This document shows, one piece after another, positions 1-64,000 of a DNA stretch of 64,000 nt (the first letter of the stretch is position 1; the number at the start of each line of letters is the position of its first letter). Below the pieces are notes generated by a model. It searched no databases. It was given only the letters and a program-made list of their open reading frames with translations, and had not been told where the DNA came from. Origin of the DNA: Syncephalis plumigaleata (lineage: Eukaryota; Zoopagomycota; Zoopagomycetes; Zoopagales; Piptocephalidaceae); NCBI GenBank assembly GCA_025201365.1, contig JAIXMF010000006.1:868001-932000 (forward strand), in the 5' to 3' direction. A program made the position numbers and the translations under genes.

Positions 1-16
1 TATATATATCTCACGC

Positions 17-304
17 TCACTCTCGCACATGCATCCGCTTGATTGGCATTATACAAGTATTAGACACGTCCTCGCAGTAGTACCAGTCGGCTTGCTTGAC
101 GACACCGTCTTTAGGAGTATACGTGTAATGGAGAACCTTACAAGGAGAGCCATCAGCGCAACCATCTTTGCCTGATCCGCAATGATTTTCCTTGGGTTCC
201 TTAAGGTCTTTAGGAAGTGTTGGTGGATCTTTGGCGTCGACACTAGCTTGTAGACTAACGATCGCAACCACGGCGACAATTAAGGCGGTTGTCTTGAATT
301 GCAT
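17..304 (-). CDS. small secreted cysteine-containing protein
   Basis: A single-exon reading frame of 95 residues from the ATG at 304. An in-frame ATG five codons upstream (319) is possible, but the downstream start puts the lysine directly before the hydrophobic core, as in a normal signal peptide. Residues 1 to about 24 are a signal peptide (MQFKTTALIVAVVAIVSLQA, then SVDA as the probable cleavage region). The mature part of about 70 residues is hydrophilic, proline- and lysine-rich at first, and has five cysteines (HCGSGKDGC, PCKV, YYCEDVSNTC), so one may stay unpaired or make a dimer. I do not recognise a family. Secretion is inferred from the signal peptide; an effector-like or wall-associated role would be guesswork. 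It lies at the left edge but looks complete. Confidence 0.6.
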   Translation of the reverse strand: MQFKTTALIVAVVAIVSLQASVDAKDPPTLPKDLKEPKENHCGSGKDGCADGSPCKVLHYTYTPKDGVVKQADWYYCEDVSNTCIMPIKRMHVRE

Positions 305-498
305 ACTTGATAATATCAAAGGTATTAGACGAGTGATTTCCTAATAAATATAGATATATCGATACAAGTAGGACTTGCTTAATAGACTGGATGATAATAA
401 TAATAGTAGTAGAAAAGAATGCGCACAAGTATTTACCAATAAAGAGTGTTAAGTAAAGAATAATAAGAAGAAGTCAATATCATCGATCCTATTTAAAT

Positions 499-1022
499 CT
501 ATTTCATGCTATCGTCGTCCGTATCATGCCAAAGAGGCAATGATTGAAGAATAGATGCTTTCTTTCTCGTTCTACAATGCTGTTGTCCTACCATACGAGA
601 CATGATTGTCACACGTTGCCATTGCAGCAACATCATCTAGCGAATGAAACGGGTGTATGTTGTATGCGAATGATACTGGCACCAATCAATGAACTGAAAA
701 CACGTAGACACGCATTCTATTCATTCTACATGGAATGCATCAGCATCATCGCTGTCATCTTCCTCTGTCGATGGCATGAACGCGGATAGGAATTGCAAAT
801 CGGCCATATGGCTCGATTCACAACAAGTATGCAGTCGAACGATGCTGCTCATTGGTTCTATGCGGAGTACCGCATGGTTTATAACGTCCGTGTTCTAGAC
901 TTTACCCAACTAATACGCGTATATTCATCCGCATGATTGTCAATATCAACGAGAATTCGTTCTTGTTTATGCAAAGCAAACTGCCAATTAGCAAGCGTTA
1001 AGATGAGAAAGAAAACATCCAT
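499..1022 (-). CDS. putative three-exon small gene, unknown function
   Basis: Not a long open frame, but three stretches join in one frame through plausible introns: exon 1 at 1022-917, exon 2 at 857-730, exon 3 at 636-499 (TAG at 501-499). Sums give 123 residues. Exon 1 begins with a hydrophobic segment (MDVFFLILTLANWQFAL) that could be a signal or anchor. Exon 2 contains PMSSIVRLHTCCESSH and an acidic stretch STEEDDSDDADAF; exon 3 is basic and ends WHDTDDDSMK. The first donor (GTATTA) is weak and the second intron is 93 nt, longer than most ordinary introns here. Amino-acid composition looks protein-like, but I recognise no family. It could also be a decayed gene or a chance frame. Confidence 0.35.
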
Positions 1023-1474
1023 GTCTATTACTAGTGACTATGACCACGAAGCAATCATTCCTGACCATGCACTACAGTTGCATTTTCTTTTCTTTTCTTC
1101 AATGTTCGTACGGCTACGAGTAACGTATGCAATGGATATGCACGTCACTGAAACCGGTTACTGGACAGTATAGTGTTGATTGCATTATTTCGCAGTCAAT
1201 AACAACATGCGACTGTCTATGATACTCACCGCGAATATCATTTCTGGTAGATAAAAATTGTAGTTTATTAATGCAAATAACTCATAAAACAAATGATATA
1301 CGATGTTCATAATAGAATAAAACAATAGTAGAAAAGAGTAAAAATAAAGATATAGATTTGTCATTTTGTTGTGATATTAATGCTATGCTCTATAAACAAG
1401 ATCTACAATGGTCAATAACAAATAGTATACGATGATGATGATGATGATGATGATGTTGATGTTCATGCATCAGA
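1023..1474. other. spacer with short ATG-type microsatellite
   Basis: Between the putative small gene and the 3' end of the Spo71-like gene. It is AT-rich with scattered AATAAA-like hexamers and a run of GATGAT repeats at about 1431-1455 immediately downstream of the Spo71-like stop codon. I see no further coding sequence. Confidence 0.5.
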
Positions 1475-4400
1475 TTAGTCATGCAGCGATATGGTCGAAT
1501 TGTTGGCAAGATTTGCGAATGTATCATCACCATGCTGTTGTTGATGTTGTAGCCCTATACTGTCATTGCTAATGTCATGCAAGTGGCTTGTCGATGACAA
1601 GTTAGTCTCTTCGGTGGATGGTGCAGTTACATTCGAGTCATTAGCAGTGCTATTACTCGTAGTAGATTGTAATCTATCAATAACCGTTTGTATGGCCATT
1701 ACCCATGCCTCGGTACTTAGTCGATCCATTGCTCTAAATGTAATAGCATGTCCACGCTGTCCATTGGTATGCCAGAAATATTGATGTCTACTGGGTAGCC
1801 ATAAAGCGAAGCTGCAATCGAGTAGACTGTCTCGCGTGTAGAGACCATCGCCAATATATCGACTAGTCGGCCTCTCGAGTTTAGCCATCCTAGCACGACC
1901 GGTGTTAATTTCACGATCACGACATCGTGAATAAATGTAGGCCTGGTGCAAGCGGGTACGACCACGAGCCAATTGAATGGACGTAGAGCTGTTGTTTCTA
2001 TTTTGCATACTTGCTACTGAAGAAGATGGCGATGCGGCATCAAAATAGCATAAATAACCATCATTGGTGAGTATACAAAATAGACGGTGAGCCGGTTGAC
2101 GTCGACCCGTTCTACGATACAGTACACCGGCTTGTACGATAGATTCGCAGCCTAACGATGTGCATATGGGCCATAACTGCGTGTCAACCATGATGGATCC
2201 CGTCTCGTAATCCTCCGATCGTCCTATTTCCCTCGTTGCCGGTAGATGATTCTCCTGTTGACTGTAACATTCCTTTGACCAACCATTATGCGGTCGATGG
2301 TCGTGATTGTCTAGTTGTTGTCGTTGATGAGTGAACGCACCAGCTGCAATTGACGCTATCTTCCTTAGTTTCTGTTCGTATTCATGGTATTGACGCCAAT
2401 ATTGAGCGATTGCTTGTAAGCGACGTTGCCATTCGAGAGCGGATCGTTCATCGGTGGCTAATAAACGAAGTGTATATCCATTACGGAATACTATCTCCAC
2501 ACGTCGTTGTCGCCGTTGCTGTTCTACACGTTGCTGTTGTAACAATCGCATTCGTTGACGATGTCGATTTACAATATTACCATTATTATGTCGAGTGTTT
2601 ACTTGATCAGGATGGATTGCAGATGAACTAGTAGCATCTTGCGATGATCCTTCTCTTTGTGCTTCATGATTATCTGTATTATCGAGGGAATCGATCGATT
2701 TGTCAACATATGATGACTGAACTGATTATCTTCTTCCTCTGCTGAAGGAGAGACTACATTAACTCGAACCATATTCACTAGATCGATTAGAGCACCGGCT
2801 AATCTTGGTAATGCGGGTTGTTTCGCTGATGTGCCACTATCATCCGATGAATTCGTAGGATCCTTTAATTCACGTACAAGCACACTATTCTCGTTGTAAT
2901 TTGTACTCGTAAACTTTGGTAGTGGTAATCGAGTCGGTGTCGTAATAAATAGGAATCGACCTCGCGTAGCCAAATAGAATCGACGAGTATTTGCATGTTT
3001 CCGTTGTCGTGTCATGAATGTAGCCAGTGCATGCTTGATCTTGAATACACGTAGTAGACACCCTTCGACGTCAGGTGGTGGTACTCTTAGCCGATCTGTA
3101 GGTGTCGAGTTGGCAATAGGACTTATCGGTCGAATGGGACTTATGGTAGTATCGATGAACCGACCATAATGCGAGGTACGTCGCAGTTCAAGTGTATGTG
3201 TCTAGTGAGGACATGAGTGTTATAATGATAGCAAATTAGTATACAAATGTAACGACACTTACTCGTTCTAGAATGCGTGACATGGAAATGGACGATTCAG
3301 GATGAGGCCACTCTAATCGATGCCATCTTCGCCATACTAGGCCCACTTCACCTTCATTCCAATACTGCCATAGTGTCGCCAGTTGTTTCCTTCGTTCCAT
3401 GGCTTCATCCGGCGTATCTCCGGGAGTATCGATCACTCGTCTACCCATAAGCACATCAAGAACGAGAGTGCGTAGCCGAGAATACGATAATAGCGTTGTG
3501 GAATCATAACCACTAAGATCGACACGTACCCTAGATCCAATATCCGGTATCTCGACCGTAAGTTCAATCGGTCTATGCGATGCTAGAACATTCTGCTTGC
3601 CGAGTGATGTAATCTCCTTCGCCTGACTGTCATCTATGCTAATTTGTGATGGCTGTGCACGATGAGTGGATGTAGGTGCCGGTGTAGCGAGAGCAACCAT
3701 AGGTGCTATACCGGTGGCAGCCATTTGTGATACGGCAGCAGATATAGTCATGGGACCTCGAGTGTTAACATGCGAGTTATTCTCATGATGATTAATTCGA
3801 TGTAATTGATCATTTCCACTCGTTCTCCTTTTATCCTGTTGATGACTACTAGTGGGTCGATCAAGTGTATCCGCTTTATGATTATCATCACGATGTAACG
3901 ATGTGCGTTTATGCTTGCCATCCTCATGCCCGATGACGTTGACGGCAGCATACCCAATGTTATATGTCGATCCATCAGACTTAATGGTCGTTGAAGTGAT
4001 GGATCAATGTCACGAGCGGTATTTGTCGTGGATGCTTGCGCCGAATCAAGTAGTTCAGATGCTCTCGCTTTTCCTTTTCCATCGAATGTCTACCACGTAG
4101 TTTACTGTGTCGTTTGGATCTTCTTTTAGTGGTCCTCTCTCTCGGCGAGTGTTGTCGATAGGATGTACGTCCTCCGGATGAAATGGATAGTCGATTTGAC
4201 ATGGCGGCATTAGCCACGGCAAGTGTTGGTCGTTGTAGTAGCTGACACGGATCTCTACCGGCTAGTAATTGATCCTGCCACGATAATCGCTGCTCGATTA
4301 ATTTCTCCAATCTGCTATACCATTGCTGTAATAAATGATCCTCTTTTAGTTGAAATATGAACACTTCCACCATATCTTCCTTATATTGAGACACTAAGCC

Positions 4401-5631
4401 TAATGCCAATGAATTGTCTAATGGAGAGAAGAAGCTCAGCTTCAACTGTTGATAATGAGCCAATTCCAACGAGTATAACACCTTTCCCTATAGTTTGAAT
4501 TAGTCGCTATTGCTTATACTATACTAGTGCTTGTGTCTATTCACTTACCGGTACCGATGAGGATGGTGATGACGGTTGGTGAAAGGAAAGATGCGCTCCA
4601 TCCAGTTGACCCACCACTTGTCGCCATTGAACCGAACGTAACGACGTAAAGATGGCCACTCCTTGATGATAGACATCAGGCATGTTGTGAGGATGCACAC
4701 GTTCTACCCTAAGTAGCATTAGATGACAAAGAGATTCCGCGGTAGGTGTGATATCCGATGCTATAATATCGGTAATAGTAGCTATTGGTGATTCTACTTT
4801 TATATTATGTTGACTCATTTCATTTGTATTAGGTGATGTCATTGCCGTTGTTCCAGGCACGGTAGGTGGTGCAGATACTGATGTCGATACTGCTGATGGT
4901 CGTTGTTGTCGCATGATAGGTGTAGATAATTTCGGCAATGGATGAATAGAACTATCTATCCGTTTTATGGAATCCACAGGTGTATGAGGAGCAATAGGAT
5001 CACGAATCCTATGTGAAGGTGTTGATGGTGCAGTAGTATGATGTTTCCTACCGATTAATAATGGTGTTTGTACATTTGACTGATCATCATTAGTGCTGCT
5101 ACTACTACCGCTAGAACTAGTTGTACTGCTTTCACGTAATGCATTTGATATGTTCTCATTAGATAACTGAGCCACATGATCATTACCGATAGATGATGTC
5201 GTCATAGCTGTGACATTTGCTGCTTCATTTTGTGAGCGATGACGATTATTACTTTGATTATTACTTCGAGATGATGATGTCATGAAACCTAGCTTTGTAC
5301 CAAATCTACGTCGAAAGCATTGCGTTGAATTGGCATTGCCATTAGAGTTACTACTATTGAAATGATTGTTATAATTTGATTGCGATGTAGGTTGATAAGT
5401 ACGAACGGAAGAGTAGCCAGAAGGTGAAGTAGAAGAAGAAGTTAGAAAATAATACCAAGCTCGATGTGATGATGTGCGAGAATGTGACGGTGATTTATAG
5501 AATCCTAAAGCGTAAGTGGGTAACGGTCCAACGTAATAGCGCTTCACCACACGGTGTCGAGTAGGAGCTTCAGGTGTTGATAGGGACGAAGGAGGTGAAG
5601 GAGGAGATAGTACTAAGCGTGGACGACTCAT
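1475..5631 (-). CDS. Spo71-like double PH-domain protein
   Basis: Multi-exon gene, ATG at 5631, stop at 1475. The N-terminal third is serine/asparagine-rich and probably disordered (PRLVLSPPSPPSSLSTPEAP near the start). A clear intron lies at about 4488-4548, and another near 3210-3265. The middle carries VWRRWHRLEWPHPES. The first PH-like domain starts around EGCLLRVFKIKH (about 3080) and runs into RRFYLATRGRFLFI and EIVFRNGYTLRLLATDERSA; the second has SIVQAGVLYRRTGRR, HRLFCILTNDGYLCYFDA and ends WVMAIQTVIDRL. This order, including YWRQYHEYEQKL between the two, is as I recall it from the fungal Spo71/Mug56 family, which acts at the prospore membrane with a Vps13-type lipid-transfer protein. 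Reading frames change near 4080-3900 and 2760-2700 without an obvious strong intron, so exon borders there are unresolved; further weak introns or a frame break are possible. Confidence 0.65.
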
Positions 5632-6532
5632 TGTATATAACAATATGTCGTACACACGTTAATAAACGAATACTACAATAGATATGCTTATACAAGAGAA
5701 GAGGAAGAATAGTTGACGTCGTCAATAGGTAAGAAGAAACATACAGAGAAACAAAGAGGAAACAAATGTGTTATAGAAGTGTACAACCAACAACCTGCCG
5801 ACATGATATTTAATGACTGATCACTTGACCTCACACACATTGTCCCATTACATTCATCCGTATTGATTTACACCATATGGAGCACTTGACCATTCTCCTT
5901 ATCCTTGCTAGTTTTAGCTATAACTATCATGCAGTTCACGTGGTATACATTCATAAATAGATCATTAGCATGATTTCAATAGTGTATAGGATCAGGTTAA
6001 TAGGATAGAATAGATAAACTAGTTGTACGTCTATTCATTTTATATTGTTTCGTAAGTTGTATAGAATACGACTATCGTTTTTATATCATGTCAACGATAA
6101 AATGATGCTACAAAATTCTCCAAGTAGTTGACATTGTTAGTCTTTAACTATTGTTCTTATTAATAAATAATCTTGCACATTTATTGGCTAATAAAGAAAA
6201 TTAACGATTTTGTACATTAGTCGATAAGGGGGGAAGAGAATATATGTTTAACATGTCGCATAACCATAGCCACTTGCAACGAAAGCGTTATTGCTATCAA
6301 CAGTTGATAAGGAATAAAGAAAAGGAGTTATGTTTAGAACGTATAAGGAGAACAAATTATAGATTTAAAAGGGCGGAAGATTGCACTCGATGCTATTAAA
6401 TGCTTACATAGCACGTCTTGTAGTTGATTATTATTACTTAAGCACTCTCTTCTCCTTATTCTCATTACAATATCTTTCAAGTTAGGACCACAATACACGC
6501 TTGAATATTTTATTCTGAAGGGAAATCAAACT
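5632..6532. other. intergenic region, divergent promoters
   Basis: About 900 bp between the divergently transcribed Spo71-like gene and the coiled-coil gene. AT-rich, with no coding frame, repeat or RNA gene that I can support; it presumably holds both promoters. Confidence 0.4.
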
Positions 6533-7635
6533 ATGAAGCAAGAAGTAACCTACGTATTAAATCCAGAGGAAGTAGAACAATTGGTGAAGAAAGCAATGGA
6601 TGGCAGGATGCTACAGCTGTTCGAAGAGAATGCTCAATTAAAAAAAGAGAATGCTCAATTAAAAAAAGAGAATGCTCAACTAAAAAATGAGCTGTTTGCA
6701 TCAAGAAATGAGTTGCTAGCATCAAAAGATAAATTAATTGCATCGAAATACGTGTTGCTTGCATCGAAAGACGAGCAGATTAAATCAATGAAAACCATTG
6801 GTGAACTGAGTTGCAAGAATGTTCAACTGAAGGAGCAACTTTCTATGACTAAGGAAACAAACAAAGAGCAGTTTAATCGCATAAATCAATTAGAGGAGGA
6901 GAGGAGTCAGCAACTACTATTATTGGATAATGTTACTAAACAAAATGATCTTAACGATATGGAGAAGCAACTACTTCGAGAAAAAGAAGAGCTCAAAGAA
7001 GCACAAGAGAAACATGCTAAAGCTGAAGAGGAGCTCAAACAGAAACAGCTGGAATTAGACAATCGTACAAAGGAAGTAAAGCAACAAAAGGAAGAATTAG
7101 AAAAGCGTGTAGAGGAAGTGAAGCAGGTGATGGAAAAATCGGATCATCACATAAAGAGAGTGGAGCAAATGGACGAACAATTTGATAAGCGTACAGAGGA
7201 AGTGAAGCTGAAACAGCTGGAACTAGACAATTGTACAAAGGAAGTCGAACAGCAAAAGAAAGAATTAGAAAAGCGTACGAAGGAAGTGGAGCAACAGGAG
7301 AAAGAGCTGGACAATAGGAAGGAAGAGTTGGATAAGCGAGAACAGCATTGGATGAGGAACACAAAGAGGAAGTGGCTAAGCTAAATACTCGTATTGATGA
7401 GTATTCAGCAAAGCAAAAGGAATACGATGAAGTTATCGATGTTTTATCACAAGCGTTAGCGGACTGCGGCAAACAAGCAAAGCATACATTAGAAGAATTG
7501 CATGAAAATTCTACTGGACATTATTTTTGTAAATGGGAAAGAATGTACAGGTATCTTGCTAATGGTTATGCAGATATTTGGGTATATTTAAGTAGAAACT
7601 TGACGAATAATGTATCTAAGAGAAAGGTCTTATGA
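6533..7635 (+). pseudogene. orphan coiled-coil gene with a frame break
   Basis: From ATG 6533 a frame runs 283 codons of almost pure charged coiled coil: ENAQLKK is repeated three times at residues 32-52, then ASRNELLASKDKLIASK, and then many heptad-like units such as LDNRTKEVKQQKEELEKR. That frame stops at 7384, but the neighbouring frame carries on directly (ALDEEHKEEVAKLN) to 7635 with a non-coil C-terminus (HYFCKWERMYRYLANGYADIW). No intron fits between them; one missing base near 7350 explains it, by natural mutation or assembly error. If intact the protein would be about 366 residues. The repeats inside the coil look like recent internal duplications. I recognise no family; coiled-coil similarity alone says nothing about function. 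Confidence 0.5.
6626..6688 (+). repeat. three tandem 21-bp units inside the coiled-coil gene
   Basis: Three consecutive copies of a 21-bp unit starting GAGAATGCTCAA and ending in an A-run (units at 6626, 6647, 6668). They encode ENAQLKK three times (the last copy differs slightly). The length is a multiple of three, so the frame is kept. Confidence 0.85.
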
Positions 7636-9001
7636 GTACAGTCATTTTTAATATGCCTTTTTATATCATTAAGTACACTACTTGATATTACATGTAATAA
7701 AGATGTGTTAGCCAGTCATTACGTAACCATGCTTGATGTCACAGATGAACATTATCTATGATATCTATCTGTCAATCTAGTATTATCATTACAATGTACT
7801 AATCATACCATGAATATTTATTAATTTATTTCTAATTAACTGGTTGGAAAAACCCTGTAGTGTAATAATGCAATCAATGGATCATTAATCAATGATGTTG
7901 TATAGGATTACTGAAGGAATACACTGTATTTCAAATTAAAAAGGGGATCAATAGCTGTATTGTTGTTCTATTCGTAATAAGATTATACCTGTCAATTGAA
8001 CAATAAGAGAGAGAAAGAGAGAGAGAGAAGAGGCTTATTTCAAACAAAAATGGGTAATCATTAATGCGGATGATTGCGATATTTAGACGTAGATGAATAC
8101 AATTAGAGAGTTTGACTGGATTGCTTGACATTATTCTCCCTAGTTTCTGATGATGCCTTAGCATGACCGATAGAGAGGGTAATTAGGAGGTGCAATCACT
8201 AGAAACTGGTGTGGTATACGAAAGATGCATAGTGTCTTTTTTTAGTCAGACGAGGACGCCAGGTAGGCAACTAATTCGCTGTCGTCGATGATGATGGTGT
8301 AGCAATGAGTGTGAAGGTGACACGATGAATTCAGTCAAGGCTTTCAGGATACATGCTCTCGACCATACTCATTCTATAATAGAAGTAACATTCATTCATT
8401 CATTCATCTACATTTACATAGATGTATGCATACTAATTACAGTAATGGATAATATATAGTTACTATACCATATACAACGGCCAGTTTAATCGACTACTAA
8501 ATTGGGCTGACCTTTTTTGTTGTGGCCTAACTTCATTTTGTACATTAAAACAAGCCAATATAATTCGCGACACTTCCCCTTTTCTCGCTCTCTCTACCAC
8601 CACCACCACCACCTTTCTCCATATTAACATGAGACAACGTCTAATCAGTTTCCTTTTTCCTCTTTTTGATGAATCGATTCATACAATCACAATCGCCACA
8701 TTCTTTCATTCACACCCAACACGCACTCGTATTTATTCACGCACCCGCCCGCCCACCTTCGCACTTGCTCACACTCACCTTCTTTTCTCTCCTATTGGAA
8801 TTCGCTTTCTACACAAGAACAGCACAGTTCATACTCGCATAGCTGCTGCCTTATTTATCACGGCTATCGTCTACGAGTGAATTCATCAATTACGTTGGCA
8901 TATTTCGTCTACTGGGGCATTATTACAGCTGGAAAGCTGAATTGCAAACACTGCCCGTGTTAACATAGCGATCTGTACGGCGTGTATGCAGTTATCGCGT
9001 T
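7636..9001. other. intergenic region upstream of MED25
   Basis: About 1.4 kb. It holds short simple repeats (CATT units near 8390-8405, CCA units near 8597-8612, GA-rich stretch near 8005-8030). A C-rich/pyrimidine-rich block at 8570-8630 looks like a promoter for MED25. The open frame at 8629-8880 is low-complexity and unconvincing. On the minus strand an open stretch of about 45 codons around 8385-8243 has no start or partner exon I can support. Confidence 0.4.
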
Positions 9002-11802
9002 ATGGTACGGCTATCGCTACCTTCTTCATCCCAACTGGGCGAATATGATCGCGAGGTACTATGCGTGCTACTGGTCGAGGGTTCAGTACGTATGGCGGCC
9101 GCTCTTCCTACGCTAATTCCCGAGTATATCATACCGTATCTTAGGTAATTGACAATCCATGCGATTTGATTGGATGCACATATGTATTTGCTAGGCTTAG
9201 TTTTTTCTGTTTGCCTTATCCAACTGATCCTATAATCAAAGAAAAGAAAGAAAGAAAGAAAGACTAATAATCATTTTGCTATATATTTATGTTTGTATCC
9301 ATGTCTGGCAGTGTATTGAACGAGCCGATGTACACGGAGGCGGATGGCAAGGGCCGACGAACACGACTTACAACCCATCTACGCTGTGGCATTGTCGTCT
9401 ATCCCACCGACATGACTGCCACTACTTGTACTCTATCTAGCATTAATCGTTCGTCGGTAGTTACTAGGATGGCATTCACCGATGACATTGATACATTACC
9501 CGAGCGACTACTTTCCCTATTCGATAGCGCTGCATCCACCCATACATCGAATGGTGACGGCAGACTAGCGAACGGTAACACTGATGTCGACACGACAACA
9601 TGGGCGCATCTACCGGGTGGTGGTGGTCATGCCCCTTTGGTTGAAGGCTTAGTTGGTGCATTAGAATTGTATCAGGAATACACTAGTGCTACTAATGCAT
9701 CATCATCCGCATCGTCTGCATCATCATCTAATAGTAGCAATAATGATGGTGCTACTACTACTACTACTGCTTCTGCTGATACTGATGTAACTGGTACTGG
9801 TACTTCATCAACTCCTCCACCTCCTTTACTCCATTGTTTATTGCTTGCAGACGCGGTAGATCCACAACCAGATATGCCATGTCGATGGAATGTCCACCAG
9901 AAATACGATGACTGGACGCTATCCATGGCGATGGACGAGCTTAGACTGTCTAATGTACATCTCTCGCTCATTGCTACGCATACACGGGTGCCTGCATTGA
10001 TAGAGCTCGTATCCAACGTAAATAAGGATCGAGTTCCACTTATCGCGCATGCAAATGCCACCAGAAAGAATCGCGTTGTGCAACTGGCAGGCATCGAGTT
10101 ACCTATAACCCCGCCAACTCCGGAGTTCACTTCTAATTTGGTAAATGCCACGGCTAATGGATCGAATGCTACATCGAATGTTACTGCGAATGGTACCTCC
10201 ACAACTGTAAGTGACGTGAAACCAACTGGTCTACAAGCCGTGAACCATGAAACATCGATGGCCATGCAAGGCATTGAATCGACGGCCGCTTTATCGAATC
10301 CTGTGCAAGTAGCATCGACCACTACTACACCTGTTGCTCCTACTACTGCAAATGCTTCTACTGCAAATGCTACCGCTACTGCAAGTTCATCCCAACCCAT
10401 GCTTACTGGTTCACCATTAGCAGTGCAACCGGTGAAAGAAGAACCTGCCACCATCGGCACATCGACAACAAAGGCAGATCGCAAGTCAAAGGCAAAACCA
10501 CCCAATAGTGGTAGTAGTTCTTCCAAGCGTAAAGCATCTACTCAACCAGCTTCGAATGCAGGACTCAGTATCATTGATAGTAGTGCAGAGATATCGGGAA
10601 CTGGAACACCGGAAGATGCATCTAAACGACAAAAGACGCAAAATAACGCGACAACACCGGTATCTAGTACAAAGTCGGCAATTCATGGCTCGTCAACTGC
10701 ATCAACGCCAAATACAGCTACAATGCGCATTTCTATGCCACCAGCGGTCAATCCCGCAATAGCTGCTAGTATACTCGGTCAAGTCCAACCCAATATCTCC
10801 GGTGAGGCAGGGCAGCTCAACACGCTTTCCACTACAATCGCACCACCAACCACGAGTAATATTAGCATGCCAAACATTGCAGCTAATGTGACGGCGGCAG
10901 CGGCAGCAGCAGCTAGCAATCTTCCAGGTTCAGTTGTTAATCCGAATAATATTGGTATGATGTCGTTACAGCAACAGCAACAGGCCATATTACAGAATAT
11001 GCGACGTGAAAGTATCAACAACAACAACAATCCTACAATGCCGGGTAACATGCAAGCCCATAATTTCCCTCTATTGAACAGTGTTGCCGGTGAATTGGGC
11101 CAACCGGGCAATCCTTTGGCGGCAGCAACAGCCCTAGCTCAAGCGTTCAACATGGGACAGCAGCAGCAACCGCAACAATCGGGAATTCAACAAAATGTGT
11201 TCAATAATATAAAGACTGCCATTAACGAGTTCCTCGCGAATAAATCGAATCAACATGGCTCACCCAATGCGGCAACACCAGCACATCCTGTAACAACATC
11301 AGCATCATCCGTTACGCCAATTAACCCTGCAATTACAAATGCTGCTGCTACTACTACAGCTACTACTACCGCTACTACCAGTGCTGCTGCTAATGCTGCT
11401 GCTGCTGCTGCTATCACGACAAGTGCACCTGTGATGAGTACTGGTACAAGTGTCGCCCCTACAGTACCGGCTCTTAATGCCATGCTTGCTAATGGTGGAA
11501 TGAATGTAACGAATCCGCACTTGTTAAATATACTCACCAATCAAACCAACTTGGTGGCTAATGAAATGACGAAGCGACGTGCACCCGGTCATAATGCCAA
11601 TCCCAATGAAGCTATAGGTAATCAATCGATGATTGCTGGCAATAATACGCAAACAGCTGCATTACCAGGTTCATTAGCATCGGTAAATGCTTCTAATGCA
11701 GGATTAGGTATGATGAACATTGGACAGCCTGGATTAATGTCACCGCAACTTGCTATACTGCAACAACAACAACAACAACAGCAACGTTTAATGCAACAAC
11801 AA

Positions 11803-11840
<38 letters not shown>

Positions 11841-13135
11841 ACGTCATCCTAATGTACAAACACCCCAACTACAACCACAACCATCATCTGCGCAAACATC
11901 GCCTGCTGCACAGGTGGGACAAGCACAGGGTGCACCACCAACATTATCACAAGAGACAATGGTTCAAATTTTGGCACAATTGCAAAATCAAAGCAATAAT
12001 GGTCAAATGACTGCTGCACAACAACAGTTGATTATGCGCTCGTTGCAGAATATCTATCAACAGCAACAAGCTCAGCAACAACAAGCTCAACAGCAACAGC
12101 AACAGCAGCAACAGCAGAATACTGCTACACCACAAATGCCTGTTAGTAGTGCAGCAGGTACGCCAAGTATAGCTGCCGGTGTATTAAATAATACCGTGCA
12201 ACAGCAGCAGCAACAGCAGCAACAGCAGCCTACTCAACAACCAATTGCGGGCAACAACCAGTCTCAAACCCTATGGCGTGGTACGGTAGCGTGGCATGTT
12301 CAAATAAGTGATAATAATCGTAAAGAGGAATACAAGGTTAACATGGTGGCCAATATACCACGTAATGGAACACAATTGACAGCAGAGAGTTGGTAAGTGT
12401 ATTTGTATATATACTTGTATAGAACATAATAATAACCAGGTTATTCTAGTTCTATCTCATTATGGCCACAAACCATGTACATTAATGAAACTATCACCAC
12501 CATGCCTGAACATATCATTCGACTTATCACACAGCATAAGTTACCATTATTAACATTGGCACCTGGTTCAAGTCAATTCTCTGATACGAATAATTTCCAA
12601 GGCTTAGGAAAGTTATTAGTAATGAATAATAAGGTAATCATCATAATAATACATTTACTATTACTATTACTTAATATACTAACATGAATATAATAACCAT
12701 CCTCATTAGTCTGCTATTATACCATTCTCAGCTCAATCACCGCATGGTATATTGATTACAACATTACAAAATCAATTAGTTGCTGTTGTATTTAATTCAA
12801 TTCCATTGTCACAATTACCAGGACGATCGGTAATATTTAATAATAATACTGCTAATACAAACAATACAAACAATAACAATAATAACAATAATCAGGCAGG
12901 CATAGTAGCTAGCACACCTAATGCTGCAATGAACAAGAATCCTAATGCAACTGCAGCAGCTGCAAATATTGGTGCAGTTAATCCATTGGCCAGTCAAATG
13001 GGATCATTACCACAGTCTAATGTAATGGCAGCAGCAGCTAATATACCAGCATCCCAGCCTTATTTCGCTCAGGTACAGGCACATCTAAGTCAGTTGATTC
13101 AACAGCAGCAGCAGCAGAAACAACAACAACAACAA

Positions 13136-13182
<47 letters not shown>

Positions 13183-13476
13183 ACAAACACCACAACAGCA
13201 ACAACAAACACCATCACAAATACAAAATACCGCGCCCACACCCACAGTAACATCTACACCTAATAATTCAAATGCTGCAGCGGCTGTAGCAGCAGCTACC
13301 ATTGTTGCAGCAACTACTGCTGGTAATTCTGGACGACCCAATGTTCCTGCACAACGAATACCACCTCAAATGCAACCTGAACAATTGAGGATGACCATGG
13401 CTTTATTGCAACAGCAACAGCAACAACGACAGAATCAAGGCCTTACACCACAACAATTACAACAACAACAACAACA

Positions 13477-13507
<31 letters not shown>

Positions 13508-14086
13508 CAATTGAATACAAACTTGTTAACTGCTGCTAATCTTGGTCAACAACAAGCAAATGTTAATAATGCTACAGCAACAACAGGATTAGATTTATTA
13601 AGTATGAATCAACAACAAAATCCACAATTAGCACAGCTACTTCAAAAGGTACAACAGCAACAGCAACAAGTACAGCAAGCACAACAGCAAGCACAACAGC
13701 AACAGCAACCGCAACTTCAACAGCAACAAGCACAATTGCTTCAATTCCAACAATTAATACAGCAACAACAAGCACAGCGTCAATCCATGCAACAAACACT
13801 ACCGCAAACACAAATGAATGCCTCATTAGCAGCTGCTATGGCTGCAGGTGGATTAGCCAATAATGTTAATGTGCCAGCCGGTAATTTAAATGCCGTAAAA
13901 AATCCTGCTTTATTACTAGCCTCATTAGCTAATAATAACAATAATAATGTGGCTAATAATGCAAATACGGCTAATAACCCTACAGCTAATATTCCACCTA
14001 ATATGCTTGCTTCATTACAACAAAATCCACATCAAATTAATATGTTAGCTCAACTTTTACTTCGACAACAACAACAACCTCGCTAA
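9002..14086 (+). CDS. MED25: Mediator complex subunit 25 (VWA + ACID), Q-rich
   Basis: Four exons join in frame: 9002-9144, 9312-12392, 12450-12633, 12710-14086, giving 1594 residues. The N-terminus has the MED25-type VWA fold: VLCVLLVEGSVRMAAALPTL (first strand and helix), then LRCGIVVYPTD, and GGGGHAPLVEGLVGALELYQ. After long disordered Ser/Thr/Ala/Asn/Gln regions comes the activator-interaction (ACID/PTOV) domain: LWRGTVAWHVQISD, SISLWPQTMYINE, HGILITTLQNQLVAVVFNS, QLPGR. The protein ends in about 400 residues of polyglutamine and asparagine tracts. As a Mediator tail subunit it would link DNA-bound activators to RNA polymerase II in the nucleus. The first exon falls outside the long open frame and was identified from the VWA start; the intron at 12634-12709 uses the acceptor that keeps the frame and has a CTAAC branch site. 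The glutamine tracts may vary in length between strains. Confidence 0.85.
11761..13800 (+). repeat. CAG/CAA-rich polyglutamine tracts in MED25
   Basis: Several long mixed CAA/CAG runs (about 11761-11840, 12060-12116, 12199-12240, 13098-13205, 13410-13510, 13650-13760). The codon mixture, rather than pure CAG, indicates selected polyglutamine. The antisense and other-frame open frames across this stretch are by-products of these repeats. Confidence 0.8.
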
Positions 14087-14649
14087 TCTGTTACAATTAT
14101 TATCATTATCATTATCATCATCATCTCTCGTTGATCTATTCGTATAATGCATGCTGTGCGTCGTGCCTTTTACTTTCACATGTTTCTTCACTTTTTTGTT
14201 TGTTATATGGCCTAGCTTTTATCATTAATAAAAAGAAATACTGCAATCTGCTTTCTTAATTTGTCCATGGTAGACGTGTGTTTGTGTTGCCATGTGTCGA
14301 GTTACTACACTTCAATACTGGCCTAATGTCATATTCATTTCATTGTATGGATAGCATGTGTTTATGATACATTGTTCATATTTCTAGTCATGTTTCTGTT
14401 GGAATAAGGACTATGGCTTAAAACTTGATAGGAATGGTAGATAACAGGATAATGGGTTGGTAATGGAATGAAAATAGATAATGAAAATGTAACCTTGTGA
14501 GGTAGATCAGCGTGACTTGCGCGTGTTCCTTTTTTTATCACATTTCTACCATAAAATCGTCAGACTCTTTCTCTCGTTAACTTCTCATTTGCTTCTTGCT
14601 TTGTTCTCCCTTTTCTATTGCTGTTCTGTTCCGTTTCTATCATACTGCA
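14087..14649. other. intergenic region MED25 to sterol acyltransferase
   Basis: About 560 bp between two plus-strand genes. AATAAA occurs at about 14227, a likely poly(A) signal for MED25. A T-run at about 14530 precedes a pyrimidine-rich stretch leading into the next start codon. No coding sequence seen. Confidence 0.4.
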
Positions 14650-17052
14650 ATGACTTCACCTTCTTCAGATCCTACACCTAACGTAAGTAGTAGTGCTAGT
14701 GCTCCTGCTACCACTGCTACCACTGCCACTGTTACTCCTTCCAAACACACCAACGACAAACATAATAATTATGGACAGTCGCGTACTACTCATCTATCCG
14801 AAGAATTGGCCTCGGGTCGTATGACGCCACCACCACCGTTTCGTTATCAGCCTCGTAGTTCTCGTTTGGATAGGGAACACTTGAACGACACTCGGGAGCA
14901 GTTTCGTGGTTTCGTAACGCTATTCTGGACTGCTATGGCTGCCTACGTCGTACTAACGGCTATGCGTAACTTTCGCGAACAAGGCATTATACTGGGTGGT
15001 GATCTATTCGACGTGTTTTCTGCCGATGCCCTGATACTCGTCATGTCGGATGCTACCATGGTGGCTACCACCGGTCTAGTAGCAGTACCATGGTCGTGGC
15101 TCGAATCGCGTGGTTGGATACCTCGTAATGTTCACATTGCTCTACAGGCCATCTGGGAGACGATATTCATTACGATGGCTGTGGTATGGGCACATTGGCG
15201 TAATTGGCCATGGATCCAAACGACCTTTTTCGTTCTACACAGTATTGTGATGCTAATGAAGATGCACTCGTATCTAGCGCGTAATCATGAAATGGTTAGC
15301 ATGCGATATCGCGTCACTGTACTGAAACAATGGCTTACTCGACAACGACGAGAGCAACAACAATCCAAATTGAACCAAGCCAACGATAACGGTGAAGTAG
15401 TGCCAACCGATGAGAATGATATCGCATTGTCATCTTCATCTTCATCGACTACACCGACAAAAGAACAAAATATCGAGTTACTATCAGCAGTTACGGATAT
15501 CGTTGAAGATGCACATACAAATGCTGCTACACTTAGTGCCATGGAGAGTGATATGGATAATGAAGACTCGTCACTCATCAACAGCACTATTCCTAATACA
15601 AGTAACAACAACAATACAAGTATGTCAACGGCTATTATGAATCAACAACATGATAATGCGTCATCATCATCGTCATCAACATCTGCATCTACATCACAAA
15701 TACTAAGGGAGAGACGGCCTCGTCGTTCCTCACTTACAGGATCACCCACTCGACCACGTATACACTCGCATCTAGATGAGACGACAAGTCATTTGAATGC
15801 CACTACACTATCCTCATCTTATGGTAAACAATCAACAAATGGAGTAGGAAAAGGAGCAGGCATATCAGATAAAAATGGAAATAAAAAAGGATCACCATTT
15901 GTAGAACCACCAGCATCAGCACCAGCTTCTATGACATCAGCATCAACATCTAAATCATCAGCATCTAAATCAGCATCCAAGAAATCTTTTACACGACCAA
16001 TGCCATCTGCACTCTTAATGGATATAATGATAGCAGAGAAACGACACGCCAGTACATCACATGTGGCATCAGACACTCTACTTTACGGTCATTCCGATGC
16101 ACATATCAGTCGACGAGATGCTCAACGGGAACTGGAAGAGCTAGAAGCCGATCTATGTCCCGCTCAATGTGCCTATCCAAACAATATTACGTTTACGAAT
16201 TATCTATCCTACTTGATTGTACCCACACTCGTTTACGAAATTGCCTATCCACGTACAACACGGTAAGTAGTTGACTATCCTAATTGCTCATATAATGCTA
16301 ATAATTGTTGTTGCTATTGTATAGTATTCGACCAGCTTATGTATTTGAGAAACTTGCCGCCATTCTTGGTACATTCACCTTGATGTATATGATGGTGGAA
16401 CACTACGTATTGCCCGCGTTATATCAGACTGCACATCTACCTATTTGGTATGCCCTACCACAAATGCTATTTCCCGTTCTTGTCGTGTTCCTGTTAACTT
16501 TCTTTATTATTTTCGAGTTTATCTGCAATGCATTCGCTGAACTAGCACGGTAAGTCAATACATTTATAGATATCTATATATGGATTAACTCATTATGTAT
16601 ATACCATCATTATTAGATTTGCCGATCGTTCCTTCTACGATGACTGGTGGAATAGTACAACATTCGAGGAATTCGCTCGTAATTGGAATAAGCCGGTACA
16701 TCACTTTTTATTGCGTCATGTTTATGTGCCACTCTATCGTGATTGCGGTCTATCGCGTCAACGTGCCTCGTTCATCACTTTCCTAGTGTCGTCGATATTC
16801 CATGAATTCGCCATTGCCGTCGTTTGTGGCAATCTGCGCATGTATCTATTTATGTTCCAAATGACGCAGATTCCCCTCATCTGGCTCGGTAAACTTGTGG
16901 GACCCAAGACACGCGAGATGGCCGGCAACTGGTTCTTCTGGTTCAGTATGACAGTGGGCCCACCACTCCTACTATGTCTCTACTGTCGTGAGATTATCCA
17001 GCCAAATGGCAGTGTTCTCACCATGATTCTAGGTGGAGATCCTATGGCTTAA
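14650..17052 (+). CDS. sterol O-acyltransferase (ACAT/ARE, MBOAT family)
   Basis: Three exons: 14650-16262, 16325-16549, 16617-17052, joined in frame to 757 residues. Membrane-bound O-acyltransferase that esterifies sterols with acyl-CoA in the endoplasmic reticulum; family placement rests on FYDDWWN (the ACAT/DGAT motif), HHFLLRHVYVPLYRD, and FLVSSIFHEFAIAVV, whose His is the expected catalytic residue, followed by LFMFQMTQIPLIWLG. NFREQGIILG and WIPRNVHIALQAIWE in the N-terminal membrane region resemble ARE proteins. ARE-type sterol acylation is preferred over DGAT1 because of the RHVY and SQIPLIWL-like segments. An unusually long low-complexity insert (about residues 235-490, Ser/Thr/Asn/Ala-rich) separates the first membrane segments from the catalytic part. 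The start at 14650 is preferred over 14596 because the upstream extension is pyrimidine-rich leader. Confidence 0.85.
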
Positions 17053-17163
17053 ATCATTCAACTATACATATGCATTTATCTACACATCTATTTTATCGTA
17101 TTGTTTACTTTTCTTTTTCTATCTCTTTATTACTATCTTTATTCCACAAAAATAAATTCATTT

Positions 17164-18577
17164 TTACATCGATTGTACTTGATGTTTCACGTATCGTTTC
17201 TTCTTTTGCTTACTCGTATACTCATCAGCCTTTTGTAACGCTTCCTTGGACATGTTGGAGCAATCGTGTTCGGATAGAGTGGGTAGAGGAACGGTATCGG
17301 CACACCATTCATCTCGTTTTACTTGGATACCACTACTACTACTACCACTGGTACTGCCTTCGTGATCCTCCACTAGTATCGGCACCTTGCATAATAAATG
17401 ACGATAGAGACGTCGTTGTCGTCGTCGTTCCTTGGCCATCTTTCGTTTAATGCGTTTCTGCGTGTCAGCCGGTAATTCATCTATGGCGCGTGAGGGTTTA
17501 CCGGGTTTCTGCCACGTTACAGGCATATTCATCAATGTACCCTGTGCTTTCTCGCTTATTTCCTGATGAATTGCAGACGGTAGTGGTGCAGTTACCTCGC
17601 CTAGAATATGTCGAATATGACGCTTCTGCAAATTACGCTGTCTAATGGATGATAAAGCAGGATCCGGTGCTAATACAATACGTTTCGATTGTGCTTGTAG
17701 CAATGCGTGTAGACCAGCGGACATTGGTGGCACACCTTCCACTTCAAGGTTGACCATCTGATTCATTGGTGAGTCGACAGTGCCATCCGATGTAGTACGC
17801 TGTAAATAAGGCTATTGTATAATATTAGTATATTATTGAGGGTTCATTAGTTCAAATGGTATGCTTACCTGTAATAATTCATGACGACGACGACCACGAC
17901 GACCATAGGTCAACTCGAGTATTTTCATGTTGGCCTTTGCATCATGTCGATGATTCGCCAACTCTAAACAGCGTAAACTCTAATGGCAATAACAGTAGCA
18001 ATTAGTTGATTCGATAATCGATAAATCAGCATGTCATTGCTCTTCTTTAATTACCTTGCGTGCATCTTTAATTTTAGCATTGACTCGTGCGGGATAATTC
18101 CAATCACGATACAATTTGAATCGATGTCGAATACGTTCACGTAGATAATCTCTAATAGTACAGGCAATACGTAGAATGGTAAGTAAATGATAGTAGTCTA
18201 GTCATAGAATAAATGACAGCTAGTAATTACCGTGCGTGTGGGTCAAAGAATCGTGCTGCTTCACGTAGTAATGCACGATACAACTGTAATACTTCGTATC
18301 TACGATCAGGTAAACGATATTGATAGTATTCCGGCGATGGTCTAGCTACATTATTGATAGACATCATTTTACACTGTGCTCGTGCAGCACGCGCAGACGC
18401 CGCCTTTACCGTATGTTTTTGTTTACGCCATAAACGATGATCAGTTGTCAAATCATACTCGTCGGGTGGAGTTGGTCGTCGATATGCAACAGTGGTCGTA
18501 TGTGAGCTTAGCGTGCTCATACTACGCTGTGCATATCGGCGTAGAAGAGGGCGACATGAAAAAGACAAAAACGACAT
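17164..18577 (-). CDS. LYR-motif protein, probably mitochondrial
   Basis: Four exons on the minus strand; ATG at 18577, stop at 17164. The N-terminus (MSFLSFSCRPLLRRYAQRSM) is basic and hydroxyl-rich, fitting a mitochondrial presequence; a second in-frame Met at residue 20 exists. The LYR domain reads VLQLYRALLREAARFF, then after an intron TIIRDYLRERIRHRF, the tripeptide and trailing Arg/Phe pattern of Complex1_LYR proteins. LYR proteins bind acyl carrier protein and serve respiratory-complex or Fe-S assembly. The rest (about 250 residues, basic, RRGRRRHELLQ and KMAKERRRQRRLYRHLL) is not part of the small LYR proteins and resembles the longer fungal LYR/Cup1-like family as I remember it. It converges with the acyltransferase gene, with 111 bp between the stop codons. 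Confidence 0.6.
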
Positions 18578-18632
18578 TAAGATAGTAATAATAAGAAGGT
18601 ATAAAAATTCACATCACGTATTTATTCAATAA

Positions 18633-18902
18633 ATGATCGATTCCTTCAACTGGAAAGCTGTCGTCACTCTACGATATAATCCACAGCCCCTTAAAGCAAG
18701 TATCACTAACCATATTGCAGTCGTTAGCGCACTCTGGGCAATCCACCGTACACGAATGGCGAGTATATGCGGCAACAAGCCAACTGATTATACAGACATC
18801 TTTTATATATGGCAATCCATACTTAAAGACATCATATATGCCAAACGCCGTACGGCAATTGTACAATCCTTTCTTCAATCCTTCTATCAAAAATGGCAAT
18901 GA
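18633..18902 (+). mobile_element. fragment resembling the tail of a non-LTR retrotransposon ORF2
   Basis: A short open frame of 89 codons. Its last 57 residues (SALWAIHRTRMASI, NKPTDYTD, IFYIWQSILKDIIYAKRR, FYQKWQ) match a second, degenerate copy at about 47563-47759 in this window. The pattern ALWAI-x-x-T/R followed by a conserved Pro and a W/K end resembles the C-terminal region after the reverse transcriptase in fungal LINEs. There is no reverse transcriptase or poly(A) tail next to it, so this is a remnant. The LINE assignment is inference; the repeat relationship is visible directly. Confidence 0.4.
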
Positions 18903-19231
18903 CTATCCAGCTGTCTAAGAATGGATTCTATTAACATATCTATTGATTAACATTGAATTTTGTTATCTTTATTCACAGTAATCAATAAACACCGCACAAA
19001 TATCTCCCTACAATTACTGTTACAATGATAAATACATACATACATAGGATATTTGCATGTTAGTATACTAGATAGAAGCCTAGTCAAGAGTTTCTTTGCT
19101 TTGAACTCATTTCAGGCTAGTAGCTATTCCCGTCAATGCAATGATCATCACAAGTCATGTGTACATAAAATAAAATCGATACTCTCCGAACTAATTTGTA
19201 TTTGCCAATTTCTTTTTTACTATTACGCAAT

Positions 19232-21350
19232 ATGGCTGCTGCTAAACAGAAAGGAAAGGGAGCTTTGCAAACTATTGCTAATTGCAGTGACGAGGAAGAG
19301 AACACTGTCTTTCGTGTAGGCTTCCTTAAATATATTGGCGTTCAACCGCAGTCAAAGCCGGTGTCTTTTGAATGTGGCATTTGCTACAGCAAATTCGTAA
19401 CTGCCACAACTAATGCTGGTAGTAGTCGTGGACCGGTACATGGGCAGTTCCTCAGTTGTAAACATGGCTATTGCGACACATGTATGAACAAGTATGTTAC
19501 GACCAAACTACACGACGGAACCAACCCTTTTCCTTTACACTGTCCAGTTCCAGAGTGTCAGTATGAAATAACGGAAAAGCATGTGCAATCACTACTCACC
19601 GCAAAAGACTACGATTTATGGAAGCGTAAGAAAGAGGAAAGCAACATGAATGGAAAGGTAGGCTGAGTTATAGTAGATATGTATATGAGGATATCGAGTA
19701 GACTAATGAATGATGAACTCACTAGATGTATTGTCCCAACAAACGATGCAGTAAAGTGTTGACTATATCCCAGCTATCACGGGCCAATGACTGCTTGGCC
19801 GAATGCACCCATTGCCATTATGCAATCTGTACTAGATGCACATGTCTATGGCATAATGGTAGGATAGTTATACTAGATGTGGAGCATACTGATATTAACT
19901 ACTACTATTACTATGATGATAATAGGCTATTCGTGTGCTCAGTATAAAGCAATACCCGATGCACGGAAAAACACCGAAGACAGCAGCGTATTAGCAATGG
20001 CCAAGGATAACAAATGGTGTCGATGCACAAAGTGTCAAGCACTAGTAGAACTGAGATACGGCTGTAATCATATCACTTGTCATTGCGGTCATCAGTTGTA
20101 AGTAGTGGCGATGAATGTAGTGGTGCATCAAGAAGTTATAACTAACACTGATACGACATAGTTGCTATAAATGCGGTTCATCATGGAATGAAACAACAAA
20201 GCTATGCAGTACAGGCAAATGTGATCTATGGGATGAAGACATGTTGGTATTGGCACAGAATGATCGAGAAGCACAACCAGTACAGCCAGTACAACCAGTA
20301 CAAGTACGGCCAGCACAGCGACAGCCAGTACAAGTACAGCCAGCACAGCGACAGCCAGCACAATGGCGACCAGTACCACCAGTACAAGTACAGCCGGTGC
20401 AAGTTCAACAGCCGCAGAAGCAACGACCACGAGTACAGAAAGCTCGTGAAATCAATATAAACTTCCACAACCTGCTCCGGATTCCAGAACATAGACTCCC
20501 ACCATGGCTTTATGAGAGTTTGCATACTTCCAGCTGCATGTATTGTCCTGCTACACTTGCTAATATTGACCAGCTCAAACAACATTTGGAAACTGTTAAG
20601 CATCATGATGTTTATTACTGTTGCGGTAAACTATTTCAAACTAACAATTCATTTACAAGACACCAATATTTTGCAGGCTGTCAATCAGAAGATGATAATC
20701 ATGACTATGAAAGCACAGAAGAAGAAGAAGACGAAGAAGAAGATGAAGACGAAGAAGAAGAAGAAGATGATGATGATGATGATGATGATGAGGAAGACGG
20801 AATATTGACCACAAGTGACTTTACATTATGCGATCTCGACATTCATAGAGTATTGCGAAAATTGAAGGCAGCTCGATCTTCAAGTATGGCGTACAGTATA
20901 TTAGAGAGGCAATGCTATTTCTGTGAGAGACGTTTTAAAGGCATTAAAGGGCTGGAATATCACTACCGGAATACAGTTATGCATTCAGTTTACTATTGTT
21001 GCGGCCTCTTATTCGAGGATGATGATGAGTTTGATGAGCATCAAAACAGTTCATTATGCTTGATTAGGCACTTTGAAGCCTTTGAAAGGAGCCGAAAAGG
21101 ATATATCAAAAGGCACAACTTAAATATTGATTTGGACGAAATTATGGCTTATCCAGATACATGCACAAATACGGAATTTAGGGTATACCTAATGTATGAT
21201 ATGTGCTATTATTGCGATGATGAGTTTGATAATCGTCATCAGCTTGAGGACCATTATGAAACAACATTTCATGATGTATTTACATGCTGTGGACATGTAT
21301 TTAACGATGAAAATGATATGTATCTTCATCAGCAATATGGAAGCTGCTAA
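19232..21350 (+). CDS. RBR-type E3 ubiquitin ligase with C-terminal zinc-finger repeats
   Basis: Exons 19232-19657, 19726-19858, 19926-20097, 20162-21350 give 639 residues in frame. RING1: CGICYSKF then FLSCKHGYCDTC and CPVPEC. IBR: YCPNKRCSKVL, CLAECTHCHYAIC, then across an intron WHNGYSCAQYKAIPDARK. RING2: WCRCTKCQALVELRYGCNH, ITCHCGHQ, FCYKCG; the Cys of GCNH is the expected ubiquitin-accepting residue. RBR ligases pass ubiquitin from an E2 to this Cys and then to substrate. After RING2 comes a tandem repeat rich in QPVQVQPAQRQP and then three roughly 50-residue modules, each a CxxC...H...H finger followed by CCGxLF...H...C (starting SCMYC, QCYFC, MCYYC). An acidic Glu/Asp run separates the first and second. 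I know of no standard RBR ligase with this tail. Start 19232 is the only ATG before the RING. Confidence 0.85.
20270..20405 (+). repeat. tandem repeats coding PVQ/PAQ units
   Basis: Imperfect short repeats of CAGTACAAGTACAGCCAG-like sequence within the RBR ligase gene. They encode alternating PVQVQ/R-P and PAQRQ-P units between RING2 and the zinc-finger tail and probably form a flexible linker. Confidence 0.75.
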
Positions 21351-21749
21351 TAAATAATACGCGTTCTAAAAGTGCTTAAAATACAATATGCGAATACGTT
21401 GTAATGTTTGCACTAAATATCATGGTTATAACATTAGTAGGATTGTTTATTAGATAGATATCAATAATGATTTCTTAGGAATAGGAATAGTGCCATTGTA
21501 ATTGTTATTCCTGTTCGGTATTCATTGATTTGAACCATTTATTTATCGTCTGGTTGCTTACAAATGTAATAATAATGCTTTATCTTAAACATGAATGTCT
21601 ATACTCGTGTATTCACTTAATATCATTGCTCATACAAAACATCAAAGCAATGAAGAAGTAAGAAATGATACTATTGCGTTTATACATTCTTGAATGAGTA
21701 AGCTAGATAACATCATAGGGTATTCAAATAATTACGATAATTATAATGG
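21351..21749. other. intergenic region between convergent genes
   Basis: About 400 bp of AT-rich sequence after the RBR ligase stop. It contains AATAATAC directly after the stop as a possible poly(A) region. No coding frame seen. Confidence 0.4.
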
Positions 21750-21930
21750 TCAAAACACGACATATTTATTCAATAAGCGATTGAATGGACTTGTAGATAT
21801 ATTTGCTGTTGTTGTACCAAGGAATAATGACTTGAATGACATGGACACTAAATGAGGGACTTGTAGTACCAATTCATTCTTGACTTGAATACCTATGATA
21901 TCTACTTGATGATGTCCTCGTCTTGTTTGA
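21750..21930 (-). repeat. 3'-UTR homologous to that of the micro-exon gene
   Basis: On the minus strand this is the 3'-UTR of the 43-residue peptide gene and ends with AATAAATATGTCG (poly(A) signal at about 21764-21776). It aligns from the stop codon onward with 34234-34460 on the plus strand: shared blocks include CATCATCAAGTAGATAT, GGTATTCAAGTCAAGAATG, TTCAAGTCATTATTCCTTGG and TTATTGAATAAATATGTCG. The other copy has an intron just after its stop; this one does not. The three length differences are 6, 6 and 3 bases. Confidence 0.85.
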
Positions 21931-22062
21931 TTATTTGCTATTGCTTTTAGCAGGTTGAGCAGGTCTATGACCAGGAGCACGGCGTTCGACAGTAGTACGA
22001 CGCATTCTAGTGGGCTTGGCTTCAACGGCGACGGCAATAGCGGTGATGGCAGAGAACTTCAT
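21931..22062 (-). CDS. small secreted basic peptide
   Basis: Intronless frame of 43 residues, ATG at 22062, TAA at 21933-21931. It starts MKFSAITAIAVAVEAKPT, a short signal peptide with probable cleavage after VEA, and continues as an arginine/proline-rich tail (MRRTTVERRAPGHRPAQPAK). The dibasic RR sites could be cut by a Kex2-type protease. I recognise no family. Its 3'-UTR is clearly related to that of the micro-exon gene at 30652-34450, which is the main reason to think it is a real transcript. An overlapping frame in the same strand (22037-21750) is open for 95 codons, and its downstream part is also open in the other copy; which frame is translated cannot be settled from sequence. Confidence 0.45.
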   Translation of the reverse strand: MKFSAITAIAVAVEAKPTRMRRTTVERRAPGHRPAQPAKSNSK

Positions 22063-22375
22063 GTTGATGTTGGCCTAATGGAATTGATATGCAGAAAAGC
22101 TGACTAGAACGAGAATAGAAAGTAGTGGTATATACGAGTAGTGATAGTAGATAGTAGTTAGAGTAGAATAGAACAGAAGAGCGAGTATAGTAATAATAAG
22201 AATGAAAGAAATTGGACTGCTACGCGAACATATAAATAATTAGAGCTATTGATTCTGTTATTGTAGTTTATATTACATGTGACATGACTCAGCACTATTA
22301 GAATTTTGCTTTTCTCCTTATCGCCTATTCTCTTGACTAGCAGTGTTACTATTAGTGTTATTATTGCAATTGTCA

Positions 22376-23544
22376 ATGACTGCCACAGAAGTAACAAGTG
22401 ATTTGCCAGAGGGTACAACTACAGAAAATGTAAAGGTCTGGCGGTTTTCTCAGTATTTATCGAGTATTGTTAGCGGTGTTGACCGGTATGCAGTTGTCAT
22501 TCTAAACCAGCCACTTCATACTCGTCATTTCAATGTATTATGGCGTCGTGGTAGGAGCAATACAATATAATATAATAACTGTTATTTCAACTATTCATAT
22601 ACCATGATATAGCCACCATACGATTCTGTGCCGATGGTGGCGCTAATCGATTATACGAGGCAATATCATCCGATATATCGTAAGTTTTTACTACTTACTA
22701 TGTTTATTCCATATCAACGAATACTAGTGATGATAGTACATCCAATGTAGAACATCCTGATTATATCTGTGGAGATATGGATTCTGCAAAATCATCTGTA
22801 CTTGAATGGTTTTCACATCAAGTAAGGAAAAGAGAGAGAGAGAAAAGGACATCGATTATAAGCTTACATGAGTATGTATAGGGAAGTAAAATCGAAAAGA
22901 TTGACGATCAAGATACGACAGATTTCCAGAAATGTATTGCTACTCTCGCTAAATGGGAGGAGCAATTTAATCGAGAACATCATACGAATCATCAACCAGT
23001 AAGCATACTATTGACATGAGTGAACTTGACAAGTACTCCTAGTTAAGTGATATCTCCTTTTCATTAGATGCCTATTATTGCTATTGGAGGATTGAGTGGT
23101 CGATTTGATCAATCGATGCATTCTATTCATGTACTCTATCAAGCATTAGAACAACAACGTTCTATATATTTAGTAGCAGATGAAAGTGCCGTCTTTCTCT
23201 TGGATAGAGTAATAAGCAATTTGTTCATGATGAATAATAGTTAACGCATGTTCATCTAGGGAAATCATAGAATATACGTTGATCCTACATTGGAGGGTCC
23301 CACTTGTGGTCTACTACCCATTGGTCATAATAAGATTCATGTTAGTACAAGTGGATTACGATGGAATCTTGGTAATTGATTACTACATACAACCCACTAT
23401 TTCCATTGTTTATTAACATTGTATAATCTAGTGAATGCCGAGACATCATTTGGAAGATTACTGTCCACATCCAATGCATTAGATGACACTATAATCAATA
23501 TTAACACGAGTGATCCTATCATATGGACAGTTGAACTACGATAA
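22376..23544 (+). CDS. thiamine pyrophosphokinase
   Basis: Seven short exons with six introns of about 50-65 nt; ATG 22376, TAA 23542-23544. The enzyme transfers pyrophosphate from ATP to thiamine, making thiamine diphosphate in the cytosol. All the family motifs are visible across exons: FCADGGANRLYE, ICGDMDSAKSSV, DDQDTTDFQKCIATL, AIGGLSGRFDQSMHSIHVLY, GLLPIGH, and a C-terminal VNAETSFGRLLSTSN (the NAET-FG segment typical of this family). The total of about 250 residues fits the yeast Thi80 class. ATG 22376 is preferred because the codons upstream are pyrimidine-rich leader. The stop codon overlaps an AATAAA, and the oppositely oriented POP3-like gene ends only 23 bp further on. Confidence 0.9.
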
Positions 23545-23567
23545 ATAAACGCATTTTTATGTATCTA

Positions 23568-24786
23568 TCATTTATTTACGTTATTGTTATTACTATTCGC
23601 ATTCAATGGTAATGTTTTCTTTCGACGTATAGGCATACTCGTACGAAGTTGTTTGATTCTAGTTGGTACATAGTACACTTTACTATCCTTTCCTCCTTCT
23701 CCTTGTTGTTGTACTTGCATAGTTGGATGATTCACATCAAGCCATGGCATGGCAGGAATACGTATTTGACTAATGGCCCAATTACATATCTCTGCCAATA
23801 TTCCGTCTACATTCGATTTAATGCCCATAACTGCTACCCTACGAATATTTAACGCTGTGGCTAATCGAGACTCTGATCCTGCGGGCACCAATGCTATCGG
23901 TACGCGTCCCGCTCTATAGGCAAGCATTGGTAGATGAGCGTACATGTGAGGTGGTGACATATCTGCTCGACAAACTATTACAAGTTTCAATGGTCGATCA
24001 GTCAATGGTAATACATGCTTTAACTTTTTAGTACTGCTAATAGTCGCCTCTTCATCCATTGCATCTGACATGGCAGTGTCAGCGTCATTGTCATTATTAC
24101 TGAGCTGTATTGAATCAGTGATTGCTGGCACACCATGACTACTACGTCGACGTGCTTCTCGTTCCAATACACGAGTGACTGATGCTAGACCAGTACATAA
24201 ATAGTTGGCAATTGGTGGACAATCACCCGGTGGTGAGGGTGTAGTTACTTTTACAGTATTATTAGCAGATGTATCATTATTACTCTTGGAACGTTCACGA
24301 TGAGCATGGCTTTTATCCGGATTAAATGGATGTTGACACGCTTTTCTGTAAGCATGTTGTTCTGCATGATATTTACCTACACAAGTTATGGCGCTATAAC
24401 ATATATAGGTACACGATAATGGATCAATGATTATAGTTTATCAATTCTAGTATCTAATACTTACGGGCATAATTTGTTCATTAACTTCTCTTGTTCAGTT
24501 ACCTGCATTGAAGGCCTGTAATATTGAGTGATTAGTTGATATTGACAGACACACATATGATACATGTTCTAGATTACCAATAAATATTATAAGCGGCATC
24601 TAGGGTAGCCTTGAATACAGGTCGTCTATTTTGTTCGACGGCACGAGTATTGCCACGACCACCAAACGTGCTGGCACGAGCATTATCCCTCGACACAGAA
24701 GCGGTAACCTTAGCAGACGCTGTGTCCAAGTTGCTATTTCGATTATTGGCACTATTATTCGATTCAGTCATGAAGGGCGTTGACAT
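23568..24786 (-). CDS. RNase P/MRP subunit, Pop3/Rpp38-like
   Basis: Multi-exon gene on the minus strand, ATG 24786, TGA 23570-23568; introns near 24540-24580 and 24390-24465. The C-terminal half has an L7Ae-like fold: PLKLVIVCRADMSPPHMYAH, LPMLAYRAGRVPIALVP, SESRLATALNIRRVAVMGI. That pattern, together with an N-terminal region containing RPVFKATLDAAYNIYW and LLCTG-like segments, fits Rpp38/Pop3, an RNA-binding subunit of RNase P and RNase MRP (5'-end maturation of tRNA, rRNA cleavage). The middle is low complexity (NNDNDADTAMSDAMDEE) and the C-terminus is basic, ending in asparagines. It is divergent from the tRNA ligase gene with 137 bp between the start codons, so a shared promoter is likely for two tRNA-processing genes. 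Confidence 0.7.
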
Positions 24787-24923
24787 TATTCGAGGAAGAA
24801 TAAGAAAAAAAGATGTGAAATGGCAAACTTAACATGTGACGTTTTCCTCACTTCATTATCATTATTATTTACTTCTTTCTCGCTATTAAAGTTGTAGCTT
24901 ATTGTTTTGTTTTCTCAATAGCA

Positions 24924-27900
24924 ATGACTAGTATTAACAACACTACAAGTACGCCGAGTAGTGAAGAAGCGAATCATCAGTCGAATAATCAAACAGACTC
25001 GACACTTGTTTATAAGCAACTAGTTACAGAACTACCACCGAGACCACGAACTGTTGAGGAGAAGCTCGCTAATCACCGTCTAGTGCAAAGGTTAAAGGAA
25101 CGACAAGCGGAAAGGGCACCCAAGCGAGGTGGAGGATGGCGTACAGGTGGTAAGCTGCTCAGATTTACATTGCAGTCGATATCGTTGTTGTCTACGGATG
25201 GACAAGCCGAGGATATAATGCTGGAGAGTGTTCGATGCGACGAGTTCTCCTACTGGCACGTACCATGTCCATTACCTACAATGGCTCGTGGTCTATTTAT
25301 TCGAATGTGTGGTGCCGATGATTTCCTACCGAAAGATGATCCGGGTATTAAGCCAGATGGACTAATAGGTCAAGAAGTGTTAGAGACATCAACGAAGCTA
25401 GGCTATGAGATTGTCATACGTGGCTATGACAAGTTCTTTTCCTACAATGAAATGCCGTCAACGAAGGTAAAGACGATCATATAAGAATGACATGAATATG
25501 CTTATAACAATAGCAATAATAATAATAATAGATGGAGGCATTAAAGGCTAATACCACTGGACCGTATGAAGTTAGTACCAAGGAGAATGGCTGTATCGTC
25601 TTCGTTGCTGCATTGTCTCCCACACAATTAGTGGTGAGCTCGAAGAATTCACTAGGCGATGATAATGCACCAAGTCATCCGCAAGTGGGCAGAAAGTGGT
25701 TGCATCAGCATTTGAAGCAAGCAAATCGAACACAACAAGAGTTTTGTCAATTCCTCTATGATCAACAGGTGACGGCGGTATTCGAGGTAATCCACTTAGC
25801 GGTGATTACAATGACGTGTAGCTTATTAGATTGCTGGTTTAGTTGTGTGATGATGATTTCGAAGAGCATATAGTGGCGTATCCATCATCTAGACGTGGTC
25901 TCTACCTGCATGGCATCAATCGCAATACGACCGATCTACAAACATGGCCTATCGATCAGGTGGAGCGTGTGGCGATTGCTTTTGGTTTCCATGTCACGCA
26001 ATATCGTTTGTTTGATACACTCGAGGAGGTGATCGCCTATTGCGAATCGATACAATCGGAACAGACTATCTACGATAATGGCAAACAAATGGAGGGGTTT
26101 GTCATTCGCAGCAAGTATCGCTCATCATCATCGTCGTCGCCGAGTAGTGAAGACGGCCGGAATAAGGTGTTCTTCTTCAAGTACAAATTCGACGAGCCTT
26201 ATCTAATGTTTCGCGAATGGCGTGAACTCACCAAGCGATGGCTGGCCGGTAATCATACATCACCACGCTACGAATGGTCGGTCGACTATCTCAAGTGGTG
26301 TAAGGCAGCGTACAAGACAAATCCGGAATTATTTGCAAACTACCAGAATAATCATGGTATTATCGCCGTAAGAAATGCATTCCTCGATTGGTGGCAGGCT
26401 CACAATAAGGAGCCTAAAGGCGCGCAACAGTTATCGAACAAAACACGCAAACATTTGAATCAATCCGCGTTTAATGAACCAATTGTTAAGAAACCAGATA
26501 TGCCTACTAATCTACTGGTAAAGAAACCGCTAAATATACCTGTAAAGAAGTTGGTGATTGCTCCAGTGGCCACTATTGGATGTGGTAAGTTGCTTTGTTT
26601 ACCATGAGTAATAATAACCATTGTAATTGATCGTGTACAACTAGGTAAAACTACATTATCACGAGCATTGGCCGATCTATTAAAGGCAGAGCATGTACAG
26701 AATGATAATATTGAAGAAGGCAGGGGGAAACGTGTAAAGTTCAATGCAATGCTTGTTAAGGCACTCGAGAATCATGACATTGTCATTGCTGATCGGTAAG
26801 TAGGGAATGATTTGCATATGATGTCAATAATGTTAACACATGCCATGCTAGTAACAATCATATGCCGGATCATCGAAAGAATATCGCCGAGACTGTTCGA
26901 AGTGCATGTCCACAAGCGGCTCTAGTTATTATTTATTTTAAACAAGCGGAACAAGGAGCACAATTTGAATTGGCCCTACAACGTATTCAAGAGCGTGGTG
27001 AACATCATCAATTGGTAACACCGAGTAAGACTCCCAACTATCGAGGCATTATCAGAATGTTTCTACGGGATTTCACCCCTCCCGATCCCAAGTTGAATCC
27101 AGAAGACGCGGTATATGATCTGATTATTTCGATAGAATCCGCGGATACAGTGGAGAATAATCTCAATCATGTTCTATCGAAACTATTGCCCATCACCGAT
27201 ATATCGCCACCATCTTCGTCGGAAATAGCGGAAGCCGCTAACAAATCTCTTCAATACCGATTACCCATTGATGGGACGCCAAAAGTATCGTCTCGCATAG
27301 CTGTTCCCACTTATATTGGAGTGGAGATCAAGCCGGATGCAATTACTGATCGATTAGTCGAGTGTCTAAAGAAGGCGAATCAACTACAATTCTACGAGCA
27401 ACTAGTAGCCGATCAACGTGTTTCCGTTACTTTTCACGTTACGCTTTGTCATGTTGCCGATAGATATTCAACGCCATGGAGTAAGGATATGTGGAATACT
27501 TACATGACACATATTCAGAAGAGTGATCAATCCACGCCACCACTCGATATCACCATTAACATCACACATATTGTATGGAATAATGAGGTGATGGCGTTGA
27601 AGGTCGATTTGGTTGCACCAGATTGGATTAGATCCACTAATGAGTATCCGCATATTACGATAGGCACGCGTAGTGATGTAATTAGAGCACGTCAGTCGAA
27701 TGTGCTAATGCAGAAAGCATTCACTGCAGTGAAATCAACCTCAGAGAATGATGCAACATCAAGTAATATTGCGAATAAATCCGATATACTCGATGCATCA
27801 CTTCGACAATCTAATACTTCCTATGCATCCAAGGCTGCCAAATCCATTGATAACATTGCACCAACTACTATCACTACTATCACTACTACTACTACAAATA

Positions 27901-27977
27901 ATAATGCATCGCCTTCGATTATTAAGTTGGATGAACCTTGGATGATAACTGCACCACTTATGGCTTATTACAAATAA
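24924..27977 (+). CDS. TRL1: fungal tRNA ligase (ligase, kinase and phosphodiesterase)
   Basis: Exons 24924-25466, 25532-25786, 25843-26584, 26645-26795, 26852-27977; 938 residues in frame. The multifunctional enzyme heals and seals tRNA halves after intron removal, and in yeast also HAC1 mRNA. N-terminal ligase: EVSTKENGCIVFVA carries the nucleotidyl-accepting Lys in KxNG, followed by LCDDDFEEHIVAY, MEGFVIRSKYR and VFFFKYKFDEPYLMFREW. Kinase: P-loop VATIGCGKTTLSRAL, split by an intron inside GCG/KTT, and IADRNNH. C-terminal cyclic phosphodiesterase: the two HxT motifs are seen as FHVTLCH and YPHITIGT. Domain order and length match fungal Trl1. Exon-intron borders were fixed by keeping the frame through these motifs. 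It shares the upstream gap with the POP3-like gene. Confidence 0.93.
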
Positions 27978-28474
27978 ACATGTGTATAGAATGACATGTA
28001 CTCAATAAATAGTTGTGTTCAATTGTCCATTATCATTTATGGTTTATACTATTAGTTTTACTATCCATTAATCAACAAGTGTTAATGCCTAGCGAGTATA
28101 CGTAGTTGTCTACGTATATATTTTTTAAGATCTATAGATACATCGTCAGTATAGTTGTCATGTAACACATTGGAAATGAAATCGAATTGGCATTAAAGAA
28201 GAGAAAGACATCATAGGGTTCACTAATGTAATACTACTAAATAGTGCATTGATCATTCCTCGTAATAAGCATCAATATCATCATCGTCATCACTGAGTCG
28301 TACCATTTATAAGAGTGAAAGAGACACGGCGTTTCGGTGATTACCGATGAAACAGAAAAAAAGAACAGAGAGAGCGAGAGAGGGAGCGAGGGAGAGACAA
28401 AACAGCCAAATAACAAGGAAGCACGAACTGCTAATGATGAGGAGGATAGCCAGCTAACTAGCTAACCGATTAAC
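27978..28474. other. intergenic region between convergent genes
   Basis: About 500 bp after the tRNA ligase stop; AATAAA occurs at about 28005. GA-rich simple sequence (28360-28400) lies close to the PRPP synthetase stop. A very short minus-strand frame ending DDDDDIDAYYEE (about 28308-28255) is open but too short to call. Confidence 0.4.
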
Positions 28475-29605
28475 TTACTCTGGCACATGCGAGAACAAAT
28501 AGGATACCGATTCACCATTGTGAGTTCGTCGGATGGCTTCGGCCAGCGTAGCCGAAATGTCAATGGTATCCAATTTTGAGCATAAGGACTTTTTCGATTC
28601 GTGTGGCACCGTGTTGGTAACGACAATCTTCTCCAGGACAGAGTTGTTCAACACCTCGATGGCCTTACCCGAGAGAATACCGTGAGTTACAATGGCGTAG
28701 ACGCGTGTGGCGCCATTGTCCTTTAGGGTTTTGGCCGCTAAACCCAACGTGCCACAGGTATCCGCCATGTCATCGACTAGGATGGCAATCTTGTCGCGTA
28801 CATCACCCACGAGCACCATACGCGACACTTCATTGGCCTTTTTACGCTCCTTGTGAATGAGTGCAAAGTCAAGATCCAATCGATCGGCAATCGAGGTAGC
28901 CCTAATGATCAAATCGTTAGTATTCGGTGGACACAAGCGTAGATACACGTCTATCGTTAACATGATAGTGTTATCGATCGAGTACACACCGCTTAGCACC
29001 ACCGGCATCCGGCGACACGATAACCGCTTTTCGATAGTCGGGAATCTCATCGCGAATGTACTTGAGCGTCGAGGGTTCCGCGTACAAGTTATCCACTGGA
29101 ACGTTAAAGAACCCTTGAATCTGGCTTGCGTGTAAATCCATCGTAATGACGTGGTCAGCTCCCGCTACCGTAAGCATGTTCGCCACGAGTTTGGCACTAA
29201 TCGGGGCACGACTCTTGTCCTTTTTGTCTTGACGCGCATAGGGGAAACAAGGGATCACCGCGGTGATACGTCGTGCGGATGCTGTCTTGCAGGCATTGAT
29301 CATGATAAGCAACTCCATAAGATTATCATTAATCTCGCCCGAGCCCGACTGAATAATGAATACATCCTCGTCACGCACTGATTCACCAATGGTGACGGCA
29401 GTCTCTTGATTACTATACTTGTAAACGCCAACTTTGGCCAATTCCACACCAAGCCGACTAGGAAAGAAAACAAGGAAGAGGTAACATGCGAACTGGTTAG
29501 CATCACTGGTATGTCGTATACACGTATAGCAACTTACCTTGCTACTAGACCGGCTAATAATCGGTGTGAACTACCGGCGAAAATCTTGATCGAATTGGTC
29601 GACAT
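28475..29605 (-). CDS. ribose-phosphate pyrophosphokinase (PRPP synthetase)
   Basis: Three exons on the minus strand: 29605 to about 29538, about 29460 to 28990, and 28901 to 28475. About 320 residues. Makes PRPP from ribose 5-phosphate and ATP for purine, pyrimidine, histidine and tryptophan synthesis in the cytosol. Starts [19 protein letters not shown], the usual PRPS N-terminus. Visible motifs: [20 protein letters not shown] (ATP loop), [22 protein letters not shown] continuing after an intron as [19 protein letters not shown], and the PRPP loop [13 protein letters not shown]. Length and motifs match the short, classical class (as human PRPS1 or the shorter yeast paralogues) rather than the insert-bearing ones. 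A pyrimidine-poor GA-rich tract lies upstream. Confidence 0.93.
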
Positions 29606-30161
29606 TATGTAAAAAGTAAAGCGATATGCTACTAATAATATGCAACCAAATAGCAAGCAAGGCTGTAGTTGTCGTCGTCGTCAAGCTAGTTTAATAGAAT
29701 CTGCTGTCCTAGTCCCTACAAAAGCACATAGACACGCAAACAGATGTGCAATGCTGATGAGTTCGACAGTTACCGCAAATAGACAGGTAGAAACAGTGTC
29801 AACTGTAAAGGACGAGCACCAATATAGGAAGAGAGAGAAGGAAACAAGCTATTCGTTTGGAAACATAGAATTATATAAAAAATAAAAAAATCAGTCATTG
29901 GCTTCTACAGTGTGTGTATTTTACACTCCTATCAAATTTCATTTTCTCATTCTTTAATTGATATCTTATAGTGTGATTTTTTGTTTACAGTATTCAGCAG
30001 AGAATATGCTAGATTAATATTATATAACAAGTGTATGTTGGAGCAATAGAGTATAACCAGCCATGATGGTTGTAACAGGTATAAGTGACAATATTGATGT
30101 AGTATTCTGGTAATTTTGATATGTAGGTTCAGACAACGGACGGAGCACACGTTTACACGAC
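29606..30161. other. intergenic region upstream of PRPP synthetase
   Basis: About 550 bp of AT-rich sequence with no gene I can support. It should contain the promoter of the minus-strand PRPP synthetase gene. Confidence 0.4.
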
Positions 30162-30510
30162 ATGGCAGACATTAACAATGGCAAGTCAGCGTATATCTCA
30201 TTGTTTAATTAGTATCAAGTAAATGTAGCATCTATAATCAATCAATGAATAGTGCTGTCATACTGATAGATACTAGTAGTAGTCATTGTGGATCAGGTAA
30301 AAGTGTCTAGATGTGATCAATTCGATTGCGTATCTACTGTTCGATATCCATATGATTGATATGACACAATTACTGTCTGTCTGATGTTCATTAGGACAAA
30401 GGCGACATTCATGCATGGTAGCATCATTCAGAAGCAATTATTGGATATGCGATGCTATCGATTTGTCTATTCTGCAGGGCATTGTTGTATTACAACTATT
30501 CCACCTATAA
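30162..30510 (+). CDS. possible three-exon small gene, unknown
   Basis: Exons 30162-30184, 30253-30296 and 30395-30510 join in one frame to 60 residues ending in TAA, directly followed by AATAAATAATG, a good poly(A) signal. The second exon contains AVILIDTSSSHCGSG and the third RRHSCMVASF and ILQGIVVLQLF. The second intron has a reasonable donor (GTAAAA) and an acceptor CATTAG; the first donor (GTCAGC) is poor. The poly(A) signal and coherent frame argue for a transcript. I recognise no family, and it may be a non-coding or decayed unit upstream of the micro-exon gene. Confidence 0.25.
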
Positions 30511-30651
30511 ATAAATAATGATAATCGATTCATCTTACCATCATCATCATCAAGCGTGTGTCTACTCTTTTTATTCTATTCTATACTCATTACTCCATTT
30601 CGTTTGTTTGTTTGTTTGTTTCTCTTGCTCTTCCATAAGGACAATATCAAC

Positions 30652-33600
30652 ATGGAATCATCTGCTGATAATAACAATAACAATAATGGCCAGCCTATAG
30701 TCAATGCTACAACATCCGTATCATCAAATTCCACTGGTATTTCTACCATCATCATCATCATCGATACTAGTCAACATACTAATCGTAATACTACTATCTA
30801 ATGGTCTTTCTAATGACAATCAATAGATGGTAAGTCTATATCGTATGACATTGATTGCAATGCTAATGATTATGCCACATACAATGATGTCAATCATAGT
30901 TGGTGAGTTAAACAACGAGTGATCATGACATACGTCGTGTTGACTGGAATGTAAATCAAAATCATATATTACTATTCTAGATTCAGACGTAAGTTGATAT
31001 TCTGTCTAAATAAACATACAACGTACTAATTGCAATACTCGTATGACAGGATGTGAGTTGTGAATCACGATGATGCTGTGCCATACGCTCATTGGAATGT
31101 GGCAATCGATTCCCGTATGATTATCATGCATAGGAACACGTAAGCTACTAGTATCATTGCAATGAGCCATTTGATTCACGTATGATTGCATGTATTAGTG
31201 GGTAAGCGAGCACTCGTTGGAATGTGGCATTCGATTCACCGATGATGACGCGTAATAGATTGTAAGTGGGCGGTATTCCGATTGCAGTATACGTCATACT
31301 AATTGCAATGGCACAATTGCTTCACTTGTCATTCCACACACACACACACACACACACGACAGCATGTAGGTGATCATTTCGATCATAGCATACGATGTGC
31401 TCATTACAAGTTGACATGCCATGATACGTGTACGATGACCTGTAACAGGATGTAAGTTGCTAGTCTAGCATTACCGTATAATGTACTAATAACAACAACA
31501 ACAATCATCATTCTCTTCGCATATGATTGCACTAGTATGTAAGTGGACATTTCCATACTAATGCGTGATGTGTTAATAACAATGCATCACACACACATAT
31601 ATATATATATACATAATAGATTGTAAGAAGTTAGCATTCCAGTCTTACTAGTTGATGTACTCATTACCATATGGCATACAATTCACATATGATTACGAGT
31701 AATAGTATGTAAGTGATGATCATTGCAATGTGCAATCGGTTAATTACAAATTGATTGATGATTCACATATGCATCCATGTAACAGAGGGTAACTAGACAT
31801 TCCTATCGTGATATGTGCGATGTGTTAATCGAAATGAGGAACATGGTTCATGATGGATGATTACACGGCATAGACTGTAGGTTGGCATTCTAGTATCAGT
31901 ATACGGCATGCTAATCATAGTATTTATTTATTATTGCGAATAATAGGAGGCAAGTCATTATGATGACTATAGAATACGATATGCTAATTGTAGCATGATA
32001 CATGATTGACTTGTAACAACATATGCAGAAGAAAGTAAGCTAGCACTCCAATAATAATCACAATAATCATAATGAACATACAATTCATATACGTGTGTGT
32101 GTATGGTGATTACACGACATAGGATGTAAGTTGACACATGGACTACAATCCCAAAATGTAGCTCACCTATGACTATGGAATACAATAGGCCGTAAGTTAT
32201 CATTTCGATTGAAGCATACGAGACATTGATTGGAGTGTGGAATACAATCAATTCAAATACTATCACGTACAACAGAAGGTAGGCTAGCATGTTAATGACA
32301 ATAGACAGTGCACTAATAGGAATGTGGCACATGATTTGCATACGATTATGCACAGCGAATAGTAAGCTAGTACTATAATGACAATGAGTGATATGCTAAT
32401 CGTGACGTGGCATACAATCCATATGCATTTATGAATGGCAGGGAGTAAGTAAACATACTGATTTCACCATGCGATGAGCTAATTATATCGTAAAATTCAT
32501 GTATGATTATGAATGGCAGTATGTAAGCTAGTATTATGATTATAGCATACGATGAGCTAATCGCAAATTGATATACACTTTACGTTGGAATACACGTTAC
32601 AGTTTGTAAGCTAGCATACTGATTTCAGCATGTGATGTGATAATTATATTGTGAGACTCACGTATGATAACATGTAAAAGGAGGTAAGTTTGCTTAATTA
32701 TTACAGCATACGATGAGCTAATCGTAAATTGGTATACGACTCACACTTATGCACATCAGACGGTAGGTTTACATAGCAATTATAGCATACGACAAACTAA
32801 TTGAAATTGATGTACAACTCACTTGTGCTTACGCACATCAGTTCGTGAGTCATAATAATGATTACAGCATAGGATGAACTAATTGTAATTGATGCGCAAT
32901 CCATCTATGATCACATATAACAGGAAGTAAGTAGACATAGCGATTGCATCGTACAATGAAGTAATTGTTATCGGTGTACGGTTTGCCTATGATCGTATAT
33001 AACAGGAAGTAGGTTTACATATTAATTACAGCATACGATGAACTGATCGTAAGTGCTGTACAATTCACTTATGCTTATGCGCATCAGTGGGTAAGCCGAA
33101 ACTGTGACTACCGTATACGATGAATTAATCGTAATCGGTGTACAATTAATGTATGCTCATCCGCCTCAGTCAGTAAGTTTGCACAGCAGTTGCAGCACAC
33201 AATGAATTAATTGTAAATTGGTTTACAATTACTTATGCTTGAACGTAACAGAAAGTAAGCCGAAATAGTGACTACCGTATACGATGAACTAATCGTAATC
33301 GGTGTACAATTCACTTACGCTTATGCGCATCAGTGGGTAAGCTAAAATAATGGTCATTTCATACAATGAACTAATTGTAAGCTGGTATGCAATTGATGTA
33401 TGATCAACTATAACAGAAAGTAAGCTAGTATTACCATCACAGGATACGATGTGTTAATCATAATGAATACGACCCATATGTGATTACAAATGATAGAATG
33501 TAAGTTATTTTTCAATGTTACCGCTGAATGAACTAATTGCAAAATGCTCTATGTTTCGCATATGCTTACATTTAATAGGAGGTAAGCTGACATGCTGGTT

Positions 33601-34450
33601 ACAATATGTGACATGCTAATGGTAATGCCATTGAATGATTCACATAAAACTGCAATTATTAGAAGGTAGGTTAGCATTCCAGCTAATTTCCACAGCACAT
33701 TAATCGTATTGTGGTATACCATTGACCGTTGATTATGTATGAAAGGAAGTGAGTCATCATTCTGATTACAATCTACGGTATACTAATCGGAATGTGATAT
33801 GTGCTTGTATCATTATTATTATAGAAAGTAAGCAGACACCAAATGATAATGCATCACGCACTCATTACAATGGGATTACAATCCACGTATAATCATTTAC
33901 AGAAAGAAGTAACTTTTGTCGTTTGATGTGGTCAAGCATCTTGTGAAGCTAATCCACTGTTGTATGGCATAGTTGGAGGAAGCGAATCAACATGTAAGTT
34001 GATGTCACGATTACAATCTACGGTATACTAATCGAAATATCACAAATGATTAACGTATGGCTGCATAATAGCTTGTAAGTTGAAAGTGTCAGCTAGTAGA
34101 CATGAAGCATTAATCATAGTGTGACATACAACTCCCGTATGATCATGGATACTAGGATGTAAGCTAGTATTTTTAACATTGATACGTCGATCTAATCACA
34201 ATACGCTATACATTGATTGAACGATAGGAAGATTAAGCAGTAAGTAATAACCCACAATAAGCATACCCATACTAATCCATTATGATTACAGGACAAGACA
34301 AGGATATCATCAAGTAGATATTATAGGTATTCAAGTCAAGAATGTATTGGTGCAAGATCCTTTAGTGTCCATGCCATTCAAGTCATTATTCCTTGGACCA
34401 AGAAATATATCTACAAGATCATCATTCAATCATTTATTGAATAAATATGT
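30652..34450 (+). CDS. micro-exon gene: 45 exons, most of one codon each
   Basis: Predicted coding sequence 30652-34236, 84 residues. Exon 1 is 30652-30736 (N-rich start, MESSADNNNNNNGQ). Then exons beginning at 30827, 30900, 30981 (8 nt), 31050, 31134 (6 nt), 31199, 31259, 31363, 31449, 31536, 31620, 31706, 31786, 31874, 31947, 32029 (6), 32123, 32189, 32276, 32356 (6), 32442, 32520, 32603, 32681, 32760, 32842, 32924, 33006, 33088, 33170, 33252, 33334, 33417, 33497, 33579, 33663, 33746, 33825, 33903 (6), 33973 (21), 34072, 34156, 34228 (12, TAA at 34234-34236) and 34292 (3'-UTR). All unmarked exons are 3 nt. Every intron is GT-AG except one GC-AG (31950). The spliced protein is hydrophilic and helix-prone (IGYFETFEEWSKWKNEK, then KKELEEANQHLDED). 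The other two frames contain stops. Function unknown; splicing is inferred, not shown. Confidence 0.7.
30830..34291 (+). repeat. tandem family of 43 diverged introns
   Basis: The introns share a layout: GTAAGY-like donor, a purine-rich start often followed by TAGCAT, a block like GCATACGATGARCTAATCG containing the CTAAT branch site, then GTATACAATTCACRTATGMTTATG-like sequence and a YAG acceptor. Lengths run from 52 to 101 nt. From 32763 to 33333 seven consecutive introns are exactly 79 nt, so with their 3-nt exons the sequence has an 82-bp period. Similarity is strongest in the middle (introns 22-33) and fades to both sides. Ordinary introns in neighbouring genes do not show this consensus. 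Confidence 0.85.
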
Positions 34451-34460
34451 CGTATTTTGA
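34292..34460 (+). repeat. 3'-UTR copy shared with the secreted peptide gene
   Basis: Last exon of the micro-exon gene. It carries the same 3'-UTR as the peptide gene at 21931-22062 (opposite strand), with AATAAA at 34440-34445. The alignment extends back to the two stop codons (TAAGCAGACAAGAC here, TAATCAAACAAGAC there), interrupted here only by the 52-nt intron at 34240-34291. Confidence 0.85.
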
Positions 34461-34791
34461 TCATTCTACAGATAATTAGTAGTAATACAATGATCCATTA
34501 TGCAGCTCAAATAACAAACGGAATAAGTTGACAATGCTTTAGACTAGCAGCAGGTAACAACTCGATGAATATTAATCATTTACATTGGAAGATTCAAATG
34601 GTCAATCCATAAAGATGACTTTTACAAATCAATAAGCCTTTACATCCAAAAAGTAAATAAGAAGGTCAATGCAACAACTGCACCATTATCGTGTTACCGA
34701 CATTGATTGTTTCATTTTACTAATATTTATTTTACCGTAAATCAATATACACACTGCAATCGTTTATAACATACATGTCATAGTAAACTGA
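34461..34791. other. intergenic region between convergent genes
   Basis: About 330 bp of AT-rich sequence between the micro-exon gene and the 3' end of ORC3. Nothing else recognisable. Confidence 0.4.
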
Positions 34792-37700
34792 TTATCCAGT
34801 TCCCCAGTTGAGTCGTTCAACATGATCTGTCTTTCGTTGTGTAGGCTTGATCATACCAAGAAATTGCAATTCAGCCACTGATTGAACAAAGCGCGCACTA
34901 ATATATATATACATTATTGGTATTAATTAATATCGAATTACATGAGATCATAACAGATTTACTTACCGTAATGTCATTGACTCTTCATCTTGCTCGTCAT
35001 TGTCTTCATCGTCATCTTCATCATTATTCGCATCTCCATTGACAATTGATCGATAGGCAACAAACCAATCGTGTAGATTTATCCACCGACCACACTCCAA
35101 GTATAACTGATACAGGATTGATGTATCGGGTTGAGTCGAAAGAATCGATCCTGACTTGTCTTTGCAACAGGCACAGCCAAGATAATGAACAGGCAAGCGT
35201 AGCGCTGTTTGCACAGTGGCACGTAGTTGAGGAGTAAAAGCCTAATAGAACAGCAATATTAGTAAGGGTAAGCATCGTATAGTAATAGCCAATGATTTGC
35301 AGTGTACCTTTTGCAATAAGGATGAAGATGAGAAATAAAGACATTCATAGAGTGTATAATGTGTATGATGAATAAAATCTCGTCTACAATAATGTGACAT
35401 TAGTAATGGTGTTGATAATCATGATTATTTGTTATACTTGCTTGAAGAATGCCTCCAACCAATCGGCCACACTTTTAACGAGCTTGGAGTATTCGACCTC
35501 GGCCGGTTTAGTATCAGCGCGTAGTACAGCAACACTTGATGATGATTTCTGAGTAGTTCGATTCATTTTCTCCCATGGACTTTGTATGACAATCTCGGAT
35601 AGATCTCGTTTCTTGTGTTTGTGCAATGCTCTAAAGTCTTGCTCCACCGTGTCGAGTGTTTTTAGGAAATTATTAATACATTCTAATTCAGCTTTGTGCA
35701 TATCACTATCACTAAACAGATCCTGTACATCTAAAAGAATATTACGAAGTTCCGCGGAATCTACTTGTCTATCAATTAATCATCGAGTATTAGTGAGTGT
35801 TCGATTAACCAGTAATAACTGCCTGTGATGAATATCGAAGCGTTCTTGCCTTCACTTACTGTACTGCTTGACAGGTTTGAGTAACCAAGGGCGAATCGCC
35901 TAAATCTTCCCTTAGAGCAAACATGTGTACAACACGTAGTTCACGTCGTTTGCCCGGTAGTGTGGACAACTGACTCTGTAATGCCAATAAAGTGTGAAAT
36001 GCCACGGCTATCTTGACCCTATGCACGCGTAGTGCTCTAATCCATTTAGGCACGCATACTTTTAGCAAGTAATCATCGTCTTCCAGTAATCTAGCCGCCT
36101 CCAACGGTAATGAATCTAGTGTTTCTACATGTCTATTACCACGATGATCATGATTAATCCTACTATATAGCATAAGAGAGGTGTGTGTAATTACTTTTGA
36201 AATGATGGTTGCATTCGAATCCATTCCGCATGATCCTCGACAAGCCATTCCGCGGCAGTTTCCAAATGACTATTAGGCTGACACGGCATAAAACTTAATG
36301 GATTCGCGTAGAAATGAGCCATTACCGAGTACTAAATGCATTATGCCATTATTATTATTATTTCTTCATTAGCCTATTCATTGCATGCTTACATGTAACG
36401 TGTTAATCACCGAGTCAACAGACAAATTGTGCAATGTGAATCGATCCAGTATCAAATTGAATGGCGCTAATCCTAGTTGAAAGCCATAATCACCCGAGAT
36501 AAACAGCTGCATCATTTCGTTAATAGAGTAATAATAAGAAAGTGAATCTATCTCACAATCACTTACATGATCCACCAAGCTATTAACACACTCATTGGCT
36601 TCTTGTAGTTTAAACTTTTCCGTTCTTAACAAACATAGTGCCGAGAATGTCAATGATTGATGTACCGCCTCCATCGATGTTGCTATTCCAAACACGAATA
36701 CAAAGGGTAATCTATCCGTATATTCACTAATAGTAATTCCATTCAGTGTCATTGTACCTATATATCTATCCATTTACATCTTCATTTACTTACCTGCAAA
36801 CAGTAATAATATCATGTAATACTGTAGTGTCAAAGCTTTCAAAATCCTGGAATATTACTACTAATTGTGATGCATCCTCTATATTATCACATCAGTATCC
36901 ATTATTATTACTAATATACATCATCTAATTACTAACCTTTAACCAAATGCTCATACCACGCAAGCAATGTATGAATATCGAAATCAGACATTCGACTTTT
37001 CCTTGGCTATATTGTACAATGAATGATTAGTCTATGCACACATTCTAGTCAATTTATTTCTCTCTCTCTCTTTCTACTTACTTTATCATGTAAGACAAAT
37101 TCAGATATTGGATCATCCTAATCATATATGAAATGTTAGTGAATAATGACTAGTATAACATATCTTACTACCTCATTCCTATCAGGTTCTAGTGACATCA
37201 TTTCTTCTTCTTCTATATCCGCATCATCATCTATTTCATTATTGTCCTCCATTGGTGTATTAATAAATTGTGCAATGATGGATCGCATTGCTGAACGGAT
37301 ATCATGACATGATGCAGCTCGTAATAATGCCACATAATGACCTGGACTCTTAATGCCAAGAGTCGACGGACGTGTTAGCGTGTCAGCCATACGACCAAAT
37401 ATTAGATTATGATCTGGAATATTGATTCCTAATATGTATAACATTAGATTACAAAGTAAATGCTTGCTATCAATCTACTATTCCTTACCTGCAAACACTA
37501 ATGCTGTCGGTATTTCATGTCTAGGCAATGATATAGCACTAATGAATAATAAGTGATTAGAGATTATATGTAATAATAATAGTTATACTAGTAGTTACTT
37601 TGTATTGTTTGATGCTTGATATGCTCTGTCGGTGAAATGAACCAATGCTTCAAATGTAGTACTTTGTGCATCTTGTATGATAGACTATAGTATGAAGAGT

Positions 37701-38140
37701 ACGTTAACATTATGACATACTACATTATATCTATGAAATATACCTCGAGTACCGTGTGTACTTCATGCCATACTTGTTTAAACGATTCATGTCGTTGTTG
37801 CATACACACTAACGGCTCATCACCATCGAATAGTCGACAGAATCCATTATAGTTCTCTATCTCTACCATAGATTCGTCTATCCTCAATAATAATAGTAAT
37901 AACTATTAGTGCACTATACACTTGTTATGTATATTCAAAGTATACCTGTTGATTTCGAGGAGATTATCGTATTCTTCGGTCTACCACGACGATTAACACC
38001 ACGCTTCACTGTCTCAGGTGTTGTATCTGACGGCAACACAACAAAACATGCCTACTATGTCTATTACATACTATGTCTATATTGCTATTACTTTGTCTAA
38101 TTACCTCAGTTAGTGATTCAAATGTATCAAGATCAGTCAT
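34792..38140 (-). CDS. ORC3: origin recognition complex subunit 3
   Basis: Minus-strand gene with more than ten short introns; ATG 38140, TAA 34794-34792. ORC3 is part of the six-subunit complex that marks replication origins in the nucleus and loads MCM helicase. Matches to ORC3 run along its length: near the N-terminus ACFVVLPSD and a basic segment RRGRPKN; then [18 protein letters not shown]; the ATPase-like centre [20 protein letters not shown]; and the C-terminal winged helix [47 protein letters not shown]. The Asp/Glu-rich stretch [15 protein letters not shown] lies between the last helices. ORC3 is an inactive AAA-like subunit and no Walker motif is expected. It converges with the micro-exon gene. 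Confidence 0.9.
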
Positions 38141-38507
38141 AGTGTAGACGTGATAATAATAGTGAAAGGATAAAAACAAATAAGAGGATTAGAAATGTTT
38201 TTTCTTCTATTACATATATCACATATTATAATCAATTAGGGATTAACAATGATGAACATTCATGTTCATTTCTATTACTCTCTGTTTATTATCTAATAAT
38301 ATTCACTTATGATATACTAGTATTGATCTTCTAATCGCATCAATTTCATTAATGATATACTACAGGCATCTATACGTAGACATGTCTATATGATAGTTAG
38401 TATTATTAATGAACATATAGAATAATGATTGTTATTACCTGCCACAATTCCTATTTATAAATGAATGAGTAAGAGAAATAGTTAGTATTATATGGATGTT
38501 ATAGTAG
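38141..38507. other. spacer between ORC3 and the SfsA-like gene
   Basis: About 370 bp, AT-rich. It may include a last exon of the SfsA-like gene, because a donor GTAAGT overlaps that gene's stop and an acceptor-like ATAG occurs near 38450. No other coding signal seen. Confidence 0.35.
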
Positions 38508-39809
38508 TTAGATACTTACTACACCTGCTGTAATGGCTGCTTGTGCTGCATCTGAGATAGTTTTATTACGAGCAGTAGCAGGTGGTCGTTTAAACGGTAA
38601 TGCATCATACATGAAACAAAGCAATAAACGAGCAGAACTATTGGGATGACTTGATTGTAGATCGGCTAATTCACCGAAATGCTAGTAGATTGTATCATTT
38701 AGTGTAAGTATTTTTACTAGTTATTACTTATTAATGCAATCTACCTTTACAAGTCGTTCAACATTAGCCAATGGCTTTGTATTCTTACGATAATTTGGAT
38801 GATCTTGACATGGTAAATAGATTAATGGTGTCTACAGCAATACAGCCAATGGTTTAATAGTAACATAAATACATTTCTAATCAACTTACTTTTACTTCAA
38901 TATAGGTTCGTTGATCGACTACAAAGTCCAATTTACTCTTTCCCACTTTACATTCCCGTTGTATTGTAGATGGTTGCCATTCATTCGAATTGTCTAATAG
39001 ATTAATCATAGTAAATAATACAAGATCTACATCAGCGTAATAATAATAACACACACCATGATTGAGCATTGTATTAAGATCACCATTACGCATAAATTGT
39101 TCAACAAATCGATTAGCTCGATTCTGATTAATACCAATCCATTGCATCTGATCCTGTGGTGTATCGATGGTATCTAATGAGATAGCCTCTACACTATGAA
39201 TTATATAACAAATTAGTAGATTAGAAGGGTAAGTATAATGAATATGAGTATCTATATTCAAAAGTGATACTTGCGTAAATGATGTAGCTCGTTTGGTGGT
39301 CACCACACTCTTTGTTCCTTTAGATGCCTTATACCGTTTATTAGATGTTACTGGTAATGGTAACAATTCATGATCTGATTGCGAGAGTAAACATGGAATA
39401 TTAGTGAACTCTAAATCACCTATTCGTCCAGTACCTAAGTAACACATTCTATAAGCAATCTATTATAACAACAACTCGTGGAATACTCGTTAACTTACAT
39501 GGACAATGACAAAGTTGTACATCGTCATATCCCGGTATGAGTGCGTGCATAATAAATCGATTTGGCCTAGTCAATATGAGTATATATATATGTAGATATA
39601 CAATGAGATAAATCCTACCGTTTAACAATAGTACCATAGATAAGTGGTCGTGTAAATGTTAAACGCGCTAATGGCGCAGTAGTTCTCCATGTATTATTAT
39701 ACATATTATTATCGTTCAATAATAATGAGGACTGTGAAGGTGTATTCACTTGTGTTGTCTTCTCCTGTTCTTGTTCCTTGTCTGAATGGCTTCTCTTTCG
39801 TAGTAGCAT
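38508..39809 (-). CDS. SfsA-family protein (DNA-binding/nuclease-like)
   Basis: Minus strand, at least five exons; ATG 39809, probable stop TAA 38510-38508. The order of SfsA motifs is intact: LARLTFTRPLIYGTIVKR, PNRFIMHALIPGYDDVQLCH followed across an intron by CPCTGRIGDLEF (the position of the bacterial CxNTG segment), then WIGINQNRANRFVEQF, then the PD-(D/E)xK-like core KSKLDFVVDQRTYIEVK, and at the end VERLVK, HFGELADLQSS, ARLLLCFMYDALPFKRP and ISDAAQAAITAGV. SfsA was named for sugar-fermentation stimulation in E. coli; the fold suggests a nuclease or nucleic-acid-binding function. Fungal-type introns interrupt it, so it is a resident nuclear gene and not contamination. A Ser/Lys-rich insert (KASKGTKSVVTTKRATS) is not typical. 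The C-terminal end is uncertain because a donor overlaps the stop. Confidence 0.75.
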
Positions 39810-40037
39810 ACTTTTATTATAATAAATATACAACTTGCTTATAACTATGCTTATATTGAATAAAGCTACAAGGATAAAAGTAAAGAAGCAATTAGTATAT
39901 TAATGGGAAATAAGTCGATTGTTATAATGAATGATGCGGTGACTCAATTGTAGTTTTTCTCCTTCCACTTTGATTATTATTTATTGTATCGCGTGTTTTT
40001 TTTCTTTACTACTTGGTACATTTCAATCTCTACGATC

Positions 40038-40965
40038 ATGTCGTTCTCTCCACTATTACGACGTGCTATTACGCAACGAGTTACTGGTGCACTATGTCCC
40101 GTTACTAACTGCTATGTGAAACGGTAAGTACACCGACTATTTACTAGTATTATCGTGATCGTGTATTAATAACAACTCAACTATTAGTGGTTTAGCTACA
40201 ACCACCAAGGAAGCAACGACTAATCAGACTGAAATTGATTCAATCTATTATGGTAAGCACGTCTATTCTAGTGGTATATCGTGATAGGTACATGTTAACA
40301 AGCGTGTTTACTTAGAACCTGAACGTATTCCAACCACACACGATCATGTTGTTTGTAATCTTCATTTCCGTTCCTTTTCACCTAATGTCATGGATTTCTA
40401 CATGGATTTCACGCGCCGTGTAGCTGCAGCTTTTGGTATTCCATGCTCTGGCACTGTTTACCTACCCACCAAGACTGAGAAATGGACGGTATTACGCTCG
40501 CCATTTGTTCATAAGAAAGCGCAGGAAAATTTTGAACGTAAACATCATAAGCGTCTACTTCAACTGAAAGACGCCAGTCCCGAAACTATCGGTCGTCTAC
40601 TAGCCTATATCGAACGAACATGTCCCGCGGGTATTGGTGTCAAGGTCACCACTTGGGAACACGAGTCACTCGGTGTGGGCAAGCGTATGGGAGCACAGGT
40701 TGAAGATGAACTACGTAGTGCGGAGAGTGGTCTTATTGGAAATCAAGCTGCTGCTAATAGTTATATTAACGAGATGATCAACAAATTCGATGTTGATACC
40801 GGTGGTAAAGGCAATATATCCATCGATATGACATCTAATACAGTTAAGATTGACGACACGGAACAAACAAAGACATCCGATAAATCGATAGAGCAGCCAT
40901 CTGCAGATACGACTACCGAGACAACATTGGATCAGAATGCGAGTAAACCTAATCCCTTACAATAA
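40038..40965 (+). CDS. mitochondrial small ribosomal subunit protein uS10m
   Basis: Exons 40038-40123, 40188-40252 and 40316-40965; 266 residues. The first exon, MSFSPLLRRAITQRV, is a mitochondrial presequence. The uS10 domain reads CNLHFRSFSPNVMDFYMDFT, RRVAAAFGIPCSGTVYLPTK, EKWTVLRSPFVHKKAQENFE and RRKHHKRLLQL-like basic end, matching Rsm10/MRPS10. It helps build the 3' domain of the mitoribosomal small subunit. A 100-residue C-terminal extension (TTWEHESLGVGKRMG, later Thr/Asp/Lys-rich) is longer than usual. Divergent from the SfsA-like gene with 228 bp between starts. Confidence 0.88.
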
Positions 40966-41112
40966 CTTACTAAAAATAAATAGATTTACTACACTCATTG
41001 GAATACTCTTGTATATATCAAACAAATCAAAATTCAATTTATTCCACTCGTGATCAGCACATTGCTTATTGTCATAAAGCAATACAGTCTCCATTAACTA
41101 CTACTAGTAGTG

Positions 41113-42324
41113 TTACTCTTCTTCCGATTCTTCCTCGGATTCCTCTTCCGCTTGTTGTAGCCAGACTAGGAATGGTTCTGCCGCTGCACGAACCTTCTTG
41201 CTAACACTTCGTTCGACGTAGCGACGACTAGGCTTGGATCCCCATTTGAGCACTACCTTCTCCTCGATGATATCCTCATCGTAAAGGACCTTCAATACTG
41301 CCGGTAATTTAGGCATGAGATCCGGGTATTTGTTACCTACTAGACGTTCAATGCCACCTAGCAGTGATTTCTGTGCTTTCTCGTTCGACACGAATTCACG
41401 AAGTAATGGTGCACGTTTGCGTACTTGTTGCACTAGTTTCTCGTTAAAGACGACTTGAACCAGTACAACAACAACACGATGCTTGCCAAATACATTCATT
41501 TCCTTGGCCTTTTCAATGATTTGCTCATCATTCCAGTCGGGATTCTTCTCGACTTCCTCGCCAAATCGATCATATACCGTTGGACCGGAACTACCCTCAT
41601 CGTCATCGTCATCGTCGTCATCCTCTCCCAACACTAAGGCAGTGCTAATGGATGATTCCAAGGCACGCATACGTTGTGCTTGAGCCTCTTCACTCACATC
41701 AACCGCCCAGTCATCATCGTCGGCAATGGCAGCGGGTGCTGCCGGTAGAGCTGCCGCCTCTTCACGAATACGACGAGTAAGTTCGTCGTCAGAATCTTCA
41801 CCGTCTTCGGGTGAACCATTGCCTGCATCATCACTGCCGCCCTTCTTGCCCTTACGCTTCTTGCCGCCTGTGCTGCTGGCAGTTGGCGGTGGGTTCTTGA
41901 TGATGAATGGCACCAGACGATGTCGCATGTCAATATCGGTACGTTGACCGCACGCCTTGCAATCGCGAACAATCGTGCCATCCTTGTTGAAAATCAAATC
42001 GGTTTCCGGATTCTTGCATTCACCGCACAGAACAAATCGCGTGATAAATCCATCGAGTAGCGATTGAAGCTTACCGGCCTCATGCGCACCGTTTACGATA
42101 TAACGCTCGTTCTTCGAGTCATACTTGGTTTGAGCACCTAGCTCGCAACCGAAATACTTGCATGGATACATGGGTGGCCGACTAAGCGACTTGCCGATGG
42201 CTGCCATATTGGGAATAACAGTCTTAATACCGTTGCCTTTACCTTCGACCTTGGCTAGAAGGCGTGGCATCTTGTACCGATAGAAGGAGTCCTTTACATC
42301 GGAACGAATATTCATAGTCGCCAT
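41113..42324 (-). CDS. TIF5: translation initiation factor eIF5
   Basis: Intronless, 403 residues, ATG 42324, stop at 41113. eIF5 is the GTPase-activating protein for eIF2 in the 48S complex. The GAP domain is nearly invariant: FYRYKMPRLLAKVEGKGNG, with the Arg of FYRYK (residue 16) as the catalytic arginine. KYFGCELGAQTKYD and the C2-C2 zinc finger FVLCGECKNPE and DCKACGQR follow. A Lys-rich linker (TGGKKRKGKKGG) and an acidic segment lead to the C-terminal W2/HEAT domain, ending with the aromatic-acidic boxes PFLVWLQQAEEESEEESEEE that bind eIF2-beta and eIF3. An in-frame Met at residue 4 is an alternative start. Confidence 0.95.
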   Translation of the reverse strand: MATMNIRSDVKDSFYRYKMPRLLAKVEGKGNGIKTVIPNMAAIGKSLSRPPMYPCKYFGCELGAQTKYDSKNERYIVNGAHEAGKLQSLLDGFITRFVLCGECKNPETDLIFNKDGTIVRDCKACGQRTDIDMRHRLVPFIIKNPPPTASSTGGKKRKGKKGGSDDAGNGSPEDGEDSDDELTRRIREEAAALPAAPAAIADDDDWAVDVSEEAQAQRMRALESSISTALVLGEDDDDDDDDEGSSGPTVYDRFGEEVEKNPDWNDEQIIEKAKEMNVFGKHRVVVVLVQVVFNEKLVQQVRKRAPLLREFVSNEKAQKSLLGGIERLVGNKYPDLMPKLPAVLKVLYDEDIIEEKVVLKWGSKPSRRYVERSVSKKVRAAAEPFLVWLQQAEEESEEESEEE

Positions 42325-43204
42325 TTTGTTGGATGTAGTATGCTTGTTATAGTATCAATCACAGCTGTAAAAGTCGAGAAAATCGCAGCGATAGCGGTAA
42401 TATTGGTGTTGTTGTTGTTAATGTGAATAATGGTGGCAGCAGCGAAGGCAGAATAGCAATGACGAAGCGTATTTCGTGTAGTGAAAAGGTAGAGACACGG
42501 TGGGTCCAGCAAGTGACTTGTTATTACTTCTTACGTTTGATAGAACGGCGTCGGCGCTTACTACAAGATTGTTTCAGCGTCGTCGTCAGGTGTATAAAGG
42601 TTGTTGGACGGGAATACAACATGAACAAGCAGCAGCGCTGGCTGACTATAGGAAGAAGACAAGGTAAGTAAAAAACGAATAATAACAAGGTGAGGGAGTA
42701 CTTGCAGTAAGTGTGTGGCAATCAAACGATAGATCTCAATAAACGACAATGACAACAAATCAAATAGTCTGGATTGCAAATCAAAGTATATGAGTAAGGG
42801 AATATATCCTAGATGAGTGACAATACACGCGTACTAGGTGTAGAATAGCTGATGACTGATCGCGATTCAACTACAAATCAAAGTGGGATGTCAGTGTTGT
42901 GTTGTGGTGGTGGTGAACACGGTAGTTTAACAGTAAAAAAATAAGAAAGAAAGAAAGAAAGAAAGAGAAGAAAAAAGTTTGATCAAGTAGAATATGGATG
43001 TGATGATGCAGATGCTTATAATGATGATGTGGGTGTACGCTGTTATAGAGACAAGTATGGTAATTTTTTCACTTTTTGATCCCGGAAAAAAAGAAACCTC
43101 ATTAGTTTAGAACTGGCAGATTAGTTATAGTGATCATTGATTGGCGGGATAATGTATGACTACTGTTTATTAAAAGACAGATTATCGAGAAAACCTTATT
43201 AATT
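42325..43204. other. intergenic region eIF5 to NOC1
   Basis: About 880 bp. An AAAG microsatellite lies at about 42945-42966. A tiny plus-strand frame (about 42620-42750, MNKQQRWLTIGRRQ, followed by a GTAAGT donor) is open, but I cannot support it as a gene. The segment should contain the eIF5 promoter. Confidence 0.4.
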
Positions 43205-46200
43205 CTATTCATCCATATCGTCTGTTGCATTCTGTTCAATGAGATGAGCGTAATCATCAAATGATGCAAATGTAGGCAGTTCAGTTTTACGACGTTTCTT
43301 GCGTGATTGTTCTATATGTATTAATACATCATTGTATGTTAGATCAAGAAGTAAACTAGTTCAATATATATGTTTGCTACTTACGTTGATTCTCATCATC
43401 AATCGTTTCACCTCCTTCTGTATCATCATCGTCCTCCTCCTCTTCTTCTCCTTGACTCATTGCATCTTCACTGTCATCCTCATCACTCCATAATGTGGCC
43501 AGTTCAGCATCTGATCCATTAATGCTTACATCCTCATCCTCATCTTCATCTTCTTCCACTTCTTGTTCTACTTGATCACTATCATCATCTTCCATTAATT
43601 TGGCAAATGCTGCTTCTTCATCGTCATCTAGATCATCATCATCATCGCCATCTAGATCACCACCGCCATTAGGAAGACCACGACGTAGTTCAGATGGCAT
43701 ATCACGTTGCATGGCAGACCACACATCGTCTTCATCAAGTTCCTCGTCATCTTCACCGAGTGATACATCATCAACATCAATGTCATCATCGTCATTATCA
43801 TCACTGCCATTGTCCTCGTCGTCACTATCCACTGGACGATGACCAAGAATGGCTGCTTCAATATCTGCATCAGAGAATTCGTCATCATCATCACCGGTGC
43901 GTTTACGTTTCTTATCCTTGTTCGTTTGACGACGATTGCTCTCCTCTTGTCGAGCCTTAAAGAATTTGTGGAAGAATAGTTCGTCTGCTTTGATGTCCGT
44001 TTGCTTCAAGAATTGCTCGCTATTCACGGCCAATTCATCAGACATCATGCCTGACTGACGCTGCCATACGAATACACCCGATGAGAGATGATCGCGTTCT
44101 GCCGGTTGCATAATGGAGGCACCGCGTGATACAATACCACTATTATTGCTGGTTGCCTTCTTGGGATTACGATAAACGAATCGATCCAAAAAGTGCGATA
44201 ACGTATGCAAATGTAACTGAGGCATCTCTGTGATACGTTCACCTTCCAGTAAACATTGGACATGATGGGAAAGGGAAGGATGGTAGTGTTTCGACAATAA
44301 TGCCTATAGTATATACGCGTATTAATAAATGGCATACTACTAACAGTACTACTAAGAGTACTTACCAATTCCCATAAACAGCTGTAATCAGCACCGCTGT
44401 AACGTGGATCTCGTTTGCGTCCATCGTATTTACAAGTGGTCTTGTTAGATGTTGATGATGCATTAGTATTACGTGGTGTATCTTCATTTTCATTATTGAT
44501 CACTTGATCGGTGGACATTTCTTGTTGTTGCTGTTGCTGCTTGTCCTCTTCACCATCATCGACATCGGTAAAGTGTTCATCTTGATCATCATCTTCTGGT
44601 TGGGTGATCATCATTTTAAGACCAGGTGCTTCCGTCATAAGCTATGATGATAATAATGAAGAGTGTTACAATTAATCAATATATACATATACAGCATGTA
44701 TGTATTTGCTTACCTCAGATATCAAGAATAAGGCACCACAACCAAATGGTGCTTGTTGATAGGCAGTTGTTTGACCGAGTCGTTTAATAAATGATTTAAC
44801 TCTTGTCGAGACTTGATCCTCCTTTAGCGCTCGGTAAAGTAGATTCAAATACATGGCCTGTTTAGATGAGCCTGCCAATCGACTATCCAATAGTGACTCA
44901 TACAATACACGATAGAATCGATCGGATACTGCCTAGTGGATTGCACATTGCATCATCGTTGTTATAATAAATAATCATGAATCAACTCATTAGTCTCTTA
45001 CCTGTTTGGCCACCGAGGTCTGATAGATAAGTTTGAGTGCTTGTACGACCACATTGAAAGTGCCCGTGTGTGCTACTCTAAACAAAGTATCTAGATGATT
45101 CTCATAGCTAATTATGAAATAGTATCATCGTATTAGTTATTCTTGTTCGTACTATTTTATAACATATATACATAAGTATATATATGTGTTCACTTACACA
45201 TCATCGGCTACTTTAGCGAATGGAAAAGCACGATTAACACCGGTCAACACTTGAGCAACCATTTTAGTTTCAATCGCTATTCTGGATTGTGCACTCTCCT
45301 CCGCCTTTCGTTCTCGTTCAAGCTGTTTCCTATTCTTCTTGGCGGCTCCCTTCTTGTTTCCTTGTGATTTACCATCATTGTTAGCAGTGGCAGATCCACC
45401 GCGTAGTTGACCATCTTGCTGCTGTTTAAGTAATTTACGGAAATAGACAAAGTAAAGATCTACCAGTCGATTGGCTGCTTCCGTATCACTTCGCGTCAAT
45501 ATCACTTGATTCAACGTGACAATGGCATAGTATTGCGCCATAGGATCAGGAGAATGAACGAGGAATTCCTCAATGGCACGAATCACCACTAATTTCATAT
45601 TAGGATGTTGAATGAAGAGCTGTAACAACATATGACTCGCTTTGGATGCCACCTTCTTCTCGCGATCACCCTAATTACATATATATATATATAAATATAT
45701 AGTTTAGTAATACTGACAATTACTACAATCATTTTATACTTACCAATTTGTTCACTAATAATCGTAGTAAATTCTGTTCTTGCTCAGGTTTTGCTGATAA
45801 TAAATCCAACATATAACCAATCATATTTAATTTAATATGCATTAATGTATCATGCGATAATTCCTAGATGTTGTACACTAGTTAGATAAATGATCATGTT
45901 CACTAATAATGTTCACTTACTTCAATTACTTGAAGGAATTCATAATAATATTTCTTTAAATAATCTTCAAACCACCATAAAGCAAGATGTTTCGATGTCA
46001 CCTTGGGATGATTAATAGGTTGATCACAGAAATAGCTAATAGTAATAAATCAATCAATCAATATAGAGAATGAACATGTAAACAGTAAGCAACTTACACA
46101 AGTTTACGATCAGGTAAGCCTGAATTCGTAAAAAAGTCCTTCATACTAGCAATGGTCATGACTGCCTCTTTCCTACTCTTCTTACGACACATTGTTAAAA

Positions 46201-47387
46201 GTGATGCAAATGTTTTAACAGCATGCACCGGTGACTCTTGTATGAGCAATGTCAATGCTGACACTTTATCGGTAAGAGTACCGGATTTGAGTAAGGTACG
46301 TAAGAAGGTGCGATCTTTACCACCTAGAGATGATCGTGCCTCATAAAGTTCAGCATCATCTTCAACTAGCTTTTGCGCTTTCTCCAATAAACTAGCCACT
46401 TGTGACTCTGATGGTTTAGACAAAGGTTTAGCCGTTGACTCCAATGATGGTAACGTTATTTGATGCCAGAATGAATTTGCTTCAATCAACTAGTAAATAA
46501 GGAGTAGACAATATAAATATATTAGGATAACTAGCATACTCAATAATAATGATAACAATACTTACTAGTTTAGATTTACCACTATCTTTAATAGATGTTT
46601 CCTTCATTACTTTTACGAGTTCCTCCTCTTCCTCCTCTTCTTCGACATTATCTTCCTCTTCCTCTTCCTCGTCTTCACTTGCATTATCAGTAACTGTTGA
46701 CCATTGTGCAACCTTTTTAGAGTTGTTCAATCCCAATTCCTTTAACATATTTCCAATCTCTCCAGATAGTTTCTATAGTAATATTCATGAGTATACATGA
46801 TGGTTATCATGCCATTATTCTATACTTACCTTATCCTCTTGTGCATCAGGTACAAATCCTTCATCAGCTGATATTGCACCATCATCTAACAATGAGAAAT
46901 CATCTTCATCACCGCCAAGTGCAATAATTTCCGATAATAGCGGATTAGATTTGGCATCTACCGTCTTTCCTTGCTTGTTATTGACGAGTTTACCATTCAT
47001 AGATTGTTGCGAATTAGACTTTGCTTTACTATTGCTGTTGTTGTTGTTACTGTTGTTGCTGAATGGCTTATTCGTAGATTTATCTTTAGACTTGAATGGT
47101 GCTTTTGTCGGCTTGTTACTCGATGGTTTCGCATTCTCCACTTTCGTTACTTTTGATTGCTGTATCGACTTTGTCGACTCCACTCCATTAGTAACAGACT
47201 TCGTATCCGTCATCGAATTGGACTTCTTCAAAGTATCCTTCTTGCCTCGTTTCGCACTGGCTGCCTTACGAGCTGCTTTGTCGGCACTTGCATCTAATTG
47301 AAGATTTGCCGTAGCACCTTCCTTTTGTTCCCGTATCTTCTTCTTGGCCAACGCCATTTTACGCTCTAATTCCTTTGCATCCAACAT
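43205..47387 (-). CDS. MAK21: ribosome biogenesis factor NOC1/Mak21/CEBPZ
   Basis: Minus strand, about ten exons; ATG 47387, TAG 43207-43205. A nucleolar HEAT-repeat protein that with Noc2 escorts early pre-60S particles. The N-terminus is basic and low complexity (LERKMALAKKKIREQKEG, then KKSNSMTDTK and Asn/Ser runs), then an acidic region. The conserved body has FWHQITLPSLES, LKSGTLTDKVSALTLLIQE, ALTMCRKKSRKEA-like segment, IEEFLVHSPDPMAQYYAIV, LYRALKEDQVSTRVKSFIKR, YSGADYSCLWELV, HYHPSLSHHVQCLLEGERI, HFLDRFVYRNPKKA and FFHKFFKARQEES, all in the CBF/Mak21 order. The C-terminus is a long Asp/Glu run and ends with a basic patch KKRRKTELPTFASF and ATDDMDE. Start chosen at the first ATG of the open frame; no upstream exon is evident. 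Confidence 0.92.
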
Positions 47388-47562
47388 AGTGAGATCGTTA
47401 TGATTATGCACGAAACTAAAGAATAAATATTAGAGGATATGGCAGTAGTGGAAGAAAGACGAGGATTGATAATGGCAAGGCTAATAAACGTAAAAATTTG
47501 TTTTTTCTTTTTTTTATTGTCATTCATCATATCCACTGATATCATTAGCCATTCAATATTTA

Positions 47563-47759
47563 TACATTATATCATTATCATTAGTGCGTTGTGGGCCATA
47601 TACTGTACTCGTATAGCCAGTATATACAATAACAAACCGTCTGATCACCAACATATATACAACTTATGGTTCTAAACATTACAGAATATTATACGTGTAA
47701 AATATCGCACAACAATAACGCTTTCCTCCATCGCGACATTTAGTCGCAAGTGGCAATGG
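47563..47759 (+). mobile_element. second, decayed copy of the LINE-tail-like fragment
   Basis: Conceptual translation shows ISALWAIYCTRIASIYNNKP and, further on, a TFSRKWQW end, parallel to the fragment at 18633-18902 over about 57 residues. It is broken (about one break) and lies just upstream of the F-box gene. Nothing else of an element is visible around it. Assignment to a non-LTR retrotransposon is inference. Confidence 0.35.
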
Positions 47760-47885
47760 TTATGTGACACGTTTAACATATATTTTCATTCCCCATTATT
47801 GGCTGATGTATAAATTCTTAATTGTCTTTGTTAGTCAATAAAAACATTCCTCCTCTCTTTTATCACTTCTCTACAAAATTAAACC

Positions 47886-49454
47886 ATGACTTGTCTTCCT
47901 CCTGTCATCAACAATGTACCTGCATGTATATTGTTACGTATTATAGTGTATTTGGACGACGATACGTTATTAGCCTTTCTTACAGCTTGTTGTCGTATTC
48001 TAAGTACAGTCTCTTCTGATGAAATTAATTGGGAGAAATTGTATTACTGCGATTCCACCTTAACCTTAGAGACATATTACTGGCGAATTTGGCATGATAA
48101 TGTGCTTAAGAAAGAAAGCACTACAGTAAAGCACAAATGCCCTGATATGCAGTCCAACTATGAGTGGTTACGCCATTATATGGCTTGGCTGAATGTAACA
48201 AGTAATTGGCGGAAAAAAGCCATCACTAGTAATACGTTTTATATTACCGATAACCTACCTGATGGAATTACAAACAAGCTAAATACGCGTATTCTTGCTA
48301 ATAATGTCCATGGTACACTTATTCTAACTGATGTTTACACGCTTTATCTCGTTGAGCACGATCCTAAGCCTAAACTTTTGTTTATCGCCAATGTCCTGAC
48401 ACACTTCTCTGCTGATTCGTATGCGCGCATCACTGGTGCTCTTAGCCAATGGTACATTGTGCTCTCTGGACCCAAGAGAGTTGAATGGGATGAGCCAAGT
48501 AGCGATGCAGTAGTCTACTGGGAAAGAGAGGAATCAAAAACGATGAATGCTAAATTGTTGCCGGATACCGATGGAGCTACTCAGATTGTACAAATATTAA
48601 GGCAATGGCTACTCCTTAAGAAGCCTACCATATCATCCGAGACCTATCCCATTATTGTCTTTAATCTTACTAGTCCAAAACCATTACGAATTGAAAGTGC
48701 TTCTAACTGGAATACATATCTCATTAGATATTTTAATTATGAAGAATGCAAAATCTATGCTGCTCACTTTGGTTTCAGTAGCAAAAATAACAAGCTATTC
48801 TATAATTGGAGTTTGCTAAAGGCGACAACAAATGGTATATGTTCCATTCATAAAGATACAAACGTGACACTTCCATCGCTTGCACGCAGATATGGTACAT
48901 GCCATTCGCGACTCTTATTATTTGGTGAAATGGTACTCGTATGGCAATATGCATCTGCTAGCAACAAGCAGGCTTTATCTACCAATGATAGTAATCATGC
49001 AGCAAATGGATCTAGTTCAGCGCAACCATCAAATACTAATCAACAAACTAAAGATGTACAAAACTTGTTCTTTATTCATCATATGGATGATAGCAGTATT
49101 TACTACGAAGGGACCTTTACCGAACATCTTCCCGAGATTGCTACGGATCCAGATCGTATTATTATCCTTAATGGTAGAAATCTAAAAATTGTCTCTCTAG
49201 AATCCAAGCATACCATTGTTGATATGATGATCGCGCCCAATTTGACTTATGCCGGGTTTGCACTGGATAGATTCTGGGTTACTCAACATCCAGCTGGTGG
49301 ATTCTATGTCATGGATGTTCATAATACAGACAAATCCTACCATATTCCTTGTGATGATGTAGCAAGAAGTAAGACAGTGGCCATTAATCCCCATATGCTA
49401 ATGAAAGTCATCGGCAATAAGGTTATTCTATGGAGTATGAATCAAACGGTCTAG
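47886..49454 (+). CDS. F-box-like protein
   Basis: Single-exon frame of 522 residues. Residues 1-45 (PACILLRIIVYLDDDTLLAF, LTACCRILSTVSSDEINWEK) fit an F-box, the segment that binds Skp1 in SCF ubiquitin ligases; WRIWHDNVLKK follows. The rest is rich in short beta-like segments (GTLILTDVYTLYLVEHDP, RIIILNGRNLKIVSLES, RFWVTQHPAGGFYVMDVH, GNKVILWSMNQTV), suggesting a propeller, but I see no clear WD signature. A low-complexity Asn/Ser/Gln loop is at about residues 362-395. No orthologue recognised. Unlike most neighbours it has no introns, which is typical of expanded F-box families but is only a hint. Confidence 0.6.
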   Translation: MTCLPPVINNVPACILLRIIVYLDDDTLLAFLTACCRILSTVSSDEINWEKLYYCDSTLTLETYYWRIWHDNVLKKESTTVKHKCPDMQSNYEWLRHYMAWLNVTSNWRKKAITSNTFYITDNLPDGITNKLNTRILANNVHGTLILTDVYTLYLVEHDPKPKLLFIANVLTHFSADSYARITGALSQWYIVLSGPKRVEWDEPSSDAVVYWEREESKTMNAKLLPDTDGATQIVQILRQWLLLKKPTISSETYPIIVFNLTSPKPLRIESASNWNTYLIRYFNYEECKIYAAHFGFSSKNNKLFYNWSLLKATTNGICSIHKDTNVTLPSLARRYGTCHSRLLLFGEMVLVWQYASASNKQALSTNDSNHAANGSSSAQPSNTNQQTKDVQNLFFIHHMDDSSIYYEGTFTEHLPEIATDPDRIIILNGRNLKIVSLESKHTIVDMMIAPNLTYAGFALDRFWVTQHPAGGFYVMDVHNTDKSYHIPCDDVARSKTVAINPHMLMKVIGNKVILWSMNQTV

Positions 49455-49686
49455 TGTAGTCTACTAACTTTTACTAATAAATAAACAATTTTATATAAGA
49501 ACAGTAATCGATGAATTGATGATGAAGAAGATGAGTTAATAGACTAAATAAAAATAAAGTAATCAAGTTTATTGATATTCATGCAGTAAACTATGCATAA
49601 GTAAATGTGAGTGTAATCGTTGCTATTGATATAAATATATAAAATAATGTATACAAATATAAGTATATAGTACAGAATAATAAAGT

Positions 49687-51252
49687 TTAGTGTTGAGATG
49701 ATGGAGCTATTGTCGTTGCATTGCTGTTAACACGATTAGACCATGGATTAGTGATTGCCGCTAAGGTACGATACCATTCTCGCGTGACATCTCGTGGTTG
49801 TTGCAAACGCTGGATGCGAAGTGCCTCCTTACGCTCGCGTAATCGTTCAGTTTGCCAACTCTTCCATAGAACCGCGCCTACTGCCAATGGCCATAGTGCA
49901 GCGACAAAGGCAGCAGCGAATACTTTACTAGCAATACGATTCATGATAATCCAACGAGCATCATTGCCCCATACTAGAGCGATGAGGGCGCAGGTAAAAT
50001 ACGAGAAGATCAGGTAGTACATGGTGCGACGTTGTTGCATTAACGTATAGATTGGTTTGCCTTCATTAATAACGTCGTCGTCATCGTCGTCGTTGTCATT
50101 ATTATCGTGGTCATCATAGGCAGTGTCATCCTCGTCATTTTCAGGGATGGTTGCACCATCTAGATCCACATCGCAAAAAGCGTTTGCACTTGCCTGATCT
50201 TGAAAGGCGTAACGATACAAAGCGCTGAACTTTGCCTTGGGCGGTGCACTCTTTCGATTATCCAATACGGGACTCTCTGAGCCAGCTTGCATTGATGGTG
50301 ATCGTGAATTCACCGCTGTATCATTGTTATACGTGGTGATCGTGCCAGTTTCCGTGGCCGATGAAAGACGTGGTGTCGTCATGGTTGCACCGTCCATACT
50401 CTTTGACGTACCAAGTCGTGATTTCTGTCGTTCCTCCATCTGCTTACTCATCTGACCGTGCTCGGCCTTCTCGACTGCCTGCAACTGTCGAATCATCATG
50501 GTCAATGCGCCTGCATAATAGCTGTACATGATGCCGAGTACAATGAATACGGAACTCCAAATACACCAGGATAATCGAATAAACGTGAAATAGGATTGCC
50601 ACTCGCCTACACTACCGTGGACACCTGCGTACCAGGCTAGTAGCGGCGAGGCTACCGTCATACCCAGACCGAGTACAGTTAGAAATAGAATAATAAAGTG
50701 TCGTGATGGCAGACTCCAGCGTAGATCGTTAACGCAACAGGCAAGTCGAGCGGGCATACTATCGATGGTTAGCTCGACCGTTTCCACTACACCCGCGGCA
50801 AATATCAACAATGCCCATAGTCCGGGTAGAATTGACAGGATCAGCATGACGGTACGATTACTGAACGACACACTAATATCAAAGGCACAAATGGAAGCGT
50901 GTACAAGTCGTGTGATTATAAACAAAAGAGCTAGCGCTGTTGTGACACGTATCGGTCGAGGAATGATACGTCGAGATCGAAGCAATCGTTTTGCGGGCGC
51001 TGTTCGTTGATTACGCGATTTAGAAGTGTATTGACCTGCCTCGAGATAGGTACTAGCATGCGATTGATTCATATTGATGTTTTGTTTTTGACGAAAGCGT
51101 ATAATAACATTGACACCGATGAATACGCATAATAAATGAATAACCGCACCTACACCGTAAATGATTAAATAAGTTTCGCTTTCCTTGCAATCGGCCATAT
51201 TGACCATAAAGTCACAAGCATCGCCATAGGGTGGAGGAGCGTTAAATTTCAT
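49687..51252 (-). CDS. seven-helix membrane protein, GPCR-like
   Basis: Intronless frame of 521 residues from ATG 51252 (an upstream in-frame start would add a Thr/Ile-rich leader with no support). Seven hydrophobic segments are visible, beginning YLIIYGVGAVIHLLCVFIGV, then TALALLFIITRLVHASICAF, LILSILPGLWALLIFAAGVV, FIILFLTVLGLGMTVASPLL, FIRLSWCIWSSVFIVLGIMY, YYLIFSYFTCALIALVWG and AFVAALWPLAVGAVLW. A short N-terminus before helix 1 has two Cys (GDACDFMVNMADCKE). A long polar loop with a poly-Asp run (about residues 345-385) sits between helices 5 and 6. The layout fits a fungal GPCR-like or related sensor protein, but I recognise no ligand class. Confidence 0.6.
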   Translation of the reverse strand: MKFNAPPPYGDACDFMVNMADCKESETYLIIYGVGAVIHLLCVFIGVNVIIRFRQKQNINMNQSHASTYLEAGQYTSKSRNQRTAPAKRLLRSRRIIPRPIRVTTALALLFIITRLVHASICAFDISVSFSNRTVMLILSILPGLWALLIFAAGVVETVELTIDSMPARLACCVNDLRWSLPSRHFIILFLTVLGLGMTVASPLLAWYAGVHGSVGEWQSYFTFIRLSWCIWSSVFIVLGIMYSYYAGALTMMIRQLQAVEKAEHGQMSKQMEERQKSRLGTSKSMDGATMTTPRLSSATETGTITTYNNDTAVNSRSPSMQAGSESPVLDNRKSAPPKAKFSALYRYAFQDQASANAFCDVDLDGATIPENDEDDTAYDDHDNNDNDDDDDDVINEGKPIYTLMQQRRTMYYLIFSYFTCALIALVWGNDARWIIMNRIASKVFAAAFVAALWPLAVGAVLWKSWQTERLRERKEALRIQRLQQPRDVTREWYRTLAAITNPWSNRVNSNATTIAPSSQH

Positions 51253-52249
51253 ACTAATAATGGTGGTTGCTGTTGTAATAGTATAAGAACAAATAATTGA
51301 AGTGATCGTTGTTGATAACAATGTTTGTTTATGGCAACGGTAGTATATATTCTGTACATGCAGTCAGTATCTGCTTCTAGCTTATAGAAACTATGTACGT
51401 AGTAGGAAGAGGAAGACGGAGAAAGAGATAGAGAAAGAGAAAATGAGAGAGAGAGGAGAGGAAAGAAGTGGATAGCACGCGTGGCCAAGCGTTGCCCTTG
51501 AATTTTATAAAGTCTATAAGCTAACAAGCATGTATGTGCTATAAAGATGTAGAGCACCCAAACCAAATCGTTAACACCCGTATGCTGGGCTATTTTGCGC
51601 AACCCACACGATTGCCAACTGAGGTCATTCCATGTGACGAGCTACCATGATCGCTGTGATTGGTTAATGGTATACGTGTGATACAATGGATAACACATGC
51701 ATACTCAGGTATAGCATGCATTGGATGCTTGCAAAACAAGCAATTAAACAAGTTGTTGCTTGTATATTTGTAACATGAGTGAAATGACACTATTCTCATG
51801 ATCACACTACATAGTAATAATAACAGATATACACATGTATTCTTGTATACTTTTATGTGTGGGGAAGATGACATGTTGTTTATCGAGTTCATCTTAGTTA
51901 ATGGACACTTCCTTTTCTTCGCTTAATTAACCAAGGAATAGCTGTAATGGCAATAATCACGCATTATGATACTCACCTTGTAAATTGTCTCATTTTGTAG
52001 TCGGAGACTAGAGGACAAAGGTGACACAGCACCGCCATCCTATTCACTGTAACAACAAATGGAACAGAAATAGACAAGTGTGAATAGTTTGGCTCATCAC
52101 AAGTGGATAATTAGAATGGATCGAGGCTAGTTGATGTTTATTTCTTCTTCCTTTACTATTTCATTCCTGTTCCATTCCTGTTCTCAAGTCGCATCCTTTA
52201 CTTTCTGTCACTGTCTCTCTGTCTGTCTGTATCTTTCCCATTCTACCGC
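51253..52249. other. divergent intergenic region
   Basis: About 1 kb between the seven-helix protein gene and the HMA protein gene. It has a GA-rich stretch (51405-51470) and a CT-rich stretch (52140-52240) before the HMA protein start, both likely promoter features. The minus-strand frames here look like chance. Confidence 0.4.
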
Positions 52250-53014
52250 ATGGCATTGACTAGTGGTTCACTTACTACGCAATCCCGTTGGATACTACCC
52301 TTGCTTGGCAGTACTTTAGCATCGAGTTGCTGTATTATCCAGCTTGTTCTCAACTTATTTGCACTGCCCTGTGCTGGATTCTCGGTATTAACACCGTATC
52401 GTTCCGTATTCTTTGCATTCACCGTAATTGCTCTTGTTCGTCTGCTGTGGCCATATTCAACCACATCCGTTACAAATCATAATGATGCTAAAAATAATAA
52501 TTCATCCACGTGTTGTTCATCCAACACAATAATCCATTCTAATAAGCCAACTATTAGTAAACGATGGCGATTGTTATGGGCAGCAACTACTCTAGTTATT
52601 GCATTCTCTCCCGAACTAGTTAGTCTATGGAATCAGCATGATTTGATGTCACTATCCACGAATATACATTCAACTATTATGCAATCAAACCATCATGCTG
52701 CTGCTGCTGTTGACGACACATCATCACCAGTATCGTCGTTGTGGCAGCTAAAGCTACAAGTCATCGGTATAAAATGCGAGGCATGTGCAAGTCGAATTAA
52801 ACTGGCTATACTCGGTGTAACCGGTATTACAGCATGTCAAGTGGATCAACGTTCCGGTATGGTACTAGTCAGTCTACACGCTACGGATGCTGATGCAGCG
52901 GCATCGCAACAGGATCTACTGATCGACGCTATTGACGCACTCGGTGAGAACTACAAGGTGACGGTGCGCGGTCTCAACCAAGGCCGACTGCTTTTTACCG
53001 AACGTACTTGGTAG
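52250..53014 (+). CDS. MerT-like membrane protein with HMA domain
   Basis: Single-exon, 254 residues. N-terminal membrane part: GSTLASSCCIIQLVLNLFAL with a Cys-Cys pair in the first helix, then PCAGFSVLTPYRSVFFAFTV and later LLWAATTLVIAFSPELV. This CC-in-helix arrangement and the conserved CAGF resemble MerT-type mercury/metal uptake proteins. The C-terminal third is a heavy-metal-associated domain: KLQVIGIKCEACASRIKLAI with the metal-binding CxxC (IKCEAC), TACQVDQRSGMVLVSL and AIDALGENYKVTV. One chain thus combines the MerT and MerP functions. It probably moves or senses a soft metal ion at a membrane; the metal is unknown. A Ser/Asn/Cys-rich loop joins the parts. I have seen similar architectures in other eukaryotes but cannot name a characterised member. 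Confidence 0.65.
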   Translation: MALTSGSLTTQSRWILPLLGSTLASSCCIIQLVLNLFALPCAGFSVLTPYRSVFFAFTVIALVRLLWPYSTTSVTNHNDAKNNNSSTCCSSNTIIHSNKPTISKRWRLLWAATTLVIAFSPELVSLWNQHDLMSLSTNIHSTIMQSNHHAAAAVDDTSSPVSSLWQLKLQVIGIKCEACASRIKLAILGVTGITACQVDQRSGMVLVSLHATDADAAASQQDLLIDAIDALGENYKVTVRGLNQGRLLFTERTW

Positions 53015-53321
53015 AATGTCCATTTTATCTGGTTATTTATGAACATTACGTAGATTTCAACTAGTTAATCGTAATGAGCACACATTTATATACGATGCTC
53101 ACTATCTGTGCTGTTTCAACTAGATGTCAGTTGATCATATAGTAATTGAATAAAGTATTGCCGTGTTTACCATTTAAATTAATGAATATCAATATTTTAA
53201 TGTGACGTAATGATTTTTCCATTCAATTCCATTATTTTGTTTGTTACTTTCCATAACGACCACCTATATATAATCACTAAGCAATTCCCGGTATATACTT
53301 GCAAAGAGCGTTTACAGCATA
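53015..53321. other. short intergenic region
   Basis: About 300 bp, very AT-rich, with AATAAA at 53148 as a probable poly(A) signal for the HMA protein gene. Nothing else seen. Confidence 0.45.
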
Positions 53322-55908
53322 ATGCATCGACGTAAACCAATTAGTGCTAAACTAAAGAAGAGCTTACTACAACAGAAACGAGAAAGGAAGCGAGAGAAAA
53401 GTGAGCTGGAATAATTGAACAGCTTGTTATGTCATTATAACCATTTTACTGCTGCTGTTATTGTAGATGAGAAGAAAGCAGAAGAAGGCTGGTGGTCGGA
53501 CGAGAACCAGTATGTAGCACAGGCCATGGGACAAACAAATACCGAGGAGACATTGGGTGAACAAACGGAAGATACCGCGTTAGCTTCGACTAGTGAAGTG
53601 CAACCAAAGGAAACGACCGCATCATCACGACGTGGTGGCAGGAATAAACCGCCAGAGAGTACAGCTCAAGCGTGAGTAGACAAGCTATATCTCTGCATTC
53701 TAGTTATTAGTTGATTGACATGTTTTTTTTTCACGGTGACTACAGCTTATATTCAAAGTTTGAGAAATTAACAAAAGAACAAATTGACCAAGGACGTCGT
53801 ATTGCTACCCGACCATTTAAACGATTAGATAAGGTATGTTTCATGCTTGATAATATCACACTATCCACTAAGAATCATTTGCAAACAAAAGACCGCGTTG
53901 GAAGTATCATTCGAGGATGTTCACCCGGAGGTGGTAGACTTTCCAAAACGACCAAAATGGCATCGTGGTCAATCTAAAGAATCGTTGGATCGACAGGAGA
54001 AGGAGTACTTTGAGCATTGGATGCGCGATCTACTCGAGGCTCATCCGAATGGTCAGCTTTGCTTTTTCGAGCGTAATCTTGAGGTAAGCACATGTTTGCT
54101 AGTGTCGCTATTAGTTAGCATTAGCTGATAGAATATCCTATTGTTCTATTCTAGGTGTGGCGACAATTGTAAGGAGAATGCTTGCATGTACATGTACAAT
54201 TCGACTAATCGACATGCAGATGGCGTGTATTAGAATTGAGTGATATATTATTATTTGTCATAGATGTTCGACATCCAATATTGCATTTCCCGCCGGCATT
54301 ATATCAACATGTCACGCTAGAGGCAAAGAAACCACTGGTATTAGTCTTGAATAAGGTATATGATTAGTATTGAGAGATGTACATGCACTCTACTGATCAT
54401 CATCATCATTATCATCAATTGCATGGTTTAGATTGATCTAGTATCGCATGAAACGGTGGAAGCATGGCGAATCTATTTGGAGGAACGATTTCCCGGTATT
54501 CGTGTAGCTCAGTTTGGATCGTTTAAACGGAGTGCAGGCGATAATATGCCTGATGACACAGTTGGTAAGGAGACGAATATATACAGAATGAATAATAGTG
54601 CAGGCAAGTTGACTTGCTGCTATTTAGAGGCGATGAAACGGAATATGAAACAGAAACGACATCGACGATATCATGGGGTTGGTGTAAAGGACGTGCTACG
54701 TGCTTGTCACGACGTACTACCGGAACATCAGCAGCAACAGATTGATTGGAATGCTGTGCTCGAACAGTATGGTGATGAAGAAGAAGGCGAGGAGGTCAAC
54801 GAAACATCCGATGCTGAAGATGACTCGACTCATCACGATGATCATGAAAGTGAGGACGATGCCAGTGAAACAGATGATAAGGGGTCGAGTGACGGCGTAT
54901 CACGTAAGAAGAAACGATCAACGGTAACCATCGGTCTTATAGGTGAGTATGCATCTTCTAGGATCAATTGAAGGGATTATCTTATATATACACACACGTA
55001 TCATCACACTATACTCTATAGGTCATCCTAATGTCGGCAAGAGTAGTTTGATTAATAGTATATTCGGTCGTACTGTTGTCAGTGCTAGTCGAACACCAGG
55101 TAATTCATGTCTACCATTAATAAATAAATAGCACATACTAATCACTTGATCCTAGGTCATACAAAGCATTTTCAAACACTTCATTTGTCGCCGACATTAC
55201 GCTTATGCGATGGACCAGGATTAGTGTTTCCTAGTCTGCTTCCTCGCGCTTTACAGGTTAGTAGTGTGATTATATCTATACTATACTATACTCTATTGAT
55301 TGAGTTCATTCTTTTGTTGTCATTTTAGATTTTATCCGGTATTTACAATGTGGCACAAGTACAGGAACCTTATACAGCAATTAACTTTTTAGTAAGTATA
55401 GTAATATTAATGAGTCAATCGCTAGTTAACATTTGATCGTATCAAGGCTGAACGTGTACCCGTGGAACGAGTATTGAATCTAAGACCATCTTTACAGGGT
55501 GGTAAAAAGCATACCGTTCACCGTGATGAAGAAGAAGATAATTACGAATGGACAGCATGGGATATATGTGAAGGTATGATAAGCCTATTGCTACTATAGA
55601 ACGGATACAATAGATTGTGTTAACATGACTATACATTCAATAGAATTTGCTATTCAACGTGGATTTATGACGGCACGCGGTGCTCGACCGGATGTTTCAA
55701 GAGCAGGTAATAGCAAGCTAGAAAAAGTATTTGTAATACTAACTGAATTGCCCTAATAGCCAACCAAATACTACGAATGGTCAATATGGGTCAGATATTG
55801 CTTAGTTTTAAGCCACCAGGTTTCTACACGAATCCGGGCTATTATCTGAAGAAATCGATTGCTGCTCAGCATAACTCGACAGACTCGATTGAATCTAACA
55901 ATGAATAA
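53322..55908 (+). CDS. GNL1: circularly permuted GTPase GNL1
   Basis: About twelve exons; ATG 53322, first intron 53401-53466, stop TAA 55906-55908. The first residues, MHRRKPISAKLKKSLLQQKR, are the basic N-terminus of GNL1. HPEVVDFPKRPKWHRGQSKE, LEVWRQLWRVLELSDILLFV and IDVRHPILHFPPALYQHV follow. GTP motifs are permuted: G4 (LVLNKIDLV) comes before G1 (GHPNVGKSSLIN) and G3 (LCDGPGLVFPSLLP). The end, EFAIQRGFMTARGARPDVS and LLSFKPPGFYTNPGYYL, matches GNL1 rather than LSG1, whose N-terminus differs. An acidic insert of about 50 residues sits before G1. GNL1/YawG-type GTPases act in late ribosome assembly; the exact step for this branch is not well known. Confidence 0.88.
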
Positions 55909-56190
55909 ACGATTAGTTACTTGTGATCTTGTTTACCAATAACTAACATTAGGATGGCATAAATTGTGCATTGTCTTAATATGGTATTGCCAATTTAAGC
56001 TGATACCTTATTTTAGAAGTGTATATATTTATAATCCAATAATCATTGGTGGATTAGATTAGCTGGACTATAAACGAGAAGAGCGAATTTGTTTAAATTA
56101 TTCACTATACTTTTCTTCTTCTTCTTCTTACTTTACGATTGCTGTTAAGCGGCTATATATTTATATTTTGCTACGAGATTATAAGAGATT

Positions 56191-57435
56191 ATGCATACCA
56201 CTCAGCATTGGATAGTTGTCCTTGCCATTCTAGTACATGTTGCTCATGCGGAAATCATTACGGATAGACGTGATGATAAATGGGAGAATCACGAACGATC
56301 CGCTAAACCATCGCCTAATACACCGAGATTTAGCGTAAAAGCACCCGTGGGTAAGGCAGATGCACTAGGTGAGCCTGGTCTAATCATTAAGGCTTGGTTT
56401 CCCGATACACCGACCACTAGTTCAGCAGCGGTTATTTGGAATCAACGTGATGGCTATTTGAAATGTAATAAACAACGGGATAGGCACAAGTACGAGATAA
56501 AAGTCTACACGGTAATTAGCAACGATCATTTATTGATTATATACATACACATTGACTAATCCTTCGTTAGACACTATACCAAGGAAAGTATAAAAAGCCA
56601 CAAACCTTACTGGGACCACCACATCCGATTAAAGCGAAATCATTCAGTTGTTTCATTCTACCACTTGATTACTCACCAGTTCCTTTGATGGAATTCACTA
56701 ATACGCTACGTGAACAGGGTAGGATCGATGATCTTGTCAGACTTGCTGCCCTGTTACTAGCTGGTAAGTAGATGACATACGTGTGCATTTCATATTGTGA
56801 TTAATACTAAATGATATCATTCTATTAGCTGGTGCGCAAGTGCATAGAAATGAATTAACTCATGGTGACATTAATCCAGATAGTAAGTAAATAGTATATC
56901 CTAGTGTACCAGATAAATGTATACTAATCAATGGGATGATGTAGGTGTTATTGTTGGTAAAAGTAAAACTAACAATCGATTATCGCTACACTTGATCAAT
57001 TACAAACCATTACCAATATCATCATCATCAGCATCAGCATCAATACAACCGCATAGATTGATGCCTGGCTATGAACCACCGGAATTTCTATCAATGGAAT
57101 CACATCCGAATTGGAACAAAGTAGATGATTGGTCTAGTGCTGCCACCGCGTTTACTACGGTAATTGGTAGACCGCTTAGTGGTCCGTATTATCATAAAAA
57201 GGACAAAATAGAATCATGGTCGGCCGATTCCTTGGATAAAAGTATGGCAGAGATTAATGTCGTCTCGCAGAAGAAACGCCTATCCTATGACGAGTTAACG
57301 AAGAAGCAACAAGAGCATCTACACGAGCTTAGTGAAGTGTTAAATCAACTATTGGAACCTAAACCCGAGAAGCGTAAATCACTCGAAGAGATGGTGAAGC
57401 CTACCGATTCACTCTTTAAACCGTTCCAACTATAA
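56191..57435 (+). CDS. secreted protein-kinase-like protein, probable pseudokinase
   Basis: Five or so exons, first 56191-56511. A signal peptide (MHTTQHWIVVLAILVHVAHA) directs it out of the cytosol. The rest has the outline of a kinase fold: KYEIKVYT may hold the ATP-anchoring Lys, CFILPLDYSPVPLMEF is hinge-like, and ELTHGDINPDNVGVIVG is a catalytic-loop equivalent (HGDxxxxN). The metal-binding DFG position reads LHLINYKPL, so the usual Asp is absent; GYEPPEFLS resembles the APE-type segment. Activity is therefore doubtful. An ER/secreted kinase-like family is indicated, but I cannot say which. C-terminal helices (KKRLSYDELTKKQQEHLHEL) are charged. Intron positions fall inside the catalytic loop. 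Confidence 0.6.
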
Positions 57436-57638
57436 GAAGTTAGTACATATGTGTATGCGTGTGTGTGCGCTACATTTGATAATATACATACATACATATA
57501 TACCATTATTATATCAATGATAATTATCGCATTACTTTTTTATTTATAATTTTGCCTGCACATTGTTTGTATATGTTTGCATTTTAAGCGAACAATGATT
57601 GTTTGTTACGCTCTTTTTCTCGCTTGGTTTGACTTGGC

Positions 57639-60092
<2,454 letters not shown>

Positions 60093-60548
60093 ATGTCGAC
60101 GCGTACATTGTCCCGTAAAGTTATTCCACTATTGGATCGTGTATTGATTCAACGTGTCAAGGCTGTCGAGAAGACCAAGGCTGGTATTCTTATTCCAGAG
60201 AAGGCACAGGAAACACTACCAGAAGGCACGGTAGTCGCTGTAGGACCTGGTGCTTTTGACAAGGTAACTCTATATATCTTGGCATGTTTCTTTTAGTTGT
60301 ACACTATTGATTAATACTGTAATACGTCTAGAACGGCAATCGTATCCCAGTATCTGTAGCAGTTGGCGACAAGGTTCTATTGCCAAACTATGGTGGTAGC
60401 AACATTAAGGTGGATAGCGAGGTAATACGCAATACATTATATAACCATCACTATGATATCTAATACTTTTCCATTGTATTATTATTATTATTATTAATAG
60501 GAAATGCTATTGTTCCGTGATTCAGAAATTCTAGCCAAGCTCGAGTAA
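60093..60548 (+). CDS. HSP10: mitochondrial co-chaperonin HSP10
   Basis: Exons 60093-60263, 60332-60421 and 60501-60548; 102 residues, the normal family size. LSRKVIPLLDRVLIQRVKAV opens the beta barrel; EKTKAGILIPEKAQETLPEG is the mobile loop that docks on HSP60; VVAVGPGAFD, GDKVLLPNYGGSNIKV and EMLLFRDSEILAKLE finish the fold. The heptamer caps HSP60 in the matrix. The N-terminus serves as an uncleaved import signal in this family. AATAAA follows the stop at about 60577. Confidence 0.96.
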
Positions 60549-60670
60549 TTTGAATTATTGTTAATGAACTTGAAATAATAAAACAATCAATGCTTTAATG
60601 CGTATAACACTATTACTGCTACTGCTACTACTGCTACTATAGGAATGATCGGTGTATATCAATGATTACA

Positions 60671-63600
60671 TTAGAATGGTTCCTCGCCATCGGATAGTTC
60701 AACGAGTGTCGATTGCTGTTGTTGATGTGCAAATTGTTGTCGGTACATGTTCGCTATACGCTCGGATGACGTGCACTCCTCGTATGATTTGTCGTCGCGT
60801 TGACGAATGAATCGAGGGAATCTTAGTGAGATACCCTTGTCACTACCACCTACTCTCCCTTGAGCAGCTCTGTATACCGGTGAGATGGATAGATCTGCCG
60901 CTTTTATCTCCCAGATCTAGTAATAACAATAGTAATCGAGTAATAAGTGATTAGTCAATCAAGTATCGTATACCATTGCTGCTCGCTTACCTTGCTAGTT
61001 TCAAACCAGACATCAGGACGTATCGCTGAACTTATTCGATAGTACGTACGGGGTACAGTGATAATATGCGGTTTCAATTCTTCGTAATGTTGCTTCAAAT
61101 CTTCATCAGAAAATCCCGTACCAATCTAAATGGATTATAGTTGCTTATTATTTATTATTTAACAATGATTATTGGATGAATTACCTTGCAAATAGCCTCG
61201 ACCGACTCACTAGTTGGATCGTAACATGCCAGTAAGTAACCGCCGTAGACATCTTTACGTTTACCACGACCGTAATAAGCACCGATAACCACTAGATCCA
61301 ATGAGTCACCCACACCATCCAGATAATCTTTCTTGATCTAATAGAATAGACAATGTCATGGTTAAGTTACTAGTATATACATAACGAATGCACCATGACA
61401 TGACTATTACCTTGAGCCAGTTACGTGATCGTTTCGATGGTTCATAGGTGGATTCAGAGCCTTCCAATACCTTGACCATGAGTCCCTCACAATTATCTGA
61501 CATCATCATCATTATTACTATAGTGCTATTATTCGTGTCAAGTAAATGTAACAACTTACCGTGTATACTTTCATCTAAAAACGTTTGAATCTCTTCTACA
61601 CTTCGTCCATCCATGGACACGGCAAAACCAAATTTGTCCTCTACTTCTTGGAATGCTTCATGCATTCGTCTCCTTCGCTCCATGAGTGGCATTTGCAACA
61701 AAGACTATCATCAATAATTAGCAAATGGTAATATCTGGATATATATATATCATACTTACCTCTCCGTTCAAGTAGAGTAGATCAAATGCGAAAATACGCA
61801 CTTGTACGGTGATATCCTCCTCTTTCACATCTTTACGTTTACGCGTACTCAACACTTGGAATGGTAGAATTTGATGTTTCTCTAAATCCCATGCTACTGC
61901 CTCGCAATCCAGAATGAAACTAGTCGTTGTTTCTCGTGTAGCCTAGTTTGCATTCGGTTAATCAATGATACAACGTATAGAAGCACATCTAATCAGTACC
62001 ATGCTCATTTTACCCGTGATATCCGGGTATCGACTAGACATATTCTCGGCATTACGACTATAGACACGTAGTTGTCCATCAAAGAAGTGAACCTATTTCA
62101 AAGGTTAATACATAGATAGTAGATGCTATTACTATTATTGCTATAGAGCAACAGAAATACTGCAATAAACTTGCCTGTGCTCGTTCACCGTCGTATTTAT
62201 ATTCACAAGTAAATGCGCACTTTTCAAATCGATCCAACACCTCGGTGATTGATCGTGTTGGATGTGCCAACATCGGTTTAACCGGAATGCCTATATATTC
62301 AGTGTAGTTATTAGTATTGTTCATGTTATAATAGAATGTACGTATATCCACATACCAGGAGTGAGTTTACATGCTTTCTCCAATTGCATAACGCCGTGTT
62401 CTAATAAAACGGGAATAATCATATCGTAATTGGGTAGTTGACTAGTAGTAATGTATATATATATAAGAACAACGATTAGTGGTTAGCTTATATCAAATGG
62501 CAACCCTTGAACCATATTACTTGTAGGTTGATTTAATGATCTCTACAGCTTCAACCAATTTATTCGCTAATTCCGTATCATTTCGAGTCTTCTTGCCCTG
62601 ATTAGCTATACACATATATACATATATACATATACAATGCTTAGATAATGTAAACTAGATCAACCATACTAAATAATATGCTTACCATCGCGGTAGAGTA
62701 CACTGGCATGAGCTAATGCTGCCAATACCGTTTGTTCGGCTAGACCAATACGAAGTTTTCCTCCCAAACTCCTAAATAGCGTAGTATCATGATTAATAAA
62801 TCAATGCTTTGTCATTTATCATTATCATACCGTATGAGATATTTGGCTTCATCTCCCTGGCAGCGTACTAGTAAACTGCTAATCTTGTCGACTTTTCGTT
62901 TCATTGACTAATCAATCATAGTGGAATGGATTATTACAATACCTATTTATCTATACAAGTATGGATATGCAACAACAACAACAACAACAACAACACTTAC
63001 TGTATTTCCTGAAATACTAGCGATTTCACGTAGTGTAGAAAAGACAGTAGGCACGGTCAATGCCGCCGATGCTCTACCAAACAATACATTCTGACTTTGA
63101 CGACTCTCCTATTTAATCAGTTAATATGGCATAAAGCAGAATTCATTCATTCATTCATTCATTCATTCATTGACTTGAAACAATCCTACCTGAGCAACTG
63201 TACCCAGATCACCCTTGGCTACATACGCGGCCTTGATCTTACTAGCATCACGACCTGTCGTATGACTAATGGCTTTGATCAATAAAGAATCACCAATGCC
63301 CAACTCCATGCCTTCATATTGCGGGCCAAGCTAGTATGAAATAAGTATAAGTAAATACCTAATAACACTATGTTGTACTCACTTGATTAATACACAAATA
63401 AACCGTATAGACTAGTTGGTCAGGACTCAATCTCATTACTTGCATGAAAAAGTCACGTAAATACGCCAATATAGCTAATCTATCGTGGATGTGAATGTGT
63501 AAGCTAATTCAGAATAAATATCAACTGTAAACGCACCGTTTTGTTGTATCTTCAATATCTGTAAACACCTTGCATAGACTGGCATAAGGAACACTAGATG

Positions 63601-64000
63601 TTGCTATTGTTAACGAGGGGATATCAATATACTCAGACTACACTTCTTACCCGTCACCATCCCAATCGTCAACTCGCTTAACCGGTTTATTTAGCGTAGA
63701 TTCCGCTTCAATCGTGCTGTTTATATATATAAGAGTTGAATGGAAACAGTTAGCACCACTAAATGTCGCTATTACGATGATTGTCATTACCATTCAGCCA
63801 GTTTCTGTTCTGCTTGCTCTTCTTTTTGCTCCGCTATAAAAAGTACAATTAGTATAGAATACTGTTCAGATATCTATATACCTATATACTTACCTATATC
63901 CTCCATAGTTGTATCGTTGTCCACATTGATATCAGTTATAGTCGGTTTCTTTTCCTTCTTCTCCTTCTTCTTTTTCTTCTTGTTAGGAGATCCCGTGGTA
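60671..64000 (-). CDS. CDC9: DNA ligase I, N-terminus beyond the window
   Basis: Minus strand, many short introns; TAA 60673-60671, running off the right edge. ATP-dependent ligase that joins Okazaki fragments and completes excision repair. Motif I is [15 protein letters not shown] with the adenylated Lys. Further matches: [20 protein letters not shown] upstream of it, [54 protein letters not shown] (motif V region), [30 protein letters not shown], and the OB-fold end [20 protein letters not shown] and [14 protein letters not shown]. The leftmost part of the protein visible here is a Lys-rich stretch ([16 protein letters not shown]), so the start and any PCNA-binding motif lie outside. A CATT microsatellite is in an intron at about 63140-63170 and CAA repeats at about 62972-62993. 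Confidence 0.93.

Follow-up and report, generated by a model that had tools for sequence, protein, structure and literature searches.

The window, a 64,000-nt stretch of the Syncephalis plumigaleata genome (GenBank contig JAIXMF010000006.1), carries on its forward strand a gene at 30652-34239 whose coding sequence is predicted to be divided among 44 exons separated by short introns (n = 44; median, 79 nt) (Table 1). Thirty-six coding exons are 3 nt and four are 6 nt, with one each of 85, 8, 21, and 12 nt. Donors are mostly GTAAGT (16), GTAAGC (13), GTAGGT (5), GTGAGT (4), or GTAACT (2), with GTATTT, GTAAGA, GCAAGT, and GTAGGC once each, and the acceptors 5′ of coding exons are TAG (21), CAG (20), or AAG (2). 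Joined, the exons give a single 84-codon frame, MESSADNNNNNNGQPIVNATTSVSSNSTDVDSDDEHWIHDYIYRTEKKDAKRIGYFETFEEWSKWKNEKEKKELEEANQHLDED, closed by TAA; frame +1 holds two stops and frame +2 many. The start of this protein is not signal-peptide-like. Rebuilding the gene from the DNA confirmed the one-codon exons noticed in a preliminary description and reproduced its single open frame ending in TAA with stops in the other two. Its numbers of 3- and 6-nt exons, introns, and codons also held, while the 45th exon that it listed, from 34292, proved to be 3′UTR, the TAA lying within the 12-nt exon at 34228-34239. The 8-nt exon had been called the only one not a multiple of three; exon 1 is likewise not, and the two compensate (phase 1, then 0).

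Table 1. Predicted features of the window gene and of the intron-free relative in the same window
Feature	Position(s)	Strand	Remarks
Exon 1	30652..30736	+	85 nt, ATG...ACTG; donor GTATTT; phase 1 at end; aligned across 15 copies
3-nt exons ATG, TTG	30827-30829, 30900-30902	+	Still phase 1; TAG acceptor and GTRAGT donor in 15/15 aligned copies
8-nt exon ATTCAGAC	30981..30988	+	Brings the reading from phase 1 into phase 0; AG acceptor in 14/15 aligned copies (exception, L029)
Microexons, first run (starts)	31050..32361	+	GAT 31050, GAACAC 31134, TGG 31199, ATT 31259, CAT 31363, GAT 31449, TAT 31536, ATT 31620, TAT 31706, AGG 31786, ACT 31874, GAG 31947, AAGAAA 32029, GAT 32123, GCC 32189, AAG 32276, CGAATA 32356; aligned in 15 copies up to AAG 32276 (L012 damaged); CGAATA aligned poorly
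Microexons, second run (starts)	32442..33908	+	GGA 32442, TAT 32520, TTT 32603, GAG 32681, ACG 32760, TTC 32842, GAA 32924, GAA 33006, TGG 33088, TCA 33170, AAA 33252, TGG 33334, AAA 33417, AAT 33497, GAG 33579, AAG 33663, GAA 33746, AAA 33825, AAAGAA 33903; some introns here form 82-nt tandem units
21-nt exon TTGGAGGAAGCGAATCAACAT	33973-33993	+	
3-nt exons CTT, GAT (starts)	34072, 34156 (within 33973..34158)	+	
Stop exon GAAGATTAAGCA	34228..34239	+	In-frame TAA; donor GTAAGT immediately 3′
Last exon, 3′UTR	34292..34465	+	AATAAA 34440-34445; 3′ limit approximate
Introns (44)	30737..34291	+	52-101 nt
Intron-free secreted-type copy MKFSAITAIAVAVEAKPTRMRRTTVERRAPGHRPAQPAKSNSK (then stop)	About 22188-21744	-	Coding 22062-21931; AATAAA 21770-21765; stop exon and 3′UTR exon fused; outer ends set by where similarity to relatives stops

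The spacing of the splice signals recurs throughout the 32.6-Mb genome. The unit intron-YAG-NNN-GTAAGY has 2,648 matches versus 142 for its reversed control, and the same unit with four bases between YAG and GTAAGY has 54 versus 218; some 2,500 one-codon units stand above the control in this one genome, alleles counted. At family loci that were chosen rather than sampled at random, the coding strand has 955 matches to YAG-(n)-GTRAGY at n = 3 and the other strand three (29 loci, with the overlapping L032 and L033 both counted, plus the window), the corresponding numbers at n = 4 being seven and 13; a CTRAY-like branch motif is present in 69% of 727 family introns, most commonly ∼42 nt before the intron end; and 3-nt exons account for 786 of the 966 internal ones in 15 frame-free gene models, which also contain 20 exons of 2 nt, most of them a mistaken version of the 8-nt exon, and some long exons that were mispredicted. 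A frame-blind splice search of 30000-34999 returned 41 introns (score, 244), two of them outside the window gene and with some of its introns missed or merged, against eight on the opposite strand and 4 to 13 (scores, 11 to 35) on either strand of six 5-kb window segments that served as controls (twelve pieces in all). Models from frame-aware dynamic programming were set aside, having run past the TAA into the 3′UTR, taken the mistaken 2-nt version in place of the 8-nt exon, and invented long exons; the counts rest instead on frame-free models, direct reading of the sequence, and a window model checked by hand.

The window gene belongs to a large family in the genome of S. plumigaleata, perhaps of one to a few hundred loci. 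The last exon, in the 3′UTR, is the most copied part (235 candidate copies; 40 scored, at 88 to 100% identity), and the 5′ exon region is matched at 34 places. Damaged copies also occur, namely the C1 copy and L012; exon 1 of the latter has a 1-nt deletion, and frame-aware dynamic programming halts on it at once. A signal-peptide-like exon, such as MKLSAVLAIAVAVVAVASLVAVEAKPALARR, was recognized by eye at 10 of 12 secreted-type loci, with a further match at L024, and dibasic RR sites were seen, also by eye, in secreted-type relatives. Because signal peptides and dibasic sites are found in many relatives, we read the family as one of hypervariable, mostly secreted peptides that would be assembled codon by codon; the window gene itself is in a branch without a signal peptide. 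A word-based search of 5.8 billion proteins, of limited sensitivity for short, fast-changing proteins, returned one match for each of two family queries, both from S. plumigaleata, and a Pfam search gave a sub-threshold RED_C match alone (13.9 bits; cutoff, 27).

None of 727 array triplets at the chosen loci (L032 and L033 again both counted) is a stop codon, against 29.6 expected from positional composition, and 55 codon types are used; with homologous sites collapsed, the count is 0 of 188 against 7.0 expected. Genome-wide, TAR occurs once (control, 27) and TAY 100 times (control, 7), and TGA is no lower than its control (6 versus 6). CAG is likewise missing from the collapsed triplets (0/188, beside nine CAA). 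The avoidance of stops may be partly splice-site protection, as the absence of CAG and the control level of TGA suggest. GC content by codon position in triplets of the secreted branch (0.61/0.46/0.49) is similar to that of four host open reading frames (0.56/0.42/0.45), and codon usage was uninformative, because its correlation with host genes was weak for the triplets (r = 0.26) and nearly as strong for triplets taken from introns (r = 0.23). At all 12 secreted-type loci, and in five of six short window-type models (L013 being the exception), a stop exon with TAAGCR at its end continues the frame opened by its own start.

Across 14 aligned paralogs (L012 excluded for its frameshifts), intron bodies had diverged by 7.5%, the acceptor AG by 2.6%, donor positions +3 to +6 by 1.6%, and donor positions +1/+2 by 0.9%. 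Donors are thus nearly fixed, and the triplets are more variable than the introns, with a per-site microexon figure of 0.167 including the last, poorly aligned hexamer (32356-32361) and 0.135 excluding it; codon counts also exclude it. Gaps inside microexons were absent (0 of 1,036 cells), cells that are not independent because the allele-like pairs window/L009 and L010/L013 were entered as separate rows. In aligned microexons, dN/dS was 0.98, giving no sign of purifying selection on the protein, and synonymous change was also raised. Between the window gene and its allele-like partner, 11 of 173 microexon sites and 153 of 2,970 intron sites had changed, a small microexon excess.

The best evidence comes from intron-free relatives, which suggest that the exons are joined in the cell. 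According to the preliminary description, the lack of an intron-poor relative would count against splicing; the genome has two intron-free members, one of them inside the window and both in the secreted branch. In these, predicted junctions link the signal-peptide exon to 3-nt exons, the stop exon, and the 3′UTR exon; both match the spliced form of the intron-rich L027 across the 3-nt exons and pass from stop exon to 3′UTR exon without an intron. The window protein has five candidate contiguous matches of its own in the genome (four loci and a probable allele), at 36 to 41% identity, among them those at C112:2230044, C325:40703, C223:1257193, and C318:1455890. Similarity of the window intron-free copy to its relatives starts 63 to 126 nt before the ATG and stops 11 to 28 nt after the AATAAA, depending on the partner, and no poly(A) tract was seen on reading the intron-free copies. 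These mRNA-like limits are suggestive only, because intron-rich copies lose similarity near the same 3′ point. The GenBank protein P0001, a separately annotated paralog on the same scaffold, fits the predicted junctions and is read most simply by joining eight 3-nt exons, one 6-nt exon, and one 8-nt exon at its locus. It leaves out two 3-nt exons (CTG and CAT), splices exon 1 from a donor farther downstream but of equal phase, and includes unplaced sequence, and therefore gives no support for the inclusion of every exon.

The best overall explanation, to which we assign a probability of about 0.9, is that the window gene is truly spliced, belongs to a large family, and has its coding sequence cut into mostly one-codon exons. 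Its basis in the DNA is the repeated units, the open frame, the conservation of splice sites, the coding signals that the triplets carry, and the sequence of two intron-free relatives, which corresponds to joined exons. Tandem Repeats Finder reports 82- and 164-nt arrays within 32905-33425, and repeat units resemble each other across positions and loci, as would be expected of a diverged minisatellite of ∼82 nt bearing GTAAGT and YAG in each unit, with a frame arising by chance. That reading is hardly credible and was rejected on the diversity and stop-free state of the triplets, on their variation beyond the surrounding unit while splice sites stay nearly fixed, and on the joined triplets of the two intron-free copies, which are strong counterevidence. 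The same joined triplets, the coding signals, and the stop within the array (34228) make it very improbable that recursive splicing takes out the entire stretch in one or a few large introns, with triplets as ratchet points that are mostly dropped, even though two 3-nt exons at the P0001 locus are missing from that protein and the phase permits in-frame skipping.

A family of mobile elements, in which the arrays would be cargo or noncoding filler, would fit the many dispersed copies with a highly similar 3′ end and the numerous matches to the 5′ exon region; we consider it improbable, given that array frames reach at most about 140 codons in eight listed loci (judged by length) and that copies encode distinct open peptides, many with a signal-peptide-like exon. 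It is also conceivable, if unlikely, that the intron-free copies are ancestral and that introner-like gain placed introns between nearly all codons of arrays that are spliced today. Intron-free members exist in the secreted branch and probably also in the window branch, and family introns resemble one another. However, the window intron-free copy shares just 63 to 126 nt upstream with ten intron-rich relatives, whereas the intron-rich L027 shares 89 to 711 nt with nine others, at least 200 nt with eight of them (matches to L018, L020, L022, and L026 being gapped or split), and duplicating a unit of one codon plus its intron is a simpler route than dozens of insertions exactly between codons.

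With 40 of its 44 coding exons at 3 or 6 nt, the window gene would fall within a broad definition of micro-exon genes (MEGs), in which most coding exons are tiny and share one phase, and we read the family as an extreme case that arose convergently with the microexon genes of schistosomes and aphids. In schistosome MEGs, exons of 6 to 36 bp are described as ∼80% of the coding region, and protein variation as arising by alternative splicing (available text of PMC5825161). They share with the Syncephalis family the serial small symmetric exons and a parasite lineage, and their proteins are almost always secreted or exposed, as is proposed for most of the family; they differ in belonging to flatworms and in having exons larger than the 3 nt of Syncephalis. 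Aphid bicycle/cassette effectors (KQY, KHI) combine a conserved signal-peptide region with a divergent mature part from tiny exons, as in KQY1a with 37 exons of 6 to 416 bp over 45.7 kb (PMC7495047, in part), a form recognized by eye in the secreted branch but not in the window gene. Bicycle exons share one phase, as the Syncephalis arrays do (PMC9168663, in part), although this is phase 2 rather than phase 0 after a short phase-1 start, and the aphid effectors are from insects, with larger exons and far longer genes. Homology to MEGs or to bicycle/cassette proteins was not detected with two queries in a word-based protein search of limited sensitivity. Plant and fly microexons of 1 to 3 nt are also too small for two complexes; in the text available they are isolated or at most two adjacent (5 and 12 nt), unlike dozens of consecutive one-codon exons. 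For plants, the data are reported to indicate consecutive removal of flanking introns, and intronless copies are ascribed to RT-mediated intron loss (PMC8831610 and PMC8042270, in part). Xlr2 of Trichoderma virens has a regulated microexon, with none reported earlier in filamentous fungi according to its authors; as far as the accessible text goes, it is a single microexon in a transcription factor gene, with no array or gene family (PMC11121469). Literature searches on single-codon or 3-bp exons, fungal microexon families, Syncephalis, and Zoopagomycota, covering few subscription journals, gave no such genes among the matches listed.

Because a 3-nt exon cannot hold the 3′ and 5′ splice-site complexes together, the arrays would be spliced by intron definition, in order. 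The simplest order would be stepwise, with the upstream exon growing by one codon at each ligation, which would bring the next GTAAGY donor into play. Recursive splicing at fly ratchet sites is also stepwise, with a donor regenerated at each step; unlike there, Syncephalis would retain three coding bases per step. Almost every array exon consists of whole codons and has the same phase, so that the frame could survive the gain, loss, or skipping of units. S. plumigaleata is a mycoparasite, and the family may diversify short, mostly secreted, Kex2-type-processed peptides for use against or on its fungal hosts. We tentatively propose, at somewhat less than even odds, a large secreted repertoire built one codon per splicing event, in which thousands of similar introns each carry one exchangeable codon, duplication, loss, recombination, and skipping of units rewrite peptides in frame, and codons are replaced faster than introns.

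Only one GenBank protein surfaced for each of the two protein queries, which leads us to suppose that similar genes elsewhere may be hidden because gene finders and read aligners handle such exons poorly. About forty consecutive one-codon exons would represent the physical limit permitted by intron definition, and with units numbering in the thousands in one genome, such arrays are not a single freak gene. They would offer a natural system for strict splicing order, for two complexes sharing three bases, and for the multiplication of spliceosomal introns. The family would also be a further independent case of secreted proteins from tiny exons in parasites and plant feeders (flatworms, aphids, and now a fungus), and, if the proposal is true, the spliceosome would serve as the assembly line for a hypervariable peptide arsenal.

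Splice sites of the window gene were rebuilt from the raw DNA, with GT or GC found 3′ of each exon and AG 5′ of the next at all junctions between 30737 and 34228. The counts in the preliminary description were reproduced (44 introns; 36 exons of 3 nt, four of 6 nt, and one of 8 nt), and the rebuilt exons, once joined, bore out its single 84-codon frame ending in TAA, with stops in both other frames. It had taken the 8-nt exon to be the only one not a multiple of three, which is correct for that exon, but exon 1 (85 nt) is not a multiple of three either. Exon 1 ends in phase 1, as do the next two exons, and phase 0 is restored by the 8-nt exon. As the TAA lies inside a 12-nt exon, the exon starting at 34292 is 3′ untranslated region (3′UTR). 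A frame-blind splice search predicted 41 introns (score, 244), of which all but two fell within the gene and made up the greater part of its chain, compared with 4 to 13 introns and scores of 11 to 35 in twelve control pieces. Part of the first intron (30737 to 30826) is open in frame (GISTIIIIIDTSQHTN...) and is counted as an exon in P0001, the annotated model of a paralog; thus, exon 1 may have two donors of the same phase.

The array of one-codon exons belongs to a gene family and is not a lone freak. Nine more loci, including the allele-like partner L009, had long similarity to it, and in 15 frame-free gene models 786 of 966 internal exons were 3 nt, with 74 of 6 nt, 30 of 21 nt, and 20 of 2 nt, most of the last being misread 8-nt exons; some long exons in these models were mispredicted where copies have insertions or weak sites. 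Genome-wide (32.6 Mb, 383 contigs), the strict unit GTAAG-N62-90-YAG-NNN-GTAAGY occurred 1,417 + 1,231 times and the reversed pattern 72 + 70 times; with four bases instead of three, the counts were 29 + 25 and 94 + 124, respectively. The last exon had 235 candidate copies (88 to 100% identity in the 40 scored), and the first-exon region had 34 matches (72 to 100%). Long stretches with similar flanking genes were present twice, namely the window and its allele-like partner L009 (95.6% over 9 kb), L010/L013, and L011/L012. Parts of the assembly therefore appear to be represented by both haplotypes, which is why matches outnumber loci.

The 3′UTR exon (34292 to 34465 in the window, and family 3′ ends) exceeded the coding arrays in both copy number and conservation. 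Between intron-rich copies, too, similarity stopped near the poly(A) signal. Breaks in the microexon series of ∼4.5 kb in L032 (C318:148900-158890) and ∼1.7 kb in L014 are probably insertions. A frame of 367 to 408 amino acids lies head-to-head beside three window-branch arrays (L010:7850-8950, L013:8080-9180, and L017:8121-9344). Neighboring window genes are fungal, including HSP60 (57639 to 59483) and a fungal tRNA ligase (26811 to 27977), and the eIF5 gene (41113 to 42354) was nearest, among named organisms, to that of Syncephalis pseudoplumigaleata (84%). Syncephalis is described as a mycoparasite (PMC10386755).

Array triplets from 29 loci and the window used 55 codons and included no stops (0/727, against 29.6 expected from composition by position), and none remained after homologous sites were collapsed (0/188 against 7.0). 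Among strict units genome-wide, a TAA or TAG triplet occurred once (control, 27), TAT or TAC 100 times (control, 7), and TGA six times (control, 6). Two of the TGA sites (C112:2052746 and C226:2765) follow a signal-peptide exon at a distance of ∼650 bases; if phase 1 still applies there, as it may, TGA would not act as a stop, an account that covers these two and leaves the other four. Since CAG is absent as well (0/188 collapsed sites), part of the avoidance may protect splice sites. GC content by codon position was 0.61/0.46/0.49 in 158 secreted-branch triplets and followed the same trend in four host open reading frames (0.56/0.42/0.45); codon usage correlated weakly with that of the host.

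P0001 (135 amino acids, including TNHEADEEHWIDYIY) is a separate GenBank model that fits the predicted junctions. Its beginning matches L038 exon 1 (C340:754600-755900) exactly, and at this locus it requires ATG, AAGCAGAC, GAG, GAACAC, TGG, ATT, GAT, TAT, ATT, and TAT to be joined; it omits the CTG and CAT exons and uses an exon 1 donor further downstream in the same phase. The mapping, made by eye, covers part of P0001.

Window-branch proteins start with MESSADNNNNN or a near variant. In five of six models, the short form closes with a TAAGCR exon that follows whole codons (L013 differs), and the long form continues via LFGxxAFxKKQKD and the 8-nt exon AATAAAGG or a variant. If this exon sets the frame, then among the 11 long forms listed the last three bases of the penultimate exon would be TAA in four (GAGTAATG), whereas seven would have a terminal TG there, with GARGAATG followed by a last exon beginning with A, giving TGA. 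The first exon of the secreted branch, of which MKLSAVLAIAVAVVAVASLVAVEAKPALARR is an example, could be read at 10 of 12 loci and had a match at L024; by eye, this start resembles a signal peptide, with RR as a putative Kex2-type site. In L027, an intron-rich secreted-branch locus, 3-nt exons then add AVVERRAPNPQD and the tail EPTTGEEE. Tails vary from gene to gene, and the TAAGCR exon was present at 12/12 loci. A search with P0122, a GenBank protein, gave 309 candidates, of which 150 were scored; among the matches listed, most start at residue 1 and ∼30 cover only the P0122 tail.

The preliminary description envisaged an intron-poor orthologue of the 84-residue protein; intron-poor relatives were looked for, and two intron-free secreted-branch copies were found, that in the window with an intact 43-codon frame.

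Intron-free copies of the secreted branch
Copy	Location	Strand	Features
Window copy	21744-22188, coding 22062-21931	minus	MKFSAITAIAVAVEAKPTRMRRTTVERRAPGHRPAQPAKSNSK + TAA, 3′UTR exon directly after
Second copy	C1:1600050-1600480		begins MKFSAIIAIAVAVVALTSLVAVEAKPALARRAVV; out of frame past 1-nt length change; runs into 3′UTR exon

Both aligned with the joined L027 exons through CGTCGTR, CTR, YTG, TCGAAC (shorter in C1), GCC, GTG, and CTC, and in both the stop exon continues into AACAAGACRAGGACATCAT with the intron missing. Neither variable tail resembled that of L027, which fits copies of different family members. Similarity of the window copy to ten intron-rich copies ran from 63 to 126 nt before the ATG to 11 to 28 nt after AATAAA; L027 and other intron-rich copies had 89 to 711 nt in common upstream. 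We take the window copy to derive from a spliced mRNA. However, no poly(A) tract was seen in the intron-free copies, the 3′ limit of intron-rich copies lies close to theirs, and the window copy may instead represent an intron-free ancestor. Whether mRNA derived or ancestral, the copy carries the triplets in joined form as coding sequence. The window protein itself gave five contiguous genome matches (36 to 41% over 71 to 78 residues, all free of internal stops), one of them probably an allele of one of the other four loci, which suggests that the window branch has intron-free members too. Upstream of the L012 array (∼1000 to 1200) lies a decayed fragment with 5′UTR-like GGCCAACATCAACATGAAG and part of the 3′UTR, probably a degraded processed copy.

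Of 15 aligned window-branch copies, all except L012 were used to assess divergence. In these 14, it was 0.9% at donor +1/+2, 1.6% at +3 to +6, 2.6% at the acceptor AG, and 7.5% in intron bodies. Microexons contained no gaps in this alignment, and 13.5% of their triplet sites differed between copies. Two- or three-base differences occurred in 10.9% of microexon triplet pairs versus 2.6% of intron triplets. Flanks of changed and unchanged triplets were about equally alike, the clearest exception being 32276 (0.83 versus 0.89). WIHDYIYR was almost invariant, and later residues varied. Because nonsynonymous and synonymous change in microexons were similar (0.131 versus 0.133), the pattern could reflect either diversifying selection with multibase changes, a local excess of change at the triplets, or constraint on introns. 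Between the window and L009, differences were in small excess in microexons (11/173 sites, against 153/2,970 in introns).

In plants, introns flanking microexons are described as likely removed consecutively, with a tiny exon argued to be unable to serve both adjacent introns simultaneously (PMC8831610). By that argument, array introns would be removed in order, most simply stepwise 5′ to 3′, because every ligation would place GTAAGY directly after a lengthened exon. The arrays resemble schistosome micro-exon genes, whose exons are given as 6 to 36 bp (PMC5825161), and aphid cassette/bicycle effectors (PMC7495047, PMC9168663) in the way they work, but the typical exon here is one codon. Protein and protein-family searches, of limited sensitivity for short, fast-changing proteins, detected no homology to either group. 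Isolated exons of 1 to 3 nt are on record (PMC8042270, PMC8831610), and no array of one-codon exons was described in the literature searched. The S. plumigaleata arrays would stand at the extreme limit of known tiny-exon genes.
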